In this document: one piece after another, positions 1 through 64,000 of the stretch | Position numbering within the stretch: position 1 is the first letter of the stretch | Layout: each line of letters starts with the position of its first letter | Origin: Verrucomicrobiales bacterium | GTDB lineage: Bacteria; Verrucomicrobiota; Verrucomicrobiia; Verrucomicrobiales; DEV007 | Length of the DNA stretch: 64,000 nt | NCBI GenBank assembly: GCA_002698785.1 | Contig: PAAG01000059.1 | Coordinates: 310,001 to 374,000, forward strand | Direction of reading: 5' to 3' | Translations under genes and position numbers: made by a program | Notes under the pieces: model-generated | Told to the model about the DNA's origin: nothing | Databases searched by the model: none | The model's input: only the letters and a program-made list of their open reading frames with translations

Positions 1-1084
1 AACGGACGGCTTTCTCATACCCCTTCAGCCAGCGGGGATTCTTTTCTGCAAATGTTGTCTGCCAGAGATGGTGCGGCATGAAGAGATACCGCTTCACGTC
101 GGATAGTTTCCGATCGAAACACTCCGGATCGTCGTGAGGGACCTCGAAAACCTCCTGCAATGTGTCGGGCAGCAGCAACCATCCTCGTTCCTTCACCACT
201 TGGCGTGAAGACACGATCACCTCGCACTCCATGGAAAACAGGACATCGTCGGGATCGCCAGATCGGCGGAGAAACTTCGCCAGATCACAATCGTCAAAAC
301 TGAATCGAGTCGAAAGTATCGGACCGAGCCGCAACCGACGAATCGCCTTCGGATGTACGGATGCCAGTTCCCGATCCAACTCGGTAGCGAAAACCGCCAG
401 AGGAGCGATACGGCGGCCAAGCCTCTCGATCGTCTCTCTTAACTCATTATACGGACTACTCCCCTTCATCATGGGCGAATCGTCCGAATCCTGGTCGAAC
501 TCCAGCCAGGTCAGGTAGATGAGATTGTCTTCGGTATTGTAACAGGCCCAGGAACAAACGTAACGACGGTTGAACCGACTACCGGAATGCTGCTTCACTT
601 CTCCGAAGCAGAACGCTCCCATAAACTCCTGCTCAAGGAGAGCTTCGAGATACTTTCTACGGCCGAGATTTTCGAGCATTGCCAGCGGAGTTGTGTTCTC
701 ATTGAAAACAACGTCGAGAGCTTCTTCGATAAGGATGGGGCGTGGCGGAATTCGCTTCAGAGTGTCTTCGGCATGTTCAGCATCATTTTCCAGCCGAACG
801 ATCTCGTTCAAATGTGGAAAACCGGACTCGTTCAGGTCGAGCTTCATCCGGTCATCTACGTCGACAAGATATTTCAGCCGCAACAATTCGATGCTCTGGA
901 GAATGCGGTTTCCGAATAATCCGATGCACTCGCCTTCCGGAGAGGAACTTCCTATCTCCGACTCAGACCAGTTACGGAGCACTTCGCACACCCGACGCAT
1001 CTGGTCGAAGTAGATGCGATAGTGCTCCTCGTCCGGCAGGGATACGTAATCCCCGCTGGCGGTCAACTGAACGACATTTTCCAT
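1..1084 (-). CDS. Hypothetical protein, 3' end beyond the window
   Basis: An uninterrupted frame of 361 codons runs from an ATG at 1084 to the left edge with no stop, so the C-terminus is missing. A good ribosome-binding site (GGGAGGG) lies 5-6 nt before the ATG. The protein starts MENVVQLTASGDYVSLPDEE and is acidic and soluble-looking, with no signal peptide or membrane segment. I recognise no domain. It starts 20 nt after the stop of the coiled-coil gene upstream, so the two are probably co-transcribed and may act together. Function unknown; that it is a real gene is fairly certain. Confidence 0.75.
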   Translation of the reverse strand, partial: MENVVQLTASGDYVSLPDEEHYRIYFDQMRRVCEVLRNWSESEIGSSSPEGECIGLFGNRILQSIELLRLKYLVDVDDRMKLDLNESGFPHLNEIVRLENDAEHAEDTLKRIPPRPILIEEALDVVFNENTTPLAMLENLGRRKYLEALLEQEFMGAFCFGEVKQHSGSRFNRRYVCSWACYNTEDNLIYLTWLEFDQDSDDSPMMKGSSPYNELRETIERLGRRIAPLAVFATELDRELASVHPKAIRRLRLGPILSTRFSFDDCDLAKFLRRSGDPDDVLFSMECEVIVSSRQVVKERGWLLLPDTLQEVFEVPHDDPECFDRKLSDVKRYLFMPHHLWQTTFAEKNPRWLKGYEKAVR

Positions 1085-1104
1085 CGAGTCCCTCCCTTAT
1101 CCGA

Positions 1105-2421
1105 TCACTGGGACTCAGTGGAACCTTCGTCTTCCGTATAAGTAAAGAACGACGAATCCAATGGATCGATGTTGTACTTATCCCGAAACTGTGCCAGAGC
1201 TTCATGCTCCCGCTCGCGAATACGAGCCTGAGCTTCTGCTTGAGCAGCGCGAGCTTCTTCGATCTTCTTGATCCGCTCTGGCTGGCTTTCCACCATCTCC
1301 ATACGGCGACGATCAGAAGCAGATCCTACCTTTGCCATGAAATCCACATTGCTCTTGTCGATCGCTGTTCCAAGGTTGTCGAGATTCTGAGCCACATCCT
1401 GGTCGCTCATCGCCTTCATTGCTTCCAAACGGCTGCGGAAGGTAACGAGACGCTCTTCCGTGTCAGACTTGAGCAAAGTGATCCATGCATCCTGGTTGTC
1501 GCGCAGCTTCATCTGGCTCTTTTCATGCACATCGAGTTCGGCGGCAAACCGCTCCTTCGACTGGAAAAGAACCAGAGCCTGATTCCGACGACCGCGAATT
1601 TCTTCCACCTTCTTCCGAAGAGCCGAGATGTCCTTCTCTGCAGCAACATACTCTGGCGAACCATTCACCATGGTATCAAGTTCTGCCTCACGAGACTGCA
1701 ATTCGCCTTCTGACTCATTCAGTTCGGCATCGAGTTTCTCCAGGAGTTCAGCAGCCTGCTCTTTCACCCGGAAAGCCTCACTCTTACGATTACTCACCGA
1801 CTCGAGCTGCTTCTGCACTTCCTTGCGGCGCTCTTCCATGATCTCGATGGTCTTTTCCACCTTGAACATGAACTGCTGCAGGCTCTCTTCGATAGAAGCC
1901 TTCATCAGCCGATCTCGAGCCATCTTTTTGACCCGGATTTGAGCTGTTTCGACACCCGTCTGTGCTTTCTCCAGACCAGCACGTGCTTCACGAAGAGCCT
2001 TCTCACGAGAACTCAGTAGAAACTTCCACGCAGGAGCATCTTCTATTTTGATGATATTTGCTTCAGCGGCTTTCACCGCGCTTTCCGCCTTTGCCACGAC
2101 CTGCTTTTCCGACTCGTCGGGCTCCATCAAGTCTTCGTATTCCTGCCCCATCTCGTTCATCAACGAGTTCAGCCCAAATACAGCCTGAGAAAGGTCTTCC
2201 TGCTCCTGCTGGAGTTCACCACGGAGAGTTTCAAAATCGGCGCGCAACACTCCCATGCGGAGTTCCCGCTCCTCAGAATCTTCGATCTTTGCCGCTTCCT
2301 CCATCTGCTGCTCCAGCGAAGCGATCTTCTCTTCGATGTTCACTTCAGGGGCTTTTTCAAGGCTGGTGATTGCCTGTTCAGTATCCTGGCGCAGGGCGCT
2401 GAGAATGTCTTCGGAGCTCAT
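1105..2421 (-). CDS. Long coiled-coil protein of unknown function
   Basis: A 438-residue protein that is highly charged (Glu, Lys, Arg and Gln rich) over almost its whole length, with heptad-like stretches from about residue 10 to 410. It has no signal peptide, membrane segment or P-loop, so it is probably cytoplasmic and forms a long alpha-helical rod. The last 25 residues are acidic and Ser/Thr-rich. The ATG at 2421 is the only reasonable start. It is followed after 20 nt by another unidentified gene. A structural or scaffolding role is a guess from shape only; no family was recognised. Confidence 0.8.
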   Translation of the reverse strand: MSSEDILSALRQDTEQAITSLEKAPEVNIEEKIASLEQQMEEAAKIEDSEERELRMGVLRADFETLRGELQQEQEDLSQAVFGLNSLMNEMGQEYEDLMEPDESEKQVVAKAESAVKAAEANIIKIEDAPAWKFLLSSREKALREARAGLEKAQTGVETAQIRVKKMARDRLMKASIEESLQQFMFKVEKTIEIMEERRKEVQKQLESVSNRKSEAFRVKEQAAELLEKLDAELNESEGELQSREAELDTMVNGSPEYVAAEKDISALRKKVEEIRGRRNQALVLFQSKERFAAELDVHEKSQMKLRDNQDAWITLLKSDTEERLVTFRSRLEAMKAMSDQDVAQNLDNLGTAIDKSNVDFMAKVGSASDRRRMEMVESQPERIKKIEEARAAQAEAQARIREREHEALAQFRDKYNIDPLDSSFFTYTEDEGSTESQ

Positions 2422-2503
2422 AGCGGTTTTCTAATATGGGGGGTTGCTTAGTAATATGACCTACTTGGTTCATCCCATTTCGATCACGTGATTGGTTATA
2501 GCC

Positions 2504-2530
2504 TTGTCATGATTTCTTTACCATTATAAA
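2504..2530 (+). promoter_or_regulatory. Possible sigma-70 promoter before the dipeptidase gene
   Basis: TTGTCA (2504-2509) and TATAAA (2525-2530) are separated by 15 bp, slightly short of the usual 16-18. Transcription would start near 2537, about 20 nt before a six-codon reading frame and 140 nt before the dipeptidase start. Prediction from consensus only. Confidence 0.35.
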
Positions 2531-2556
2531 CGGATCATCTTTTTGGAGGAGCACCT

Positions 2557-2577
2557 ATGGGACCCAATCAAACGTAA
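2557..2577 (+). CDS. Possible six-residue leader peptide (MGPNQT)
   Basis: ATG GGA CCC AAT CAA ACG TAA is preceded by GGAGGA with 6 nt spacing, one of the best ribosome-binding sites in the window, while most real genes here have weak ones. It lies 100 nt upstream of the dipeptidase gene and just after a possible promoter. Downstream are two mutually exclusive pairings: GGAAAAC (2602-2608) with GTTTTCC (2643-2649), and AACTG (2632-2636) with CAGTT (2641-2645) followed by more T. This resembles a translational attenuator, but it could be chance. Confidence 0.3.
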   Translation: MGPNQT

Positions 2578-2676
2578 TGCCAAGTAAGTAGCGGAAATAT
2601 AGGAAAACGTTACCCCTATCACCTTACACTTAACTGCGTGCAGTTTTCCGGATTCCCGTATATCTTCGGGTGAATT

Positions 2677-3315
2677 ATGACGCGTCTCCGCCTCCTGCAA
2701 ATTACACTCGCAGTGCTTTCCCTGCCCTTGCTCTGCTCTGCCAGAGAGGCACCGGATGACTTTGTAGAAGTGGTGAAACTCGACCCCTCGATTGCCATCG
2801 AGCTTCCCTATGCAACGAAGAACAACTTCTGTAAGCGAAAGCTCTATTCCATCGAACGCTGCTTCCTCCGTCGTGAAGTGGCAGAGGCCCTCATCAAAGT
2901 GCAGAAGGACCTTAAGAAACACGGATACAGTTTGAAGATCTGGGATGGTTACAGACCTCGCTCAGTTCAATGGGAGATGTGGGAGCACTCCCCGATTCCA
3001 AACTTTGTGGGAGATCCGAGATATGGATCAAAACACAACCGAGGCGCAGCGGTAGACGTGACTCTTGTCACAGCTGGGGATCACAAATACGTCGAGATGC
3101 CGACTCCCTATGACGAATTCACTCATCGCGCCCATGCCAATTTTATTGATGTGAGAAAGGAAATCGCGGAGCGCCGAATCCTCCTTCAGCAAATGATGCG
3201 CAAGCATGGGTTCCATACGATCCAGTCAGAGTGGTGGCACTTCAATTACAAGAACTGGAGAAACTTTCCGCTAGAAGACGTTTCCCTTCAGGAGTTGGTC
3301 GATCGGCAGAGATAA
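2677..3315 (+). CDS. ddpX: D-alanyl-D-alanine dipeptidase (VanX/DdpX family)
   Basis: Peptidase M15D enzyme of 212 residues that hydrolyses the D-Ala-D-Ala dipeptide. The zinc-site motifs are present: SKHNRGAAVD (SxHxxGxAxD) near residues 114-123 and SEWWH (ExxWH) near 184-188. A signal peptide (about 1-22, ending LLCSA) puts it in the periplasm, so it probably recycles cell-wall dipeptide rather than giving vancomycin resistance; no vanH or vanA partner is near. The ATG at 2677 gives the signal peptide directly. It converges on the DUF434 gene with only 2 nt between the stop codons. Confidence 0.9.
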   Translation: MTRLRLLQITLAVLSLPLLCSAREAPDDFVEVVKLDPSIAIELPYATKNNFCKRKLYSIERCFLRREVAEALIKVQKDLKKHGYSLKIWDGYRPRSVQWEMWEHSPIPNFVGDPRYGSKHNRGAAVDVTLVTAGDHKYVEMPTPYDEFTHRAHANFIDVRKEIAERRILLQQMMRKHGFHTIQSEWWHFNYKNWRNFPLEDVSLQELVDRQR

Positions 3316-3317
3316 GG

Positions 3318-4046
3318 TCAGCAGCTTGAGAGGTCGATCACTTCTGCTCCCAAGGCCTGGTTTTCCAGAATTGCCGGAATCAGGTTCGTCCATTCTCCGC
3401 ATTCGTCGAGGATACCGCTGTCGGCTGTCGCAACGATACCTTTCTCGCCTACCTCTTTAAGAACCGGGTCGGGATCGTGGACGAGGGTTACTTCGACGTT
3501 GAGTTGAGGAAACTCGGCGGCCACTTCTTCTATGATTCCTTTGAGACGTCCACTGTTGGAGACAGGTTTGTCGAGATACCAGGCAGAATGAAAAATGTTA
3601 AGTTTTTGCATGGTATTTAAAATGTGCTCCAGCGCTTCCCTCGATTGTTCGAGGACTCGGTAATTGCCGTGCATGCTGCTCATGTCCCGGATACAGCCAT
3701 CCCTCCCCCGGAGGAGGATGCCACCAGCCATCGCTGCCTCGATTGTGGTTAGCACGTTGAAACCATCCAGAAACACTAACCGACTCCCTATTTTATCTGG
3801 GGAAATGGCACGTTCCGATCGAGAATGGAAGGATTCATCGCTGCAGGCGCAACGCCCCACAGCCACTCGCTGACGGGCGGTCAAATCATACCGATCTCCC
3901 ACCAGTTTGAGGGATGAGTTGTCCGTGTATCCTCGCGTGCGCATCCATGATAGATCTGCAACAGCTTCCTGGAGGGAGGGTATCTGAGATGTTGCGAATA
4001 GCTTCTCATCCTGCGGATGTTTTCCTCGATTTGATTTTCCCGGCAT
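3318..4046 (-). CDS. DUF434 domain-containing protein
   Basis: 242 residues. The segment around residues 30-75 (LSWMRTRGYTDNSSLKLVGD followed by RYDLTARQRVAVGRCACSD) fits the DUF434 family (COG2454), a mainly archaeal and bacterial family of unknown role. The C-terminal half has a hydrophobic beta-strand/Asp pattern (LVFLDGFNVLTTIEAA, GIVATADSGILDE) suggesting a PIN- or NYN-like nuclease fold, which is inference. The start at 4046 has a strong ribosome-binding site (GAGAGGGAG) and lies 9 nt after the P-type ATPase stop, so the two form an operon. Confidence 0.8.
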   Translation of the reverse strand: MPGKSNRGKHPQDEKLFATSQIPSLQEAVADLSWMRTRGYTDNSSLKLVGDRYDLTARQRVAVGRCACSDESFHSRSERAISPDKIGSRLVFLDGFNVLTTIEAAMAGGILLRGRDGCIRDMSSMHGNYRVLEQSREALEHILNTMQKLNIFHSAWYLDKPVSNSGRLKGIIEEVAAEFPQLNVEVTLVHDPDPVLKEVGEKGIVATADSGILDECGEWTNLIPAILENQALGAEVIDLSSC

Positions 4047-4055
4047 TTCTCCCTC

Positions 4056-5924
4056 TCAATAGTCGGTCAATGTCTTCGGAGGCAGGGCCACGCGCAAGGC
4101 ATTCAATACCGCGAGCACATCAATAATTTCCTGCGAGATCGCCCCTGCGACGGGAGGCAGATACCCAAAGGCTGCGATAATCATGCCCACCACGCTAAGG
4201 ATCATCCCGCCGACGGCACTCTGTAACGCGATTTTCCGCATACGGCGACTGATGTGAAACAGCTCGTCCACTTTGCGGAGAGCACTGTCCATGATGACTG
4301 CGCCGGCTGCTTTTGCCGTGACATCGCTACGCTGCCCGAATGCGATCCCCACCGTTGCAGCGGTCAGGGCTGGAGCATCGTTGATTCCATCACCAACGTA
4401 GACGGTTCCGCTCTTTTTGGTGGCTTCCCGAACAATTTCCAGCTTCTCCTCGGGACTCTTATTCGCTCTCACGTCAGTAATGCCGACTTTCTCTGCGAGG
4501 TAGCTCACTTCGGATTCCCTGTCCCCTGACAAAAGCATCACATAGTCCATGTGATGCTTGCGACTGAGGTGCTTGACGAACTCTCGACTTTCTTCCCTCG
4601 GAGCATCACGGAACTGATAAGTTGCTGCGTATTTCCCGTCGACAAGAATGACACATTCCAAACCTCCAGCGAGAGGAGGTAAATGCTCGGCTTCTTCAGG
4701 ATGGGAATGCGACAACTTCTTCCGGCTCGTAATTTTCACCTCGTGCCCGTCGATCTGGGCAGTGAGGCCTTCCCCCGGTTTTTCACTGATTGAATCCACA
4801 TCGATTCGACCTTTGCCTTTCGCATCCGCCGCTCGGACTATTGCTTCGGAAAGTGGGTGCTTAGAATACTGCTCCGCACTTCCCACCAGTTGCAGAACAT
4901 ATCCAGGGTCCAATCCTTCCGCAGCAATCTGCTCGATCAACTCGGGGCGCCCATAGGTCAATGTCCCTGTCTTATCAAAAATGACGGCCTTGCAGGTATC
5001 CACCGTCTCCAGCACGGATGGATCGCGAATGATGATGGCGCGTTTTGCCGCCAGAGATATCGAGCCGATGATCGCCACAGGAATGGCAATCAAAAGAGGG
5101 CATGGTGTCGCCACGACCAGCACGGCCAGGAATCGAATGGGATCACCACTGACAATCCAGGCAATAAGGGCCAATGCCACCGCAAGCGGAGTGTAGAATG
5201 CACCTAACCGATCGGCCATGCGTCTCATTTGCGGTCGCTCCTGCTCGGAAGCCTTCATCACTTCCATGATCTTGGCATAGCGAGAATCGACAGCGAGTCT
5301 ATCCGCACGAATGGTAATGGCAGACTCACTGTTCAGCGCCCCGGAAATCACCTCTGATCCGGGGGTTTTTGAAACCACATAGGGCTCGCCCGTGAGGTAG
5401 GACTCGTCCATCGAGCCATGCCCCTCGATCACGGTTCCGTCGACTGGACAGATATCGTGAGGAAAGACGATAAGTTCATCCCCCACCTCAACATCATCCA
5501 ATTGAACATCAACCACCCCTTCAGCAGTTTTTCGATGCGCTACAGAGGGCATCCTCGCGGCGAGCGCCTTCAGGACAGATGATGCGCTGCGAACGGCGTA
5601 GGCTTCGAGAGCCTCCCCTCCGGATAGCATTAGAATCACGAGAGTCCCGGCGAGATACTCTCCCAGAATCACCGATGTAACGATTGAAATACCAGCCAGC
5701 AGATCAGATCCAAACTGGCGCCGAACCAGATTCATCAGTAGCCCCCAAACGAGCGGAGCACCTCCTAACACATAGGCGATCCACAATGGAATATTTGAAG
5801 CGACCTCAGAAAGGGAGAGACCATATCGCATCACCAGATTGGCTGCGATGGCCAGCACTGCGAGAACGGCGATTCCCGCCTGCATACGTTGCTCGAAGGA
5901 TTTCCCTTCTGACTCGTCACTCAT
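4056..5924 (-). CDS. Heavy-metal translocating P-type ATPase
   Basis: 622-residue P1B-type metal pump. Visible motifs in order: TGEP (actuator domain), ATPCPLL in the transport-site helix, DKTGT with the phosphorylated Asp, HP ([10 protein letters not shown]) in the nucleotide domain, and [11 protein letters not shown] (hinge). It has no N-terminal CxxC metal-binding domain, and the transport motif is TPCPLL rather than the CPC of Cu/Zn/Cd pumps, so the metal cannot be named. Membrane segments lie at about 20-110, 230-290 and the C-terminus. A GTG at 5930 is an alternative start with a better-spaced AGG. Co-transcribed with the DUF434 gene. Confidence 0.9.
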
Positions 5925-5986
5925 TGTCACAAAGAACCTAGCCTCATGTCAGGCAACCGTCGATCTCCATTTCTGCAACGAACGTT

Positions 5987-7552
5987 TCACTCAAAGGCGA
6001 GAACTTCTCGTATTGTTCGGCCATAGAGACGCGTTCCATCGGTCGATATACTTGCCCGGGTGTACGCATCCCCCAGATCTCCCAGATCACTTACCGAAAC
6101 AACGGCCGACTCATCCCATTTCTCTGCTTCGGTATCCACGACGAATACCATCCCGGAGAGTATGGGAACGAAAAGACGATTTCCTATTGCCGTTGCGTAG
6201 GGTGATGCCGTGTGCCCCCAGCCATTACCAATATCACGCCCGTCACCACTTACTTTGAACCCGCGGGAATTTCGCATCGAGTTGAGCCGCAGTGATACAT
6301 AACTGATGTTGTTTTTCAGCTTCTTGTTCTCCAACGGAGCCAAGTCTTCGGGCCGTTGGTCAGCATTCCAGAGGGTCTGTTCTTCTTTGCCCGGTTCACG
6401 AAGCACCTGCAACGGGAGTTCAAGATACTCGACCTTGCCTGAATTGAGATCGATCCTGCCGAGATAGTTTTTCGTGTAGGCGCGAAAGAAATGGTAATTT
6501 CCCACACAGAGGTTCGAGCCCTGAGTAATTGCGCGCGGTTTATTGTCGGGAAGATTCTCGGTTTGAATCACACGCTTCCCATTTTTCCATCGGCATACAG
6601 GAACCTCTTCTACCAGATTCACCGCTTTTAGTATCGTACCGTCGGTAGCATTTACCCAGAGATGCTCGTTCCCATTAAAAATGAGAGCCATGTCATCCAC
6701 AATCGGGAATGTCTGCGTCGACATATAGCCGGGCAAGGCAAGCGTCCACAATGTCTCCCCTGTTTCCGCGGAAATCATCGACACACCTTCGGGCTTTTCG
6801 GGTGGGCTATGTCCACCACCACGACCAACCACGATAACTGGACTGCCATCATTGAGATGCTGGAGTAGTGGAGCACAGCCCATATTCACCCCACATTCGC
6901 TCACCCAGATCTGCTCGCCTGTAGCCGAGTCAATCGCCTGAAGTTGGGTCCACTCTTCGTTTGGAGCATCGACGTGACTGTGATCGAAATGCCCCTCTTC
7001 ATCCGGCAGATACACTTGCCGATGCACAATGATCTTCCCTTCGAAAAGGATCGGCTGACAGCGAGATACGGATCGCACCTCCTTGCTCCAGACTTCGTTT
7101 CCATCAAAATCGAAGCATACGAGTCGCCCCGTCGGATTGAGAAACCAGACGTTCTTTCCATCTGACATCGCAGGAGGTGCAGAAGCGTCGGAGAATGGAG
7201 CACTGAGCTTGGTCGCGTATCCACCAAGGATATCTTTCTTCCACAGAATCTCACCTGTATCTGCAGCCAGACAATACGCCACAATGTCGCTCCCAATCTC
7301 TGAATCAGTCTCAACCGGTTTCATTGTGGTGAGGAAGACTCGACCGCCCGAAACGACAGGCGTTGATTGCCCCGTTTCAGGAAGTGTTGTTCGCCAGGCG
7401 ACATTCTGGTCCAGCGAGGCACTAAATGTTTCAACTGGTGCAGCCTCTAGAGAAGAGAAATCGAAATTTGGCCCCGTGGCCTGAGACCAATCTCCAGCTT
7501 CGGAAGTCAAAGCCGATAGCAGGCACAACAAACAAAATGATAGGATCCGCAT
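5987..7552 (-). CDS. Secreted PQQ-like beta-propeller protein
   Basis: 521 residues from the ATG at 7552, chosen because it begins a clear signal peptide (MRILSFCLLCLLSALTSEA); an upstream extension to 7858 would lack one and overlap the divergent esterase gene. Repeated blades follow the PQQ/outer-membrane propeller pattern: STPVVSGGRVFLTT, DTGEILWKKDI, SATGEQIWVSECG, ISAETGETLWTLALPG. Such proteins are common in Verrucomicrobia and Planctomycetes; most do not bind PQQ and their substrates are unknown. It probably acts in the periplasm or at the surface. It is divergent from the esterase at 7653, sharing a 100-bp promoter region. Confidence 0.8.
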   Translation of the reverse strand: MRILSFCLLCLLSALTSEAGDWSQATGPNFDFSSLEAAPVETFSASLDQNVAWRTTLPETGQSTPVVSGGRVFLTTMKPVETDSEIGSDIVAYCLAADTGEILWKKDILGGYATKLSAPFSDASAPPAMSDGKNVWFLNPTGRLVCFDFDGNEVWSKEVRSVSRCQPILFEGKIIVHRQVYLPDEEGHFDHSHVDAPNEEWTQLQAIDSATGEQIWVSECGVNMGCAPLLQHLNDGSPVIVVGRGGGHSPPEKPEGVSMISAETGETLWTLALPGYMSTQTFPIVDDMALIFNGNEHLWVNATDGTILKAVNLVEEVPVCRWKNGKRVIQTENLPDNKPRAITQGSNLCVGNYHFFRAYTKNYLGRIDLNSGKVEYLELPLQVLREPGKEEQTLWNADQRPEDLAPLENKKLKNNISYVSLRLNSMRNSRGFKVSGDGRDIGNGWGHTASPYATAIGNRLFVPILSGMVFVVDTEAEKWDESAVVSVSDLGDLGDAYTRASISTDGTRLYGRTIREVLAFE

Positions 7553-7652
7553 TTCTTCGGTTTTCGCAGATGCTCCGACTGGTGGCAAGGAGCCATTGAA
7601 GCCGCAAAACCGTATGTGCCTGCGAATTCGACTCATGCCAAAGTGCTTCCTT

Positions 7653-8537
7653 ATGAAGAACTCCCTCTTTCTCGCCTTCTCTCTGGCTACTGCTCTTTTC
7701 TTTTCGCCCTCTGGATATTCGGAAGAAACGCCTGAAGAGATTTCACTCTGGGAAAATGGCGCACCGGGATCCGAAGAGCATGCAGACGAGCCAGAAAACG
7801 TCGATAAGAACGACTCCGGCCGTTTCAATGTGACGAACGTGCACAACCCGTCGATCACTCCCTACCTTCCCGATCCTTCGATCGCCACTGGCACCGCTGT
7901 AATTGTCGCCCCCGGTGGAGGGCACAAGAAACTCTGCCTCGGGCACGAAGGATACACGTTAGGGCAATGGTTCGCGGATCACGGCATCGCTGCCTTCATT
8001 CTGAAATACAGGCTATCCCGCGAAGAAGGTTCGCCCTACACCTTGGAAGGAAACGCAATGGACGACACTCGCCGAGCAATTCGCATGATTCGAAATCGGG
8101 CAGAGGAATGGGGAATCCGCAAAGACAGCGTGGGTGTTCTTGGATTTTCGGCCGGTGGCGAGCTCGCAGCATATGCCGCAATGTGGCCCGAGAAAGGAGA
8201 TCCGAAGGCAACAGATCCAATTGAAAAGGAAGACAGTCGCCCCGATTTTCAGGCGCTGATCTATCCCGGCAAATCAGACACCTTCACCGTCGAAAAAGGA
8301 ATGCCCCCTGTCTTCATCGCCTGCGGATACCATGATCGCCCGGACATCTCGCGAGGCATGGCTGAGGTCTATCTAAAATACAAAGAGGTTGGCATCCCCG
8401 CCGAATTGCACATCTACTCGAATGCTGGTCACGGCTTCGGATACAGGCCTACTGCCACCAATGCGGCGGGGCGTTGGACCGAACGCTTTCGCGAATGGCT
8501 GGTGGACAGCAAGTTCCTAATCGAGCCGGGAAGCTGA
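7653..8537 (+). CDS. Secreted alpha/beta hydrolase (acetyl-ester/feruloyl esterase-like)
   Basis: 294 residues from the ATG at 7653, chosen for the signal peptide (MKNSLFLAFSLATALFFSPS). It has an oxyanion-type VAPGGGHKKL segment, the nucleophile elbow GFSAGGELA, an acid region and the catalytic His in NAGHGFGYRP. This layout matches the BD-FAE/acetylxylan esterase group that removes acyl groups from polysaccharide fragments. It converges with the interrupted sulfatase gene with 2 nt between them. The exact substrate cannot be told from sequence. Confidence 0.8.
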   Translation: MKNSLFLAFSLATALFFSPSGYSEETPEEISLWENGAPGSEEHADEPENVDKNDSGRFNVTNVHNPSITPYLPDPSIATGTAVIVAPGGGHKKLCLGHEGYTLGQWFADHGIAAFILKYRLSREEGSPYTLEGNAMDDTRRAIRMIRNRAEEWGIRKDSVGVLGFSAGGELAAYAAMWPEKGDPKATDPIEKEDSRPDFQALIYPGKSDTFTVEKGMPPVFIACGYHDRPDISRGMAEVYLKYKEVGIPAELHIYSNAGHGFGYRPTATNAAGRWTERFREWLVDSKFLIEPGS

Positions 8538-8539
8538 AC

Positions 8540-10036
8540 CTATCGACTACGGCCTGAGTCGCGGATCTTCTCGTAGAGGGAGGTGAGTTCTGCGACTTTC
8601 TCCGGCTCTTTTCGATACAGGTTCACCCACTCCCGCTCTTCACTCTCCAGGTTGAAGAGCTGACCTTCGGGTTTGTTTGGATCGATGTCTGTTCGATAGC
8701 GAGCACCGCCGCCCGTTTGTCCGAAGATGAGTTTCCAGGGTCCTTTTCGTATTGCCATCATTTCACGATAGGAATCCATGACCAGTGACTCACGCGCTGG
8801 AGACTTCTGCTCGCCACCAAACAGCGGTCCGTAAAAACTGAAGCTATCCTCAGCCGAGTTTTCAGGAAGATCTTTTCCAAAGAATTCGGCGAAGGTTGCG
8901 ATGGTATCAGTCAGGGCGACGAGAGAATCGTCTTCCGTTGCTGCCGGAATCTTGCCGGGCCAGCGAGCAATTAGCGGCACACGGACTCCGCCTTCGTAGG
9001 CGGTAGTTTTTTGGCCCCGAAATGGCCCATTGATCCTATGCCCCTTTACCTCCGGATAATCGATCGGTCTATATTCGAGAACTCCCCCGTTGTCGCTGGA
9101 GAAAATGACGAGGGTATTTTCCTTCAAACCATTTCGCTCAAGCGCTTTCAGCACTTCACCAATCGACCAGTCGAACTCATTCAGGAAGTCCCCGTATTTA
9201 CCGATCTCGCTTGTTCCCTAAAAGCGAGGAGCAGGAATAAGAGGACCGTGAATATTTCGGTGAGCAAAGTAGAGGAAAAACGGTTTCTCGTCCTCGTACT
9301 CGTCGAGCCAAGAGACGGTTCTCTCGGTGAGCAAGGTGCAGAGTTCATCATGTTCATACCGTGCTGAATCTCCACCCTTCTGGCCAAGATTTGCCGCCAG
9401 TCCTGAGCGAGGGCGGTTCAGATAATCAAGCTCAAAACCGTCGCGAGGATCGGGTGTGATGTAGACCGGGTCGTCCTTTTTCAATCCAAGCACCCGATGG
9501 TTCTCTATGATGAAATGCGGATACTGGCTAACATGGGGAAATCCCCAGTAGTAATCGAAGCCGAGTTCAAGAGGTCCGGGCTTCAGCTCACGATTGTAAT
9601 CAGGGCCAAGAATGTCGTCCCAGCCTTCCATACCGGGTTCACCGAAGCCGAGGTGCCATTTTCCGAGACAGGCTGTTGCGTATCCCTGCTCCTTGAATAG
9701 ATCCGCAAGAGTGTATCTATCAGGCTCGATCAAGAGTGGGTCATTTGCCCACACGGTAGATCCCCCCACCCACGTCCGCCACGCATAGCGCCCGGTCATG
9801 AGATTGTACCGTGCGGGAGTGCAGACTGAAGAGGGGGAATAGGAGTTCGTAAATCTGCGCCCCTCTTTCGCCAGCGAATCGATATTCGGAGTCGCTACCT
9901 TCGTTGCGCCGTAGCAGCCCAGATCACCGTATCCGAGGTCGTCGGCTAGAATGAAAAGGACGTTTGGCCTTTCCCCGGCACCAGCAATGCCAAAGAGGCC
10001 GAGGACCAGAAAGGAAAGAAAAATTCGGATCATCAT
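8540..10036 (-). pseudogene. Type I sulfatase interrupted by an in-frame TAG codon
   Basis: From the ATG at 10036 (signal peptide MMIRIFLSFLVLGLFGIAGA) a sulfatase reads through metal residues ADD (31-33) and the formylglycine site C72 in CTPAR, then meets TAG at 9218-9220 (codon 273). The same frame continues with family-like sequence (GTSEIGKYGDFLNEFDWSIG, then TLVIFSSDNGG) to a stop at 8540, giving 498 sense codons of typical sulfatase length. Without readthrough the pieces are 9218-10036 and a GTG-started fragment 8540-9154. No frameshift is needed; one base change from AAG or CAG explains it. It may be a true pseudogene, a polymorphism or a sequencing error. It directly follows the sugar-binding protein gene. 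Confidence 0.85.
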
Positions 10037-10041
10037 TTGCC

Positions 10042-11010
10042 CTACCACTGTTCGTTGATTCGGCTTTCGTCATCTACCGAATCTGCGTATTTGTAGTGCG
10101 AGCAGGGAATGAGGATTTTCTTTTCCACCTCTTTGCCAGCCAGATAATCGGAGAATGCTTTTACCGTACCGATTGCCATCTTCCTCGGAAATTGCTGCGG
10201 CGTATCGTAGAGCTTTTTCTCGAAAACCGCCTGCTTCCCTGCCGGAGATGCATCAAAAGCTACGACGGTAATTTCATCCCCTTTGCCAGCTTTCGTAACG
10301 GCGGCATGAGCCCCGAGAGCCGATGGGTCGTTGATGGCGAAGATTCCTGTGATATCCGGATGAGCCTGCAGGATGTCTGTCATGACAGCATAGCCCCCGT
10401 CCCTGCTCCCTTTCCCTGATAGTTCCGTGACTATCTCGATGGGGCTGTTCGCCTTCTTCAACGCCTCTTTGAAACCATCAACGCGGAGGATGCAGGAAGT
10501 AACTTCAGGTAGGGATACGACCGCTACTTTCCCCTTGTTACCGAGCGCTTCCATCATGCTTTCTCCGGCTAGAACCCCACCTTGGAAGTTGTCACTCCCA
10601 ATGTGAGAAACGACCATGTCCTTCGCTTCTTCGTCATTGACCTGAACATCGAAGGTGAAAACAGGAATACCGGCAGCATGGGCATTCTTGACTCCCTGGC
10701 CGGCGGACTTCGAATCGACGGGGTTGAGGAAAATCGCGTCATATCCCTGCGCGGCGAAGTCTGAGAGTTGGCTATTCTGCTTCGCCGGATCGAGTTCACC
10801 ACTGAGCGCGGTAAGTTCGTAGCCGTATTTTGCAGCTTCTTCTTCCATGATGTTGGCAATGAGCTTGAAGAACGGATTTGTCAGATCCATGCAGGTCATG
10901 CCAATGCGACCTTTGATCTCTGTCTTCGTCTCGGTATCAGAATCGCCACCGCACCCGGCGAAAAATGCAAAGGGAAGAAAGCAGAATGTCAGGAAGATTT
11001 TTCGTATCAT
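10042..11010 (-). CDS. Sugar ABC transporter substrate-binding lipoprotein (RbsB-like)
   Basis: 322 residues. A lipoprotein signal (FLPFAFFAGCGGD, lipobox Cys about 20) anchors it to a membrane, followed by a type I periplasmic binding fold: RIGMTCMDLTNPFFKLIANI at the N-terminus, then YDAIFLNPVDSKSAGQGV, GKVAVVSL, and ITGIFAINDPSALGAHAAV. This is the ribose/galactose-binding (Peripla_BP_4) group. Its ATPase and permease partners are probably the genes at 12038-14874, from which it is separated by an oppositely oriented PAP2 gene. The following sulfatase gene starts 5 nt downstream, suggesting that the imported sugar derives from a sulfated glycan (inference). Confidence 0.88.
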   Translation of the reverse strand: MIRKIFLTFCFLPFAFFAGCGGDSDTETKTEIKGRIGMTCMDLTNPFFKLIANIMEEEAAKYGYELTALSGELDPAKQNSQLSDFAAQGYDAIFLNPVDSKSAGQGVKNAHAAGIPVFTFDVQVNDEEAKDMVVSHIGSDNFQGGVLAGESMMEALGNKGKVAVVSLPEVTSCILRVDGFKEALKKANSPIEIVTELSGKGSRDGGYAVMTDILQAHPDITGIFAINDPSALGAHAAVTKAGKGDEITVVAFDASPAGKQAVFEKKLYDTPQQFPRKMAIGTVKAFSDYLAGKEVEKKILIPCSHYKYADSVDDESRINEQW

Positions 11011-11143
11011 AACAGCAGGCTACAGGAAAGCCGCTCAAAGATTCAACCCAAGAGTCTCGCGGCATTATGGACTCTACTGATTGTCGGGTCAGAAATTCGA
11101 CGAAGAAATGCCCAGGAACGAGTGCAATTCGTATTCATAGTCT

Positions 11144-12031
11144 ATGGAGAAGTTCTTATATGATCTTACCTGGGTGCTGCCACTCCGCAGTGATGTGGCA
11201 ACACCTGTTTTTCAGTTTTTCTCCTGGCTGGGCTACACAGCCTTTTTCCTCCTTTCTTTGCCCGTCATTTTTTGGACTCTGGGAAGAAAAATTGCGGACC
11301 ACGTCGCAATCCCGACTGTCCTAGCCGCTGTCGCGATGTACTTTCTCAAGGATCTATGTCAAGACCCTCGACCACCTGCTGAATTATCCATCGAAGGAAC
11401 GAGGCCGGACTCTTTTGGCTTCCCTAGCGGGCATACATTGATCGCGATTGTCTTTTGGTCGAGCCTCGCATTTGAGCTGAGAAAACAGTGGTTCACGATT
11501 CTCGCGGTCATCTTGATTTTCGGAATCGCGTTCAGCCGCCTTTACCTCGGCGTTCATGATGTTGAAGATGTTCTTGGCGGCCTGCTTTTCGGACTCCTGA
11601 TTCTCGGCGGATCTCGACTCGTACTTACGCCTCGAATTCAATCCACCACATCAAGATTATCGGTCGTTGGCCTGTCAGCTCTTGCTCTCGTGCCTATCAC
11701 ATCACTTCTCGTGTGGCCAAATCAGTCTCCCCCGGGTGGAATGTTTCTGCTGTCGGGTTTTCTTCCTGCATGGATTGCAGGTGCTTCATTACAGGCATGG
11801 TTCATTCCGGCCTTAAGAATTGCGGGATGGAAGATTCTTCCTGGCGCATTGCTCGGTTTCCTTCTTCTGTTCGGACTTGAATTCGGACTCAAAACTTTCT
11901 TTCGATCCGTGGAAACCCCCAAGGAACTCGCTCAGATATGTGCAGGAATTTTGTTTGGCTTCGCAGTCACTCTCGCAATTCCCGCACTTTTCCGACTACT
12001 CAAACTGGAAAAGCGAACAGTCGTGACATGA
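11144..12031 (+). CDS. PAP2-family membrane phosphatase
   Basis: 295 residues with about eight hydrophobic segments. The three phosphatase motifs are present: KDLCQDPRP (K-x6-RP) near residue 70, FPSGH near 95 and SRLYLGVHDVEDV (SR-x5-H-x3-D) near 130. Family members dephosphorylate lipid phosphates such as phosphatidic acid or undecaprenyl pyrophosphate. The C-terminal half (about 150-295) is a further set of membrane helices not needed for catalysis. It lies on the opposite strand between the two halves of the sugar ABC system, ending 6 nt before the permease gene's end. Confidence 0.85.
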   Translation: MEKFLYDLTWVLPLRSDVATPVFQFFSWLGYTAFFLLSLPVIFWTLGRKIADHVAIPTVLAAVAMYFLKDLCQDPRPPAELSIEGTRPDSFGFPSGHTLIAIVFWSSLAFELRKQWFTILAVILIFGIAFSRLYLGVHDVEDVLGGLLFGLLILGGSRLVLTPRIQSTTSRLSVVGLSALALVPITSLLVWPNQSPPGGMFLLSGFLPAWIAGASLQAWFIPALRIAGWKILPGALLGFLLLFGLEFGLKTFFRSVETPKELAQICAGILFGFAVTLAIPALFRLLKLEKRTVVT

Positions 12032-12037
12032 ATGCGA

Positions 12038-13357
12038 CTACTCAAGAAGCAACTTCACTAAGCCTCCACTTGTCCTGATTTTATCAATCAAGACAGAAAT
12101 GAGGATCACAGCTCCCAATACCACTGTCTGAGTATAGCTCTCGAAACCGAGGAGATTCATCCCGTTTTGAATTACTGAAATAATGAAGGCTCCTATCAAA
12201 GTAGCGAAAATCTTTCCCGATCCACCGGACAAACTGGTTCCTCCCACCACAACAGCCGCGATGACATATAGCTCAAACATTGTGCCCAGATTTGGGGCAC
12301 CGGAGTTCAACTGCGAAGCTTGGATGCAGCCCGCAAAACCGGCCGTCAGCCCACCCACAAAATACACGAAGATCAGCATCCATTTTACCGGGACGCCAGA
12401 AAGACGGGCCGCCTCCCTATTTCCGCCAACGGCATAAATATATCGCCCAAACCGCGTGTGAGCCATGAACAGATGGGCTGCCACGTATAGAACAACGAGA
12501 ATGACCACGGTGTTCGGAATGCCGAGCGTCTTACCCTGCCCCAGCCAGGTTAGCGATTCAGGAACCTGATAGACTGAAAACCCACCAGTGAGAATAAATG
12601 CGAGACCTCTGGCCATCATCATGATTGCAAGAGTCGCGATAAAGGGAGCCACCCTGAACCAGGCGACTAACAGCCCACCTGTCAATCCAATCAAACCGCA
12701 GGCGGAAACACCGCCAAAAAAACCTAACCAGACTACCCAAGCAGGCGCATCAAGACCACCGAGCCACTTCATGATCAACGTGCTGATGACGGCCGCAAGC
12801 GCGAGGAGGCTGCCCACTGATAAATCGATCCCACCCGTAAGGATGATTAACGTCATGCCAATCGCTATTACCGCTATGACAACGATGCGGTCCACTACAG
12901 CAACCAAGTTCCCCTTTCTCAGGAAGGCTGAGTAGATTTTCTCTTCGGGAATCACCACATTCAGATCAGAAGACTCGCTGATAATATTCTCCCATGCCGT
13001 CCATTTGGTAACATCGCCACCACCGATCAGAACGGCAGCGGGGGTCCCGACCTGTTCTAGCTCCTCCATTTTCACCACAAAATCCCTGGGGGTCCCAATC
13101 ACTTTTATCACCTTGGTAAAGCCTGCTTCCTCGAGTCGACTCGACACCATTCGGACAAAGTCGGCAGACTCGCTCCTCGCGCCTCCCACGACAACAATTC
13201 GATCGTCTTTACCGGCGGACTCAACCAAGCTCTCGACGGTAGTCTCTGCGGCACCAACCCCGATCGCACTCTCTTTCTGAATTGTCACCACGCTGAAAAA
13301 TGCGCACAGCAAAACCAGAACGAGGATCATTCCGTAGTTAGCAAAAAATTTTCTCAT
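12038..13357 (-). CDS. Sugar ABC transporter permease with inserted extracytoplasmic domain (RbsC-like)
   Basis: 439 residues, against about 320 for ribose permeases. Residues 7-25 form a first membrane helix. Residues about 30-150 are a soluble insertion with alternating strands and helices (DDRIVVVGGARSESADFVRM, PAAVLIGGGDVTKWTAWENI). From about 155 the standard permease core follows, with the BPD_transp_2 signature ILTGGIDLSVGSLLAL and GGTSLSGG near the C-terminus. The start overlaps the ATPase gene's stop by 4 nt (ATGA), so translation is coupled. The permease assignment is firm; the role of the insertion is unknown. Confidence 0.9.
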   Translation of the reverse strand: MRKFFANYGMILVLVLLCAFFSVVTIQKESAIGVGAAETTVESLVESAGKDDRIVVVGGARSESADFVRMVSSRLEEAGFTKVIKVIGTPRDFVVKMEELEQVGTPAAVLIGGGDVTKWTAWENIISESSDLNVVIPEEKIYSAFLRKGNLVAVVDRIVVIAVIAIGMTLIILTGGIDLSVGSLLALAAVISTLIMKWLGGLDAPAWVVWLGFFGGVSACGLIGLTGGLLVAWFRVAPFIATLAIMMMARGLAFILTGGFSVYQVPESLTWLGQGKTLGIPNTVVILVVLYVAAHLFMAHTRFGRYIYAVGGNREAARLSGVPVKWMLIFVYFVGGLTAGFAGCIQASQLNSGAPNLGTMFELYVIAAVVVGGTSLSGGSGKIFATLIGAFIISVIQNGMNLLGFESYTQTVVLGAVILISVLIDKIRTSGGLVKLLLE

Positions 13358-14874
13358 GTGTTTGCTTCGACAGTTTTCATGGCAAGACTGAGCACATCCT
13401 CTTGGGTCGCATTCTTTACGTCGTTGATTTCTCCCATCACGCGCCCTTCATGCATAACGAGTATGCGATCGCTCATCCCGAGAATTTCGGGCAGCTCACT
13501 GCTGACCATAATGATGGCTTTCCCTTCTGCAGCCAGTCGATTGATGAGCTGGTAGATTTCAAATTTGGCACCGACGTCAATCCCTCGGGTTGGTTCGTCG
13601 ATGATGATGATGTCAGTGTTTCTTTCGAGCCACTTTGCCAGAACGACCTTTTGCTGGTTCCCCCCAGAGAGCTCCCCTGCTCGTTGATCCGGACTGGATG
13701 CCTTAATCTTGAGATCGTTCTTGTAGCGCTCAAATGCCTTCGTCTCCTCTGACTCCTTGAGAACTGCCCCCCGACTGAATTTCCTGAGATTCGGAAGACC
13801 GAAATTTTCGCGAATGGGATGTTGAATCACCAAGCCTTCTGTCTTGCGATCTTCAGAAAGAAGACAAATTCCAGCGGCAATCGCCTTCCTTGGATTCCAG
13901 ACACTAACAGCCTTCCCATTTACAAGCACTTCGCCACTGTCTTTCGCATCGATTCCGGCGATCAGACGTACTGTTTCAGTCCGACCTGCTCCGACCAGGC
14001 CGGAGATCCCTAGCACTTCTCCGGCTCTCACCGAGAAGCTAACATCTCGCACAGTCCGCCCTCGGTTTAGATTTCGCACCTCCAGGCGCACGTTACCCTT
14101 CTCAACATTCCTTTCAGGAAACTCGGCTTCCAGAGAACGACCGACCATCATCTCTATCAACTCTTTACGGCTCGTCTCGGCGACTTTTCCTTCACCGACT
14201 TTTCGCCCATCTCGCAGCACCATCAGGCGGTCGGCGATTTCGAAAACTTCGTCGAGACGATGGCTGATGTAGATAATCCCGATGCCCTGTGCACGAAGAT
14301 CGCGCACGATTTCGAATAGCTTCTCGACTTCCCGGTCGGTCAAGACTGCTGAAGGTTCGTCCATCACCAGGATCCTTGCTTCTGTTGAAAGGGCACGGGC
14401 AATTTCTACGGCTTGTTGCTGCGCCACGGTCAGTCGGCGACATGGGGTATCCGGATCGATATCCATCCCCAGCTTGGCAAGCCAGTGTCGCGTTTCTTTC
14501 TGCTCAGCCTTTTGTTCGATCCACCCCGCCTTTGTCTTCTCGCGCCCGAGAAACATATTCTCCGAAACGGTAAGGTCGGGAATGAGGTTGAACTCCTGAT
14601 AGATGACCGCGACCCCAGCATCACGCGCAGACATCGCGGAATGAATGTTGGCAGGACACCCGCTAATCAAAATTTCTCCCGAATCCGACGAATGTGCTCC
14701 GCCGAGCATCTTGATGAGCGTACTTTTCCCTGCACCATTCTCGCCAAGCAGAGCGAGCACTTCTCCCTGCTGCAATGTCAGTGAGACATCCGCCAAGGCA
14801 TGAACGCCGGGAAACCGTTTATCGATCCCGCGCATCTCGAGGAGAGGTATGTCTGAAGGAATGGACTCTGACAT
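13354..14874 (-). CDS. Sugar ABC transporter ATP-binding protein (RbsA-like)
   Basis: 506 residues with two tandem ABC domains, as in RbsA/MglA/XylG. The first has Walker A GENGAGKST, the signature region RLTVAQQQAVEIARAL and Walker B ILVMDEPSAVL. The second has a degenerate Walker A (GLVGAGRTET), signature LSGGNQQKVVLAKWL and IIIIDEPTRGIDVGAK, the usual asymmetry of this group. The ATG at 14874 (MSESIPSD) precedes the first conserved strand; an upstream extension to 14943 is not needed. It powers import of a pentose/hexose-like sugar with the permease and the separate binding protein at 10042-11010. Confidence 0.92.
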   Translation of the reverse strand: MSESIPSDIPLLEMRGIDKRFPGVHALADVSLTLQQGEVLALLGENGAGKSTLIKMLGGAHSSDSGEILISGCPANIHSAMSARDAGVAVIYQEFNLIPDLTVSENMFLGREKTKAGWIEQKAEQKETRHWLAKLGMDIDPDTPCRRLTVAQQQAVEIARALSTEARILVMDEPSAVLTDREVEKLFEIVRDLRAQGIGIIYISHRLDEVFEIADRLMVLRDGRKVGEGKVAETSRKELIEMMVGRSLEAEFPERNVEKGNVRLEVRNLNRGRTVRDVSFSVRAGEVLGISGLVGAGRTETVRLIAGIDAKDSGEVLVNGKAVSVWNPRKAIAAGICLLSEDRKTEGLVIQHPIRENFGLPNLRKFSRGAVLKESEETKAFERYKNDLKIKASSPDQRAGELSGGNQQKVVLAKWLERNTDIIIIDEPTRGIDVGAKFEIYQLINRLAAEGKAIIMVSSELPEILGMSDRILVMHEGRVMGEINDVKNATQEDVLSLAMKTVEANT

Positions 14875-14949
14875 GCGACGATTCTTTTGTGGAAGAAGAT
14901 CGCTCGAATGGCGAGAAGAAATCCTCGCGCAATACGAACACACTCCTCC

Positions 14950-15987
14950 TCACTCCTCCAACTCACTCAGTTCGATTTCTCTTTGAATCTTCACATTTCC
15001 CTCAATGTCACGGATGCGCAGGTGTATGAGAGATTCTTTCCAATCAATTTCCACCTCTCCAAAGTTTTCTCTGTGATAAGTGGTTTCCGAGACTCGAAAT
15101 CGATTCTCCGTCGGAGTTCCCCGCAGGTGCGACTGGTTGAGGCTGCTCGATGTCAGGTCGTAAATCGGATACGGTACCAGCTCGTCATCTTTGGACAACT
15201 CGGCCCAATGTCGATCTCCGCTCAACACTAAAACGCCGTTCGCTTCTGTCTTTTTGATCAGTTTCAGGAAACGGATTCGCTCGTAGGGCAGGTTTGACCA
15301 GGTTTCCTGGCCTGACGCTTCCGCCAACAGTTGAATGCCCGTACAGATCAGGCGGACTTCTGCCGGTTTCTTGAGTTGATCTTCCAGCCACTCCCACTGC
15401 TCCTCGCCCAGCATGGTGACCGATGGATCGTAGGAAGGATAATACGGACCGCCCACTCGACGCTTCCCCTTTTTCAAGGGACCGCGGAAATAGCGGGCGT
15501 CCAAGAGGATAACCTGGGTGCGCCGACCGACAGGGCCGAAAATTCGTGAATCATACACTCCTGCCCGCTTCCTCCGAGGGGACGATTGCGGGTCTTGCCA
15601 GAATTCCACGAACTCTTTCTGCGACTCTTCCCGCATTTCAAAATCTGCACCGCCGTCATTTATGCCGTAATCGTGATCGTCCCACGTGGCCATGATGGGA
15701 CAAGTATTTCGAAGCGCCACAAAACCCGGTTTCAAACCAAGTTCCTCGTATTTCCGACGCATGACATCCATATCGGACGTGTCGCCATAAATATTGTCCC
15801 CGAGGAAGAGGAAAAGGTCCGGGTCGTGATTCACTATCACATCAAAGATCGGAACTGCTTTCTGCTGTTTGACGCACGAGCCAAACAAAATTCTGGAAAC
15901 TGGCTCCTCGTCATTGGCCCCACCGGGCGTCCACCAGAAACAGAAAACAAGCAGGAAAACGTAAATCGATCGAAACATCAAAAGCAT
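14950..15987 (-). CDS. PhoD-like metallophosphatase (secreted)
   Basis: 345 residues from the ATG at 15987, which has AGGAG at proper spacing and begins a signal peptide (MLLMFRSIYVFLLVFCFWW). It matches the PhoD phosphatase/phosphodiesterase family: ILFGSCVKQ, LFLFLGDNIYGD (metal-binding Asp/Asn), ATWDDHDYGINDGG and VLVLSGDRHWAEL. Family members use Fe/Ca sites and act on phosphate mono- or diesters outside the cytoplasm. It is shorter than classical PhoD and lacks its N-terminal beta domain, like many PVC homologues. Divergent from the PqaA-like gene at 16084, with a 96-bp shared upstream region. Confidence 0.85.
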   Translation of the reverse strand: MLLMFRSIYVFLLVFCFWWTPGGANDEEPVSRILFGSCVKQQKAVPIFDVIVNHDPDLFLFLGDNIYGDTSDMDVMRRKYEELGLKPGFVALRNTCPIMATWDDHDYGINDGGADFEMREESQKEFVEFWQDPQSSPRRKRAGVYDSRIFGPVGRRTQVILLDARYFRGPLKKGKRRVGGPYYPSYDPSVTMLGEEQWEWLEDQLKKPAEVRLICTGIQLLAEASGQETWSNLPYERIRFLKLIKKTEANGVLVLSGDRHWAELSKDDELVPYPIYDLTSSSLNQSHLRGTPTENRFRVSETTYHRENFGEVEIDWKESLIHLRIRDIEGNVKIQREIELSELEE

Positions 15988-16083
15988 GATCAGGGCTCCT
16001 ACCCGCGCATGACAATCGAAAACTCTCCCGAAAAATGGCCTGAATCCGATTGCCTCTCCGCAAATTCTCGATCTGGTGTCTAC

Positions 16084-17493
16084 ATGCCCCCAAAACTTCG
16101 AGCCCTCTTTTCGGCATCGTTGCCAGCAGTGATGTTTTTTTCTCCCCCCACTTCCGCTGAAGAAACCGATCTCGACCGCTACGTCCATGCTCCAGACGAA
16201 GCGTATGAGTTTGAACTGATGCAGACCGACTCCCATGAAGACATCACCTATCATGCGATAAAGATGGTCTCGCAGACCTGGCTTTCAGAAGAAGAGGTCG
16301 ACAAGCCGACATGGTGGCATTGGCTAAATCTCTACGTCCCCGAGAACCTAAAGAGCGAAGTCGCCCTGCTCGTCATATCGGGTGGAAGCACGAGATCTGA
16401 CCATCCTCGCGATCCTGATCAGACATTTCTCGACACTGCACTAGCCACCGGGAACGTGGTAGCGGAACTCCGTATGGTTCCTAACCAGCCACTCATCTTT
16501 CACAACGATGGGAAAGAACGGTTTGAAGATGATTTGGTCGCCTACGGCTGGGACAAGTATTTGCGCTCTGGGGAAAGCAAGTGGCTCGCTCGACTGCCCA
16601 TGACTAAGAGTGCCATACGCGGGATGGATACGACAATCGAATTTCTCTCGCAGCCAGAAGGCGGTGAGGTCTCAATTGAAAAGTTCGTCGTAGCCGGAGC
16701 CTCAAAGCGAGGATGGACGACGTGGATGACAGCCGCCGTGGACAACCGCGTGACTGCTATCGCCCCTATCGTGATCGACATGCTGAATTCCGTCCCTTCG
16801 TTTGAACACCATTTTGCCTCCTACGGAGAATATTCTCCTGCCGTAGGTGATTATGTCAGGCATGGAATCATGAACTGGCAGGGCACGCCTGAGTATGAAA
16901 AGCTGCTTTCTATCGTAGATCCGTATCACTACCGACAGCGTCTCACTCTTCCGAAGTTGATGATCAATTCCGCGGGCGACCAGTTTTTCCTTCCGGATTC
17001 GTCACGTTTCTATTTTGAAGATTTGATTGGCCCCAAGTACCTCCGTTACGTCGCGAATACAGACCACTCCCTGAAAGGAAGCGACGCTGCCCAGACGCTC
17101 GCGGCCTGGCAACATATGATTTCGTCAGGATTACCCTTACCAATCTTCGATTGGTCGATCGATTGGGAAAAGGGATCGATTCGTGTCGAATCAGAGGACA
17201 CCCCAAAAAACCTGACCCTATGGCAAGCACACAACCCAGACGCCCGAGATTTTCGACTGGAGACCATCGGCCCCGCCTGGAAAGCAAGCGAAGTCACCCT
17301 CGACTCGAATGGCGCCGGTGAATTCTTCGTCGAAGAACCGGACGAAGGTTGGACCGCCTTCTTCCTGGAAGTCGCCTATCCTCTCGGGGATTTTCCAGCT
17401 CCGTTCAAGATTACAACGGGAGTCGCAGTCGTTCCCGATACTCGTCCGTTCGAGGAGAAATTGAATGAGGTAAAGCAGAAGGTCTCCCGGTAG
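16084..17493 (+). CDS. PhoPQ-activated pathogenicity-related (PqaA-like) protein
   Basis: 469 residues from the ATG at 16084, chosen for the signal peptide (MPPKLRALFSASLPAVMFFS); the frame is open upstream to 15586 but that part lies across the divergent PhoD gene. The PF10142 family features are present: YHAIKMVSQTWLSEEEVDKPTWWHW near the N-terminus, the nucleophile-elbow segment VAGASKRGWTTWMTAA, and YHYRQRLTLPKLMINSAGDQFF. It has an alpha/beta hydrolase fold. In Salmonella PqaA is PhoPQ-controlled; in Verrucomicrobia the role is unknown and probably hydrolytic. Confidence 0.87.
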   Translation: MPPKLRALFSASLPAVMFFSPPTSAEETDLDRYVHAPDEAYEFELMQTDSHEDITYHAIKMVSQTWLSEEEVDKPTWWHWLNLYVPENLKSEVALLVISGGSTRSDHPRDPDQTFLDTALATGNVVAELRMVPNQPLIFHNDGKERFEDDLVAYGWDKYLRSGESKWLARLPMTKSAIRGMDTTIEFLSQPEGGEVSIEKFVVAGASKRGWTTWMTAAVDNRVTAIAPIVIDMLNSVPSFEHHFASYGEYSPAVGDYVRHGIMNWQGTPEYEKLLSIVDPYHYRQRLTLPKLMINSAGDQFFLPDSSRFYFEDLIGPKYLRYVANTDHSLKGSDAAQTLAAWQHMISSGLPLPIFDWSIDWEKGSIRVESEDTPKNLTLWQAHNPDARDFRLETIGPAWKASEVTLDSNGAGEFFVEEPDEGWTAFFLEVAYPLGDFPAPFKITTGVAVVPDTRPFEEKLNEVKQKVSR

Positions 17494-17500
17494 GTCTGAA

Positions 17501-18250
17501 CTATTCTGGCTTTTTCAAATGCGCAGCCAGCTCGGGTACTTTTTCAGAGAGTTCCCGAACGATTAGATCTGCGATGGCTCTAGCGCCTGCCTCGTTGAAG
17601 TGTGTAATGTCTCCCTCTTTGGGATTGAAGGCAGCACTTTTCTCGGGGCCAATCTGGTTGTGATATTCTACACTTAATGAGTACAGGTCGATGAAAGGGA
17701 CGTCCATTTTCTCGGCAACGGCTTTGGCTGCCTCCGACCATTCTCTCAACGGAAGTGTAACCTTTTCTCCTTCAGTAGGCACATACCCCGGTACTTGCTC
17801 CACCCGTATCTTTCCCTCCTTGGTGAAGTCCCTCCGTGTAACTGAACTTAAGATGATGGGTTCTGTGCTCATCTCTCGTGCCTTTGTGACGTAGTATTCC
17901 AGCCACTCCCGATAGGTGGTATTTGGGTCGGTCTCTCTTTTCGGTCCTTTGCCAGGTTGACCATTGTGCCCAAACTGAATGAAAAGATAATCCGGCTTCA
18001 AGACGAGAACGGGGTCAAACCTCCCCTCGTCATGAAAACTCTTAGAGCTTCGCCCACCAGCTGCGAAGTTCTCTACCGTAATGGTGTTATCAAAACTCTC
18101 CGCGAATGCCTTCCCCCACCCGGCTCGGTCTGTGACCGTCGAGTCCCCTATCAAAGCAACGACGGTCTGAGAGTGTTTGACGGCTTCTTGCGCTGGGAGG
18201 TCGGATAAAATGGAAAAAAACAGGAAGACGCTAGTAAGATAACGAATCAT
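17501..18250 (-). CDS. SGNH hydrolase, rhamnogalacturonan acetylesterase-like
   Basis: 249 residues with a signal peptide (about 1-20). SGNH blocks: GDSTVTD (nucleophile Ser), GGRSSKSF (oxyanion Gly), FGHN (Asn), and DITHFNEAGA (catalytic Asp/His). This pattern matches rhamnogalacturonan acetylesterases (CE12), which remove acetyl groups from pectin side regions. The ATG at 18250 begins the signal peptide. It converges with the PqaA-like gene (7 nt apart) and is divergent from the AraC-type regulator at 18572, which may control it (inference). Confidence 0.85.
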   Translation of the reverse strand: MIRYLTSVFLFFSILSDLPAQEAVKHSQTVVALIGDSTVTDRAGWGKAFAESFDNTITVENFAAGGRSSKSFHDEGRFDPVLVLKPDYLFIQFGHNGQPGKGPKRETDPNTTYREWLEYYVTKAREMSTEPIILSSVTRRDFTKEGKIRVEQVPGYVPTEGEKVTLPLREWSEAAKAVAEKMDVPFIDLYSLSVEYHNQIGPEKSAAFNPKEGDITHFNEAGARAIADLIVRELSEKVPELAAHLKKPE

Positions 18251-18348
18251 TTGCAGATTTTTCCTAACGCTTTACCCTCTGTCAACCTGAGTAGTCACTG
18301 ACTGCAGACGGGTTTAGGTGAGGTGAAACTCCTGACTGAAAAAAATTA

Positions 18349-18427
18349 AGCCGAGGTGCCTCGTGAGAGGAAGGGTTCCATGATCCCTCAGCCCGAAAGC
18401 TGCACCCCGGCTGGGTTATATGCACCC
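18349..18427 (+). ncRNA. Candidate structured RNA with a compact four-way junction
   Basis: In the 321-bp gap before the regulator gene, an outer stem (18349-18358 with 18403-18412, nine pairs and one A-C mismatch) encloses three adjoining hairpins: CCUC-GUGA-GAGG (18359-18370, GNRA loop), AGGG/CCCU (18372-18375 with 18385-18388, nine-nt loop) and CAGC-CCGAAA-GCUG (18389-18402). A further GGGU...ACCC hairpin follows at 18413-18427. I could not match it to a riboswitch class I know. It could be a riboswitch leader of the regulator at 18572 or, read on the other strand, of the esterase at 18250. Predicted by eye only. Confidence 0.35.
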
Positions 18428-18571
18428 GTGTTTGCCAACAGAGGAATAAAGAGTATCGGGCTTTGGCTAAGAATACGCTTGTTTATTGTGGGAATTTTCT
18501 TCACAATTTAAGTAAATTTCAGGCTGGGCATTACTCACTTTGTAGATTGAGAAAATTCTTCTGTACAGGCC

Positions 18572-19735
18572 ATGTCAAATGTTGCCCTCCTCTTCCCTTA
18601 CTTGGAATATTCAAACGAAATCGTTGAAGGAATCATTGGTGAACTTGAAGAGAATGCCCCCTTCACGCCTCTCCGAATTCAATTTCATCCTGATCACGCT
18701 CCCCTCGTGCCGGATGACATACAAGGCATCATCGGGCTGACTTCCCAGAATTTGAGCTGGCTCCCGCCCCTCCTGAAGAGAGACATTCCCTACATCAATT
18801 GCGGCACAGACCTCCTTGAAGTCGAAAACGTATTGAGCGTCTACGTTGACCAGAATATCGCAAGTTCTGCAGCACTCGAGCATTTCAAAAAAGCAGGATT
18901 GAGGAGGGTCTACTTTGCTTGCTACCAAATGGAGAACCGATTCGGTATCATTCGAAAGGCACTCTTTTTTCAGGAGTCTGCGAGGGAGTCTGGATTAAAA
19001 ACCGGCCTTCTTGAAATCAAAGGAGAAGACCCGCACTCGAACCCGAAATACCTACTCGATGGCCATCCAACGAAGGCTGTCGAAAAGCTACTCAAAGATC
19101 TTCCGCGTCCGTCAGGCATCTTCTGTGAAGACGATCTCGCTGCATTGATGATTCAAAATGCAGCAATCTCTCTCGGCCTCCGCGTCCCAACGGATATCGC
19201 CATTCTAGGATATGGAAACCAGCTCATCGGCAGGTTCGGAAAACATTCCATTTCAACATTTCCCACCGGGGGAGAAAGAGTAGGAAGAATTGCTACCCAC
19301 CTTATGCACGAGTGGCTGAGCACCGGAAGTCAGCCGAAGGCTCCGGCCCCGCTTGCTCCGATGTCCGTAATCGTGCGAGACAGCACCGGCGGGACAGCTC
19401 GAAGTCTGGACTTGGAGCGAGTTCGCAGGCGAATCGAGAAGGAGGCCTGTCGAGGTTTGGTGATCGACGAACTTTGCACTATGGCAGGAGTAAGTCGAAA
19501 AACGCTGATCTCTCGGTATCGAGATGCGTTTGGAGAAACCCCGTCTGAGGCAATTCGTCGGCTTCGCTTCGACCGAGCTCGACAGCTACTCCTGGAACCC
19601 GACCCGCATCGCCTCGCAAATATCGCAAGCGAATGCGGATTCTCTTCGTTGACCAGCTTTACAAACTTTTTTACACGACAGGCAGGAGTACCGCCTCGCG
19701 AATATCAAAAGACAATTCGGAAGGAAACGGCTTGA
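18572..19735 (+). CDS. AraC-family transcriptional regulator with LacI-type sensor domain (XylR-like)
   Basis: 387 residues. Residues 1-265 form a periplasmic-binding-protein-like sensor (DDIQGIIGLT, GLRRVYFACYQMENRF, GIFCEDDLAALMIQNAA, VPTDIAILGYGNQ), as in E. coli XylR. Residues about 285-385 are an AraC/HTH_18 DNA-binding domain with two helix-turn-helix units (IDELCTMAGVSRKTLISRYR; LANIASECGFSSLTSFTNFF). Such regulators bind a sugar and activate catabolic genes. The nearest candidate target is the divergent acetylesterase; the sugar importer and sulfatase 4-8 kb away are others. No strong ribosome-binding site is visible. Confidence 0.9.
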   Translation: MSNVALLFPYLEYSNEIVEGIIGELEENAPFTPLRIQFHPDHAPLVPDDIQGIIGLTSQNLSWLPPLLKRDIPYINCGTDLLEVENVLSVYVDQNIASSAALEHFKKAGLRRVYFACYQMENRFGIIRKALFFQESARESGLKTGLLEIKGEDPHSNPKYLLDGHPTKAVEKLLKDLPRPSGIFCEDDLAALMIQNAAISLGLRVPTDIAILGYGNQLIGRFGKHSISTFPTGGERVGRIATHLMHEWLSTGSQPKAPAPLAPMSVIVRDSTGGTARSLDLERVRRRIEKEACRGLVIDELCTMAGVSRKTLISRYRDAFGETPSEAIRRLRFDRARQLLLEPDPHRLANIASECGFSSLTSFTNFFTRQAGVPPREYQKTIRKETA

Positions 19736-19783
19736 GGTAAGCGGCATCTGTAATGCGTCTTCCAGCAAATGCTGGTGCCTTCT

Positions 19784-20599
19784 TCACGGCTTCATAAGGA
19801 ATCGGCAACTCATCTCAGATTTCATCCAGTCGACATTTTCCGTTAGCGTATCTCCCTCAATTAAGAACACGGGACTGGCGGATTCCGCTTCTCCAGACAT
19901 CTCTAATTCCGCGTGATCGGTCATGTAATCGATAACGTCGAGAAATCGATCGAACATGGGAGAATCGGCTCCTTCTGCGCGCTTCTTCTCCACCAGCCTG
20001 ATCTGACTTTTTCGAAAGCCTTCCCGGAACTTTTTCCCATTCCATTTCAGATAAGCCGGATCGTTCAGAATCGAATTCAGATCATTTATGTACCGCTCTT
20101 GGTCGCGTGCAGTGATCTTCAACTTCAGTGATTCTCCATTCTGATACCCTTGCCAAGTCCCCTCAACAGGCTCCATCTCGTAGGTCGATGAGTGCTCGTA
20201 TGCCGCTCCCTCTTCAGCTTCGGACAACTCGTGCCTCACCTCGGCTTTCAAAAAGATTTTCCCTTCAAATTCGGAGACCGTGACTCGTGAGTACGAGTTC
20301 TCACCGGGTTCGCTGCGGTCTTCCTTCCCATAAGGCAATTTCACCTCTCCCTGGTTCATCTGGTGAACAACCTCTCCGTCAAAATCCTCCGATACTTTCT
20401 CGAAGTATCGAGATCCATCTTTCCTCTCGTAAATTGTCTTCAAGTTCTTGAGGCTGATGGTGGACACGGCTGTTCCGAATCTCTCAGCCAGCACCGCAGC
20501 CATTTCCCTACGCTTCTCATTTCCGGACAAAGCCGAGACGGGTGCTCCGCATAAGGAAATGAGAATCCAGACATACCCAACAAATCGCCGATCAACCAT
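19784..20599 (-). CDS. Hypothetical secreted protein
   Basis: 271 residues from the ATG at 20599, chosen for a signal peptide (MVDRRFVGYVWILISLCGAPVSA); the frame is open to 20713 but that extension overlaps the divergent phosphatase region. The mature part is charged and soluble, with Glu/Lys-rich helices and no cysteine pattern or known motif. The C-terminal part has a helix rich in Lys/Arg (GFRKSQIRLVEKKRAEG). I recognise no family. It is probably periplasmic. Confidence 0.65.
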   Translation of the reverse strand: MVDRRFVGYVWILISLCGAPVSALSGNEKRREMAAVLAERFGTAVSTISLKNLKTIYERKDGSRYFEKVSEDFDGEVVHQMNQGEVKLPYGKEDRSEPGENSYSRVTVSEFEGKIFLKAEVRHELSEAEEGAAYEHSSTYEMEPVEGTWQGYQNGESLKLKITARDQERYINDLNSILNDPAYLKWNGKKFREGFRKSQIRLVEKKRAEGADSPMFDRFLDVIDYMTDHAELEMSGEAESASPVFLIEGDTLTENVDWMKSEMSCRFLMKP

Positions 20600-20717
20600 G
20601 GGAAAATTGAAACACGTTTCCAATACAGAAGAAAGAGAATAGCCAAAGGATCCCAGACAGGCCGAGAAACCACAAAGCGAGATTGCATCGTGGTCGACAT
20701 AGGCGAACGTCATTGCG

Positions 20718-21398
20718 ATGGCTCACCGACTCCTCGCCATAGGAGATATCCACGGACACTCCGTAGCACTCGACAGTTTGCTATCCGCAGTTCGACCCGA
20801 CGAGACCGATCAATTGGTCTTTCTTGGTGATTATGTGCACCGAGGCCCAGATTCCAAAGCGGTAATCGATCGCCTCATTCAGATCAACAGCACCTATAAT
20901 TCCATCTTCCTACGGGGCAACCACGACATCACCCTCCTAGAAGCTTGGCAGGGGAAAATAGACCTGACTACCTGGGAATATTTGGCAGACGAAGTTGGTT
21001 TGACGGGATATGACTCTGGCGAGATGGAGATTCCGTTTCACGCCGTTCCTGAAGCACACTGGCATTTTCTTGAATCTGCCTGCCGCGATTACTGGGAAAC
21101 CGACGACTATATTTTTGTCCATGGTGGAATCCCCGCATCGGTAAATCCCGCTGAAGCAGATCCCGATTACCTCTACTGGACCAAACTGAATTCAGCGGTT
21201 CGACCTCACGAATCCGGTCGAACTGTAATCTGCGGACATTCCTCCCAGGAGTCTGGAGAAATTGCAGACCTGGGCCACACCATTTGCATCGACACCGCAA
21301 TATCCAAAGAGAAATGGCTGACCTGTCTCTCTCTCGATACTTGGGATTATTGGCAGACCGATCCCGATGGGAATTTGCGAACAGGCCTATTGCGATGA
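20718..21398 (+). CDS. Metallophosphoesterase, PPP-type serine/threonine phosphatase-like
   Basis: 226 residues with the bacterial PPP/ApaH-like motif series: GDIHG (residues 8-12), GDYVHRG (where most members have GDxVDRG), RGNHD, FVHGG and CGHSS. The metal ligands Asp, His, Asp, Asn and His are all kept; only the second Asp of the GDxVDRG block is His. Members act as protein phosphatases or on diadenosine tetraphosphate and similar substrates. Cytoplasmic, no signal peptide. The following DUF4424-like gene begins 74 nt downstream. Confidence 0.87.
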   Translation: MAHRLLAIGDIHGHSVALDSLLSAVRPDETDQLVFLGDYVHRGPDSKAVIDRLIQINSTYNSIFLRGNHDITLLEAWQGKIDLTTWEYLADEVGLTGYDSGEMEIPFHAVPEAHWHFLESACRDYWETDDYIFVHGGIPASVNPAEADPDYLYWTKLNSAVRPHESGRTVICGHSSQESGEIADLGHTICIDTAISKEKWLTCLSLDTWDYWQTDPDGNLRTGLLR

Positions 21399-21472
21399 AA
21401 ACTCGATTTCCCGCACAACATCTGTCATCTTCTTGTGCCGCTGCTAAACGAAACGATCTGTCCATTCTTGAA

Positions 21473-22366
21473 ATGAAACCAAGATATTTCTCTCTCCTTT
21501 TCCTTCTACTCACTACCCCACTCTTCGCCAATGATGCTGCGATGAACGATGGCAACCTTGGACCTATTCCGCTCGGATGGACCTCGGGCCTTGAGAGTAT
21601 CATCCAGATGAAGGAAGAACACCTCGACATTCATTTCGGAATCGAAGAGTCAAAGGTAAAAGTCCGGTTCACTTTTGTCAGCCACAAGAAGAACGGCGTC
21701 GCGAAACAGAAACTGGGATTCCCAAACATGTCCCGCACAGAATCCGAATTTTTCCCCGTCGGACCGATTGAAAACCTCGTTACCAAGGTAAACGGCAAAG
21801 TGGTCGAATCCCCTCTCTTCGAGGGTTACTACGAAGAGAAAATCGACGACAACGGAAAGATCACCTATGAAGAAAGGCCAAAGCCTGCTGACCCCGACGT
21901 CCCCTTCTACAGTCGTGATGACATGGTCCGCCGCTATGCATGGTATATCCTGGATCTCGAATTCCCTCCCGGAGAAGAAGTGATTGTTGAAAGAGAATAC
22001 ACCTGCCCGTCAGGTACTTCGGCAATGTCCTATTCTTTCTTTATTTACGAGACCAGAACGGGTGGCGCCTGGCGGGGAGATATTGAGAAGCTTACGGCAA
22101 AAGTAACTTTCGACGACTCGGTTCGAAGAGACTTGATTGGTTTCGAGCCGAAAGATGGGTGGGTTCTGTCAGAGGATCGAGAATCAGCCTTGCTGGAATG
22201 GTCAAACTTCGAACCCCGCACTGATGATGATCGTCAATATTTCATGATCACTTCCATTGATCTCGAACGGGTAGAAAAACAGCATGCAGAGAGTCCAGAC
22301 CTTCCCTCCGTGGAGGAAGTGATCGCTACTTGGAGGAAAGAGTTCCAGCCCGAGAAAGCGGAGTAA
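21473..22366 (+). CDS. Secreted DUF4424-like protein
   Basis: 297 residues from the ATG at 21473, chosen for the signal peptide (MKPRYFSLLFLLLTTPLFA). The mature start is NDAAMNDGNLGPIPLG, followed by IQMKEEHLDIHFGIEESKVK and VRFTFVSHKK, an arrangement like DUF4424 proteins (a short Asn/Ser-rich start, then a strand describing a membrane-edge beta domain). A later conserved-looking block is VIVEREYTCPSGTSAMSYSF. The function of that family is unknown and the match here is by eye. Periplasmic or exported. Confidence 0.65.
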   Translation: MKPRYFSLLFLLLTTPLFANDAAMNDGNLGPIPLGWTSGLESIIQMKEEHLDIHFGIEESKVKVRFTFVSHKKNGVAKQKLGFPNMSRTESEFFPVGPIENLVTKVNGKVVESPLFEGYYEEKIDDNGKITYEERPKPADPDVPFYSRDDMVRRYAWYILDLEFPPGEEVIVEREYTCPSGTSAMSYSFFIYETRTGGAWRGDIEKLTAKVTFDDSVRRDLIGFEPKDGWVLSEDRESALLEWSNFEPRTDDDRQYFMITSIDLERVEKQHAESPDLPSVEEVIATWRKEFQPEKAE

Positions 22367-22383
22367 AAGTCGCTTTTCTCAAC

Positions 22384-23688
22384 TCAATTCTGCGCCACTT
22401 CCTGCTCCTCATCTGCGACGGTAAAGACCATCACTCTACGGTCGAGAGCGCGCAGATATTCGGCCGCTCTGGCCGGATTTTCAGCCTCGGCTTCCCCGTA
22501 GCCTACCGGAAGCAAACGGTTAGGATCGACACCCATGTCGACAAGATCCCGGGCAATCCTCTCAGCTCGCTCCTGGGAAAGCTCAAGATTGTTTCCATAG
22601 CCTCCTTCAGCTGACGCATGCCCCTCGATCACAAACTGTTCCTCTTTCAGTTCTTCTGACTGCATGGCTTCGGCCAGGTCGACGATAATGTCGTATGAGT
22701 AGGCGTCCGCCAGAGTGGTTTCACCTTGATCGAATAAGATATCGTCACGAGAAACGAGGGTATCCGTTTCCACCGCATAAGATACGGCGTAGGCGTTAGT
22801 GTCCTGGTAGGCATCAGGCAATGTTTCTGCGTAATGCGGTGCTGTTTCGCTATTGCTCAACTGATAAGAGCTTTTTGTGTATGGAGAAACTTCAACGCGA
22901 TTCAAACGATTCGAAGCGAGCAGAACAGGTGGTATCGCTCTGCGGGACGGATAGTATACGACTCGTCGATTTCCCTGATAAAAGTGCGGTGTACGATAAT
23001 GAGTGCGGCCATACCTATCGTCGTAATAGGGAGCATCATGGTAGGCGGCATCTCCACGAAATCGGCGGATCAGGTAATCCACGGAATTTTGCCTATCGAG
23101 ACGAGTTCGCCCTACCCGCCCGGCAGGCAGACGGTGAGTGCGATAATCGCCCGAGGTAAACTCTCCTGCCAGCGCCCCTACTGCCGCGCTTCCCAGGATA
23201 GTAAAAATCAAATCTTCTGCGTCGTTATCGTCATGAAAATGGCGAGCCCGTCTTCTGTAATTGTGCTGATTTCTCTCCCAATGATGATGGCCACGGTCAG
23301 CAAGGTAGTGGGACACATTTCTCTGTTGCCTGCGCTGAATCCGCTGACGCTGGTTCCTCTGACGCGCATAAGAGCGTGACCGATTGGATTTCCGTGTGTG
23401 AAGACGTTTCTTGTTGTTCCTGTGGTTTTTCGCGTGGTTCCGATTCCGGTTGGCGCGTCGCTTCTTTGCATGGGAATTCCCTCGACGATGAGCACGGTTC
23501 TTGGCGTAATTTCGCTTCTTGTTCGCACTCCTCCTCTTTTTCGGACGGTTGGCCCTTTTCGCCTTATTGGAGGCTTGCCTTGCGGCCTGGAGCCTGGGGT
23601 TCTTGTTTTTCTTTCCCTTGGTATACCCAGTTGCGAGTGTTCCAAACGGAAGGGTCAATAAAAGTAGGAGTGTAAGGGCGCGTCTCAT
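22384..23688 (-). CDS. OmpA-domain protein with a very basic low-complexity N-terminal region
   Basis: 434 residues. After a signal peptide (1-20) residues 21-150 are almost entirely Arg, Lys, Asn, His and Gln, and the next part is Tyr/Arg rich with a short glycine/alanine hydrophobic stretch (FTILGSAAVGALAGEF) at about 165-180. Residues about 345-425 form an OmpA-like peptidoglycan-binding domain (FVIEGHASAEGGYGNNLELS, QERAERIARDLVDMGVDPNR, LLPVGYGEAEAENPA, LDRRVMVF). It is likely a peptidoglycan- and outer-membrane-associated protein whose basic arm binds acidic polymers such as polysaccharide, LPS or nucleic acid (inference). Confidence 0.82.
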   Translation of the reverse strand: MRRALTLLLLLTLPFGTLATGYTKGKKNKNPRLQAARQASNKAKRANRPKKRRSANKKRNYAKNRAHRRGNSHAKKRRANRNRNHAKNHRNNKKRLHTRKSNRSRSYARQRNQRQRIQRRQQRNVSHYLADRGHHHWERNQHNYRRRARHFHDDNDAEDLIFTILGSAAVGALAGEFTSGDYRTHRLPAGRVGRTRLDRQNSVDYLIRRFRGDAAYHDAPYYDDRYGRTHYRTPHFYQGNRRVVYYPSRRAIPPVLLASNRLNRVEVSPYTKSSYQLSNSETAPHYAETLPDAYQDTNAYAVSYAVETDTLVSRDDILFDQGETTLADAYSYDIIVDLAEAMQSEELKEEQFVIEGHASAEGGYGNNLELSQERAERIARDLVDMGVDPNRLLPVGYGEAEAENPARAAEYLRALDRRVMVFTVADEEQEVAQN

Positions 23689-23888
23689 GTCGGGAAGTTT
23701 GTTGCTTGTCTCCCCAATAAGAGCGCAAGTGCCTTACCAGACTCGAACAAAACCCAACCAACACACTGGAATCCAGCAAGTTACCGACTATACAAACTGC
23801 ATTTTCAAGAGCCCTCAGTCAGTTCGCTATTGCAGCATGCAATTCGAAGCCAACGACAATTTATGCAGAATCCACCAATACTTTCCAA

Positions 23889-24332
23889 TCAGTCTAATCC
23901 CAGAGCAGCGTAGATCTCCCGCCAGTCGTCCAGATTATTCAGCATAATGGAGTCGAAAATCGGTGCATCGTCCGGCAAACCATTCTCCCCAAGCATTTTC
24001 GCGCGTGACTCTGGTGACTTCTTTCTTTCGATCACGATGGCATTCACCTTCTCGATATTCTCTGCCGAGGTATCGCTGTCCGGATGTTCTTTAATCCATT
24101 GCTCGAAAGCGAGATAGGAAGGTTTCTCAGCAAAAATATGTTCCCTCACCTCATCCGGATCGAGGCCCAACCCTTCAAGGATCATGTAATCGAATCCGGG
24201 GCCCGTAGCTTTGTAGCCCTCAGGAAGGCGACCACACGCAGCAAGGAGTGTTTTCAACCAGAGCCGAGGCAGGTGCTTCAACCCAAGCGGGCCTTCGGTT
24301 CCTGAGCTGACGGTGGGAACAATGGGATTCAT
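23889..24332 (-). CDS. DUF5069 domain-containing protein
   Basis: 147 residues, no signal peptide. The N-terminal part (LKHLPRLWLKTLLAACGRLPEGY) followed by GPGFDYMILEGLGLDPDEVR and the C-terminal LDDWREIYAALGLD are the pattern of DUF5069, a small family frequent in Verrucomicrobia and Planctomycetes with no known function. The ATG at 24332 is the natural start. Its neighbours (an OmpA-like protein and an esterase) give no clue to its role. Confidence 0.8.
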   Translation of the reverse strand: MNPIVPTVSSGTEGPLGLKHLPRLWLKTLLAACGRLPEGYKATGPGFDYMILEGLGLDPDEVREHIFAEKPSYLAFEQWIKEHPDSDTSAENIEKVNAIVIERKKSPESRAKMLGENGLPDDAPIFDSIMLNNLDDWREIYAALGLD

Positions 24333-24435
24333 GAAACTGACGTAACGGGAATCTCAAAAATTGAAAGAACCTTATCTCAAAATAAATGAAACTCTGACCG
24401 GCTCCCGATCCTCTCATTCCTATCCCCGCAGAGAT

Positions 24436-25203
24436 TTATTCGTCCATCATCTCTTTCACCTTCCCTTCGATCGCCTCAGCCCAGAGCTCATACCCGTGCG
24501 TATTGGGGTGCAGGAGGTCCGGCATGATCTCTTTCGACAGGGTACCGTCTTCTTCGAGAAACACGTCGTTAACGTCCATAAAAACGACTTTCTCACCGTC
24601 AGCAAGATTCTCGATCATTGCGTTGATCTTCTCGTTCTTTTGTCTCTTTGGGTCTTCTGGAGTCGCTCCCCGCGGAAAAATGGCGAGCAGGAGAATTTTC
24701 ATCTGAGGTTGCTTCTCCTGCAATACGCTTATGATCTCCGCGACACCATCTGCCGTTTCTTCTGCCGTGCTGGAATACACAGCACCGCCATGCTCGGACA
24801 TTTCACGTCCTTCATGACCGGTATTGTTCGTTCCAATCATCAGCACAGTGAGCTTGGGCTTCAATCCGTCATAGTTGCCATTCTCCAAACGCCAGAGAAT
24901 GTGCTCTGTCCGGTCACCACCAATGCCAAAGTTTGCCGCGCCAAGCGGAGCCCAGTATTTCTCCCAAACCTGCTTACCTTTTCCGCTCCAACCCTGGGTT
25001 ATGGAGTCGCCGAGGAAAACAAGAGGAGCCTCACCTTTCTGCGAAATCTCATTAAAAGACTCGTGCAGTTTCTCTTTCCCAGGATGAGGTGCCGGCGTGA
25101 GGGCCAAAGGCTTTTTCTTTTCATCCCCGATGGCAGCAGATGAGAAAGCTGCAAGGAGAACACAACAAGTGAGACCGCGAAAAAGAGTCGAGGGAGTTTT
25201 CAT
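24436..25203 (-). CDS. SGNH/GDSL hydrolase, PAF-acetylhydrolase-like
   Basis: 255 residues from the ATG at 25203, chosen for the signal peptide (MKTPSTLFRGLTCCVLLAAF); the frame is open further upstream without one. Catalytic blocks: VFLGDSITQGW (nucleophile Ser), FGIGGDRTEH (Gly), LMIGTNNTG (Asn) and DLLHPNTHGYELWAEAI (Asp/His). This is the PAF-acetylhydrolase-like subgroup common in PVC bacteria, often several copies per genome. It probably deacylates glycans or lipids outside the cytoplasm. Substrate unknown. Confidence 0.85.
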   Translation of the reverse strand: MKTPSTLFRGLTCCVLLAAFSSAAIGDEKKKPLALTPAPHPGKEKLHESFNEISQKGEAPLVFLGDSITQGWSGKGKQVWEKYWAPLGAANFGIGGDRTEHILWRLENGNYDGLKPKLTVLMIGTNNTGHEGREMSEHGGAVYSSTAEETADGVAEIISVLQEKQPQMKILLLAIFPRGATPEDPKRQKNEKINAMIENLADGEKVVFMDVNDVFLEEDGTLSKEIMPDLLHPNTHGYELWAEAIEGKVKEMMDE

Positions 25204-25307
25204 AATGCTAGAGAAGGTAACAGTGCCGGATTCGAATATCTTGTGCAATACCGAACACTTCTTAGAAGAAGGCGGGATTACGCAAGTCTCATCCCAACTC
25301 GATCGCC

Positions 25308-26804
25308 TCAATGCGAAAAATCCCCAGCGAGACGCAACTCGTCTACAAACCTTCTCATCTCAGCTTCTTTTTCTTTCCGGTCACGAACTCGCAACAAATA
25401 CGAAGGATGGACTGTCGCAATGATCTTCCCGCCGAAACCAACGTCATTCGGTCCCTTCACGACTCCGCGCTCTGACGGGATTCTAAAATCCTGACGAATC
25501 ACTGATTGGGCCGCCGTGTTACCCAAAGTGATGATGGTCGATGGCTGGATTTTTGCGATCTCTCCGAGGAGCCACGGACGACAGGCCTTCATCTCATTTC
25601 GATTTGCCTTATCGTGAAGCCTCTTTGGTCCTCTTCCTGACACGCTTCCTTTGGACGGCTTCCATTTGAAATGCTTCACCGCATTTGTGATATACAATTC
25701 CCCCCGACCAATCTCAGCCGCTGAAAGTGCATCATTCAACAGCTTTCCCGCTGGCCCGACGAATGGACGACCCGCAAGATCTTCCTGATCGCCCGGCTGC
25801 TCTCCGATAATCATGATCTCAGCATTCGGATTCCCTTCTCCAAACACTGTCTGCGTCGCCGACTCCCATAAGGGACAGGCTCGACAGCAGGATGCCATCT
25901 CTCTCCATTCATCAAGAGTGTAGGGTGCAATCGATCCCGGAACTTGTGAGAGTGTCAGTGACTCGTTACTCTCGTGCAAACCGTCTAAGTAAGAAGACTT
26001 CGGCCGGTCCTTCGGAGTCAAAGCGGTCCTGTCGACCATTTGGTTCACTCGATACGATGCACTGTTCGTAAGCTCTCGGATTAATGGGGCTTCCGGCAGA
26101 TTCTTCCAATATTTCACCGGCATTTCGGCGCGCATCGCATTGAGTTTCAGACGAGCAGGATTGAAAATATTTCGGTAATACGTTCGCCAGAGATCTTCCA
26201 ACTCATCGTCATCCGGCGCATAACTTTTCGAAACACCTTCGGTGAAATGCAGCTCTTTTCCATCCCAGTGCACGCACTTCTCCGGTGTGAGTATCGACCA
26301 GTCCATCCCCGTAAAGCGACCGCGAAAGAAACCAGCATTTCTCTCCACAATATGATGAAACGGCTCAAACCAGGAAACAAACTGCTCACGACCAGTCGCA
26401 GATTCACCGACCTTTCTGAAGCGGACAAAAGCTCGCATCTTGTGGCAATCGCGACGCACATCCTTTGCCATGGCATGAGCCCGTCGAATCTCACGATCCG
26501 TCTCGAGAGAAAGCAGATGCCTCTCCCCTCCACGACTAATCCGCCACGCCAGTGAATAGAGCAACGCCCATCTCTCTTCCTCCCGATGGCAGGCCACTGT
26601 CTCGGCTAAATCGAAAAATGCTTTAGGGATGCGAACGTGAGACCGATCTCGTTTCTCGCTTGCCTCGCCCATGTGAAACAATTCATCCTGACATGCTTCC
26701 CGAGAGCTCCAGAGAATCTCAGAAGGGGAAATCCCTTTCTGGAGAAATTCACGCGCCCGCGAGCGCCATGAGTCAAAGCTTTGCTCAATCGCTACAGAAA
26801 TCAT
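25308..26804 (-). CDS. DUF4130-UdgX fusion: uracil-DNA glycosylase-family DNA repair protein
   Basis: 498 residues from the ATG at 26804, which lies 2 nt after the radical SAM gene's stop. The N-terminal half (to about 265) fits the DUF4130 DNA-metabolism domain that often accompanies radical SAM repair proteins (AFFDLAETVACHREEERWAL; KMRAFVRFRK; FEPFHHIVERNAGFF). The C-terminal half is a UdgX/family 4-type uracil glycosylase: CRACPLW, MIIGEQPGDQEDLAGRPFVG, YITNAVKHFK, a KRLH loop matching the KRRIH loop whose His forms a covalent link to DNA in UdgX, and TVHPSYLLR. It is expected to excise or trap uracil in DNA, under SOS control with its neighbour. Confidence 0.87.
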   Translation of the reverse strand: MISVAIEQSFDSWRSRAREFLQKGISPSEILWSSREACQDELFHMGEASEKRDRSHVRIPKAFFDLAETVACHREEERWALLYSLAWRISRGGERHLLSLETDREIRRAHAMAKDVRRDCHKMRAFVRFRKVGESATGREQFVSWFEPFHHIVERNAGFFRGRFTGMDWSILTPEKCVHWDGKELHFTEGVSKSYAPDDDELEDLWRTYYRNIFNPARLKLNAMRAEMPVKYWKNLPEAPLIRELTNSASYRVNQMVDRTALTPKDRPKSSYLDGLHESNESLTLSQVPGSIAPYTLDEWREMASCCRACPLWESATQTVFGEGNPNAEIMIIGEQPGDQEDLAGRPFVGPAGKLLNDALSAAEIGRGELYITNAVKHFKWKPSKGSVSGRGPKRLHDKANRNEMKACRPWLLGEIAKIQPSTIITLGNTAAQSVIRQDFRIPSERGVVKGPNDVGFGGKIIATVHPSYLLRVRDRKEKEAEMRRFVDELRLAGDFSH

Positions 26805-26806
26805 CT

Positions 26807-28093
26807 TCAGACCTCGCCGGTTAACGCACTCGAACGGCTCGCGGAAAAATCGAACTCCAATTGTTCTGGCTTTGGCAGGAACCGCTCCTTCAGCCGATCC
26901 CCATCGAGATTCAGTCGAACTGGATTGTGATCGATCGTTTCGATAAAAGGCAGGCACTTTCGCAAACTGATGCGAAGTCGAGTCAAATCCTCGAGCCTTA
27001 CGGCACTCCATCGCCTGACTTTTAAAATTCGATCCACACTGCGCACACCGATCCCAGGGATACGTAGCAGTTCTTCACGGCTCGCTCGATTGATGTTAAT
27101 CGGGAATTGCTCGCGATTCCGGAGAGCCCAGGACAACTTTGGATCGAGATCCAAATCCAGATTTCCTTTCAATGCCCCCTCACTCGGTGTGAGCTCTCCC
27201 ACGTTGAACCCATAAAAACGCATCAGCCAGTCTGCTTGATACAAACGGTGTTCTCGCACCAGAGGCGGAGCCTTGGCTGGAAGGACCGAAGACGAAGCCG
27301 GAATCGGGCTGAATGCCGAATAATACACACGCCGCAGTCGATACCCACGATACAAATGATCCGAGCGTTTCAAAATAGACGAATCATCCGACGCATCGGC
27401 CCCCACAATCATCTGAGTACTCTGCCCAGATGCATAAATTCTGGGAGTCGCCCGATGGTGTTTGGCGTAGTGCTTTTTCTCTTCCTTTGAACCTTCGATT
27501 CGCTGGCGAATTCCACCCATCGCCTCCTGCGTTCGACGCAGGTTTTTCTCGGGAGCAAGTTCTCGAAGCCCTTTCTCACTGGGCAGCTCGATATTGATGC
27601 TGATCCGATCCGCGTACTTTCCCGCCTCTTCGATAAGTTCTTGCGAGGCCTCGGGAATCGTCTTGAGGTGGATATATCCGCGAAAGTCGTGAGTCTCCCT
27701 CAGCTCGCGAGCGACGCGGACGACCTGCTCCATCGTAAAATCGGCATTTCTCACAATCCCACTGCTGAGAAACAACCCTTCGATGTAATTTCTCTTATAA
27801 AAATCGAGGGTCAGCCGAATGGCTTCTTCTGCGGTGAATCGAGCGCGAGCGACGTCCGACGAACGCCGGTTGATACAATACTGGCAATCGTAGATGCAGA
27901 CGTTGGTCAGCAGGATCTTCAGCAGAGAAATACAGCGACCATCCGGCGAGTAAGAGTGACAAATTCCGGCACCCCCTGCTGATCCTACCCCTTTTCCATT
28001 TGAAGAATCTCTCCGTTTCGCCCCCGAACTCGCACACGAAGCATCATATTTTGCCGCATCGGCAAGAATTTCGAGTTTTTGAGCCAAATTCAT
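26807..28093 (-). CDS. Putative DNA modification/repair radical SAM protein
   Basis: 428 residues of the TIGR03916-type family. The [4Fe-4S]/SAM site is CIYDCQYC (CxxxCxxC) at about residue 70, after ICHSYSPDGRCISLLKILLT. The C-terminus has a helix-hairpin-helix DNA-binding motif (INRASREELLRIPGIGVRSV, then DRILKVRRW). Family members occur next to UdgX/DUF4130 genes and resemble spore-photoproduct-lyase-like repair enzymes; the chemistry is not known. The ATG at 28093 lies 3 nt downstream of a palindromic LexA-type operator overlapping the promoter, so it is probably SOS-induced and possibly leaderless. Confidence 0.9.
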   Translation of the reverse strand: MNLAQKLEILADAAKYDASCASSGAKRRDSSNGKGVGSAGGAGICHSYSPDGRCISLLKILLTNVCIYDCQYCINRRSSDVARARFTAEEAIRLTLDFYKRNYIEGLFLSSGIVRNADFTMEQVVRVARELRETHDFRGYIHLKTIPEASQELIEEAGKYADRISINIELPSEKGLRELAPEKNLRRTQEAMGGIRQRIEGSKEEKKHYAKHHRATPRIYASGQSTQMIVGADASDDSSILKRSDHLYRGYRLRRVYYSAFSPIPASSSVLPAKAPPLVREHRLYQADWLMRFYGFNVGELTPSEGALKGNLDLDLDPKLSWALRNREQFPININRASREELLRIPGIGVRSVDRILKVRRWSAVRLEDLTRLRISLRKCLPFIETIDHNPVRLNLDGDRLKERFLPKPEQLEFDFSASRSSALTGEV

Positions 28094-28095
28094 AA

Positions 28096-28113
28096 ACTGT
28101 TCTAGAGAACAGT
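28096..28113 (-). promoter_or_regulatory. LexA-type SOS operator
   Basis: ACTGTTCTAGAGAACAGT: two perfect 7-bp arms around TAGA. It contains TGTTC-N4-GAACA, which I recall being reported as the Verrucomicrobia LexA motif (from memory). It sits over the predicted -10 of the radical SAM/UdgX operon, the expected place for a repressor. Confidence 0.8.
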
Positions 28114-28127
28114 AATCATCTGGACAA
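28099..28127 (-). promoter_or_regulatory. Predicted promoter of the radical SAM/UdgX operon
   Basis: On the minus strand TTGTCC (28122-28127) and TAGAAC (28099-28104) are 17 bp apart. The start of transcription would fall about 6 nt further, at or next to the ATG at 28093, so the mRNA may have almost no leader. The -10 element lies inside the palindromic operator. Confidence 0.5.
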
Positions 28128-28150
28128 AAAATTCAATCATTCAAAGAGAA

Positions 28151-28174
28151 GAAAATGGTCGGGGTGACTGGATT
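28151..28174. repeat. 24-bp direct repeat, copy 1 (partial tRNA-Pro 3' end)
   Basis: This 24-bp stretch is identical to 28276-28299. The shared part includes the last 19 bp of the tRNA-Pro gene (CCA end, acceptor strand and part of the T arm) plus 5 bp beyond the tRNA end. The pair flanks about 101 bp without a gene. A duplicated tRNA 3' end is typical of integration sites, so this may be an attachment-site scar. Confidence 0.8.
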
Positions 28175-28275
28175 GACTTCGGTTTCACCTCCGTCTTTCT
28201 CCGGTCGCTGCGCTTCCTCCGAATCGAACTGACGTTCTTCATCCAGTTTGTTTCTTCCCAGCATTTCCGCTACGC

Positions 28276-28299
28276 GAAAATGGTCGGGGTGACTGGATT
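28276..28299. repeat. 24-bp direct repeat, copy 2 (at the intact tRNA-Pro)
   Basis: Second copy of the 24-bp repeat, overlapping the 3' end of the intact tRNA-Pro gene and identical to 28151-28174. Confidence 0.8.
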
Positions 28300-28357
28300 C
28301 GAACCAGCGACCTCGTCGTCCCGAACGACGCGCGCTACCAAGCTGCGCTACACCCCG
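28281..28357 (-). tRNA. tRNA-Pro (anticodon CGG)
   Basis: The 77-nt cloverleaf includes an encoded CCA. Acceptor stem CGGGGTG/CACCCCG, D arm GCGCAGCTTGGTAGCGC, anticodon stem CGTCG/CGACG with loop TTCGGGA (anticodon CGG), and T arm CTGG-TTCGAAT-CCAG. It is fully canonical. Confidence 0.95.
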
Positions 28358-28450
28358 ATAGGTGGGCCGAGGCGACTTTTCCCGGCTCTTCGCAGCGCTT
28401 TTCCCTGACAGGCCAGAGTTCGACCCCGCGATTTGTTCAAACGTCTTCGG

Positions 28451-28527
28451 TGGCACACCCGTAGGGATTTGAACCCCAAACCTCCTGATCCGTAGTCAGG
28501 CGCTCTATCCAGTTGAGCTACGGGTGC
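28451..28527 (-). tRNA. tRNA-Arg (anticodon ACG)
   Basis: The 77-nt cloverleaf includes an encoded CCA. Acceptor GCACCCG pairs with CGGGTGT (one G-U pair); anticodon stem CCTGA/TCAGG with loop CTACGGA gives anticodon ACG, whose A34 would be edited to inosine by TadA. T loop TTCAAAT. It lies 93 bp upstream of tRNA-Pro on the same strand. Confidence 0.95.
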
Positions 28528-28722
28528 TTTACCGAAGTCTGCTCCGACCGTTTTGGACGAAGCGGACGGTAATGTGCGCGGCTTCTGCGATTTGACAAGG
28601 GAAAATTCAGCCGATCCCGGAGGACGCTATTGGGTTCCTTGATGAACCAGTTCAGCGTAGTTTATCTTTGAAGAGTGGTTCCGGCCCGAAATGGCAGAGA
28701 ACTTTGGCTTCCTTCCTAGAAA

Positions 28723-29145
28723 ATGAAAAAATCTCCCCTCGTTTGGATCGGATACGCAATCGGTTTCCTTCTGTTCGGCTTTTTCGCCTCACTTCAGTTG
28801 AATGACCTCGATCCTGAAATCTACTATCACCCGTCCCACTTGGACGCGACGCTCTGGTTTCTTTTCTATCTTCTCATCGCAGTCCTTTTCATCATCGGAA
28901 TATTTAAGAAGCTCCCGAATTGGCTGTTTATCATTGCCGCGATTTTCTGCCTCGTGGAAATGGTCAGAACCGGCCCCGGCCTCTATGAGAATCTCTTCGG
29001 CGAAGAAGAATTCAACATGACCCAGGTCAGCATGTCAGCCGAAGACCCTCGCGTTGAGTTGTCTCGCGAATTCTTTGGTGCAGTAATTGCCCTTGTCGGA
29101 GTCGGCGCCCTGTATTTCGCACAGAAGCGCCGCCTCAAAGGCTGA
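28723..29145 (+). CDS. Small membrane protein, TMEM220-like
   Basis: 140 residues with four hydrophobic helices at about 8-25, 43-61, 66-83 and 115-133. The N-terminal signature FASLQLNDLDPEIY after the first helix resembles the (Q)NDPDP motif of the transmembrane 220 family, found in bacteria and animals with unknown function. The ATG at 28723 begins directly before the first helix. It converges with the sugar dehydrogenase-like gene. Confidence 0.7.
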   Translation: MKKSPLVWIGYAIGFLLFGFFASLQLNDLDPEIYYHPSHLDATLWFLFYLLIAVLFIIGIFKKLPNWLFIIAAIFCLVEMVRTGPGLYENLFGEEEFNMTQVSMSAEDPRVELSREFFGAVIALVGVGALYFAQKRRLKG

Positions 29146-29148
29146 GAT

Positions 29149-30354
29149 TCACTCTCCCGCAACAATCCGGAACAGCTTGCCGCGCCATCCCAGAACGATG
29201 GCTTCTCCATTCTCGTCGGGGTAAAAACCGGTGGGTTGAACGGTAGGATTCGCAAGATCCGCTGGCTTTTCGAACTGATCGTTCGAAACGACTTCCTTGG
29301 ATTTTGGGTCGTAGTGAAGTGCCCAGAGATTGCCAAACTTCCAGTCTCCATACAGGTAGTGCCCCTGCAGGTCCGGGATCGCATCCCCACGATACACGAA
29401 TCCTCCAGTGATACTGAGTCCGTCCGCGCGGTTGTATTCGTGAATCGGATCAATAAAGTTCGCACCGGCAGGCGCATCAGGCTTTCTGCCCAAAAGTTTC
29501 ATCAGGTCCGCGCGGGGGGCGAATTCATGCAATCCCTCGCGGTATTCCCATCCGTAGTTTCCACCCTTTTTGATGATGTCGATCTCTTCGTAGAGGTCCT
29601 GCCCGACATCAGCGAGATAGAAAAGACCAGTTTCCGCGTCAATGGCAGCTCCCCAGGGATTCCTCAGGCCGTAAGCCCAGATCTCCGGGCACGCGACAGG
29701 GTCGCTGACGAACGGATTATCGGAGGGAATGCCATACTCCAGTTCATCAGTACGACTATCCACATCGATTCGCAGGACCTTACCGTTCCAACGGGTCAGT
29801 TTCTGGGGCAGCATGAAAATCCCGTTGCGGAAACCACCGTCACCCACACAGATGTAAAGCATTCCGTCTTCGGGGCCGAAAAGGATATTCCCTGAGTTGT
29901 GATTCCACTCGGGCTGCTGGACTTCCAGCAGCACTCTCTCACTGCCAGCATCGGCTGCATCAGGGTTGTCCTTCGATACCGTGTATTCGGCCACTACGAG
30001 TCGCTTGGGCCCCTGACGGGAAAAGGTCACATAGAACTTCCCGTTTTCCTTGTATTCAGGGTGAAATGCGAGCCCGAGTAGCCCTTCCTCGAAATCCTTC
30101 TCTACGCCGATCGAATCGGTCAGATCAAGAAAAACGGAGGCCTCGGTAGCCGTCTCGTCAGATGGCAAAATCTTAATCTTCCCCGTTTGCTCGACAAGAA
30201 AGCGTCGATTCGTTCCGTCATCCGGAACCTGCAGAGACACAGGGCGCTCCAGTGAAAGCTCGGCATAAATGGGTTCAAGCTTCAAAGAGGGAGCAGAAAA
30301 GGCCGGTGCTACCAGCGCAGCCAAAGCGAGACAAAAAAGGGAGTTTCGAACCAT
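29149..30354 (-). CDS. PQQ-dependent sugar dehydrogenase-like secreted protein
   Basis: 401 residues from the ATG at 30354, chosen for the signal peptide (MVRNSLFCLALAALVAPAFS). It is a six-bladed propeller of the glucose/sorbosone dehydrogenase family: RPVSLQVPDDGTNRRFLVEQ, EEGLLGLAFHPEY, HNSGNILFGPEDGMLYICVG DGG, WAYGLRNPWGAAIDAETG and GGNYGWEYREG. Whether it oxidises a sugar or is a non-catalytic propeller cannot be judged from sequence. Acts in the periplasm. Divergent from prsW (98 bp). Confidence 0.87.
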   Translation of the reverse strand: MVRNSLFCLALAALVAPAFSAPSLKLEPIYAELSLERPVSLQVPDDGTNRRFLVEQTGKIKILPSDETATEASVFLDLTDSIGVEKDFEEGLLGLAFHPEYKENGKFYVTFSRQGPKRLVVAEYTVSKDNPDAADAGSERVLLEVQQPEWNHNSGNILFGPEDGMLYICVGDGGFRNGIFMLPQKLTRWNGKVLRIDVDSRTDELEYGIPSDNPFVSDPVACPEIWAYGLRNPWGAAIDAETGLFYLADVGQDLYEEIDIIKKGGNYGWEYREGLHEFAPRADLMKLLGRKPDAPAGANFIDPIHEYNRADGLSITGGFVYRGDAIPDLQGHYLYGDWKFGNLWALHYDPKSKEVVSNDQFEKPADLANPTVQPTGFYPDENGEAIVLGWRGKLFRIVAGE

Positions 30355-30451
30355 GGTCGGGAGCGTAGTGAAAAACTCGAACCAACGCAACTCTTGTCGG
30401 CATCGCGAAAATGCCATACCCTCCCGAGCCGTTTGCCATGCCGTCACTTCA

Positions 30452-32035
30452 ATGAATCGATCTCTACATCGCAGAGCTGCTGAGCTTTCCCGGGATCGGA
30501 ACTTCCTGATTCGTGCATCTCTCCTGATGGTGGGGGTATCAGCAACCATCGCGCTGCTCTTATCATTCAGTGCTGGCAACTCGCCGAAGACTGACAAATT
30601 CCATCCTGTTACACCTTCCCTCGGTGTCGAAGATCCCTCTTCGCTCGAGCAACTGATCTCATTTTTCCGATTCCGTGAGGATTACTTTCGAATACACCCC
30701 AGGCTGTTGGATTGTCGTTACTTATCCGAACCTGGAGACGAACCGAAAAAACAAAAGGCCTTCGACGAACTTCTCGAGTCACTGACATCACAGGAAGACG
30801 TGCCCTTGATAGAAATCTGGTCGGTCGGGTTCAAACCATCGCTCAGGTCCGACTCTATTGAAAGATTACAAGCAGCTGACCCGAGCCTCCGGTATCGAAA
30901 CGAATTTCTCGGTGATCTCCACTATTTGTCCGACAAGAGAAAAGAGGCTCTCGAGTTCTACCTGACCGAAGTAGAAAACTTTCCCGACTCATTGTACAGC
31001 CGCAGGAGCGTTCTCTACATCAGCCGCTGGACAGAAGATCATCGATTTCAGGAATTCTTACAGCAACCTGAGTTCCTCGACGCTCTCCGTCCCTATGAGC
31101 TGCTGAACACGTATGCTGACCTCAAAGATTTTGCCAATGTAGCCCGGTTGACCCTGGCCGCCGAGTGGACCCGCCTCACCTCGATCTCTTTAATTCCCGG
31201 CCTGTTCGTCGCAGCCATTTGGTTTTGTATCCTCGCGACATTCTGGACGTGGACCCGCACTCGCGCAGTGGCTGCCCTGATCGCATTTACGCTCGGAATC
31301 GTGAGCGCTGGCCTAACTCTTTTTTGTGCAGTGATTCAGGAAAGAACGTTCGGCTTCGTGGAAAACTCGTCTGATACCCCGTTGAACCAGGTCATATACT
31401 GGATCGCCGGAGTGGGCTTGCGAGAAGAAACACTCAAGCTGCTCTGCTTCGTACCGATTGCCTTTTGGACGGCAAAACGGAAGAGCGACATCGAGGCACT
31501 TATCCTTGCGGCCATGGTAGGTCTCGGATTCGCCTTTCAGGAAAACATCGGATACTTCGACCGAGGTCTTGACGATTATCTTCCATTTTCCCGACTCCTG
31601 AAACCGAGCGTACTACATTTCTCGCTAACAGGTATCGCAGGCTTGTATCTGCACCGCATGCTCGCTTATCGCATGCGGGGGTGGGAGAATTTCCTCTTCG
31701 CCTTCATTGCCGTTGTTTTCGCCCATGGCTTTTACGATGCGGTTCTTACGATGCAACTGTTCGCATCGTACGAAGTGCTTTCCCCGATATTCATCGCTCT
31801 TTTCGCCTACCAGTTTTTCGACCCGCTCCGATTGCAGATGGATCAAAATGGATTGAAAAAACGCGTCTCTCCACTCGGCATTTTCATTCTTGGCTGCGTC
31901 GCCCTCACTTGCATTGTTCTTATCGGCACTTCCCCGAACCAGCCGTTCAACCATTCACTCGGGAACTTCGCCGTCAGCGTGGCATCCATGGTTCCCCTCG
32001 CATTCGCTTTCATCTCCCGATTTCGGGATCTGTAG
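30452..32035 (+). CDS. prsW: PrsW-family intramembrane metalloprotease
   Basis: 527 residues. A membrane helix at about 22-42 is followed by a soluble, helical, TPR-like region (about 45-235), then about eight membrane helices. PrsW motifs: GLREETLKLL (EExxK), GLGFAFQENIGY (GxGxAxxEN), LHFSLTGIAGLYLHR and FAHGFYDAVL, each containing the Glu/His residues that bind metal. In Bacillus PrsW starts cleavage of an anti-sigma factor; the substrate here is unknown. The ATG at 30452 was chosen over an upstream extension crossing the divergent gene. Its 3' end overlaps the PIG-L gene by 81 bp. Confidence 0.85.
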   Translation: MNRSLHRRAAELSRDRNFLIRASLLMVGVSATIALLLSFSAGNSPKTDKFHPVTPSLGVEDPSSLEQLISFFRFREDYFRIHPRLLDCRYLSEPGDEPKKQKAFDELLESLTSQEDVPLIEIWSVGFKPSLRSDSIERLQAADPSLRYRNEFLGDLHYLSDKRKEALEFYLTEVENFPDSLYSRRSVLYISRWTEDHRFQEFLQQPEFLDALRPYELLNTYADLKDFANVARLTLAAEWTRLTSISLIPGLFVAAIWFCILATFWTWTRTRAVAALIAFTLGIVSAGLTLFCAVIQERTFGFVENSSDTPLNQVIYWIAGVGLREETLKLLCFVPIAFWTAKRKSDIEALILAAMVGLGFAFQENIGYFDRGLDDYLPFSRLLKPSVLHFSLTGIAGLYLHRMLAYRMRGWENFLFAFIAVVFAHGFYDAVLTMQLFASYEVLSPIFIALFAYQFFDPLRLQMDQNGLKKRVSPLGIFILGCVALTCIVLIGTSPNQPFNHSLGNFAVSVASMVPLAFAFISRFRDL

Positions 32036-32839
32036 AGCGCCACGCCTCATCAAGCTGTACGATTCTATCGCCGTTTTCCGGATAAAATCGTGATAGTCCC
32101 CTCTCGCAAAACGCCCAAACAAACCCAGCTGCGAGGAATGATGCTCTAGAGCCAGCGCTCGTCTCACAGAATGAGCACTTGTATCGATTCGGAGATACAC
32201 AGGGTCGTCCCAATTCACCAGCCGGGGGATGGGATACTCACTGTCTCGCGCCAGAAAACACATCCAGCAAGGCCCTTCGTCACCAGGTCGATCTTTCAGC
32301 AACTCGTAAATCGCGGCATGCACGAGAAGATGGCCGGGATGCCAATATTCCCCATTGCTTCCGTGAGAAAGAATCAGATCAGCATCTTGTACGAGCGGGG
32401 CGATCTGTTCCCCCAGCCGTGCCGCCGAAACATCAGGAGCAAACACACGATACTTCCCCCCGATCGGATCAACGTGATCCAGAAAGACAAGGCTCTCGAT
32501 TCCGAGCGAACGGCAGGCCTGTTCCATCTCGGCGGCACGAATCAGCCCCAGTTCTTCCCGCGAAGCACCTCCAGTCGGCCCTCCTTCACCCCGCGTCAGG
32601 CAGAGCAACTGGACCTGGATACCTCGATCACGAAACTCGCAGATCAATCCCGAGCAAAAAGTCTCATCATCCGGGTGCGCGACGACAACCACCACTTTTT
32701 TCACGTCGCCCAGTTCATCCACCGATTCAATTTTCGGGTGATCATCAAAAGAGCGAAACCGACGCAGGAGATCACGTCCTCGTTTTCGATAAAAAACAGG
32801 ATCAGACAACCGGTGTAATATCTTCGCAGGGAGCGGCAT
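31955..32839 (-). CDS. PIG-L/LmbE-family deacetylase
   Basis: 294 residues. Zinc-site motifs are AHPDDE (at about residues 55-60) and HPGH (at about 155-158), as in N-acetylglucosaminyl deacetylases such as MshB, PIG-L and BshB. As the last gene of the polysaccharide operon it may deacetylate an amino-sugar precursor or polymer. The ATG at 32839 overlaps the glycosyltransferase gene by 38 bp; a TTG at 32866 is an alternative. The last 27 codons are antisense to the end of prsW and look low-complexity. Confidence 0.82.
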   Translation of the reverse strand: MPLPAKILHRLSDPVFYRKRGRDLLRRFRSFDDHPKIESVDELGDVKKVVVVVAHPDDETFCSGLICEFRDRGIQVQLLCLTRGEGGPTGGASREELGLIRAAEMEQACRSLGIESLVFLDHVDPIGGKYRVFAPDVSAARLGEQIAPLVQDADLILSHGSNGEYWHPGHLLVHAAIYELLKDRPGDEGPCWMCFLARDSEYPIPRLVNWDDPVYLRIDTSAHSVRRALALEHHSSQLGLFGRFARGDYHDFIRKTAIESYSLMRRGALQIPKSGDESECEGNHGCHADGEVPE

Positions 32840-34016
32840 GATTCGAAGATGAAATCTCAGGATCAAGAAAACCTAGCACAGATTTGCGCACATCATTCAT
32901 GAATACCTCTGGCCCGAATCGCTCCATCTCAAGAGGCAGTGAAGCACGAACCTCCTCTGCTTTGGATGGATCGCTTAGAAAGGACAGGATCTTCTCCACA
33001 GCCTCGTCATCTGTGGAATACTGCAATTCTGGATGCCCAACAATCTCCCCTGCGCCTCCCGAAGAAGGAACAAAAGGAACGCAGCCCATCGAAGCCATTT
33101 CAGCCACGGCGATTCCAAAGGCTTCAATGCGGCAACCATGGATGGCATATGTCTGCGTGGACAGGATCTCCTGCTTATCGTCCAGCGTGAGATATCCTGT
33201 GGGTGAGACCCAGTCTTTCAGTGGCTCAATGAACTTGGCGAGACTTCGGCTGTAGGCGGAATCATCAAGAGCGCCGATAAGGCGAAGTGTCACTGGATAC
33301 CCACTCTCACGCACCCTCGTAAGAATCTTGATCATCCGCTCAATCTCTTTCTCCGGGACGATACGCCCCAGGCAGACAAACCCGAGTGGATCACGGTTCG
33401 ATTCCGCTGGAGCTTTCGGCAAAACCACCGGGGGATAAATCACATCCGCACGGGGAAGATCAAAACAGTCAGCTAACTGCCTTGCACTCCACTGCGAATT
33501 TGCGAGGACCAGATCCCCGCGTTGGCACAGACGGGGTTTGGGCCCACCAATATGATCCGAGACAGAAACATAGAGGTCTCGAACGGGAGAAGCTCGATGG
33601 CAGAACTTGCTCTCTCCGTGAACGTATAGGCGCTTTCGCATCTCTTCACTGAAACTGAAATCGCCGATCAACTGTATCCCCGGGCGCCCAAAATAAATCG
33701 GGTTGTAAGCGCTGAAGCAAACATCAAAATCATCAGCAATCCGGCGGCAGAATCTCTCCACTACATTTCGCTGCAAATGAGAAAGCCGGACCGGATCTCG
33801 AACCGTCGGAGCAGGCGGGCACCACAGATACTTCACTTTTGCTGCATCAACTCGTGTACCGTAAATCGAATTGATATCGTCCCAATCGAGCGGAGACGAG
33901 GTCACGAAAGTCACCTCATAATCATCCTGCAGAGCCTGAGTCGCCCAGGCCGCGGCAGCTTCTGAACCACCCCTCCCCATCCAGGGATGAGCCATCAATA
34001 GTTTCGGGAGTCCCAT
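32802..34016 (-). CDS. Glycosyltransferase, GT4-type (GT-B fold)
   Basis: 404 residues from the ATG at 34016, which overlaps the stop of the GT2 gene (TGATG). N-terminal MAHPWMGRGGSEAAAAWA fits the acceptor-side Gly loop; the C-terminal donor domain has FVCLGRIVPEKEIERMIKIL, the IHGCRIEAFGIAVAEMASMG block with the E-x7-E pattern, and PSSGGAGEIVG. It probably transfers a sugar from a nucleotide-sugar donor during polysaccharide synthesis. The frame is open upstream to 34499 but that part is antisense to nothing conserved and lies in the GT2 gene. Confidence 0.88.
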   Translation of the reverse strand: MGLPKLLMAHPWMGRGGSEAAAAWATQALQDDYEVTFVTSSPLDWDDINSIYGTRVDAAKVKYLWCPPAPTVRDPVRLSHLQRNVVERFCRRIADDFDVCFSAYNPIYFGRPGIQLIGDFSFSEEMRKRLYVHGESKFCHRASPVRDLYVSVSDHIGGPKPRLCQRGDLVLANSQWSARQLADCFDLPRADVIYPPVVLPKAPAESNRDPLGFVCLGRIVPEKEIERMIKILTRVRESGYPVTLRLIGALDDSAYSRSLAKFIEPLKDWVSPTGYLTLDDKQEILSTQTYAIHGCRIEAFGIAVAEMASMGCVPFVPSSGGAGEIVGHPELQYSTDDEAVEKILSFLSDPSKAEEVRASLPLEMERFGPEVFMNDVRKSVLGFLDPEISSSNHAAPCEDITPVV

Positions 34017-35278
34017 CAGTCGGCTTTGACACCCACGTTTTGCCTCTTTTCTCCCTCTTGAACAACACGTCGGGTTGGTTCCCACACGCTGTTCTGTCCC
34101 CCTTTGAGGTAATCGATCATTCCGAGGAAAAGTGCCAGGTTCATCGAGTAAAAATATCGCACAAATCGAAACAGTTTCACATGAATGCCTGCTTTCGCAT
34201 CCGAGAGGATTCTGTCTAGCCCTGCGATGAAAAAGGTGCCGACAAATCCCAGGAAAAGCATCGCGTAAAAAGGCGATATCGTGGACATCACAAAGCAGGA
34301 CAAAAAGGCACCAATCAGCAATACCGGCCCAATCCAGCGGAGCCCTTTGTGAGACCAGAAAGCGAACGAAATACCCGGGCTTCTCTTCCACGGCAACAGG
34401 AAGCAAAAAAAGTGAGATAGGTTCTGAAAATTCCCTGTCGCGATCCGCCGCTTCCTTCGAAATTCCTCCCGAATGTCCGTCGAGACCGCCTCGTAGCATT
34501 CCGCATCCAGATCGACAATCGCTTCTTTCTTCTGCTCCAGGCAGGTCATTGTCAGGAAAAAATCATCCACGATATATTTTTCGGGAACGGGTCGAAAAAC
34601 AGTCGCCCGCATGGCGTAACACGCACCGAAAGCCCCTATCACCGCTCCCCAGAGAACGCCTTCCTGATACTTGATCAAATTCTCTCGATCGACGTAGGCA
34701 TCCTCTTCCGCGCCGATTCCTTCATGGTCTTTTTGCGCATCAATCACGTTCGCTCCTACCAGCCCGACCTTGTCTCTTCTAAAGTGACATGTCAGGTTTC
34801 GAAGAAGGAAAGGTGACCATGCCACGTTCGCATCGCAGAGCACAAAAACACCAGTCTCAGGCACTCTGAAATCATAAGCAGCCTTTCGTGCGAGATGATT
34901 CATAATTCGAATCTTCCCATTGCGCCCTTCAAAGATCGTCAGGTCGAGATTCGGGTACTGCGCACGAAAGCCTTCAATAATCGCATGGCTGCGATCCGTA
35001 GATCCATCCGAACCAATATAGACACGCAGTTTTTCCCTCGGATAATTCGAAGCGACGATACTAGCGAGCGTCTTGTTAAGCACAGCCTCCTCATTATAGA
35101 CAGCCATCAAAACGGCTACTTCCGGAAAGTCCTCGTCCTTTTGGTAGATTTCGTCTGGAAGGTCTTTGTCCTTTGCCAGCCATTTCAGGAGCATCGGGAA
35201 ACCTGCATAGCTGTATCCGATTGCAAAGACACACAACCAGAACACCAGGCCAAATACGGTAAGAATCGCAGTTTCCAT
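34016..35278 (-). CDS. Membrane glycosyltransferase, GT2 family
   Basis: 420 residues. One N-terminal membrane helix (7-26), a GT-A catalytic domain, and about three C-terminal helices (290-370), like hyaluronan/cellulose-synthase-type enzymes. Motifs: VAVLMAVYNEEAVLNKTLAS, IGSDGSTDRSHAII, FVLCDANVAW (DxD-like), VDDFFLTMTCL, and RRKRRIATGNFQNL in the place of QxxRW. It probably extends a glycan on the inner membrane. It starts 3 nt after the polymerase gene. Confidence 0.9.
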   Translation of the reverse strand: METAILTVFGLVFWLCVFAIGYSYAGFPMLLKWLAKDKDLPDEIYQKDEDFPEVAVLMAVYNEEAVLNKTLASIVASNYPREKLRVYIGSDGSTDRSHAIIEGFRAQYPNLDLTIFEGRNGKIRIMNHLARKAAYDFRVPETGVFVLCDANVAWSPFLLRNLTCHFRRDKVGLVGANVIDAQKDHEGIGAEEDAYVDRENLIKYQEGVLWGAVIGAFGACYAMRATVFRPVPEKYIVDDFFLTMTCLEQKKEAIVDLDAECYEAVSTDIREEFRRKRRIATGNFQNLSHFFCFLLPWKRSPGISFAFWSHKGLRWIGPVLLIGAFLSCFVMSTISPFYAMLFLGFVGTFFIAGLDRILSDAKAGIHVKLFRFVRYFYSMNLALFLGMIDYLKGGQNSVWEPTRRVVQEGEKRQNVGVKAD

Positions 35279-35281
35279 TTC

Positions 35282-36850
35282 CTATCTTGAATCCGGCTTT
35301 GATGCTGGCTCCTCGAATTCAAACTTGGATTGAACGAGGTGGTGCCCCGACCCTGGTCGCACAGGACCAGGCGCCGGAACATCCGGAATATCCGCCAGTT
35401 CGTTCTCCAGGTCCTCGTCGATAATAACCTGCGTCGTGCTCTGACCGATCTCCTCACGGAACTGGAGGAAACAGGCTCGATTATAGAAAAACTGCGGTAG
35501 CGCCATCATGAAGCCGAAAAGCACGCCCGTGAATCTCTCATCGAATGGATTCCTAGTGATGCTTTCCGACATCGTCGCCCACATGGCAACGAAGGGCAGG
35601 AACATGAGAAACGAGTCCCAGGCTCGTGGACCCATCACTGTTTTCGAATTCAGCCACGCCGAGTGAAGGCTGAGGAACATCGGCAGAAAAAACGCTAACA
35701 AGACCACCGCAATTCCGATGAACCCGGTCGAAAATAAGGTGTAAGTCCAGATGCTGTGCCCCGCGCTATAGATTTCATCCGGGAACTGGTGTCTGTCGTC
35801 AGGATAGACAAGGAACAACTCAGGATAGTACGATTCATCCCAGTAGTACGAGGCACCCAATCCGCGCCCGTAGATAAAACTGTGCGGCTGGGTATCGAGA
35901 ATGTCCCACATCGACTTCGCCTCCGCCTTCCGCATCAGCGTGGAGAGGTCTTCCGTCGTAGCACCACCTTCACCACGGTTGTCGAACATCCTTTCGTACC
36001 ACCGGTCGGTCAAAGTTGGCTGCACTAACGCTACTCCTACAATAAGAAAGACCATCGCAAACCCCATCGCCACGAGAGGTCCAATCTTGCGAATGGGAAA
36101 CTGCAGATCATACATCTTCCATTTCATCGCCAACATCAGGCAGAACGCCCCGGTCACAAAGGAGACAAAGATGGGCAATACCATACTTCGCGTAATCGAG
36201 ATCGCCGCCACAGCCAGCGGAATCGCGAAAATAATCAAACTCCACCAAGTAAACTTTCGCCGAAGAAGAAGCGCACACCCAACCCAGGCGAACAGGAAAC
36301 GCATGGACGGACTTAGAATCTCCATGCGCACTTCAGAAAGCGGAATACCCGTCCCGAGGGTTCCAAAACCAAAACGCCAGATCACATTGGTAACGCCAGC
36401 AAGGAGAAACCATCTCACCGCTTCCCCCGGTCGCATTCCATTTGCCGCGACGATCAGTGTAAGATTCAGGCCGAACCCAACCAAAAGGAGAGGAATGCTC
36501 AAACGTAGAATTCTTCCCGCTTCATTTCCCCAGAGAAATGCCACCCCAAGGCTCATCACCACATACCCCCACCATAACAGGACGAGATACACTCCCGGTC
36601 GCACCAGCAAATTTTTGAAGCCAATCACCGAGCCCAGCCCGCCGGTCAACATCGCCAAACCGAGAAAGGCATACTGAAAAATCGATCCACCCGTAGAAGC
36701 TGCACCGAATTCGATCTCGGGAGATTTGTAGTCGAAAACAAACGAGAACAGAAACAACACAAACAACGGGCGCAGCCATTTCAATGCACCCGAAGCCGGT
36801 GCATCGATTTCGGCCTGCTCATGATTCGAAGCTGCTCGAAACAAGTTCAA
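35282..36850 (-). CDS. O-antigen ligase/polymerase-like membrane protein
   Basis: 522 residues with about ten to twelve membrane helices and a large extracytoplasmic loop at about 290-380 (EDLSTLMRKAEAKSMWDILD, then FIYGRGLGASYYW). That loop and the overall topology fit the Wzy/WaaL family, which polymerises or ligates polysaccharide units from a lipid carrier. The acidic, Pro-rich C-terminal tail (470-522) is unusual and cytoplasmic by prediction. It starts 3 nt after the glycosyl-phosphate transferase gene in the same operon. Confidence 0.8.
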   Translation of the reverse strand: MNLFRAASNHEQAEIDAPASGALKWLRPLFVLFLFSFVFDYKSPEIEFGAASTGGSIFQYAFLGLAMLTGGLGSVIGFKNLLVRPGVYLVLLWWGYVVMSLGVAFLWGNEAGRILRLSIPLLLVGFGLNLTLIVAANGMRPGEAVRWFLLAGVTNVIWRFGFGTLGTGIPLSEVRMEILSPSMRFLFAWVGCALLLRRKFTWWSLIIFAIPLAVAAISITRSMVLPIFVSFVTGAFCLMLAMKWKMYDLQFPIRKIGPLVAMGFAMVFLIVGVALVQPTLTDRWYERMFDNRGEGGATTEDLSTLMRKAEAKSMWDILDTQPHSFIYGRGLGASYYWDESYYPELFLVYPDDRHQFPDEIYSAGHSIWTYTLFSTGFIGIAVVLLAFFLPMFLSLHSAWLNSKTVMGPRAWDSFLMFLPFVAMWATMSESITRNPFDERFTGVLFGFMMALPQFFYNRACFLQFREEIGQSTTQVIIDEDLENELADIPDVPAPGPVRPGSGHHLVQSKFEFEEPASKPDSR

Positions 36851-36853
36851 CTT

Positions 36854-38323
36854 CTAACAAGCTCCTTCCCGTTTTACAAATGTCAGGAACATGATCTGAA
36901 AATCGAAGATCACGTTCCAATTCTCGATGTAATGAAGGTCAAATCGAATCCTCTCGGATAGATCCGTATCTCCCCTCAACCCATTCACCTGCGCCCATCC
37001 AGTGATTCCCGGCTTGATGTTGTGCCGGGCATTGTAGTGAGGAATCTCTTCTTTGAAGTTCTCGATCAACTCGGGTCGCTCCGGTCGAGGACCGACCAAA
37101 CTCATATCGCCTCGGAGCACATTCCAGAACTGCGGAACTTCGTCGATGTTCCACTTCCGCATAAAGGCACCGACCTTCAGGCACCTGGGATCGTCTTTCA
37201 CTGTCCAACCCACACCGGTTTTCTCTGCATCGAGCTTCATGCTGCGAAGCTTGATCATATCGAAAATCTTTCCGTTCGCTCCCAACCTCCGCTGGCGATA
37301 GAAGATCGGTCCTGGGCTTTCGCGATAAATCATGATGCCGAACAACGCGATGATCGGTGCTGTGAGACTCAACCCAAAGAGTGCACCCACGATATCGACA
37401 AAACGTTTCAAAAAACGATTCACCGTTGAGTGCAATGGTAGTTTCGAGATGCCCAGAATCGGAATCCCGCCCACAGACTCCAGGTGCAACCCGCTGAGCA
37501 GGACTTGAAAACAGGTCGGAACAAGCTTGAACTCGATCATTTCCTTCTCACAGATCGAAGCCACGTGCATGAGATTGCCGCTACGAAGAGCATCGTCTGC
37601 CACAATCACCATCTGGCAGACCCGCAACTGCAGCAATGCCTCGAGGCTTTCATAGCTACCCATCACAGGCATGTTCTCAGGTAGATCGCCCTGGAAATGT
37701 CCATCAGGGGGAGTGATCACCCCGACGATGTCAAAAGGTCGATCATCAGCGTCGGCAAAGGTCTGCACCGCTTTGGAAAAATCGTCGCTCCACCCCACTA
37801 CCAGCGCACGTTGACGGAGACTTTTCGAGTTCTTCTCCGATCCAACAAAACGCCAGAGCAGCCCCCGCCAGATAGGTAAAAAGGTAACAATCGTTCCCAT
37901 CCCGATTAGGCAGAAAATCCGAGAAATTGGCGGATCGAATTTCAAAGCGAGCGTCAGGAACAGATATGCCAGGATCCAGACGAATGACGCTTTGACGACG
38001 ATCTTCAGCGTGTTCGTGAAGGAGAGCAGATTCTCGCGGGTGTAGCAGCGAAAGTTCAACAGAGCCCCCATCATCAGGAGTACTCCTAGCGCGATATGGC
38101 CGATATAATCCGCGAGAGTGAAACCTTCCTCTGCGGGGACACCCACCCCTGAAATCGGAGTTTCAAACCGAATCCACTGTGCAAAGACAAGAGCAATCGC
38201 CACTACCAATGCATCTACCAGGAACGCACCGGAAACGAGTCGATGATAACGGGCCGTCGATGTCGATGCAGTTTGCTGCAACGGAAGACCACCGGTTTTC
38301 GTAACGAACTGTCTGTCGCTCAT
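36854..38323 (-). CDS. Exopolysaccharide polyprenyl glycosyl-phosphate transferase (WcaJ/PssY-type)
   Basis: 489 residues. Four N-terminal membrane helices (about 30-165), a nucleotide-binding-like middle domain (RALVVGWSDDFSKAV, VMGSYESLEALL), then the bacterial transferase domain from about 295: FLKRFVDIVGALFGL, GPIFYRQRRLGANGK, DEVPQFWNVLRGDMSLVGPR, and KPGITGWAQVNGLRG. It transfers a sugar 1-phosphate from a UDP-sugar to undecaprenyl phosphate, the first step in building the repeat unit. It lies 79 nt downstream of the tyrosine autokinase. Confidence 0.92.
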   Translation of the reverse strand: MSDRQFVTKTGGLPLQQTASTSTARYHRLVSGAFLVDALVVAIALVFAQWIRFETPISGVGVPAEEGFTLADYIGHIALGVLLMMGALLNFRCYTRENLLSFTNTLKIVVKASFVWILAYLFLTLALKFDPPISRIFCLIGMGTIVTFLPIWRGLLWRFVGSEKNSKSLRQRALVVGWSDDFSKAVQTFADADDRPFDIVGVITPPDGHFQGDLPENMPVMGSYESLEALLQLRVCQMVIVADDALRSGNLMHVASICEKEMIEFKLVPTCFQVLLSGLHLESVGGIPILGISKLPLHSTVNRFLKRFVDIVGALFGLSLTAPIIALFGIMIYRESPGPIFYRQRRLGANGKIFDMIKLRSMKLDAEKTGVGWTVKDDPRCLKVGAFMRKWNIDEVPQFWNVLRGDMSLVGPRPERPELIENFKEEIPHYNARHNIKPGITGWAQVNGLRGDTDLSERIRFDLHYIENWNVIFDFQIMFLTFVKREGAC

Positions 38324-38402
38324 TCTGGGGAGTATTTAATTTATGAAAATTTTAGCTTGGTAGTTGAGTATCCCTATGGTTGGGAAGTGAATGGGATTCG
38401 CC

Positions 38403-40553
38403 TCAGTGGGGTTGGCCGACGGCAGGCTGTTTTCTTGCCGTGGTCAAGGCCGGCAGCGATCGTGCCGTGCCATGCACATAAGCCTGCTGCGCAGCGTTTA
38501 TACTCGTGCTGCGATTCAGAACACATCCCACAAGGGATGCTCTCATACGCTGCAGCTCCTTCATCGAGTGCCGAGCTGCATCGACTTTCGTCGCCCCTGC
38601 TTCCAGGACGAGCACCACGGCATCGGCGTGCCGTGAGTATGTCAGGCCGTCGCTGACAACATTCAGTGGTGAGGTATCAATGATTACGCAGTCGAAAGAG
38701 GAATGGGCCTCATGCAGCATCTGGGCAAAAATCTCACTGTTCATCGGTTCTCCCGTGTTGGTCGAAAAACGCCCACACGAGATCAGCGACAGGTTCTTGA
38801 ATATGGTCTCCTCACACAGATTCTGTTTCGTCAGGGAGCCGTCCCCTCCTTTACCCCGAAGCGGATCTGTGAAAATCTCCGCCATACGCGGCTTACAGAA
38901 ATCGGCGTCCACCAGCAAAGTCCGATAGCCCATGTTTGCCTGGAGAACAGCCAGGTTCGCCGCACAAAAGCTCTTTCCCTCACCAGGAGAGGGACTCGTA
39001 ATCATCACACTTCGCGGGGAGTAGGCCGACAATGAGGTTCGCAAGGACCGAAACCCTTCGCTTACGATGGAGTTGGGTTCCTTCGCCAGAAAAACGGAAT
39101 CTTTCAGGTCCCAGTCTTTCTCAAAGGCATTTGGGATCTCGGAAAGCACCGCGAGCCCAAGAGTCGATTCGACCTGCTTCCGCGTGTTCAAAGTGCGATC
39201 AAGCAATCCGAGACCTATTACGAGAAACAGACCGCACATCGTTCCAAAGACGCCCGCAATCGCAACCGTCACCTTCTTCTTCGGCGAGACGGGCTTCGAA
39301 GGCACAAGTGGCTCGGAAAACACCCGAATCACTGTCTCATCGACAGATTCCGTCGCACCGGTGTCATTAATCCGGTCAAGCAGGCGATCGTACGTAGCAT
39401 ACGCTGCGTCTACCGATCGTTTCAGGGTGCGGTATTCTTTTTTCACCCCGTCTACTTTCAGGAGCGTCAGCTTTTGCTCCTGCACCGTCTCACGGAGCTT
39501 TTTCTCGTGATCCACAGCACGGCGATAAGCCTTCTCAATGGAATCCCCCAACCGTCTCGCCGCAGTCTCGACCTCCTTCTCCAGACCGGCCAGCTCCTGC
39601 TGGTAGCTCTGGTATGTCGGATGGATCGGCTCATACTGAGACTTGATCTTCACGAATTCAGCACGCTTCTGGTTTCGGGCGAGCAGAATCTTTTGGATGT
39701 TCTCTTGTTCTCCCTGACCATCGATCTCAAATACCTTCTCGATATCCTCTTCCGGAATGGCCGAGTACTGCTCGTAAGCCGCTCTCTTCAGCAGAACATC
39801 GTTCGCAGCATTACTCAGCAATTTATCCAGATCGCTGAGCTTCGTTGCTTCAATGCCCTGTCCATCATCCAGGGAGGTTCCCGAGTTTTTCAGGCGAAAA
39901 TCCTGCAGGTTCTCCTCTGCTGTTAGAACTCGCTGTAGTTGGTCTTCAGCCTCTTTCTCCAACATTGCTCGGGACTTCTCCGCCGACTCGAGATTCTGCT
40001 CTCGAATCAGAGCCTGGAACTCTTCAATGAAAGCCGCTGTCATATTCCGGGCACGTTCAGGAGAACGATCCTTCACACTCACATCGATCAGCCGAGTGCC
40101 TCTTCGAAGCTCGGCATGGATGTTCTTGGAAACGATCTCAACAATCTCAGAATCAGAATACCCACCGTCCTTAGGTTTTAGGAATTCCGGATCTTCTCGA
40201 AGATTCAATCGGTCCACAACCCGCAGAATGACCGTTCCATTCTGGATCCCTTCAGCCATCGACTTCAGCGCATCAAGCGACTCCCAACTGGCCTGCTTAA
40301 CCCCCTTCAGCCCGTTGAACACAGCACTGTCATTTTTCGGATCAACGTAAATCACCGCCGAAGACTGATAGACCTTCGGGGCAAGAAAAACATACACCAG
40401 AGCAAGTCCGACGAACGCTCCCACAACGAGCGCAGCAAGCCAGAGCCGCTTCCGAATCACCGATACCAAACGACTGATATCGAGTGTCGGGAAACCTGGG
40501 AATAGCGTATCGGATGCCGCGGGCTGACTGGGACCTGCTCCAAATTGATTCAT
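38403..40553 (-). CDS. Polysaccharide chain-length regulator with tyrosine autokinase domain (Wzc-like)
   Basis: 716 residues: an N-terminal Wzz region (membrane helix 37-55, VYQSSAVIYVD), coiled-coil arms (about 170-400), a second helix about 425-448, then a BY-kinase domain with Walker A SPSPGEGKS, Walker A' LLVDADFCKPRM and Walker B CVIIDTSPL. It controls polymer length and assembly by autophosphorylation. The C-terminal tail (AAQQAYVHGTARSLP...) has only one Tyr instead of the usual Tyr cluster. First gene of the operon with a possible promoter at 40633-40660. Confidence 0.88.
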   Translation of the reverse strand: MNQFGAGPSQPAASDTLFPGFPTLDISRLVSVIRKRLWLAALVVGAFVGLALVYVFLAPKVYQSSAVIYVDPKNDSAVFNGLKGVKQASWESLDALKSMAEGIQNGTVILRVVDRLNLREDPEFLKPKDGGYSDSEIVEIVSKNIHAELRRGTRLIDVSVKDRSPERARNMTAAFIEEFQALIREQNLESAEKSRAMLEKEAEDQLQRVLTAEENLQDFRLKNSGTSLDDGQGIEATKLSDLDKLLSNAANDVLLKRAAYEQYSAIPEEDIEKVFEIDGQGEQENIQKILLARNQKRAEFVKIKSQYEPIHPTYQSYQQELAGLEKEVETAARRLGDSIEKAYRRAVDHEKKLRETVQEQKLTLLKVDGVKKEYRTLKRSVDAAYATYDRLLDRINDTGATESVDETVIRVFSEPLVPSKPVSPKKKVTVAIAGVFGTMCGLFLVIGLGLLDRTLNTRKQVESTLGLAVLSEIPNAFEKDWDLKDSVFLAKEPNSIVSEGFRSLRTSLSAYSPRSVMITSPSPGEGKSFCAANLAVLQANMGYRTLLVDADFCKPRMAEIFTDPLRGKGGDGSLTKQNLCEETIFKNLSLISCGRFSTNTGEPMNSEIFAQMLHEAHSSFDCVIIDTSPLNVVSDGLTYSRHADAVVLVLEAGATKVDAARHSMKELQRMRASLVGCVLNRSTSINAAQQAYVHGTARSLPALTTARKQPAVGQPH

Positions 40554-40632
40554 TCGTGCTTCGTAACCGGGAAGAAAGAAATAGAAGTCGCCATGTAACG
40601 ACTCTCATAATTTCTTATTTTTATGGTTTTTT

Positions 40633-40660
40633 AAAATTTACCCCATTTCAGACAACTGAC
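40633..40660 (-). promoter_or_regulatory. Possible promoter of the exopolysaccharide operon
   Basis: On the minus strand TTGTCA (40655-40660) and TAAATT (40633-40638) are 16 bp apart, inside an A+T-rich region that stands out from its surroundings. Transcription would begin about 70 nt before the autokinase start at 40553. The rest of the 326-bp gap (40554-40879) holds no convincing gene; a weak plus-strand pair TTGCAA/TAAGCT (40762-40790, 17-bp spacing) could serve the ExbB operon. Confidence 0.4.
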
Positions 40661-40879
40661 AAGCCCAATGCTAAAATTATAATACTTTCTATAATTAATA
40701 AAACTGAATCTTCTCGAAGTTCCGAAGACTCAATTGAGCTAGGATTCTCCTGACCGATTGTTTGCAAGAAAAGCCTTGTGCGAGTAAGCTGGACGCTTTT
40801 TGAGTAGGACCGCGGAGGCGGCAATGCTTCATCGCCTTTACTGCCTTCTTGTCCCGGTTCTTATCGCTCCACTCTACGC

Positions 40880-41665
40880 ATGAATTATAGACTGTTCTTC
40901 GCAGCCCTGTGCCTCTTGACAGCATCCCCGCTGATCGGGCAGGAAGCCTCCGAGGCATCATCCGCTACGCCGACTGCCGATGCTGCCAAATCGCTCCTCG
41001 ATACACTCCTCGAAGGTGGCCCATTCCTGATGGTTCCGCTGGCAGCGCTCTCCTTTATCGCAGTGCTGCTCATCATCTTCTACCTGTTCACGATTCGGCA
41101 GGGCGCCGTCGTGAGCGATAAGTTCATGAATGCTGCCGACGCGCTGATCAGAAAGCAGGATTACCTCGGACTCATTGCTGTCTGTAACCGGGAAAACGAG
41201 TGCATCGCCCGCATCGTGTATAAGACCCTTGATTTCGCGACCAAAAACCCCACCGCCAGCTTCGACGAAGTGCGGGAAGTCACCGAAGCTGAAGGCACCC
41301 GACAGGCCAGTATTCTCAACAATCGCATCAGCTACCTCAACGACATCAGCCGGGTTGCCCCCATGGTCGGGCTGTTCGGAACAGTGATCGGTATGATCAA
41401 AGCATTCGAGAGCATTGGAAAATCCTCCGGCGTCCAGCACATGGAACTCGCACCCGGTGTCGCCCAGGCCCTCGTCACGACCGCTGCCGGGCTTGTCATC
41501 AGTATTCCCTCTCTGATATTCTATTCGATCTTTCGTGGCAAAGTGCAGAAGTTGATCGCCGAGCTCGAAGCTGCCATGACTCACATCATGGCACTGCTCG
41601 CCGCGCAGTACAAGCGCGCTAACTACCGGGCTTCGACACGCAGGGAAACCACCGATCAAGACTAG
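40880..41665 (+). CDS. exbB: MotA/TolQ/ExbB proton-channel family protein
   Basis: 261 residues: a signal-like segment (1-21), then three membrane helices at about 48-72, 155-177 and 190-213. The family core is RVAPMVGLFGTVIGMIKAFESI and PGVAQALVTTAAGLVISIPS, which carries the conserved channel Thr residues. Complexes of this family use the proton gradient to energise outer-membrane or cell-envelope proteins. The signal-like N-terminus before helix 1 is common in ExbB of this lineage. First gene of a three-gene operon with exbD and a TPR protein. Confidence 0.9.
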   Translation: MNYRLFFAALCLLTASPLIGQEASEASSATPTADAAKSLLDTLLEGGPFLMVPLAALSFIAVLLIIFYLFTIRQGAVVSDKFMNAADALIRKQDYLGLIAVCNRENECIARIVYKTLDFATKNPTASFDEVREVTEAEGTRQASILNNRISYLNDISRVAPMVGLFGTVIGMIKAFESIGKSSGVQHMELAPGVAQALVTTAAGLVISIPSLIFYSIFRGKVQKLIAELEAAMTHIMALLAAQYKRANYRASTRRETTDQD

Positions 41666-41697
41666 AGCGTCCCCTTGAGGAATCTCGGCCCAGAATC

Positions 41698-42114
41698 ATG
41701 AAATTTCGCGATACCAGCAGCCAGCAGGGCGCCGAGCTCGAACTCGCCCCAATGATCGATGTGGTCTTTCTGCTCCTCATTTTCTTTATCGTGACCTGGC
41801 AGTTCGCCCGCTTCGAGCGCGACATGGATATTTCCGTTCCCGCAGCCGAGGAAGCCGAGAACATGGACCGCCAGCAGGGCGAAATCATCGTGAACGTCCG
41901 TGAAGACGGCTCCATTGTTTTGAACGGACGAGTGGTCTCCGAAGACGAACTTCTATCAAAACTCCAATCGATTTCAGAAGCCTACCCCGATCAAGCAGTG
42001 ATCCTGCGCGGATCCTCGGAAGCCAACTTCCAAGCCATCATCAACGTGCTCGATCAAATCAAAAAGGCAGGGATCTGGAACGTGGCGTTTGCAACTACCA
42101 AACCCCAGGAATAA
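41698..42114 (+). CDS. exbD: ExbD/TolR family biopolymer transport protein
   Basis: 138 residues with one membrane helix at 22-42 containing the essential Asp in LAPMIDVVFLLLIFFIVTWQ. The periplasmic domain follows (GEIIVNVREDGSIVLNGRVV; VILRGSSEANFQAIINVLDQ). It forms the stator/plug partner of ExbB. It starts 32 nt after exbB. No TonB homologue is in the window; the TPR protein downstream may be the partner. Confidence 0.92.
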   Translation: MKFRDTSSQQGAELELAPMIDVVFLLLIFFIVTWQFARFERDMDISVPAAEEAENMDRQQGEIIVNVREDGSIVLNGRVVSEDELLSKLQSISEAYPDQAVILRGSSEANFQAIINVLDQIKKAGIWNVAFATTKPQE

Positions 42115-42134
42115 CCCCCCGAAAGATACCCATC

Positions 42135-44576
42135 ATGCTGTCAGTGAAAGGCTGGTTCACTCCCCGAAGCATCCCGCAGATCGCAGCGGCTCTGCTGCTC
42201 GCGCTTCAACCTGCCGTGCAGGCCCAGGAACCAACGGCACAACAGCCAAAAGTAGAAGACATCCTGTCCTATGCCGACCTCCTGTTCAGCAAGGAACAAT
42301 TCTCACTCGCTGCACAGCAATACTCGACTTTCATCCGGGAAAATCCACAGAGCCCCAATCTCCAGATCGCCTGGTTCCGCCTTGGTGAATGCTATCTCAA
42401 AGTAAATCAGATCGAAGACGCCGAGACATCGTTCAATTTCCTGATCAACGAATACAAAAAGGGCCCGTTCGTCGGCTCAGCAGCCTACCGCCTCGCCGTC
42501 CTTCGCTTCAACGAGAAAGACTACAACAACGCCAAAGCCTACTTCAAACTGGCCAAAGACGAACTCAAAAACAAAGAAGCAGTCCTTCAGGCCCAGTTCT
42601 ACTACGCTCGATCCCTGCAGCTTTCGAACGAGCCCAAACCTGCTCTCGCCGAGTTCGAAGAAGTCCTCAAAGCCGCTCCCCAGGAATCCAACCCATTCTA
42701 CGAACGCGGCCTCCTCGAATCTGCACGCCTCTACTTTGAGGTCGGCGACACCGAGAAAGCCCTCGAACGCTTCAACGATCTGGCGGAAAACGGAACCACC
42801 AAAGAGTTTCGCGAAGAAGCGATCGTGCGAGGTGGCCTCCTCGCCGCCGAAGCGGGAAAACCCGAGCTCAGCGAAGAACTCCTCAGCAAAGCCCTGAAAT
42901 TCTCCGACACCAGCCCCTGGAAAGCCCTCGCCCAGGTTGGAGCGATATTTAATGCATTCACTCGAGAGGACTACGACCGCGTCATTGCCCTCTACAACAC
43001 CGGTACCTACATCGCTCCCGATGAATCCCGCGCTAAGATGCTTCTCATCGTGGGCCACTCCTTTCGTATCAAAGGAGATATCGAATCCGCCCTTCGCCTC
43101 TACTCTCTCGTCGAAGCGAAATTCCCCGAAAAGAAAGAAGGCATTGAGGCTGGATACCGCAAGCTCCAGCTTCTACACCAGCAGGGCTCAGAAAGCCTGC
43201 CGAAGGCCGTCGATGATTTCGTAGAAGTGCAGCGCCGCGTTGACCCGGAAAGCCACTTCATCGACATGGCCTACCTGATGAAAGCCGACTGGCATTTCCT
43301 CAAGGCCGAAAATTCCGCCAGCGGTCCGGGATCGGATTATGCGAAGAAACAATACCGCGACGCCGCAGCAGCTTTCGAGAAGGTGCGCGATAGCAAGATC
43401 GACGAGAAATATCACGCCATTCGTCTCTACAAACAGGGCTGGTCAGAAATCGAGTCCGACCAGACTCAAGACGGTATCAAGACCATCGCGCGCTTCATTC
43501 AAAAGTATCCCGAGAACAATCTCGCCTCTTCCGCTCTCGCGAAGCGAGCCATGGCCTACCAGGCACAGGGAGATCACCAGTTCGCCCTCGGCGACTATCA
43601 GGACATCGCGAAAAAATACCCCGACGCACCCGAGACCGAATTCGCCCTCCAGCAAATCGCCCTCATTTTTGCCCACCAGCGAAAGACCTCAGAAATGATC
43701 AACGCCTATAAGGAGTTGCTCGAGAAATTTCCAGAAACCGACGGTGCCGGTGAAGCCCACTACTGGATCGGTGTCGGATACTTCGATCTCGAACAACACC
43801 AGCAGGCCATCCCTGAACTGGAAAAAGCCCGCGAGATCGACCGCGAACACGAAGACAACGCAACCTTGCGTCTCGTCATCTGCCATTACCAACTGGAGCA
43901 GATCGACAAACTCGCCGCCGAGGCAAAACGCTACGTGGAAAATGCGCCTCCAGTGCCAGAAGACGGATCCGCGATTCGAAAGAGGCCAGAAATCCCACCA
44001 CAGGTAATCGAATACCTGGGCAGAAAGCTTGCCGCAGAAAACGACTTCGAACGTGCCGAGTATTTCCTCTCCATCATCTGCGATCCTGAAAAGCCAAACC
44101 AGGCATCTGCAGGCGTATGGAAGCTCCTCGCCGAAAGCCGCCTCAAGCTCAAGAAACACAGCGAAGCCATCCCCGCATTCGACCAATACCTGTCCCAGAC
44201 AGAGCGCCCCAGTGATCGAGCCGAGGCCTACCTCCAGCGAGGCATCGCCCAGCTCTGTCTCCGTGATTTGGAAGCAGCGAAAAACAGTGCCCAGGAAAGT
44301 CTTCGCTCCCAGAAAGAAGGACGCACCAATGCCGAGGCCCGCCTTCTCATGGGAGATGTCGCTGCTGCCGCAGGAAATCTTGAAGATGCCGCTCGCGACT
44401 ACCTCGTCGTCAGCCAGATCTTTGCCGACCCGGAAGTCACTCCCATCGCTCTCCTGAAGGCGTCAAAAGCCTACCAATCCCTCGGGAATCAGGAAAAAGC
44501 ACGAGAGCTACAGCAGCAGCTCAATACCCAGTTCCCTAGCTTCAAAGCGCCCGAGAGTCTCGACTACGATTGTTAA
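42135..44576 (+). CDS. Secreted tetratricopeptide-repeat protein of the ExbB-ExbD operon
   Basis: 813 residues. A signal peptide (about 1-31, ending VQAQ) is followed by more than a dozen TPR-like helical repeats over the whole length, with YbgF/outer-membrane lipoprotein-like units such as LLFSKEQFSLAAQQYSTFIR and AYRLAVLRFNEKDYNNAKAY. Repeats of this type bind other proteins. Its place after exbD suggests a periplasmic adaptor in an ExbBD-driven envelope system, comparable to CpoB/YbgF in Tol-Pal (inference). It ends 8 nt before a convergent gene. Confidence 0.85.
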   Translation: MLSVKGWFTPRSIPQIAAALLLALQPAVQAQEPTAQQPKVEDILSYADLLFSKEQFSLAAQQYSTFIRENPQSPNLQIAWFRLGECYLKVNQIEDAETSFNFLINEYKKGPFVGSAAYRLAVLRFNEKDYNNAKAYFKLAKDELKNKEAVLQAQFYYARSLQLSNEPKPALAEFEEVLKAAPQESNPFYERGLLESARLYFEVGDTEKALERFNDLAENGTTKEFREEAIVRGGLLAAEAGKPELSEELLSKALKFSDTSPWKALAQVGAIFNAFTREDYDRVIALYNTGTYIAPDESRAKMLLIVGHSFRIKGDIESALRLYSLVEAKFPEKKEGIEAGYRKLQLLHQQGSESLPKAVDDFVEVQRRVDPESHFIDMAYLMKADWHFLKAENSASGPGSDYAKKQYRDAAAAFEKVRDSKIDEKYHAIRLYKQGWSEIESDQTQDGIKTIARFIQKYPENNLASSALAKRAMAYQAQGDHQFALGDYQDIAKKYPDAPETEFALQQIALIFAHQRKTSEMINAYKELLEKFPETDGAGEAHYWIGVGYFDLEQHQQAIPELEKAREIDREHEDNATLRLVICHYQLEQIDKLAAEAKRYVENAPPVPEDGSAIRKRPEIPPQVIEYLGRKLAAENDFERAEYFLSIICDPEKPNQASAGVWKLLAESRLKLKKHSEAIPAFDQYLSQTERPSDRAEAYLQRGIAQLCLRDLEAAKNSAQESLRSQKEGRTNAEARLLMGDVAAAAGNLEDAARDYLVVSQIFADPEVTPIALLKASKAYQSLGNQEKARELQQQLNTQFPSFKAPESLDYDC

Positions 44577-44583
44577 TCGAGAC

Positions 44584-45456
44584 CTACTCTGTTTCCTGTT
44601 CCTTTTCTTCCCCGTCTTCGGCCTGTTCCGTCGCTTCCTTGGAATATTCCACCGGCTTCGCCTCGATCTCTTCCGGCTCGTCCATACTGATGGGCCAGCG
44701 ATCCGGCTCGATGCGAATCCTCTCCGGAAGACTCACCGTGATCTTCGCGTTCTCACCGAACTCATACGTTTTCGGAGTACTCTCACCGCTTCCTGAAGAA
44801 TCCACCTTCGTCACTAGAGGCACCACCGTGAACACCATCTTCGCTTCTTCCTGACGATCCACATGGAGAAGCGCAGCACACATCGTTGCTTCATCAATCC
44901 GGATAACAGTCCCTTGATCCAACTCGAACCTCTCAGGCGCCTCCGAACTGGGCAGAGCAAAATCCAGATAGGCATCCGGGAAAGTCGTCGAACGCCCCCG
45001 GATCACTACCCCCCCGGGAAATACCGACTCCGGTCCCATCCGCTGCACCGACTCCACCGCGAACTCACCAGATAGAAACACCACATCGTCACGCTCGAGG
45101 TAGTTTTTCAGAAAATGCCGTTTCTGAATGCCATTATACGCCTTCAACTGCGTTCCGTTGAACGGATACACCAGCGCATACAGATCCTTCGCCGAGTAAA
45201 ACTTCCCACGTGGCGCCCGAGCCGCAGTGAAACCATGAATCGGATCCAGCTTCTCCAGTTTCACCAGCAGCTGATAATTCATCGGATGTTCCGGTTGCCC
45301 GAACACCCACATACAGAAAGACCAAGAGGCGAAATTCAACCCGATTAGCACCGCGATTGCCGCGATCCATAGAATGAGGTTTCCCCCGACGTAGCGCCCC
45401 TCATTCTCCTCCCGGGAATTACGGGAAAACGAACTCTCATCCGAAATCGCTTCCAT
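44584..45456 (-). CDS. Hypothetical single-span membrane protein
   Basis: 290 residues. A cytoplasmic N-terminus, one membrane helix at about 28-50, then an extracytoplasmic domain starting FGQPEHPMNYQLLVKLEKLD with PRGKFYSAKDLYALVYPFNG. The last 45 residues are very acidic (EPEEIEAKPVEYSKEATEQA and on). I recognise no family, though the pattern looks conserved rather than random. It faces the ExbBD/TPR operon (tail to tail) and may be an envelope protein linked to it; this is a guess. Confidence 0.7.
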   Translation of the reverse strand: MEAISDESSFSRNSREENEGRYVGGNLILWIAAIAVLIGLNFASWSFCMWVFGQPEHPMNYQLLVKLEKLDPIHGFTAARAPRGKFYSAKDLYALVYPFNGTQLKAYNGIQKRHFLKNYLERDDVVFLSGEFAVESVQRMGPESVFPGGVVIRGRSTTFPDAYLDFALPSSEAPERFELDQGTVIRIDEATMCAALLHVDRQEEAKMVFTVVPLVTKVDSSGSGESTPKTYEFGENAKITVSLPERIRIEPDRWPISMDEPEEIEAKPVEYSKEATEQAEDGEEKEQETE

Positions 45457-45480
45457 CGTCAGGATCTAGCACCACAGCCA

Positions 45481-45879
45481 CTACTTCGCGTTACCACCGC
45501 AGACCTCGCCGTCCATCGTTTCAGGATCGTAAGTCGGTTCCGCATCCGCTTTTGTAGGCTCAAAAGACGTGCCACACCCACAACTGCGCGCCGCATTCGG
45601 ATTCTCGATCTTAAAACCCGAATCATTCAGCGCATCCACATAGTCCAGGCTGCATCCCTTCAGATACTCCAGGCTCTCCGAATCCACGAAAACACGCACC
45701 CCGTTCTTCTCCACTACCTCATCGCCGTCTGACAGCGAACCGATCTGCATCGCATAAGACATTCCCGCACAGCCGCCCTTCTCCACGAAAAGCCGCAATC
45801 CCTTCTCCTCCGGCGAAAAATCCTTCGCCTTCAAAAGGTCGGACAAATGCTCAGCTGCTGCGTCAGTTACAAGAATCAT
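45481..45879 (-). CDS. HesB/IscA/ErpA-type iron-sulfur carrier
   Basis: 132 residues from the ATG at 45879 (MILVTDAAAEHLSDLLKAKD), preferred to an upstream start since family members begin here. The three cluster-binding cysteines are present: GGCAGMSY and SCGCG near residues 36 and 114-116. It carries [4Fe-4S] or [2Fe-2S] clusters to target enzymes such as the radical SAM protein at 26.8 kb. The C-terminal 25 residues after SCGCG are an acidic extension not usual in IscA. Confidence 0.9.
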   Translation of the reverse strand: MILVTDAAAEHLSDLLKAKDFSPEEKGLRLFVEKGGCAGMSYAMQIGSLSDGDEVVEKNGVRVFVDSESLEYLKGCSLDYVDALNDSGFKIENPNAARSCGCGTSFEPTKADAEPTYDPETMDGEVCGGNAK

Positions 45880-46003
45880 AGTGTCGAGTGGGTGAATACT
45901 AATATACAGCGACGAAACCACATCCCCAAACAATTTCCCATTTGCGTCCTCCCTCCTTACCTCTCAGAATAAATATCCAATTTGTCCCACTCAGGTTCTT
46001 TAT

Positions 46004-46026
46004 CTTTATCCTACTCCTACTCTTTC
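46004..46026. repeat. Short pyrimidine-rich tandem (TTTATC)2 (CTACTC)2-like
   Basis: Contains tttatctttatc then ctactcctactc, hexamer-phased, in the gap before mutL. A related run, tcatactcatactcctcc, lies at 51083-51100. On the minus strand both read GAGTAGGAGTAG/GAGTATGAGTAT. Confidence 0.5.
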
Positions 46027-46104
46027 CCCTCCAGCTAACCACCACTTCTGCCTTCAGCCTTCCCCTTGTGCCTTTGTGCCATATCCCTCAGTGCCTCTCA
46101 AAAA

Positions 46105-48003
46105 ATGTCCAAAATCCGCCTCCTCCCCGAAGCCCTCGCCAGCCAGGTCGCCGCTGGAGAAGTCGTCGAGCGCCCTGCCTCCGTCGTAAAAGAACTCGTC
46201 GAGAATTCCATCGACGCCGGAGCCAGTAATATCGAGATCGTCGTGCAGCGAGGAGGCGCCTCCCTCATCAGAGTCGTCGACGACGGCTGTGGGATGAACC
46301 GCGACGACGCCCTTATGTGCCTCGAGCGCAACGCCACCTCCAAGATCCGCACCAAAGAAGACCTCGCCTCCATCCTCACCCTCGGCTTCCGCGGCGAGGC
46401 CATCCCGTCCATCGCTTCCGTTTCCAAATTCCGACTCACCACCCGCGAACCCGAGGCCCTTACCGGCACCGAGATCGTCATCAACGGAGGAAAAGTCATC
46501 TCCGTCAAAGACTGCGGCGAACCTCCCGGCACCCAGATCGAAGTCCGCTCCCTCTTCTTCAACCTTCCCGCCCGCCGCAAATTTCTCCGCACCGAGAACA
46601 CCGAGTTCTCCCACCTCGAGCAGGTCATCAAGACCCAGGCCATCGCTCACGAGAACATCCGCTTCTCCCTCATCAAAGGCGATCGCCTCTCCTTTCAGCT
46701 TCCCGCCACCACCAGCCTCCGCGAGCGCATCGGCGGGCTCGTCGGCACCGACCTCGCTTCGCGTCTTCTCGAGATCGAGCCGTACACCCACAAAGACATC
46801 ACCGTTCGCGGCTTCATCGGCCCTCCCGGCATGGGCCGCTCCGACCGCCGCCAGCAACTCTCCTTCCTCAACGGACGCCCCGTCGAAGCCGCCATCATCA
46901 CCCGCGGTCTTCGCGAAGGCTACCACACCGCCCTTATGAAAGGGCAGTATCCCGTCACCTTCCTTTTCATCCAGACCGACCCAACCGCCGTCGACGTCAA
47001 CGTCCACCCAGCCAAGCGCGAAGTCCGCTTTCACGACGGCTACGGAGTCCAGGACGCCATCGTCGGCGCCGTCCAGCGAACCCTGCGCGAGCGAATGACC
47101 CGCCCCGTCTCCGGCGTCGGCCTCACCGGCACTACAAAGCCACAAACTACCCCCAGCGTAGTTCAGGAAAACCTCATTCCCGAGACCGAACAGCGCTCCC
47201 TCCGCAACGACTGGAGCGACCTCGCAACAAAGCGCGAGCCCGTCACCACGAAAGCCCCAGAGGAAAAAGCCGAACTCTTCACCGCCAAAGAACGTGAAAG
47301 AGTCGAAGCCGAACAACCGGTCGAAGTACCAGATCAGGTAGAAGATTCGGCCACCTATCCTCCCATTGATCCACTTCCGGACCCGCAACCCACAGAAGCG
47401 GCAGAAGAAGAAAAACCAAAAGCCACCGACTACCGACTGATGGGCGTGTTAGGAAAACTCTACGTCCTCCTCGAAGGAAAAGAAGGCCTCGTCCTCATGG
47501 ATCAGCACGCCGCCCACGAGCGGGTCCTTTTCGAAGAAATGAAGCGCCGAATGGAGAACGACGAAGTTCCCTCCCAGCGCCTCCTCGCCCCCATCATGGT
47601 CGACCTTCCACCCCGCGACTTCGACCTCATCGAGAAGAACCTCGACGTGCTCAGTAAATTAGGACTCAGCGCCGAACCCTTCGGAGGCCAGACCCTCAAG
47701 ATCGACTCCCTCCCCAACTTCCTCAAAAGCGACGACCCCGAGTCCTTCCTCAACGAAGTCATCGAAGAGATCCGAGCCAACAGCGACCGCATGTCAAAGA
47801 TGCGATTGGGAGAAGACATGATCGCCACCACCGTCTGCCGCCACGCCGTAAAAGCCAACGACCCCCTCCACGACCGCGAACTCCAGAAACTCTTGGAAGA
47901 CTTGTTAGTCTGCGATATGCCCTACTGCTGCCCCCACGGCCGCCCCACCCTCATCCAGATCTCCTACGCCGAGCTCGAACGAAAATTCGGTCGCCGAACA
48001 TAG
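46105..48003 (+). CDS. mutL: DNA mismatch repair protein MutL
   Basis: 632 residues from the ATG at 46105 (MSKIRLLPEALASQVAAGEV). GHKL ATPase motifs: ELVENSIDAGAS, DDGCGM, and TLGFRGEAIPSI with LTTRE; then DVNVHPAKREVRFHD at the end of the N-terminal region, a variable Glu/Pro linker (about 350-455), and a C-terminal dimerisation domain (LMDQHAAHERVLFEEM; HAVKANDP). The final HGRPTLIQISYAELERKFGR matches the zinc/endonuclease-domain end. The CxHG-like metal site is partly visible (CCPHGRP). It links MutS recognition to downstream repair. A relic of a second 3' end lies 277 bp downstream. Confidence 0.95.
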   Translation: MSKIRLLPEALASQVAAGEVVERPASVVKELVENSIDAGASNIEIVVQRGGASLIRVVDDGCGMNRDDALMCLERNATSKIRTKEDLASILTLGFRGEAIPSIASVSKFRLTTREPEALTGTEIVINGGKVISVKDCGEPPGTQIEVRSLFFNLPARRKFLRTENTEFSHLEQVIKTQAIAHENIRFSLIKGDRLSFQLPATTSLRERIGGLVGTDLASRLLEIEPYTHKDITVRGFIGPPGMGRSDRRQQLSFLNGRPVEAAIITRGLREGYHTALMKGQYPVTFLFIQTDPTAVDVNVHPAKREVRFHDGYGVQDAIVGAVQRTLRERMTRPVSGVGLTGTTKPQTTPSVVQENLIPETEQRSLRNDWSDLATKREPVTTKAPEEKAELFTAKERERVEAEQPVEVPDQVEDSATYPPIDPLPDPQPTEAAEEEKPKATDYRLMGVLGKLYVLLEGKEGLVLMDQHAAHERVLFEEMKRRMENDEVPSQRLLAPIMVDLPPRDFDLIEKNLDVLSKLGLSAEPFGGQTLKIDSLPNFLKSDDPESFLNEVIEEIRANSDRMSKMRLGEDMIATTVCRHAVKANDPLHDRELQKLLEDLLVCDMPYCCPHGRPTLIQISYAELERKFGRRT

Positions 48004-48015
48004 ACCTTTCTACCT

Positions 48016-48270
48016 ATGGCAAAAACCCCGCTCCGAAACACACCGCTCCAGATATCGAAGATTCGGAACGAAGGAAAAATCATCCACCTCAGCGACAGTT
48101 CAGCATGGGCTGTGGACGACACCAGCGTAACTATCTCTTCCACTTGGCAACCAGATGATTGGGTCTTCATAGTCGGCCCATGCATGGATATCCCCGTAAC
48201 GAGAATCTTCCAGATCACCCGCTTCGAAGATCGACAGGCAGACTCCGTGATAGTGGCCTTGAAGCGTTAA
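48016..48270 (+). CDS. Small hypothetical protein
   Basis: 84 residues (MAKTPLRNTPLQISKIRNEG...). The part GKIIHLSDSSAWAVDDTSV and TWQPDDWVFIVG looks like a small beta-sheet module seen in other bacterial short proteins (IhLsDgS-W pattern), which supports a real gene. No signal peptide; probably cytoplasmic. It lies 12 nt after mutL and before the mutL 3' relic, so it sits between two copies of the mutL end. Function unknown. Confidence 0.6.
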   Translation: MAKTPLRNTPLQISKIRNEGKIIHLSDSSAWAVDDTSVTISSTWQPDDWVFIVGPCMDIPVTRIFQITRFEDRQADSVIVALKR

Positions 48271-48279
48271 GGGCACTGA

Positions 48280-48336
48280 CCACCCACCCTGATTCAGCTC
48301 ACCTACGCCGAACACAAACTCAACCGCCAAACCTAG
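48280..48336 (+). pseudogene. Relic of a second mutL 3' end
   Basis: Read in frame this gives PPTLIQLTYAEHKLNRQT followed by TAG. It aligns with the intact MutL end RPTLIQISYAELERKFGRRT and its TAG at 48003: PTLIQ and YAE are identical and the Ile/Leu and Ser/Thr changes are conservative, with a two-codon gap. An in-frame TGA stands just before it. No upstream homology to mutL is seen, so only the last 18 codons remain. It implies duplication, insertion or gene-tail replacement near the mutL stop. Confidence 0.65.
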
Positions 48337-48565
48337 CTTCGCGCTAGTAGAGCGTAACCTGCGCCGGTCACCGGTCCGGATGCGCCGCGAATTCACATTT
48401 CGAGAGTTCACCCACAACGCCGTACGCGAAAATTCACTGACTTCACGCTGCGCCAGCAGGACGTGCATTCGTTTTGAAATCGAAAGTAGTTCGCGCCTTC
48501 AATCCTACCCAAACGTACGCACTTGAATTCCGCTCTATCGATCTGCCCACACCTCCTCCAAGGAA

Positions 48566-48585
48566 GAACGGCTTTCCAGCCGTTC
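48566..48585. repeat. Perfect inverted repeat (REP-like)
   Basis: GAACGGCT-TTCC-AGCCGTTC: 8-bp arms and a 4-nt loop. It lacks a T-run, so it is not a normal terminator. Its form is like the short palindromes that are dispersed in PVC genomes. Confidence 0.65.
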
Positions 48586-48610
48586 ACCGAAGCCAACAAG
48601 CTCTGTAGCA

Positions 48611-49003
48611 TCACGCGCTTCCGAATTCATATTTCGAAATCCGACTCGCGAAAAACCCGGCGCCTACAAGAGCAAGTAGAGGAGACATCGGGAATAGATT
48701 CTCATAATTACCCACCACGAAATAATCGAAAGACAGCTGCAAAAGCAGAATAGCGCCTGCAATTTGGAAACCGCCAAACACCTTTTCCCCGCACTGACTC
48801 CTCGCCCACAAGAGAAATCCAAAAAAAATTGGGAATGTCACAACAAACACAAACAGGCTGATTCCGAATACGACAGAACTGTCGAATCTTCCAACACCAT
48901 CCGAGAAAAATAAACCGCATGCCTGACGAACATGGCCAAGCAAAAAAGGAGGAAGAGAATAAAAATGCGATTCACTTTCATCCGATATAAAACAACTCCG
49001 CAA
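48611..49003 (-). CDS. Possible small membrane protein
   Basis: 130 residues from a TTG at 49003, with hydrophobic segments at about 43-66 (SVVFGISLFVFVVTFPIFFG), 80-100 and 107-122. Hydrophobicity argues for a real product, but there is no ribosome-binding site, no ATG near the start, and no known family. It may be a decayed gene. Confidence 0.35.
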   Translation of the reverse strand: MRSCFISDESESHFYSLPPFLLGHVRQACGLFFSDGVGRFDSSVVFGISLFVFVVTFPIFFGFLLWARSQCGEKVFGGFQIAGAILLLQLSFDYFVVGNYENLFPMSPLLALVGAGFFASRISKYEFGSA

Positions 49004-49555
49004 ATATTGCTTCGGATTTATACACGCTTCTCCTGTATCAACTCAATCACCTAAAAACAAGAACTAGAACCCTACCGAACTCGACAAATTGTGGTATTTT
49101 TGTTAGTATAATTACAAAACCTGTCCAATGCGCTTTTTTCATTATCCTCAATTTCGCCTACAGACACTAGCTCGCCTCTACCCAAAAAACGAAAACGCCA
49201 TCATTTCCCATCATTTTGACACCTCACCGCACCTCCTGTCTGGACCTAAATCAGTGTTCAATGAGTGTCCATGAGTGGTTCCCCACCTCGCTTCCATAGC
49301 CGTATACCAAAAACAAAAACACTGTCATTTCTTTACATTTTCCACCGTGATCCCTCAAAGAAAATACGATCTAACTACCGTAACTTCAGTAAATCACACC
49401 GAATCCGGAAGAGAATCGACCTATCCTCATTTCCCATCGGTGGCAGACAGTTCCAGATCTCCCCTTGAATCCCATCCAACTCCTTGCCTACGGCTCACCG
49501 TCTCCCACACATCCACACCTTGACCACACCCTCCCCTTCCTCCAAACTTCCGCCC

Positions 49556-51061
49556 ATGAAAATCCCGGTTTTGTCCTTCCTATTGGCCCTCGTCGCGAGC
49601 CTGTCCCTCGCCGCAGAGAAAAACGTCATTTTCATCATAACTGACGACGAATCTCCTACCCTCGGTTGCTATGGGGATCCAGTCGCAGTCACCCCCGCCA
49701 TCGACGAAATCGCCGCCGACGGCACCGTTTTCCTGAACGCCTTCGCCACCACCGCCAGCTGCGCAGCGAGCCGATCGGTTGTCATGTCCGGCCTGCACAA
49801 CCACCGCAACGGTATGTATGGCCACCAGCATTCCTACCACGGCTTCGAATCCTGGAAGACCGTCCTCAGTCTTTCACTTCCCCGGGTCATGGCCAACACC
49901 GGATACCGCACCGGACAAATCGGCAAATATCACGTCGGTCCCGAAGAGGTTTACCGCTACGACACCTACATCAAAGGTGGCAACGGAAGGAACGCCGTCC
50001 AGATGGCCAATGCTTCCAAAGACTTCATCACTGCAGACGACGAGAAACCTTTCTTCCTATACTTTGCCACATCCGATCCCCACCGCGGAGGCGGAAAAGA
50101 CGAAACCTCAGAGCGTAAGCTCAAGCCCGACCTTTTCGGCAACAAGCCAAACGACGGCGCCCACGAAGGCGTGGAGGAAGTCTTCTACGATCCCGCCGAC
50201 GTTCCCATCCCACACTTCCTGACCGACACCCCGGAAACCCGTGAGGAGCTTGCCCAGTACTACCAGAGCATCTCCCGTGTCGATCAGGGCGTCGCACGTC
50301 TCGTCGAGATTCTCAAAGAGGCAGACCTCTACGACAAGACGATGATCATCTTCACCGCTGACCACGGCATGGCCTTCGCCGGCGGCAAAACCACCGTCTA
50401 CGAAGGCGGTCTCAAGGTCCCTTTCGTTGTCCGCAACCCCTACGAAAAAAATCGCGGCGTGAAGCACGAGGGCATGATCAGCCACATCGACATCACTCCT
50501 AGCATCCTCGATTTCGCAGGCGGCCTCGACCAGGAGAAGAATGCTCCCAAAAAGATGGTCAACGCGAAGAAATACTGGAAAGACACTGATGCGGCCAAAG
50601 ACAACCTCGGCCCAGTGCTTGAGTCCTACCACGGAAGGTCCTGGGTCCCGATCCTCGGTAAGCCAGACGCCGAACACTGGGACACTATCTTCGCCTCACA
50701 CACCTTCCACGAGATTCAAATGTACTACCCGATGCGAGTCGTCCGCGACAAGGAATACAAACTCATCTGGAACATCGCGAATGGGCTCCCTTACCCATTC
50801 GCCTCCGACCTCTGGGCGGCCAGCAGCTTCCAGGCACAATTCCAGGAATCCCTCAGCGCTCCCTACGGTCAAAAAACAGTGGGCGAATACATCAACCGAC
50901 CCGCTTTCGAATTCTACAAGATCGGTGATGACCCTTACGAAGCCAAGAACCTCGCAAACGATCCCAACTACCGGGACAAGTTCCTCGAATACCAGGAGAA
51001 GCTGAAAGCCTTCCAGAAGGAAATGGATGATCCATGGATCATGAAGTGGGACTACGAGTAA
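49556..51061 (+). CDS. Secreted type I sulfatase
   Basis: 501 residues from the ATG at 49556, chosen for the signal peptide (MKIPVLSFLLALVASLSLAA). Metal-binding TDDE at 29-32, and the formylglycine site C69-A-A-S-R73 (C/S-x-A/P-x-R), activated by a formylglycine-generating enzyme not seen in the window. Further motifs: HVGPEEVYRYDT, IIFTADHGMAF and LKVPFVVRNP. It resembles the group containing heparan N-sulfatase-like enzymes, probably attacking a sulfated polysaccharide in the periplasm. No strong ribosome-binding site; repeat-like pyrimidine-rich sequence precedes it. Confidence 0.9.
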   Translation: MKIPVLSFLLALVASLSLAAEKNVIFIITDDESPTLGCYGDPVAVTPAIDEIAADGTVFLNAFATTASCAASRSVVMSGLHNHRNGMYGHQHSYHGFESWKTVLSLSLPRVMANTGYRTGQIGKYHVGPEEVYRYDTYIKGGNGRNAVQMANASKDFITADDEKPFFLYFATSDPHRGGGKDETSERKLKPDLFGNKPNDGAHEGVEEVFYDPADVPIPHFLTDTPETREELAQYYQSISRVDQGVARLVEILKEADLYDKTMIIFTADHGMAFAGGKTTVYEGGLKVPFVVRNPYEKNRGVKHEGMISHIDITPSILDFAGGLDQEKNAPKKMVNAKKYWKDTDAAKDNLGPVLESYHGRSWVPILGKPDAEHWDTIFASHTFHEIQMYYPMRVVRDKEYKLIWNIANGLPYPFASDLWAASSFQAQFQESLSAPYGQKTVGEYINRPAFEFYKIGDDPYEAKNLANDPNYRDKFLEYQEKLKAFQKEMDDPWIMKWDYE

Positions 51062-51145
51062 AACTCTTCCTCATCCTCCTAATCATACTCATACTCCTCC
51101 AAAACCAGCCTCACTGATTACGGATCACTGATCACAGATTACTCG

Positions 51146-52240
51146 ATGAAAAACTCCCTCATCACTCTTTCCATCCTCTTAACTACCCTTCCTGTCATCG
51201 CTGCACCCATCCCCTTCTACATCGGAACCGGAGGTAAAAACGCAGAAGGCATCTACCGAGCGACTTTCGATCCTGACACAGGCAAAATCACCGAGCCGGT
51301 CCTCGCTGCTGAAATCGGTTCCCCCGGCTGGGTGGTCCTCAATTCAGACAAGACTCGTCTCTATTCTACCTCCAACGATGACAAAGGAAGCGTAGCCGCC
51401 TTCAACGTAAACGAAGATGGCTCTCTTACCCTGATCAACAAGCAGCCTATCGGCGATGGCGGAGCCGCCTGCCTCTGCCTCGACAACGATGATAAAATTC
51501 TCTTTTCCGCCCAGTATGGCGGAGGCTCCACCGCAGCGTTTCCCATCAACGAAGACGGCAGCATCGGCGAGCGGACCGCGCTCATCGAACACGAGGGATC
51601 CGGCCCAAACAAGGATCGCCAGAAAGCTCCTCACCCACACTGGACCGGAGTCAGCCCCGACAACCGTTTCCTCTTCGTCCCCGACCTAGGAATCGACAAA
51701 GTCATGACCTACGAGATCGATCATGACAACGCCACCCTCAAAGAACACGGCTTCGGACAGGGTGTTCCCGGCGGAGGCCCACGCCACATGAAGTTCAGCC
51801 CGGACGGTTCCAAGATCTATCTACTCAACGAGCTTGAGATGTCCGTCACCGTCTTTGACTACGATGCCGAAGCCGGAACCATGGAGGCCATTCAGACCAT
51901 CGAAAGCTGCCCCGAGGACATCCGCGAAGTCCCGAGCAAATCCTCCGAAATCCGCGTTCATCCGTCTGGCAAATTCGTCTACGCCGCCAACCGAGGTCAC
52001 GACACCATCGCCGCTTACACCGTGGATCCCAACACAGGAGAACTCACCTTCGTAGAACGTGAAGCGATTCGCGGAAGCTGGCCAAGAAACTTCAACATCG
52101 ACTCCACCGGACAATGGCTCTTCTGCGGCGGTCGCTACTCAAATACGATCAGCGTTTTCGAAATCGACCAGGAAACAGGCAATATCATCTTCTCGGGCAA
52201 CATCGTAAATTGCCCCTCACCAATTTGCCTTGAGTTTTAA
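51146..52240 (+). CDS. Secreted lactonase-family seven-bladed propeller (YbhE-like)
   Basis: 364 residues with a signal peptide (about 1-19). Typical 6-phosphogluconolactonase (Pgl/YbhE) family blades: EGIYRATFDPDTGKITEPVL, GSVAAFNVNEDGSLTLINKQ, GAACLCLDNDDK, PHPHWTGVSPDNRFLFVPDL, GPRHMKFSPDGSKIYLLNEL and RGSWPRNFNIDSTGQWLF. The HPHW and PRHM blocks carry the active-site residues in that family. Being secreted, it probably hydrolyses sugar lactones outside the cytoplasm instead of serving the pentose phosphate path. Starts 84 nt after the sulfatase; possible operon. Confidence 0.87.
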   Translation: MKNSLITLSILLTTLPVIAAPIPFYIGTGGKNAEGIYRATFDPDTGKITEPVLAAEIGSPGWVVLNSDKTRLYSTSNDDKGSVAAFNVNEDGSLTLINKQPIGDGGAACLCLDNDDKILFSAQYGGGSTAAFPINEDGSIGERTALIEHEGSGPNKDRQKAPHPHWTGVSPDNRFLFVPDLGIDKVMTYEIDHDNATLKEHGFGQGVPGGGPRHMKFSPDGSKIYLLNELEMSVTVFDYDAEAGTMEAIQTIESCPEDIREVPSKSSEIRVHPSGKFVYAANRGHDTIAAYTVDPNTGELTFVEREAIRGSWPRNFNIDSTGQWLFCGGRYSNTISVFEIDQETGNIIFSGNIVNCPSPICLEF

Positions 52241-52295
52241 ACTAACAAACTCACAACTAACTTGTTTAATCACTCGACTTGGCCGATATTAGCGA

Positions 52296-52868
52296 ATGCC
52301 GGACTTGCTCTTAGTTGGCGGACCGAATGGAGCCGGTAAATCGACGTTCATTCGGGAATACATCAAGCGAAAGCCATATCGCTACCTCTGCGCCGACGAG
52401 GCCGCCTTCGAACTCAACCCGGAACAACCCGAATCCGTCGCAGCTGCAGCTGGTCGCCTCTTTCTCCAACAGATCGAAGAAGCACGCGAAGAAAAAATCG
52501 ACATAATTGTCGAAAGCACACTATCCGGCAAAAGCTTCCTCCGCCGTGTCGAACGTTTCGCTGAGGATGGGTATCTCGTAGATATCGCTTTCCTTACACC
52601 TCTCGAAGAAGATATCTCGGTCGAGAGGGTATCTCTGAGGAAAATGAAAGGAGGACACTTCGTTCCCGAATCCGATATCCGACGTCGATTCAACCGTGCT
52701 CATTTCAATTTCTGGAACTACTATCGCCAAATAGCGAATAGCGGCTGGTCGATCTACTACAACAAGACAGGGGTCGGACAGATTCAAATTGCGGTGGGCT
52801 CAGGTGACCATGAGGTGGTCTTGGACAAAGCCTCATTTGAAAGGTTTTGTGAACTCTGCTACAATTAA
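52296..52868 (+). CDS. Zeta toxin-like P-loop kinase (COG4185 type)
   Basis: 190 residues. Walker A GGPNGAGKST at residues 7-16, then YLCADEAAFELNPEQPE, the switch ESTLSGKSFLRRVERFAEDG, and GGHFVPESDIRRRFNRAHFN ending SGWSIYYNKTG, the whole pattern of COG4185 zeta-like enzymes. Zeta toxins phosphorylate UDP-N-acetylglucosamine and block cell-wall synthesis; the stand-alone COG4185 group is less well understood. Followed after 4 nt by a small partner gene, suggesting a toxin-antitoxin-like pair. Confidence 0.85.
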   Translation: MPDLLLVGGPNGAGKSTFIREYIKRKPYRYLCADEAAFELNPEQPESVAAAAGRLFLQQIEEAREEKIDIIVESTLSGKSFLRRVERFAEDGYLVDIAFLTPLEEDISVERVSLRKMKGGHFVPESDIRRRFNRAHFNFWNYYRQIANSGWSIYYNKTGVGQIQIAVGSGDHEVVLDKASFERFCELCYN

Positions 52869-52872
52869 GTTG

Positions 52873-53052
52873 ATGGAGGTTTCTGAATCAGAATTACCCG
52901 AGCACGTGCTTAAACGGCACCGAGAAATCGACGAAATCATGGAGGTCGCAGTCGCAAACGCGATTGAAGAAAATCGTCGTCTCGGTCTTTACTCGGAAGA
53001 AACGGCTCAACCTACAGCTCGGGTAGCGGAAAAATCCGATAGCTCGGAGTAA
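52873..53052 (+). CDS. Small partner protein of the Zeta-like kinase (possible antitoxin)
   Basis: 59 residues from the ATG at 52873 (MEVSESELPEHVLKRHREID). The part EIMEVAVANAIEENRRLGLY resembles the AV..AI..HRRLG core of small proteins that accompany COG4185 zeta-like kinases, where it is normally followed by a VxxWxDG segment; here that part is replaced by a Ser/Ala-rich tail. It lies 4 nt after the kinase, so both are probably translated together. An antitoxin role is inferred from position only. Confidence 0.65.
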   Translation: MEVSESELPEHVLKRHREIDEIMEVAVANAIEENRRLGLYSEETAQPTARVAEKSDSSE

Positions 53053-53061
53053 CTGCTTAAC

Positions 53062-54339
53062 TCACTTCGCAAAGCAGAAGTCGCCGACCACCGTCTGGCG
53101 AATTGCCCCCGCAAGGGTGCGCCCGAGAAAAGGAGTCACAGGACTCTTTGTCTTCAAATACTCTCGAGTGATAGCAGTCTCGGCATTCGGATCGAAAACG
53201 AAGAAGTCGGCCTTTTCTCCTTCTTTAATTGATACAGGATCGACGCCCGCGATTTTCCGAGGAGCAATCGAATATCGCTGGATCAACAAATCCCAACCAA
53301 AGTAACCGGGCTTAATGAATCCATCGTAAAGAGCCAACACAGTAGTATCCAATCCTGACACGCCAAAGGGAGCAGTAGCAAAGTCACTCGATTTCTCGAA
53401 CTCTGTGTGCGGCGAGTGATCCGAAGCAATCGCATCGATCGTCCCATCAATCAGGCCACGAAGCATTGCATCGACATCGGACTGACAACGCAACGGAGGA
53501 TCAAGCTTATACTTCGTATCGTAGTCAGCGATATACTCCTCGCTCATCAGCAAATGATGCGGAGACACCTCACAGGTCAACCTCACGCCATCCGCTTTGG
53601 CAGCAGCCACGGACCTGACCGCTCCTCTCGTAGATACCTGCTGCAGATGGAGACGAGCATTCGTAAAACCAGCAACCCGAATATCGCGATCAATCGCGAT
53701 CTCCTGGCTGATGGTTGGGATACCAGGCAACCCAAGTCGATACGAAACAGGCCCCTCATTCACCGCGCCAGCCTTTGTGAGTGCAGAGGTATTGCAGTGA
53801 CACGCCACCAGTACATCGAAGTCCCGCGCATATTCCATGCAACGCCGGAGAAGATCCGGACACTGCACTTCATTCCCGGAGTCTGTCAGCATCGGCACGC
53901 CACGAGAAACCATTCCGGAAAAGCCAGCCATTGCCTGACCTTCCCGCTTCTTTGTCAGGCATCCTGACACAAGCATCGGAATCGGGCTGTTCTCGGACAC
54001 AAGGTCCTGAACCGCTTTCACCAAAGTTCCACTATCCGTCGGGGGAGCTGTATCCGGCATCAAAACACAACCGGTGACCCCACCATTCAGAGCCGCTTCG
54101 GCACAACTGACGAGCGTCTCTTTGTGTTCGAATCCGGGTTCACGCGCACGGACGTTCAGGTCGAACATTCCCGGAACTAACAAACATCCCTCACAATCCA
54201 CGACCTCTGTCTCAGTATCAGCAGAAACCTCTGGAGCTACCAACTCAATGGTGCCCCACTCTCCTACGAGTACGTCAGCCTTTTCGAACTCCTTGGAGTC
54301 CCCTTTCGCAATCGATCCGTTTTTGAAAAGGCGCTTCAT
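53062..54339 (-). CDS. pyrC': Dihydroorotase-like protein PyrC', probably inactive
   Basis: 425 residues of the type I dihydroorotase family. The HxH metal motif at 62-64 is N-V-R (FDLNVRAREPGFEHKE), whereas D153, H181, H231 and D307 (SDHSP) are kept. The substrate-binding Arg-Glu-Pro (REPG) and PPLR segments remain. Loss of two zinc ligands implies no normal activity. In Pseudomonas a similar inactive PyrC' is a needed structural subunit of aspartate transcarbamoylase; its position right after pyrB (1 nt gap) points to the same here. A true dihydroorotase should be elsewhere in the genome. Confidence 0.87.
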   Translation of the reverse strand: MKRLFKNGSIAKGDSKEFEKADVLVGEWGTIELVAPEVSADTETEVVDCEGCLLVPGMFDLNVRAREPGFEHKETLVSCAEAALNGGVTGCVLMPDTAPPTDSGTLVKAVQDLVSENSPIPMLVSGCLTKKREGQAMAGFSGMVSRGVPMLTDSGNEVQCPDLLRRCMEYARDFDVLVACHCNTSALTKAGAVNEGPVSYRLGLPGIPTISQEIAIDRDIRVAGFTNARLHLQQVSTRGAVRSVAAAKADGVRLTCEVSPHHLLMSEEYIADYDTKYKLDPPLRCQSDVDAMLRGLIDGTIDAIASDHSPHTEFEKSSDFATAPFGVSGLDTTVLALYDGFIKPGYFGWDLLIQRYSIAPRKIAGVDPVSIKEGEKADFFVFDPNAETAITREYLKTKSPVTPFLGRTLAGAIRQTVVGDFCFAK

Positions 54340-54340
54340 C

Positions 54341-55279
54341 TCAATCCGCGTGAATCTCAGGTTTCAGCCAGTGCAGGACAGCCATCCTCACGGCAATTCC
54401 GTTCTCGACCTGGGTACTGATCAAACTTTTCTCATACCCCATCGCCTCGTCGGTAATCTCTACACCACGATTCACAGGCCCCGGGTGCATCAGGTAAGCT
54501 CCCAATTGTCGCATGCGGGCGACACGTTCGCTGTTCATTCCATACATGCGATGGTATTCCGCAATGCTAGGAAAGAACTGCCCCTCTTGGCGTTCCATTT
54601 GAACTCGCAGCAGATAAATCGCATCTGGCCCCCAGTCGAACACATCGTCCCAACTGCTGAAGCGCTGCATAAAGTCATGTCGCCCTGCTGGCACCAGTGA
54701 TCCTGGTCCCAAAACGCCTACCTCAACTCCAAGCTTATTGAAAAGCGTACTCGTCGACCGAGCGACGCGCGAATGAAGAATATCGCCCACGATTACAATC
54801 TTACGGCCTTGATACTCCGGATAGACTTCGCGAAAAGTCATCGAGTCCAGCAGCGCCTGAGTCGGATGGGCATGATATCCATCTCCAGCATTCACGACGG
54901 ATGCACCTGTGTGCTTGGCAACAATACCGGGCACACCTGCTGACTGATGTCGAACCACGATGTAATCCGAGCGCATCGCCTGCAATGTCTCGATCGTGTC
55001 GAGAAGAGACTCTCCCTTCACCACAGATGAGGCAGAAATGGTAAAGTTGGTGACGTCTGCAGAAAGTCGGCTCGCAGCCACTTCAAATGAAGAACTCGTT
55101 CGGGTCGAAGGCTCGTAAAAAAGGTTCAGCACTGTTTTACCTCGAAGCGTCGGCACCTTCTTCACCGAACGCTGGAAGAGTTGCTTGAAGGGAAACGCGT
55201 TCTCTAAAACGTACTCGATCTCCTCCAGGGAGAGGCTTTCTATGTCGAGTAGGTCCTTTCGCGGTTTCAGTTCACTCAT
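54341..55279 (-). CDS. pyrB: Aspartate carbamoyltransferase catalytic subunit
   Basis: 312 residues; second step of pyrimidine synthesis, carbamoyl phosphate plus aspartate to carbamoylaspartate. Active-site blocks: FYEPSTRTSSSFEVAA, VVRHQSAGVP, GDGYHAHPTQALLD, GDILHSRVARST and MHPGPVNRGVEI. No pyrI gene follows, so regulation by a PyrI subunit is unlikely; the partner is probably PyrC'. The start overlaps pyrR's end by 8 bp. Confidence 0.95.
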   Translation of the reverse strand: MSELKPRKDLLDIESLSLEEIEYVLENAFPFKQLFQRSVKKVPTLRGKTVLNLFYEPSTRTSSSFEVAASRLSADVTNFTISASSVVKGESLLDTIETLQAMRSDYIVVRHQSAGVPGIVAKHTGASVVNAGDGYHAHPTQALLDSMTFREVYPEYQGRKIVIVGDILHSRVARSTSTLFNKLGVEVGVLGPGSLVPAGRHDFMQRFSSWDDVFDWGPDAIYLLRVQMERQEGQFFPSIAEYHRMYGMNSERVARMRQLGAYLMHPGPVNRGVEITDEAMGYEKSLISTQVENGIAVRMAVLHWLKPEIHAD

Positions 55280-55934
55280 TCCCTTGTTCGATCGGTTTCG
55301 TCACGAGGAAGACGCCCTCTTTTCCATCGTCTTCCTGGAACCGAACCTTCACATATTGGTTCATCTCTGTATCGACTGTAAAGCCCACGTAATCAGGCTG
55401 TATCGGAATCTCTCGATGTCCTCGATCAACGAGCACAGCCAATTCGATCTTGGCTGGACGACCGTAGTCCATGAGGCCATCGAGGGCGGCCCGGATCGTC
55501 CGACCAGTGAAAATCACTTCATCGAACAGGATCACACGCGTGCCATCGATATTGAAAGGAATATCAGAACTCTCCAGCTTCGGAAAATCTCGCCCACGGT
55601 TGTCGAAATCGTCTCGGTAGAGCGAAATATCCAATGTGCCGACCTCTTTCTCGATGCCTCGCTTCGCAAGCTCAGCCGCTACCCGCTTGGCCAGCGTCAC
55701 ACCGCGCGTGTATATTCCAATGATCGCGACACGATCATCCTCGCGGCAGATCGACTCCAGCTGGTCTGCAAGAAAACCGGCTTTCTCCTCAATTCCCGCA
55801 GGAGAGAGGATCTCATCGGTTGTAATGTCTTGCGAATCACTCAAATAGCTGTACCCGAGATACGGGAAGGGGTTCGTTACCGTCCCATCACGGCCTTCTC
55901 TATTTCTAGGCAGAAATCGGGAAAGTGCTATCAA
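55272..55934 (-). CDS. pyrR: PyrR bifunctional pyrimidine regulator/uracil phosphoribosyltransferase
   Basis: 220 residues as drawn from the TTG at 55934. The PRPP-binding loop is VILFDEVIFTGRTIRAAL, with GTLDISLYRDDFDNRG, ELAVLVDRGHREIPIQPDYV and GFTVDT, all standard for PyrR. It binds UMP and, in many bacteria, pyr mRNA to cause attenuation, and has UPRTase activity. No ATG or GTG is available in frame; another TTG near 55852 (LSDSQDITTDEI) is the more family-like start. It overlaps purD by 3 nt (TTGA), so translation may be coupled. Confidence 0.85.
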   Translation of the reverse strand: MIALSRFLPRNREGRDGTVTNPFPYLGYSYLSDSQDITTDEILSPAGIEEKAGFLADQLESICREDDRVAIIGIYTRGVTLAKRVAAELAKRGIEKEVGTLDISLYRDDFDNRGRDFPKLESSDIPFNIDGTRVILFDEVIFTGRTIRAALDGLMDYGRPAKIELAVLVDRGHREIPIQPDYVGFTVDTEMNQYVKVRFQEDDGKEGVFLVTKPIEQGNE

Positions 55935-57181
55935 AAATTTCGCGTTCCGATATCAGTCCGCCGCTGCATCCCGTCAAAAGTCACCTTATCGCTCTCTCGA
56001 TACACCTTCGCCACTGCATCTCCACGGGTCGGACCGTTTGCCACCACGACGAGAACACGGCCCCCGGCCGTTTCGAATTCTCCATCCTCATTTCGGCGAG
56101 TTCCCGCATGAAAGACCCGTGCTCCCTCGACCTTATCCAGTCCGGAAATCACATCCCCACTTCGTGAGGAAGCAGGATAGCCAGCGGAAGCCGTAACAAG
56201 GCAAATACTCCAGCCTTCAGCAAAAGAGATCAGCTCGGGCTTCAAATGTCCCTTAGCACCTTCAAAAACATACTGAGCGAAATCCCCTCCAATCATCGGA
56301 AGAACCGCCTGGGCCTCAGGATCGCCAAAACGGCAGTTGTATTCGAGAATCTTCGGGCCATCAGGTGTGAGCATCAGGCCGAAGTAAAGAAATCCGCGGT
56401 ATGGCAGACCATCCTTCTGGAGTCCCTCGACCGTCGGACGGACGATAGTTCTCTCAACCACCTCACGAAGTTCATCGCCAAGCATCTCCAGAGAACTGAC
56501 TGCTCCCATTCCCCCTGTATTCGGGCCCTCGTCCGCATCGAAAATACGCTTGTAGTCACGCGCCGGGGCGAGGATCTGATAGTCCGAATCGACAACAGAG
56601 GCAAAAATCGAAATCTCGGGACCTTCCAGGAACTCTTCGACCAAAAGGCGCCCATCGCCAAACTTCCGCTGCACCAGCACTTCGTCGAGAAACTCCTCCG
56701 CAGAAGCCTCATCAAGACAGACTGCCACTCCTTTTCCTGCAGCGAGGCCATCGAATTTCAAAACTGTCGGGTATTTGCCCCCAATCGCCGCACGAGCATC
56801 TTCGATGGTATCAACCGTTGCGTAGCCGCCCGTGGGAATGCTGTGTCGCACCATGAACTCCTTCGCAAACTCCTTGCTCGCTTCCAGTTGAGCCGCTGCT
56901 TTCGGAGGGCCCCAGCACGGAATTCCAGCGGCCTCACAGGCATTCGCAAGTCCTTCGTCCTTTACAAGGTAGCTCTCCTCACCTGCCACGCAGAGATCGA
57001 TTTCGAGCTCTTTCATCGCTGCAACCAAAGACGCTACACCATCTGCCTCGACAGGTGTTGCGATCTCAAAAATCGCGTCTGATCCCGGAAAAGAATAAAT
57101 TTCAGTCTCCGTGGGAGACTCATGCAGTGCTGTGATTATCGCGTGTTCACGACCTCCTTTTCCTACGACCAGAACTTTCAT
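55931..57181 (-). CDS. purD: Phosphoribosylamine-glycine ligase
   Basis: 416 residues from the ATG at 57181 (MKVLVVGKGGREHAIITALH); a start 10 codons upstream is possible but family members begin here. GAR synthetase joins glycine to phosphoribosylamine in purine synthesis. ATP-grasp blocks: FAKEFMVRHSIPTGGYATVD, PTVLKFDGLAAGKGVAVCLD, LVEEFLEGPEISIFASV, DADEGPNTGGMGAVS and EYNCRFGDPEAQAVLPM. It heads the purD-pyrR-pyrB-pyrC' run, which joins purine and pyrimidine synthesis in one transcript. Confidence 0.95.
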   Translation of the reverse strand: MKVLVVGKGGREHAIITALHESPTETEIYSFPGSDAIFEIATPVEADGVASLVAAMKELEIDLCVAGEESYLVKDEGLANACEAAGIPCWGPPKAAAQLEASKEFAKEFMVRHSIPTGGYATVDTIEDARAAIGGKYPTVLKFDGLAAGKGVAVCLDEASAEEFLDEVLVQRKFGDGRLLVEEFLEGPEISIFASVVDSDYQILAPARDYKRIFDADEGPNTGGMGAVSSLEMLGDELREVVERTIVRPTVEGLQKDGLPYRGFLYFGLMLTPDGPKILEYNCRFGDPEAQAVLPMIGGDFAQYVFEGAKGHLKPELISFAEGWSICLVTASAGYPASSRSGDVISGLDKVEGARVFHAGTRRNEDGEFETAGGRVLVVVANGPTRGDAVAKVYRESDKVTFDGMQRRTDIGTRNF

Positions 57182-57309
57182 TCGCTTCGTTACTGTATGG
57201 GTTGAGTTCACCGGAAATTCCGGCTGTGCTGAAGAGCCCCCTTCGATAGCATAGATCAGCAGGATTCCAAACTCTCAACTTGCGGTATTGTTCCCACATC
57301 ATCACCTCC

Positions 57310-58560
57310 ATGAATCTCAGACTCTCAACCCTTTCCCTCATCCTTCTGTGCCCAATCTGCCTGAATGCTGGTGAAAACAGCTGGCCGGGATTTCGAAATC
57401 AGGGCAACAGCATCAGCAAAGCGGAAAACCTTCCACTTCATTGGTCTCCGGAAGAGGGCATCCAATGGCGCAAAAAACTGGCAGGGTTCGGTCAATCCAG
57501 CCCAGTCATCAATAAAGGAATGGTCTGGGTTACAGCAACTAAAGGAAGTAACAAAGAAACCCTCATCGTGGAGGCATTCGACCTGAAATCCGGCGAACGA
57601 AAGGTGCATTCCCTTTTCGACGCATCCGTCACCGTTCCCGAAGTCACAAAAATGATTTCACAAGGGGCTCCCACCCCGGCAATCGACGATTCTGGCGTTT
57701 ATGTTTTCTTCGAAAGTGGTGATCTCTTCGGTCTCACTCTTGAAGGTGAAATCGCCTGGCATCGTTCGATTGTGGATGAGTTCGGTCCCTTTGTTGGAGG
57801 GCACGGAGTCGGTTCTTCGCTTGTCCAAAACGAGGATAACCTCTTTCTCCTCATCGATCACGATGGTCCATCGCATCTCTTCTGCATCGACAAGGCGAAT
57901 GGCCAGACGGTTTGGGACAACCAACGCGAACCCCGAGTCACCTGGACGACCCCGCTCCTTTTTGAAGCACACGGCAAAAAACAGATCGTCGTCAGCTCCA
58001 ATGGTGGAGTCCATTGCTATGACCAGGAAACCGGGACGCTTCAATGGAATCTGTCTGGTTTTGAAGGGAACAATGTTCCTTCACCTACCTGGACCGGAGG
58101 CCTACTTCTAATTGGCTCATCGAGCCCCCAACAATGCCAGGCTATCCAGATTTCTCCGGTCGAGCGCAATGGAGAGACTGTTTTAAATCCTGAAGTTGCC
58201 TGGAAAGCAGGGGCCATCACTAGCAGCTTTGGTTCGCCCCTTGCTTACAAAGGATTGAGCTTCTTCGTGAACCGGGCTGGAGTATTGCAGGCAGTCCGCC
58301 TCAAAGACGGTTCTACCGCTTGGGAAACACGACTTCCTGCGAGCACTTGGGCCTCTCCGGTAAGCGCAGGTGACTTCGCATGGTTTTTCTGCCAGAACGG
58401 AAAAACCGTCATTCTCTCTCCCGATGAAACTGGACCCGGCGAGCCAATCGCCGAAAACGATATCGGTATGTCAGAAGAAGAGCGTGTCTACGGAGTCGCC
58501 ATTGTCGACGGCGTAATCGTTGTCCGAACAGGCACTGAGTTAATCGCGATCGGAAACTAA
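57310..58560 (+). CDS. Secreted PQQ-like beta-propeller protein
   Basis: 416 residues from the ATG at 57310, chosen for the signal peptide (MNLRLSTLSLILLCPICLNA). Propeller blades include WPGFRNQGNSISKAENLPLH, GIQWRKKLAGFGQSSPVINK, YDQETGTLQWNLSGFEG and LKDGSTAWETRLPASTWASP. Similar in kind to the protein at 5987-7552, but of independent sequence. It lies oppositely oriented between the pyrimidine and purine runs and overlaps the end of purF by 4 bp. Function unknown; probably periplasmic. Confidence 0.8.
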   Translation: MNLRLSTLSLILLCPICLNAGENSWPGFRNQGNSISKAENLPLHWSPEEGIQWRKKLAGFGQSSPVINKGMVWVTATKGSNKETLIVEAFDLKSGERKVHSLFDASVTVPEVTKMISQGAPTPAIDDSGVYVFFESGDLFGLTLEGEIAWHRSIVDEFGPFVGGHGVGSSLVQNEDNLFLLIDHDGPSHLFCIDKANGQTVWDNQREPRVTWTTPLLFEAHGKKQIVVSSNGGVHCYDQETGTLQWNLSGFEGNNVPSPTWTGGLLLIGSSSPQQCQAIQISPVERNGETVLNPEVAWKAGAITSSFGSPLAYKGLSFFVNRAGVLQAVRLKDGSTAWETRLPASTWASPVSAGDFAWFFCQNGKTVILSPDETGPGEPIAENDIGMSEEERVYGVAIVDGVIVVRTGTELIAIGN

Positions 58561-60482
58561 AGCAGAACGTCGTAAGGGCGCTCTCCCGACTTATTCATGT
58601 AAGCAACAAAAGCCTGATTCACGACCTTGTAGCCTCCCGGAGTCGGATAATCGCCTGTGAAATACCAGTCACCATTGTGACGTGGAATGGCGTCTCTCAT
58701 CGCGTCCACCGTCTGGAAGATCACCTGCACTTCACCTTTCCACTTGGTTTCCTCAGGCGTCACCATACGGCTCACTTCAGCAGACAACTCTTCGTTGGTA
58801 AAAGGTGCGTAGATTGCTTTGACCGGGTTGGTCATCTCTCCAACCGGCTTCTCCAACTCCTCGATGCATCGATAGTAGACATCCGTCAGGAGATTGTGAC
58901 GCCCGGTGCGTTCGAGAATATTCACCGCAGCCTGAAAAACGATAAACCGACCGAGGGCGGACATGTCGATGCCGTAACAGTCCGGATATCGGATCTGCGG
59001 AGCAGTCGATACGACCATGATCTTCTTTGGATCGAGGCGGGAAAGGATACCGATAATGGAATCCCTCAGAGTCGTTCCCCTGACGATCGAGTCATCGAGA
59101 ACCACAAGCGTTTCGTCAGATTGGATCTGCCCGTAGGTTACATCGTAAACGTGAGACACCATCTGGTTCCGACCTTTCTCCTGCGCGATGAAAGTCCGTA
59201 ACTTGATATCTTTGTGCGCGATTTTTTCGCCACGTGGCCAACTTTTCAGAATCAGGGAATCGAGGAAATTGTCGATCGGTTCTCCGGTTTTCGCAGCTTC
59301 AATGAGCTTATGCTTCACCTGGTCCCGGCGGAGCTTCCGAAGTCCGTCCATCATCCCGTGATAAGCGATCTCCGCCGTATTCGGGATAAAGCTGAACACC
59401 GTCTTGTCGAAATCTTCGTCGATACCCTCGATAATCTGCGGCACCAGATTCTCGCCGAGCTTCATCCGCTCTCGATAGATGTCCGGATCGTTGCCTCGGG
59501 AGAAATAGATCCGCTCGAAAGAGCATGGCCGCTCGTCCAACTGCTCGGTATACTCGCGAATCTCCAGTCCACCGCGATGATCCATCACTCCGACATGCCC
59601 GCGCGGCAGCTCGTGCACTTCATCCACCTCTGCATCGAAGACGGTCATCAGCGGAACCCGTTCACTGGCAAAAGCAATTACCTCATCGTTTTCGTAATAG
59701 AAACACGGGCGAATGCCGTTGGGGTCGCGAAGGACAAAGGCATCTCCGTTCCCAATCACACCCGCGATGGAATATCCACCGTCCCAGATGTCAGCGCACT
59801 TTTCGAGGATACGCACGATGTCGATCTCTTCAGAAATGATCGCCGGAATCTTCTCGCCTTTTGTTCCCGCATCTCGCTCCCTTCGGTAAATGGCATCATG
59901 AGCCTCATCTAAGTGATACCCTATTTCCTCAAGCACCGTCTGAGTATCCGTGTCGAATACGGGGTGCTGACCGCGATCAATGAGGTGGTGATTGAGGTCA
60001 CGGGCGTTAGTCATGTTGAAATTACCCAACACCATAAGTGTCTTTGTCAGGTAATTCGTACGACGAACATAGGGGTGACAGCCTCCTTCACCAAAACTTC
60101 CCGAAGTGCCATATCGCAAATGGCCGAGTAGAACCTCTCCGCCAAAGTCGAAATTACTTTTAAAGGACTCCGGATCATTCGGATTGAGAATGCCTTTTCG
60201 CTCCAGGCGGCTCAAGTTCTTGAGCTGCATCTCCATCATCTTGATCAGAGAATCCCGCCGGGCGTTTCGTTCACGAAAGAGATAAGGCTGTCCGAGAGGC
60301 ATGTTCAGCTTACAACAGCCGACGCCAACTCCATCCTGGCCCCGATTGTGCTGTTTCTCCATGAGGAGATACAGGCGCTGAAATCCCCAAAGACAGGAAT
60401 CGTACTTTTGCTGGTACCAGCCCAGGTCTTTCTTCAGTCGTACAAGTGCCAGCCCGCACTCATGATGAATAGGATCGCTCAT
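58557..60482 (-). CDS. purF: Amidophosphoribosyltransferase (long form)
   Basis: 641 residues, against about 500 in E. coli; this is the long Bacteroidota/Verrucomicrobiota form. The nucleophile Cys is residue 9, after MSDPIHHE, so an eight-residue propeptide must be removed. Other motifs: MEKQHNRGQDGVGV, LLGHLRYGTSG, DPNGIRPC and the PRPP loop LVVLDDSIVRGTTLRDSI. It makes phosphoribosylamine from PRPP and glutamine, the first step of purine synthesis. Its extra length comes from inserted segments and a C-terminal extension (about 540-641) of unknown use. It starts 9 nt after purM. Confidence 0.93.
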   Translation of the reverse strand: MSDPIHHECGLALVRLKKDLGWYQQKYDSCLWGFQRLYLLMEKQHNRGQDGVGVGCCKLNMPLGQPYLFRERNARRDSLIKMMEMQLKNLSRLERKGILNPNDPESFKSNFDFGGEVLLGHLRYGTSGSFGEGGCHPYVRRTNYLTKTLMVLGNFNMTNARDLNHHLIDRGQHPVFDTDTQTVLEEIGYHLDEAHDAIYRRERDAGTKGEKIPAIISEEIDIVRILEKCADIWDGGYSIAGVIGNGDAFVLRDPNGIRPCFYYENDEVIAFASERVPLMTVFDAEVDEVHELPRGHVGVMDHRGGLEIREYTEQLDERPCSFERIYFSRGNDPDIYRERMKLGENLVPQIIEGIDEDFDKTVFSFIPNTAEIAYHGMMDGLRKLRRDQVKHKLIEAAKTGEPIDNFLDSLILKSWPRGEKIAHKDIKLRTFIAQEKGRNQMVSHVYDVTYGQIQSDETLVVLDDSIVRGTTLRDSIIGILSRLDPKKIMVVSTAPQIRYPDCYGIDMSALGRFIVFQAAVNILERTGRHNLLTDVYYRCIEELEKPVGEMTNPVKAIYAPFTNEELSAEVSRMVTPEETKWKGEVQVIFQTVDAMRDAIPRHNGDWYFTGDYPTPGGYKVVNQAFVAYMNKSGERPYDVLL

Positions 60483-60491
60483 GAGGGGGGA

Positions 60492-61484
60492 TTAGTTTTC
60501 GATTGCGACTTTCACTTCTCCGGTTGAATCCACTTCGCCAATCACGCGTGCTCCTTTGTGGAAAGATGTCGCTGTATCTGCTTCTGAAGCAGGAACGATA
60601 GCGACCCATCCCCAACCCATGTTGAAGGTATTCACTGCCTCCTGGTCTTCGAGAAAAGAAAGAATTTTACCCACGGCACCGAGATCCCATTTTGGAATCG
60701 AGATATCAGCCCCTTTGTCCCCAAGCAGGCGCTCAAGGTTCTCAGGGAGACCTCCGCCTGTTATGTGTGCCATTGCTTTCACATCAACGGACTTTTCGCG
60801 TAAGCCTGCCACCGCGTCATGATACAAACGAGTCGGAGCAAGAAAAGGCACCCACTCATCGTCATCAATTAGCCCTGGATTGGCAGCGAGAATCTTGCGG
60901 ATCAAACTCCATCCGTTGGCGTGAAATCCATCGGATGGATATCCAATCAACTTGTCGCCGACTTCGATGCGGCTTGGATCGATAAGGTCTGCCTTCTCAG
61001 CTGCGCCGACACAGAAGCCGCTCAACTCGATCACTCCATCAGGAACGATACCGGGCATTTCTGCGGTTTCGCCACCTGCCAAAATGCAATCGCAGCTTTC
61101 CAAGTGCTCAGCCATGCCTGCAATGAGGCGTTTGATCTTTTCTTCCTCAATGCGGCCAATACCTACGTAGTCGAGAAACATGAGAGGATCCCCACCTGTG
61201 GTGAGAATGTCGTTCACGTTCATCGCAACGAGGTCTTTGCCAGCGATCTCGAGCTGATCGTGCTCCAGGAGAAGTTCGAGCTTCGTGCCGACTCCGTCGC
61301 AACCCGTAACAATTACAGGCTCTTTGTATCCACTGAGATCGTAGCTCGCCGCAAACAGTCCAAAAGACTGCATCAGCGAACGCTTTGCTTCGGTCCGGCG
61401 TCTCAGTTCCCCAATATCGCCAACGAGTGCCGCTGCCTTCTTTGTATCGACACCGGCACCTGCGTAGGTGTATTTTTCACTCAT
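60492..61484 (-). CDS. purM: Phosphoribosylformylglycinamidine cyclo-ligase
   Basis: 330 residues from the ATG at 61484 (MSEKYTYAGAGVDTKKAAAL), which overlaps the end of purQ by 8 bp; longer starts upstream would lie in purQ. AIR synthetase converts FGAM to AIR. Motifs: VTGCDGVGTKLELLL, DLVAMNVNDILTTGGDPLMF, GETAEMPG and HITGGGLPENLERLL. Normal length. Third gene of the purL-purQ-purM-purF run. Confidence 0.95.
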   Translation of the reverse strand: MSEKYTYAGAGVDTKKAAALVGDIGELRRRTEAKRSLMQSFGLFAASYDLSGYKEPVIVTGCDGVGTKLELLLEHDQLEIAGKDLVAMNVNDILTTGGDPLMFLDYVGIGRIEEEKIKRLIAGMAEHLESCDCILAGGETAEMPGIVPDGVIELSGFCVGAAEKADLIDPSRIEVGDKLIGYPSDGFHANGWSLIRKILAANPGLIDDDEWVPFLAPTRLYHDAVAGLREKSVDVKAMAHITGGGLPENLERLLGDKGADISIPKWDLGAVGKILSFLEDQEAVNTFNMGWGWVAIVPASEADTATSFHKGARVIGEVDSTGEVKVAIEN

Positions 61485-62214
61485 TCTCGTCAGAGGATGT
61501 AACAGATTCGTAAAGAGAGCGGAAGAGATAATACCCACTTCCCCATGTTTCGTCGCCGCCCCAGTCTGGGTCGTAGTGATCTCCACGACGTAAGAATCGC
61601 TCCGGATGCGGCATCAGTCCAAATACTCGGCCTGTTTCGTCCTGCAAACCTGCGATTTGTTCAAAACTTCCGTTCACATCTTCCGTGTAAGTCAGGGCAG
61701 CAGCGCCACTTTCCAAATATCCAGCCGCTTCACCGGGCTCAGCGGTAACCAATCGTCCTTCAGCGTGAGCGATAGGAAACTCGAAAGTCTCAGGCAGTTG
61801 AGAAAGGAACGGGCTATCGGGAGCTTTGTTCTCCAAAGTGACCCACTGGCACTGGAAACGACCGCTGCTGTTCTCGACGAGGCTACCCTCAGGCAGCAAG
61901 TCGAGCTGGGTGAGGATCTGGAATCCGTTACAGATTCCCAGCAGATAACCGCCGTTGTCTCGAAATTCCTTGAGCGTATCGCCGATTCTCTGCTCGGTGA
62001 CGAGCTTGGCCAGTTTGCCAGCCATGACGTAGTCGCCGTAGCTGAAACCACCGGACAACACGACAAGGCTGACGCCCACGAGGGTTTCAGGTTTTAGCGC
62101 CGAGATCGGCACCGTTTCCGTCACGAAACCAACTGTCTCTAACGCATGAGCAGTCTCAGCGTCACAGTTAGTGCCGGGGAATTTTAGTAGTACTGCGCAA
62201 GGCCGTTCTTCCAT
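61477..62214 (-). CDS. purQ: Phosphoribosylformylglycinamidine synthase, glutaminase subunit
   Basis: 245 residues, class I glutamine amidotransferase: nucleophile Cys in LLGICNGFQILTQ, GGFSYGDY and the His/Glu pair in LMPHPERFL. It supplies ammonia to PurL. A PurS subunit is not seen nearby. The ATG at 62214 overlaps purL by 31 bp, and its end overlaps purM by 8 bp, so the run is translationally coupled. Confidence 0.95.
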   Translation of the reverse strand: MEERPCAVLLKFPGTNCDAETAHALETVGFVTETVPISALKPETLVGVSLVVLSGGFSYGDYVMAGKLAKLVTEQRIGDTLKEFRDNGGYLLGICNGFQILTQLDLLPEGSLVENSSGRFQCQWVTLENKAPDSPFLSQLPETFEFPIAHAEGRLVTAEPGEAAGYLESGAAALTYTEDVNGSFEQIAGLQDETGRVFGLMPHPERFLRRGDHYDPDWGGDETWGSGYYLFRSLYESVTSSDENE

Positions 62215-64000
62215 AGCGATTTCAGCTCGTCGATCGGTTCATCGATCAAAGTTTCTTTCCCCCACTCAACCCGCAGATTTCCATGGTCCGGAGTTGCCGC
62301 GCCGATACAGGCAAAAGGAAGCCCTTCGAAAAGGTCGGCGACTTTTTCCAGATTCTCCGGAGCAACTTCGATCACCAAACGCGAAGGTGACTCGCCAAAC
62401 AGGATTGCAGCCTTGGACGCATCGTGATCCATCGGGAGAGAACAAAGATCGATATCCAAACCTGCTTTTCCAGAGAAGGCAGCTTCCGCGAGAGTCACAG
62501 CAAGACCACCCTCACTCACATCGTGGGCCGAGAGAATAAGGCCTTCTTTTACTGCTTCGTAATACTTCCGGTAAGTAGCCATCGCGCCTTCGAACTCGGT
62601 CTCTGGCACTGTTGCATTTGTCAGCCCTTTGCGACGGGCGAAAACTGAGCCACCGAGTTCTGATTTTGTCGATCCAATGACGCACAGGACACTGTCGTCC
62701 TTACGAAGGGAGCTTCCGGTCACATGCTCCGGTTTTTCCACGATTCCCATACCACTGATGAGAATGGTCACAGGGATCGAGACAGGGCCTTCGTCGGTTT
62801 CGAAGTAGTTGTAAAAAGAGTCTTTCCCGGAAACGAAAGGCGCACCGTAGGCTTCTGCACCTGCAGCAATCGCCTTCACTGTCTCGACGAGGGCTCCGAG
62901 CTCCCTTTCATCGTCGGGATTGCCCATGCAGAAATTATCAAGAATGGCGAGCTTGTCCGGATCCGATCCGCATGCCACCAACTGACGAACGCACTCATCG
63001 ACGCAGGCAGCACCCATAGCGTAAGGATCAGTTTTTCCCCACTCTGGAAGGAGCGAAAGACTCATCGACATGAGATGCTCACTGCCGCTGATCCGAAGCA
63101 CTGCACCATCTTGCGGAGCGTCCCCGGTAGCACCAGCTAGAGGCTTCAGGACGGTGTTCCCTTGCACCTCATGGTCATACTCGCGAATAATCGGCTCGCG
63201 GGAAACAATCGCGAAGTCAGAAAGAATCTCTTTCAATGTCTCACCCGGGCTCTCCAGGATCGGTGCCTCGACAGGCTCAGTCCGCAATTCCCACTTCGAC
63301 TTCATCTGGCGAATCGGAGCATCGTGAAGCTTCGAGCAGTCGAGCTTACAGACGGTTTCACCGTGGTGAGTCACCTTTAGGATACCTGTGCCATCTGCCG
63401 AACCGAGGTCCGTCATTTCTGTCTCGTAGAGATCGGCAAGCTTCTGCAGTTCGAGAATAGAGTCGTCCTTAACGGCAAGCACCATACGCTCCTGGCTCTC
63501 ACTGATGAAGATCTCCCAACTAACGAGACCAGGCTCTTTCAATGGGGCATTGTCGAGATTAATGGTGCCACCGCACTCTTCAAGCATTTCACCGCAGGCA
63601 CTGGAGAAACCACCCGCACCACAGTCGGTGATAAATTCGATCAGCCCTTTGTCGCGGGCCGCGAGAACGAAATCCGCAGCTTTCTTCTCTTCGATCGGAT
63701 TACCAATCTGAACGGCCTGCTGGTCTTCCTCGTGGCTTTCCGTATCCAACGCAGCAGAGGAAAATGTTGCACCATGGAGGCCGTCGCGGCCTGTCCGGCC
63801 ACCGACAGCGATGACCCGCATACCAGGACCGACCTTCTTGTCGATGTCCTTGATCGGAATCACTCCGGCCGTACCGCAATAAACGAGCGGATTGTAGATG
63901 TAGGAATCGTCAAACTGGATCGCTCCGCTGACCGTGGGAATCCCCATGCGGTTTCCGTAGTCACGAACGCCTCGCACAACTCCACGCATCACGCCGAGAG
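62184..64000 (-). CDS. purL: Phosphoribosylformylglycinamidine synthase, synthase subunit (5' end beyond the window)
   Basis: 605 codons are present and the frame continues through the right edge, so the N-terminal part (about 150 residues by comparison with short PurL) is missing. Visible motifs include GVRDYGNRMGIPTVSGAIQF, VGGRTGRDGLHGATFSS, DCGAGGFSSACGEM, PYAMGAACVDE, VSGKDSFYNYFE and SAHDVSEGGLAVTL. It makes FGAM from FGAR, ATP and glutamine-derived ammonia with PurQ. Length suggests the small PurL form. Confidence 0.95.
   Translation of the reverse strand, partial: LGVMRGVVRGVRDYGNRMGIPTVSGAIQFDDSYIYNPLVYCGTAGVIPIKDIDKKVGPGMRVIAVGGRTGRDGLHGATFSSAALDTESHEEDQQAVQIGNPIEEKKAADFVLAARDKGLIEFITDCGAGGFSSACGEMLEECGGTINLDNAPLKEPGLVSWEIFISESQERMVLAVKDDSILELQKLADLYETEMTDLGSADGTGILKVTHHGETVCKLDCSKLHDAPIRQMKSKWELRTEPVEAPILESPGETLKEILSDFAIVSREPIIREYDHEVQGNTVLKPLAGATGDAPQDGAVLRISGSEHLMSMSLSLLPEWGKTDPYAMGAACVDECVRQLVACGSDPDKLAILDNFCMGNPDDERELGALVETVKAIAAGAEAYGAPFVSGKDSFYNYFETDEGPVSIPVTILISGMGIVEKPEHVTGSSLRKDDSVLCVIGSTKSELGGSVFARRKGLTNATVPETEFEGAMATYRKYYEAVKEGLILSAHDVSEGGLAVTLAEAAFSGKAGLDIDLCSLPMDHDASKAAILFGESPSRLVIEVAPENLEKVADLFEGLPFACIGAATPDHGNLRVEWGKETLIDEPIDELKSLWKNGLAQYY

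Follow-up and report, generated by a model that had tools for sequence, protein, structure and literature searches.

When DNA is damaged, LexA is released from its operators, which is established SOS biology. In Verrucomicrobia, the LexA motif is TGTTC-N4-GAACA, as reportedly described by Erill and colleagues in 2016; its occurrence at lexA in the genome studied here was measured. UdgX of M. smegmatis is known to form a covalent bond to uracil-DNA. For the operon itself, the portions of PMC8565304 available to us state SOS control of COG1573-COG4277 in Verrucomicrobia and Alphaproteobacteria and credit Erill et al. 2016 (PMC4951493) with the SOS-controlled putative uracil-glycosylase operon of Verrucomicrobia. 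The same portions place this gene pair (equated with ours through the COG names) under a local SOS motif in the UDG operon of Bacteroidetes and Alphaproteobacteria, with Bacteroidetes boxes that differ from ours (GGA-N5-TCC and CTAA-N5-TTAG), and ascribe the function of the operon to the glycosylase. LexA control, as the original prediction had it for our locus, is therefore supported but not new, as it is already in print. What is new here is that UdgX appears dispensable; neither this, nor a dnaE2-linked form, nor a palindrome in Xanthomonadaceae was met in those portions of PMC8565304. A limited literature search, which leaves room for such work in print, found no paper joining UdgX with radical SAM enzymes, with or without LexA, or on TIGR03916 or TIGR03915.

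The analyzed window is a stretch of 64,000 nucleotides from a Verrucomicrobiales bacterium (GCA_002698785.1, contig PAAG01000059.1), and the features of the operon are collected in Table 1. The near-ideal palindrome predicted ahead of the operon was borne out: the 18 bp (ACTGTTCTAGAGAACAGT) consist of two perfect 8-base arms flanking 2 bases, and a motif scan of the window placed an exact TGTTC-N4-GAACA core at 28098-28111. The radical SAM ATG (28093), a start codon backed by the conserved N terminus in relatives, is separated from the palindrome by 2 bp and from its core by 4 bp. The promoter that was said to overlap the palindrome held up in part. Two hexamers with 17-bp spacing are present, and TAGAAC falls within the palindrome, but the pair is weak, with 8 of 12 consensus bases matched (counted by eye from the sequence), and a promoter consensus scan returned no site. 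A start fixed by TAGAAC as the −10 element would coincide with the ATG, so that the mRNA would be leaderless, and we infer such a transcript for the operon. The gene names given beforehand, a TIGR03916 radical SAM protein and a DUF4130-UdgX protein, were correct, with family scores over the curated cut-offs.

Table 1. Features of the operon and its upstream region (window coordinates) and the related palindrome in Xanthomonadaceae
Feature	Position	Strand	Basis
Probable LexA box, 18-bp palindrome ACTGTTCT-AG-AGAACAGT	28096..28113	.	Identical core at lexA; kept in relatives
Weak promoter-like pair, TTGTCC (28127-28122)/17 bp/TAGAAC (28104-28099)	28099..28127	-	Sequence inspection
TIGR03916 radical SAM protein, 428 aa	26807..28093	-	566.4 bits vs cut-off 343.5
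CxxxCxxC cluster motif, C66-C70-C73	27875..27898	-	Invariant in 40/40 aligned orthologues
Further invariant cysteines C20, C45, C54	27932..28036	-	40/40 orthologues
Helix-hairpin-helix (HhH; DNA-binding) stretch, residues 331-360	27014..27103	-	PF12836 E 2e-4, PF00633 E 4e-4, each under its curated cut-off
Partner gene, DUF4130 + UdgX, 498 aa, ATG 26804	25308..26804	-	Begins 2 bp after radical SAM stop
DUF4130/TIGR03915 domain	26088..26789	-	214.1 bits vs cut-off 112.25
UdgX/TIGR03914 domain	25329..26084	-	242.1 bits vs cut-off 189.95
GEQPG motif (25805-25791) and KRLH loop (25625-25614)	Within UdgX domain	-	Alignment
GTCTCA-N5-TGAGAC before radical SAM operon	L080, L084, L088, L089, L092

We give a probability of roughly 0.9 to a model in which the palindrome, very probably a LexA box, serves as a LexA operator on the leaderless promoter of a two-gene DNA repair operon that is released by damage, with the radical SAM and DUF4130 proteins acting on a base and UdgX being optional. 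LexA would cover the promoter from its −10 side as far as the start codon and keep the operon off; upon DNA damage, RecA would trigger LexA self-cleavage, and the operon would be turned on. Two proteins would then be made: a radical SAM protein that has an HhH stretch for DNA binding and, probably, two Fe-S clusters, and a DUF4130 protein that is here fused to UdgX. Most likely, radical SAM and DUF4130 would jointly reverse or modify a damaged DNA base, and UdgX may be an optional extra, binding (and covalently trapping) uracil or an abasic site.

The six invariant cysteines of the radical SAM protein make a second Fe-S cluster likely, with C66-C70-C73 assigned to the standard cluster and C20, C45, and C54 as candidate ligands of the second. 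The structure model (pLDDT 82.7) has low confidence over the N-terminal part that carries the extra cysteines, and the argument for a second cluster therefore draws on conservation. The nearest structural matches of the model are lipoyl synthase and HydE-type enzymes, with Z scores of about 17 (LIAS 8tsk_A: Z 17.0, rmsd 3.1, 221 aligned; HydE 7o1o: Z 16.9, rmsd 2.8, 214 aligned), and extra N-terminal cysteines are common to these enzymes and the window protein. The N-terminal auxiliary-cluster motif of lipoyl synthase (LipA) is CX4CX5C, whereas the spacing here is C20-x24-C45-x8-C54; the C-terminal HhH part differs as well. Because of the x24 and x8 spacing, we do not consider the protein a lipoyl synthase; at most, it works like one. 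Spore photoproduct lyase and the PA0069 radical SAM protein likewise stand for SOS-linked radical SAM DNA repair, and the PA0069-family gene of this genome has an exact box of its own. In an NCBIfam search at an E value of ≤1e-3, the window protein matched only TIGR03916, with no match to spore photoproduct lyase TIGR04070.

In the partner protein, GEQPGD and the loop His align with those of solved UdgX structures (6iod, 6ajo, and 6ail; E 6e-56), which we take to be from M. smegmatis. The loop reads PKRLH rather than KRRIH, with the His aligned, and, unlike the solved proteins, the window UdgX is fused behind DUF4130. The DUF4130 model (pLDDT 88.3) resembles DHH/RecJ proteins weakly (best, 8a8k_B with Z 8.0, rmsd 5.1, and 178 aligned; RecJ 1ir6 with Z 7.4, rmsd 4.5, and 177 aligned), and a Foldseek search with this model gave no hit at an E value of ≤0.001. 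From the conserved cysteines, the HhH stretch, and the fold comparisons of both proteins, we propose that radical SAM and DUF4130 reverse or modify a base lesion by radical chemistry.

The published view (PMC8565304, in the portions available to us) is that of uracil clean-up: the SOS purpose of the operon would be uracil removal, with base excision by UdgX cleaning up misincorporation by the SOS error-prone polymerase. It fits the UdgX domain of the window protein, with its catalytic-type loop His, and also the frequency of UdgX downstream of the radical SAM gene. When the two domains of the window protein were searched by tblastn on 89 loci, UdgX was found in 62, and 85 had DUF4130 in the neighborhood of the radical SAM gene (two loci, L050 and L077, leave no space downstream). 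Among Verrucomicrobiota, however, 18 of the 30 loci scored have DUF4130 but not UdgX, and the box is retained at ≤1 mismatch in 9 of these 18 versus 5 of the 12 with UdgX. To look beyond the operon, UdgX was searched in 24 whole genomes, namely, 21 picked because it was missing next to the radical SAM gene, plus 3 positive controls. Only the three controls and a stand-alone copy in one genome (G059) scored over the family cut-off, and 20 of the 21 picked genomes had no such UdgX anywhere; a few of these 20 assemblies are incomplete (G055, 77%; G028 and G036, 86%). Most of the 20 encode a general uracil-glycosylase relative that scores below the cut-off, and in 9 the operon keeps a box at ≤1 mismatch. 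The absence of UdgX from genomes of which about half keep the box counts against the uracil clean-up rationale, which we consider improbable as the purpose of the operon.

The constant pair appears to be TIGR03916 and DUF4130. In ten hand-picked genomes, DUF4130 was found in all six with the radical SAM gene and in none of the four without it. These distributions suggest that UdgX is dispensable, and its absences point to radical SAM/DUF4130 chemistry. Since the box and the pairing persist while UdgX comes and goes, radical SAM chemistry on DNA together with DUF4130 should be looked for, and not uracil excision alone, which gives a direction to the question of what TIGR03916 and DUF4130 do. 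Caulobacter, used as a control genome, gave matches in all three family searches (certainly over the cut-off only in that for DUF4130) and is a candidate organism for testing the role of the radical SAM/DUF4130 core. Three genomes (L219, L221, and L222) encode DUF4130 apart from the radical SAM gene, and a scan of 260 bp at ≤2 mismatches found no box there, which counts against this reading. In these genomes, the detached gene lies downstream of a QueC-like open reading frame (ORF), its identity judged by eye.

We then asked how far the box is kept before orthologous operons. A search of 57 genomes of the order for TIGR03916 gave 23 over the cut-off, the source genome included; the other 34 (17 without a match and 17 with matches below the cut-off only) were left out of the box counts. 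Together with 10 named Verrucomicrobiota genomes, this made 33 operon upstream regions, each scanned over the 150 bp ahead of the start and the 9 bp behind it. The box was exact in 8 of the 33, present at ≤1 mismatch in 14, and present at ≤2 mismatches in 23, compared with Markov resampling means of 0.0, 0.17, and 2.5, respectively; the remaining 10 had no box even at 2 mismatches. The palindrome is thus conserved before orthologous operons, the lack of which had been named beforehand as grounds for giving up LexA control. In one genome (G039), there are only three exact sites, and two of them are at lexA and the radical SAM operon.

A comparison with lexA was possible in 31 of the 33 genomes (G077 has no lexA match, and G055 has only a weak one). 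For the named loci, 30 were picked by hand for spread among 80 matches listed from a search that confirmed at least 594 orthologous stretches. LexA-domain hits numbered more than one in several genomes (G003, five; G008, three; G017, G028, and G041, two; also G086 and others), and one hit per genome was used, the best scoring, except for G028, whose best hit sits at the end of a contig, so that the second was taken. With thresholds of ≤1 mismatch at lexA and ≤2 at the operon, 18 genomes had both boxes, 5 had the operon box only, 2 had the lexA box only, and 6 had neither (P = 0.012 by Fisher's test). With one mismatch allowed at both, the counts in the same order were 12, 2, 8, and 9 (P = 0.057; n = 31). 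Exact boxes at both sites gave 6, 2, 13, and 10 (P = 0.43; n = 31), and at this strictest setting the agreement was not significant. The agreement depends on thresholds that were tried afterwards, with relatedness not removed, and for these reasons it is support rather than proof and only suggestive. Single genomes go either way: G004 has an exact operon box and none at lexA, and G041 and G078 show the reverse.

In two genomes with no operon box within 1 mismatch (G021 and G049), the radical SAM gene lies ∼70 bp behind a dnaE2-type polymerase gene. Of the two loci concerned (L017 and L018), L018 was scanned, and its upstream ORF matched the C-terminal half of the error-prone polymerase family NF004225 with 580 bits, which is below the full-length cut-off in a locus that is cut. 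With such an ORF so close ahead, the radical SAM gene may share a transcript with an SOS mutagenesis cassette. Separately, in several genomes of one family (f3), the operon is closely preceded by the end of an ORF; at L040, where this ORF was scanned, it encodes a polyketide-cyclase-like domain.

Outside Verrucomicrobiota, the same place is occupied by other sequences. From 104 radical SAM loci, 11 without a recognizable N terminus were dropped, leaving 93, and 4 more were removed (L040, which is fragmentary; L048 and L091, where hardly any DNA precedes the gene; and L085, with no class in its title). The remaining loci were 36 from Verrucomicrobiota, 43 from Alphaproteobacteria (by record title), and 10 from Gamma- and Betaproteobacteria. 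An exact GAAC-N7-GAAC on either strand was present in 39 of the 43 alphaproteobacterial loci (resampled mean, 0.19; maximum, 2). The Verrucomicrobia box was absent at ≤1 mismatch from all 43 of them; none of the 36 Verrucomicrobiota loci had an exact alphaproteobacterial box. In 12 Alphaproteobacteria for which lexA was fetched, the exact alphaproteobacterial box was found at the operon in all 12 and at lexA in 11, with 1 mismatch in the other (G073). The Janthinobacterium operon has TACTGTATAAAAACACAGTA, an exact TACTGT-N8-ACAGTA, and that of Halomonas has the same pattern with one mismatch; we take this pattern to be the E. coli-type box. The lexA promoters of these two fit it only with 2 (Janthinobacterium) and 4 (Halomonas) mismatches. 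At 3 of the 10 gamma- and betaproteobacterial loci (Hydrocarboniphaga, Luteibacter, and Rhodanobacter), none of the tested boxes was found at the operon. The operon box mostly follows the LexA type of the lineage. Such different sequences in one position, the majority of them matching the local LexA type, form what we see as the strongest argument for SOS control.

Xanthomonadaceae depart from this pattern. All five loci have an exact GTCTCA-N5-TGAGAC beginning 39 bp ahead of the radical SAM gene. In the four genomes searched, the exact palindrome occurs once or twice per genome, and a backwards control never does. The lexA1 box is TTAG-N6-TACTA and the lexA2 box is TGTAC-N4-GTACA, each exact in 4/4 genomes. 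As the operon palindrome is unlike both, control by something other than those two boxes exists. Copies with two mismatches exceed the backwards control by a small margin to fourfold, clearly in G059, G060, and G063 and little in G057 and G058. Copies with 0 to 2 mismatches occur near mraZ at three loci, of which two were scanned, and near a DEAH-helicase gene at four loci, again with two scanned; Rhodanobacter has a one-mismatch copy 153 bp before the LexA-domain match of a second lexA-like gene. Loci with variant palindromes are L164, L165, L204 (Rhodanobacter), L206, L209, L210, and L212, and L164 also has a Fic-domain gene. Tentatively, at somewhat less than even odds, we would extend the model to an SOS-inducible machine of radical SAM and DUF4130 that performs radical-based DNA lesion repair (or base modification) with two Fe-S clusters, independently of uracil and with UdgX optional, whose control was re-wired several times and for which the Xanthomonadaceae palindrome perhaps marks a further DNA damage regulon.

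The Xanthomonadaceae case also raises the question of whether the palindrome in our window serves a dimeric repressor other than LexA, such as a DNA damage regulator of its own. For the source genome, we consider this very unlikely. At lexA, 9 bp ahead of its ATG, there is a 14-mer identical to the core in the window, and its absence from this place had been set beforehand as a refutation test. The same type of palindrome is found at ssb, and one-mismatch copies lie 13 bp ahead of dinB (start called TTG) and 13 bp ahead of an imuA-like gene. The latter matches the ImuA model with 30 bits, below the cut-off, and precedes an IMS-domain gene taken as imuB. At recA, no box was found within one mismatch. 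Of the three genes at which the motif had been sought, lexA carries it exactly and imuB has it, with one mismatch, at the imuA-like gene before it, but recA does not. With the identical 14-mer at lexA and the box kept before orthologues, SOS (LexA) control of the operon is supported, and we infer both LexA binding and induction.

The number of exact motif copies is what chance would give. In the window, TGTTC-N4-GAACA was found twice at ≤1 mismatch, against 2.16 expected. The genome (7.0 Mb in 60 contigs) has 7 exact copies, versus ∼6 expected from base composition and 2 for a backwards control pattern, and 191 copies at one mismatch versus 90 for the control; as evidence of enrichment, the exact count equals chance and was rejected. 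The position of the copies is more telling, with six of the seven lying 4 to 16 bp ahead of a gene start: the window operon (4 bp), lexA (9 bp), ssb (5 bp), a FAN1-HTH gene (16 bp), the PA0069-family radical SAM gene (5 bp), and a D12-class adenine methylase gene (13 bp). These gaps are provisional because the gene starts are our own ORF calls. The seventh copy has no nameable gene start close behind it. That the palindrome came to lie near a gene start by chance, as counts equal to expectation and to shuffles would allow, is scarcely credible with six of seven copies at gene starts and is already contradicted by the conservation in orthologues. The case for the palindrome rests on position and conservation, not on motif count.

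Some of these copies are of interest in their own right. In the ssb start region (L002, 1474-1514), the exact box is accompanied by another with one mismatch (TGCTCATGCGAACA) at a distance of 27 bp. The exact box ahead of the FAN1-HTH protein gene (L004, 1501-1514; G000:C50:180841) suggests that a FAN1-like nuclease may be SOS controlled in this genome, and the box ahead of the D12-class DNA adenine methylase gene is at L006, 1501-1514 (G000:C52:203596). As for the operon itself, TIGR03916 was over the cut-off in none of the four other genomes of the genus that were searched; the operon is patchy and perhaps mobile or often lost. Just upstream of it, the window has a perfect 24-bp direct repeat (28151-28174 and 28276-28299, 125 bp apart) that comprises the 3′ end of tRNA-Pro(cgg) and 5 downstream bases and looks like a tRNA-end duplication as left by integrating elements.
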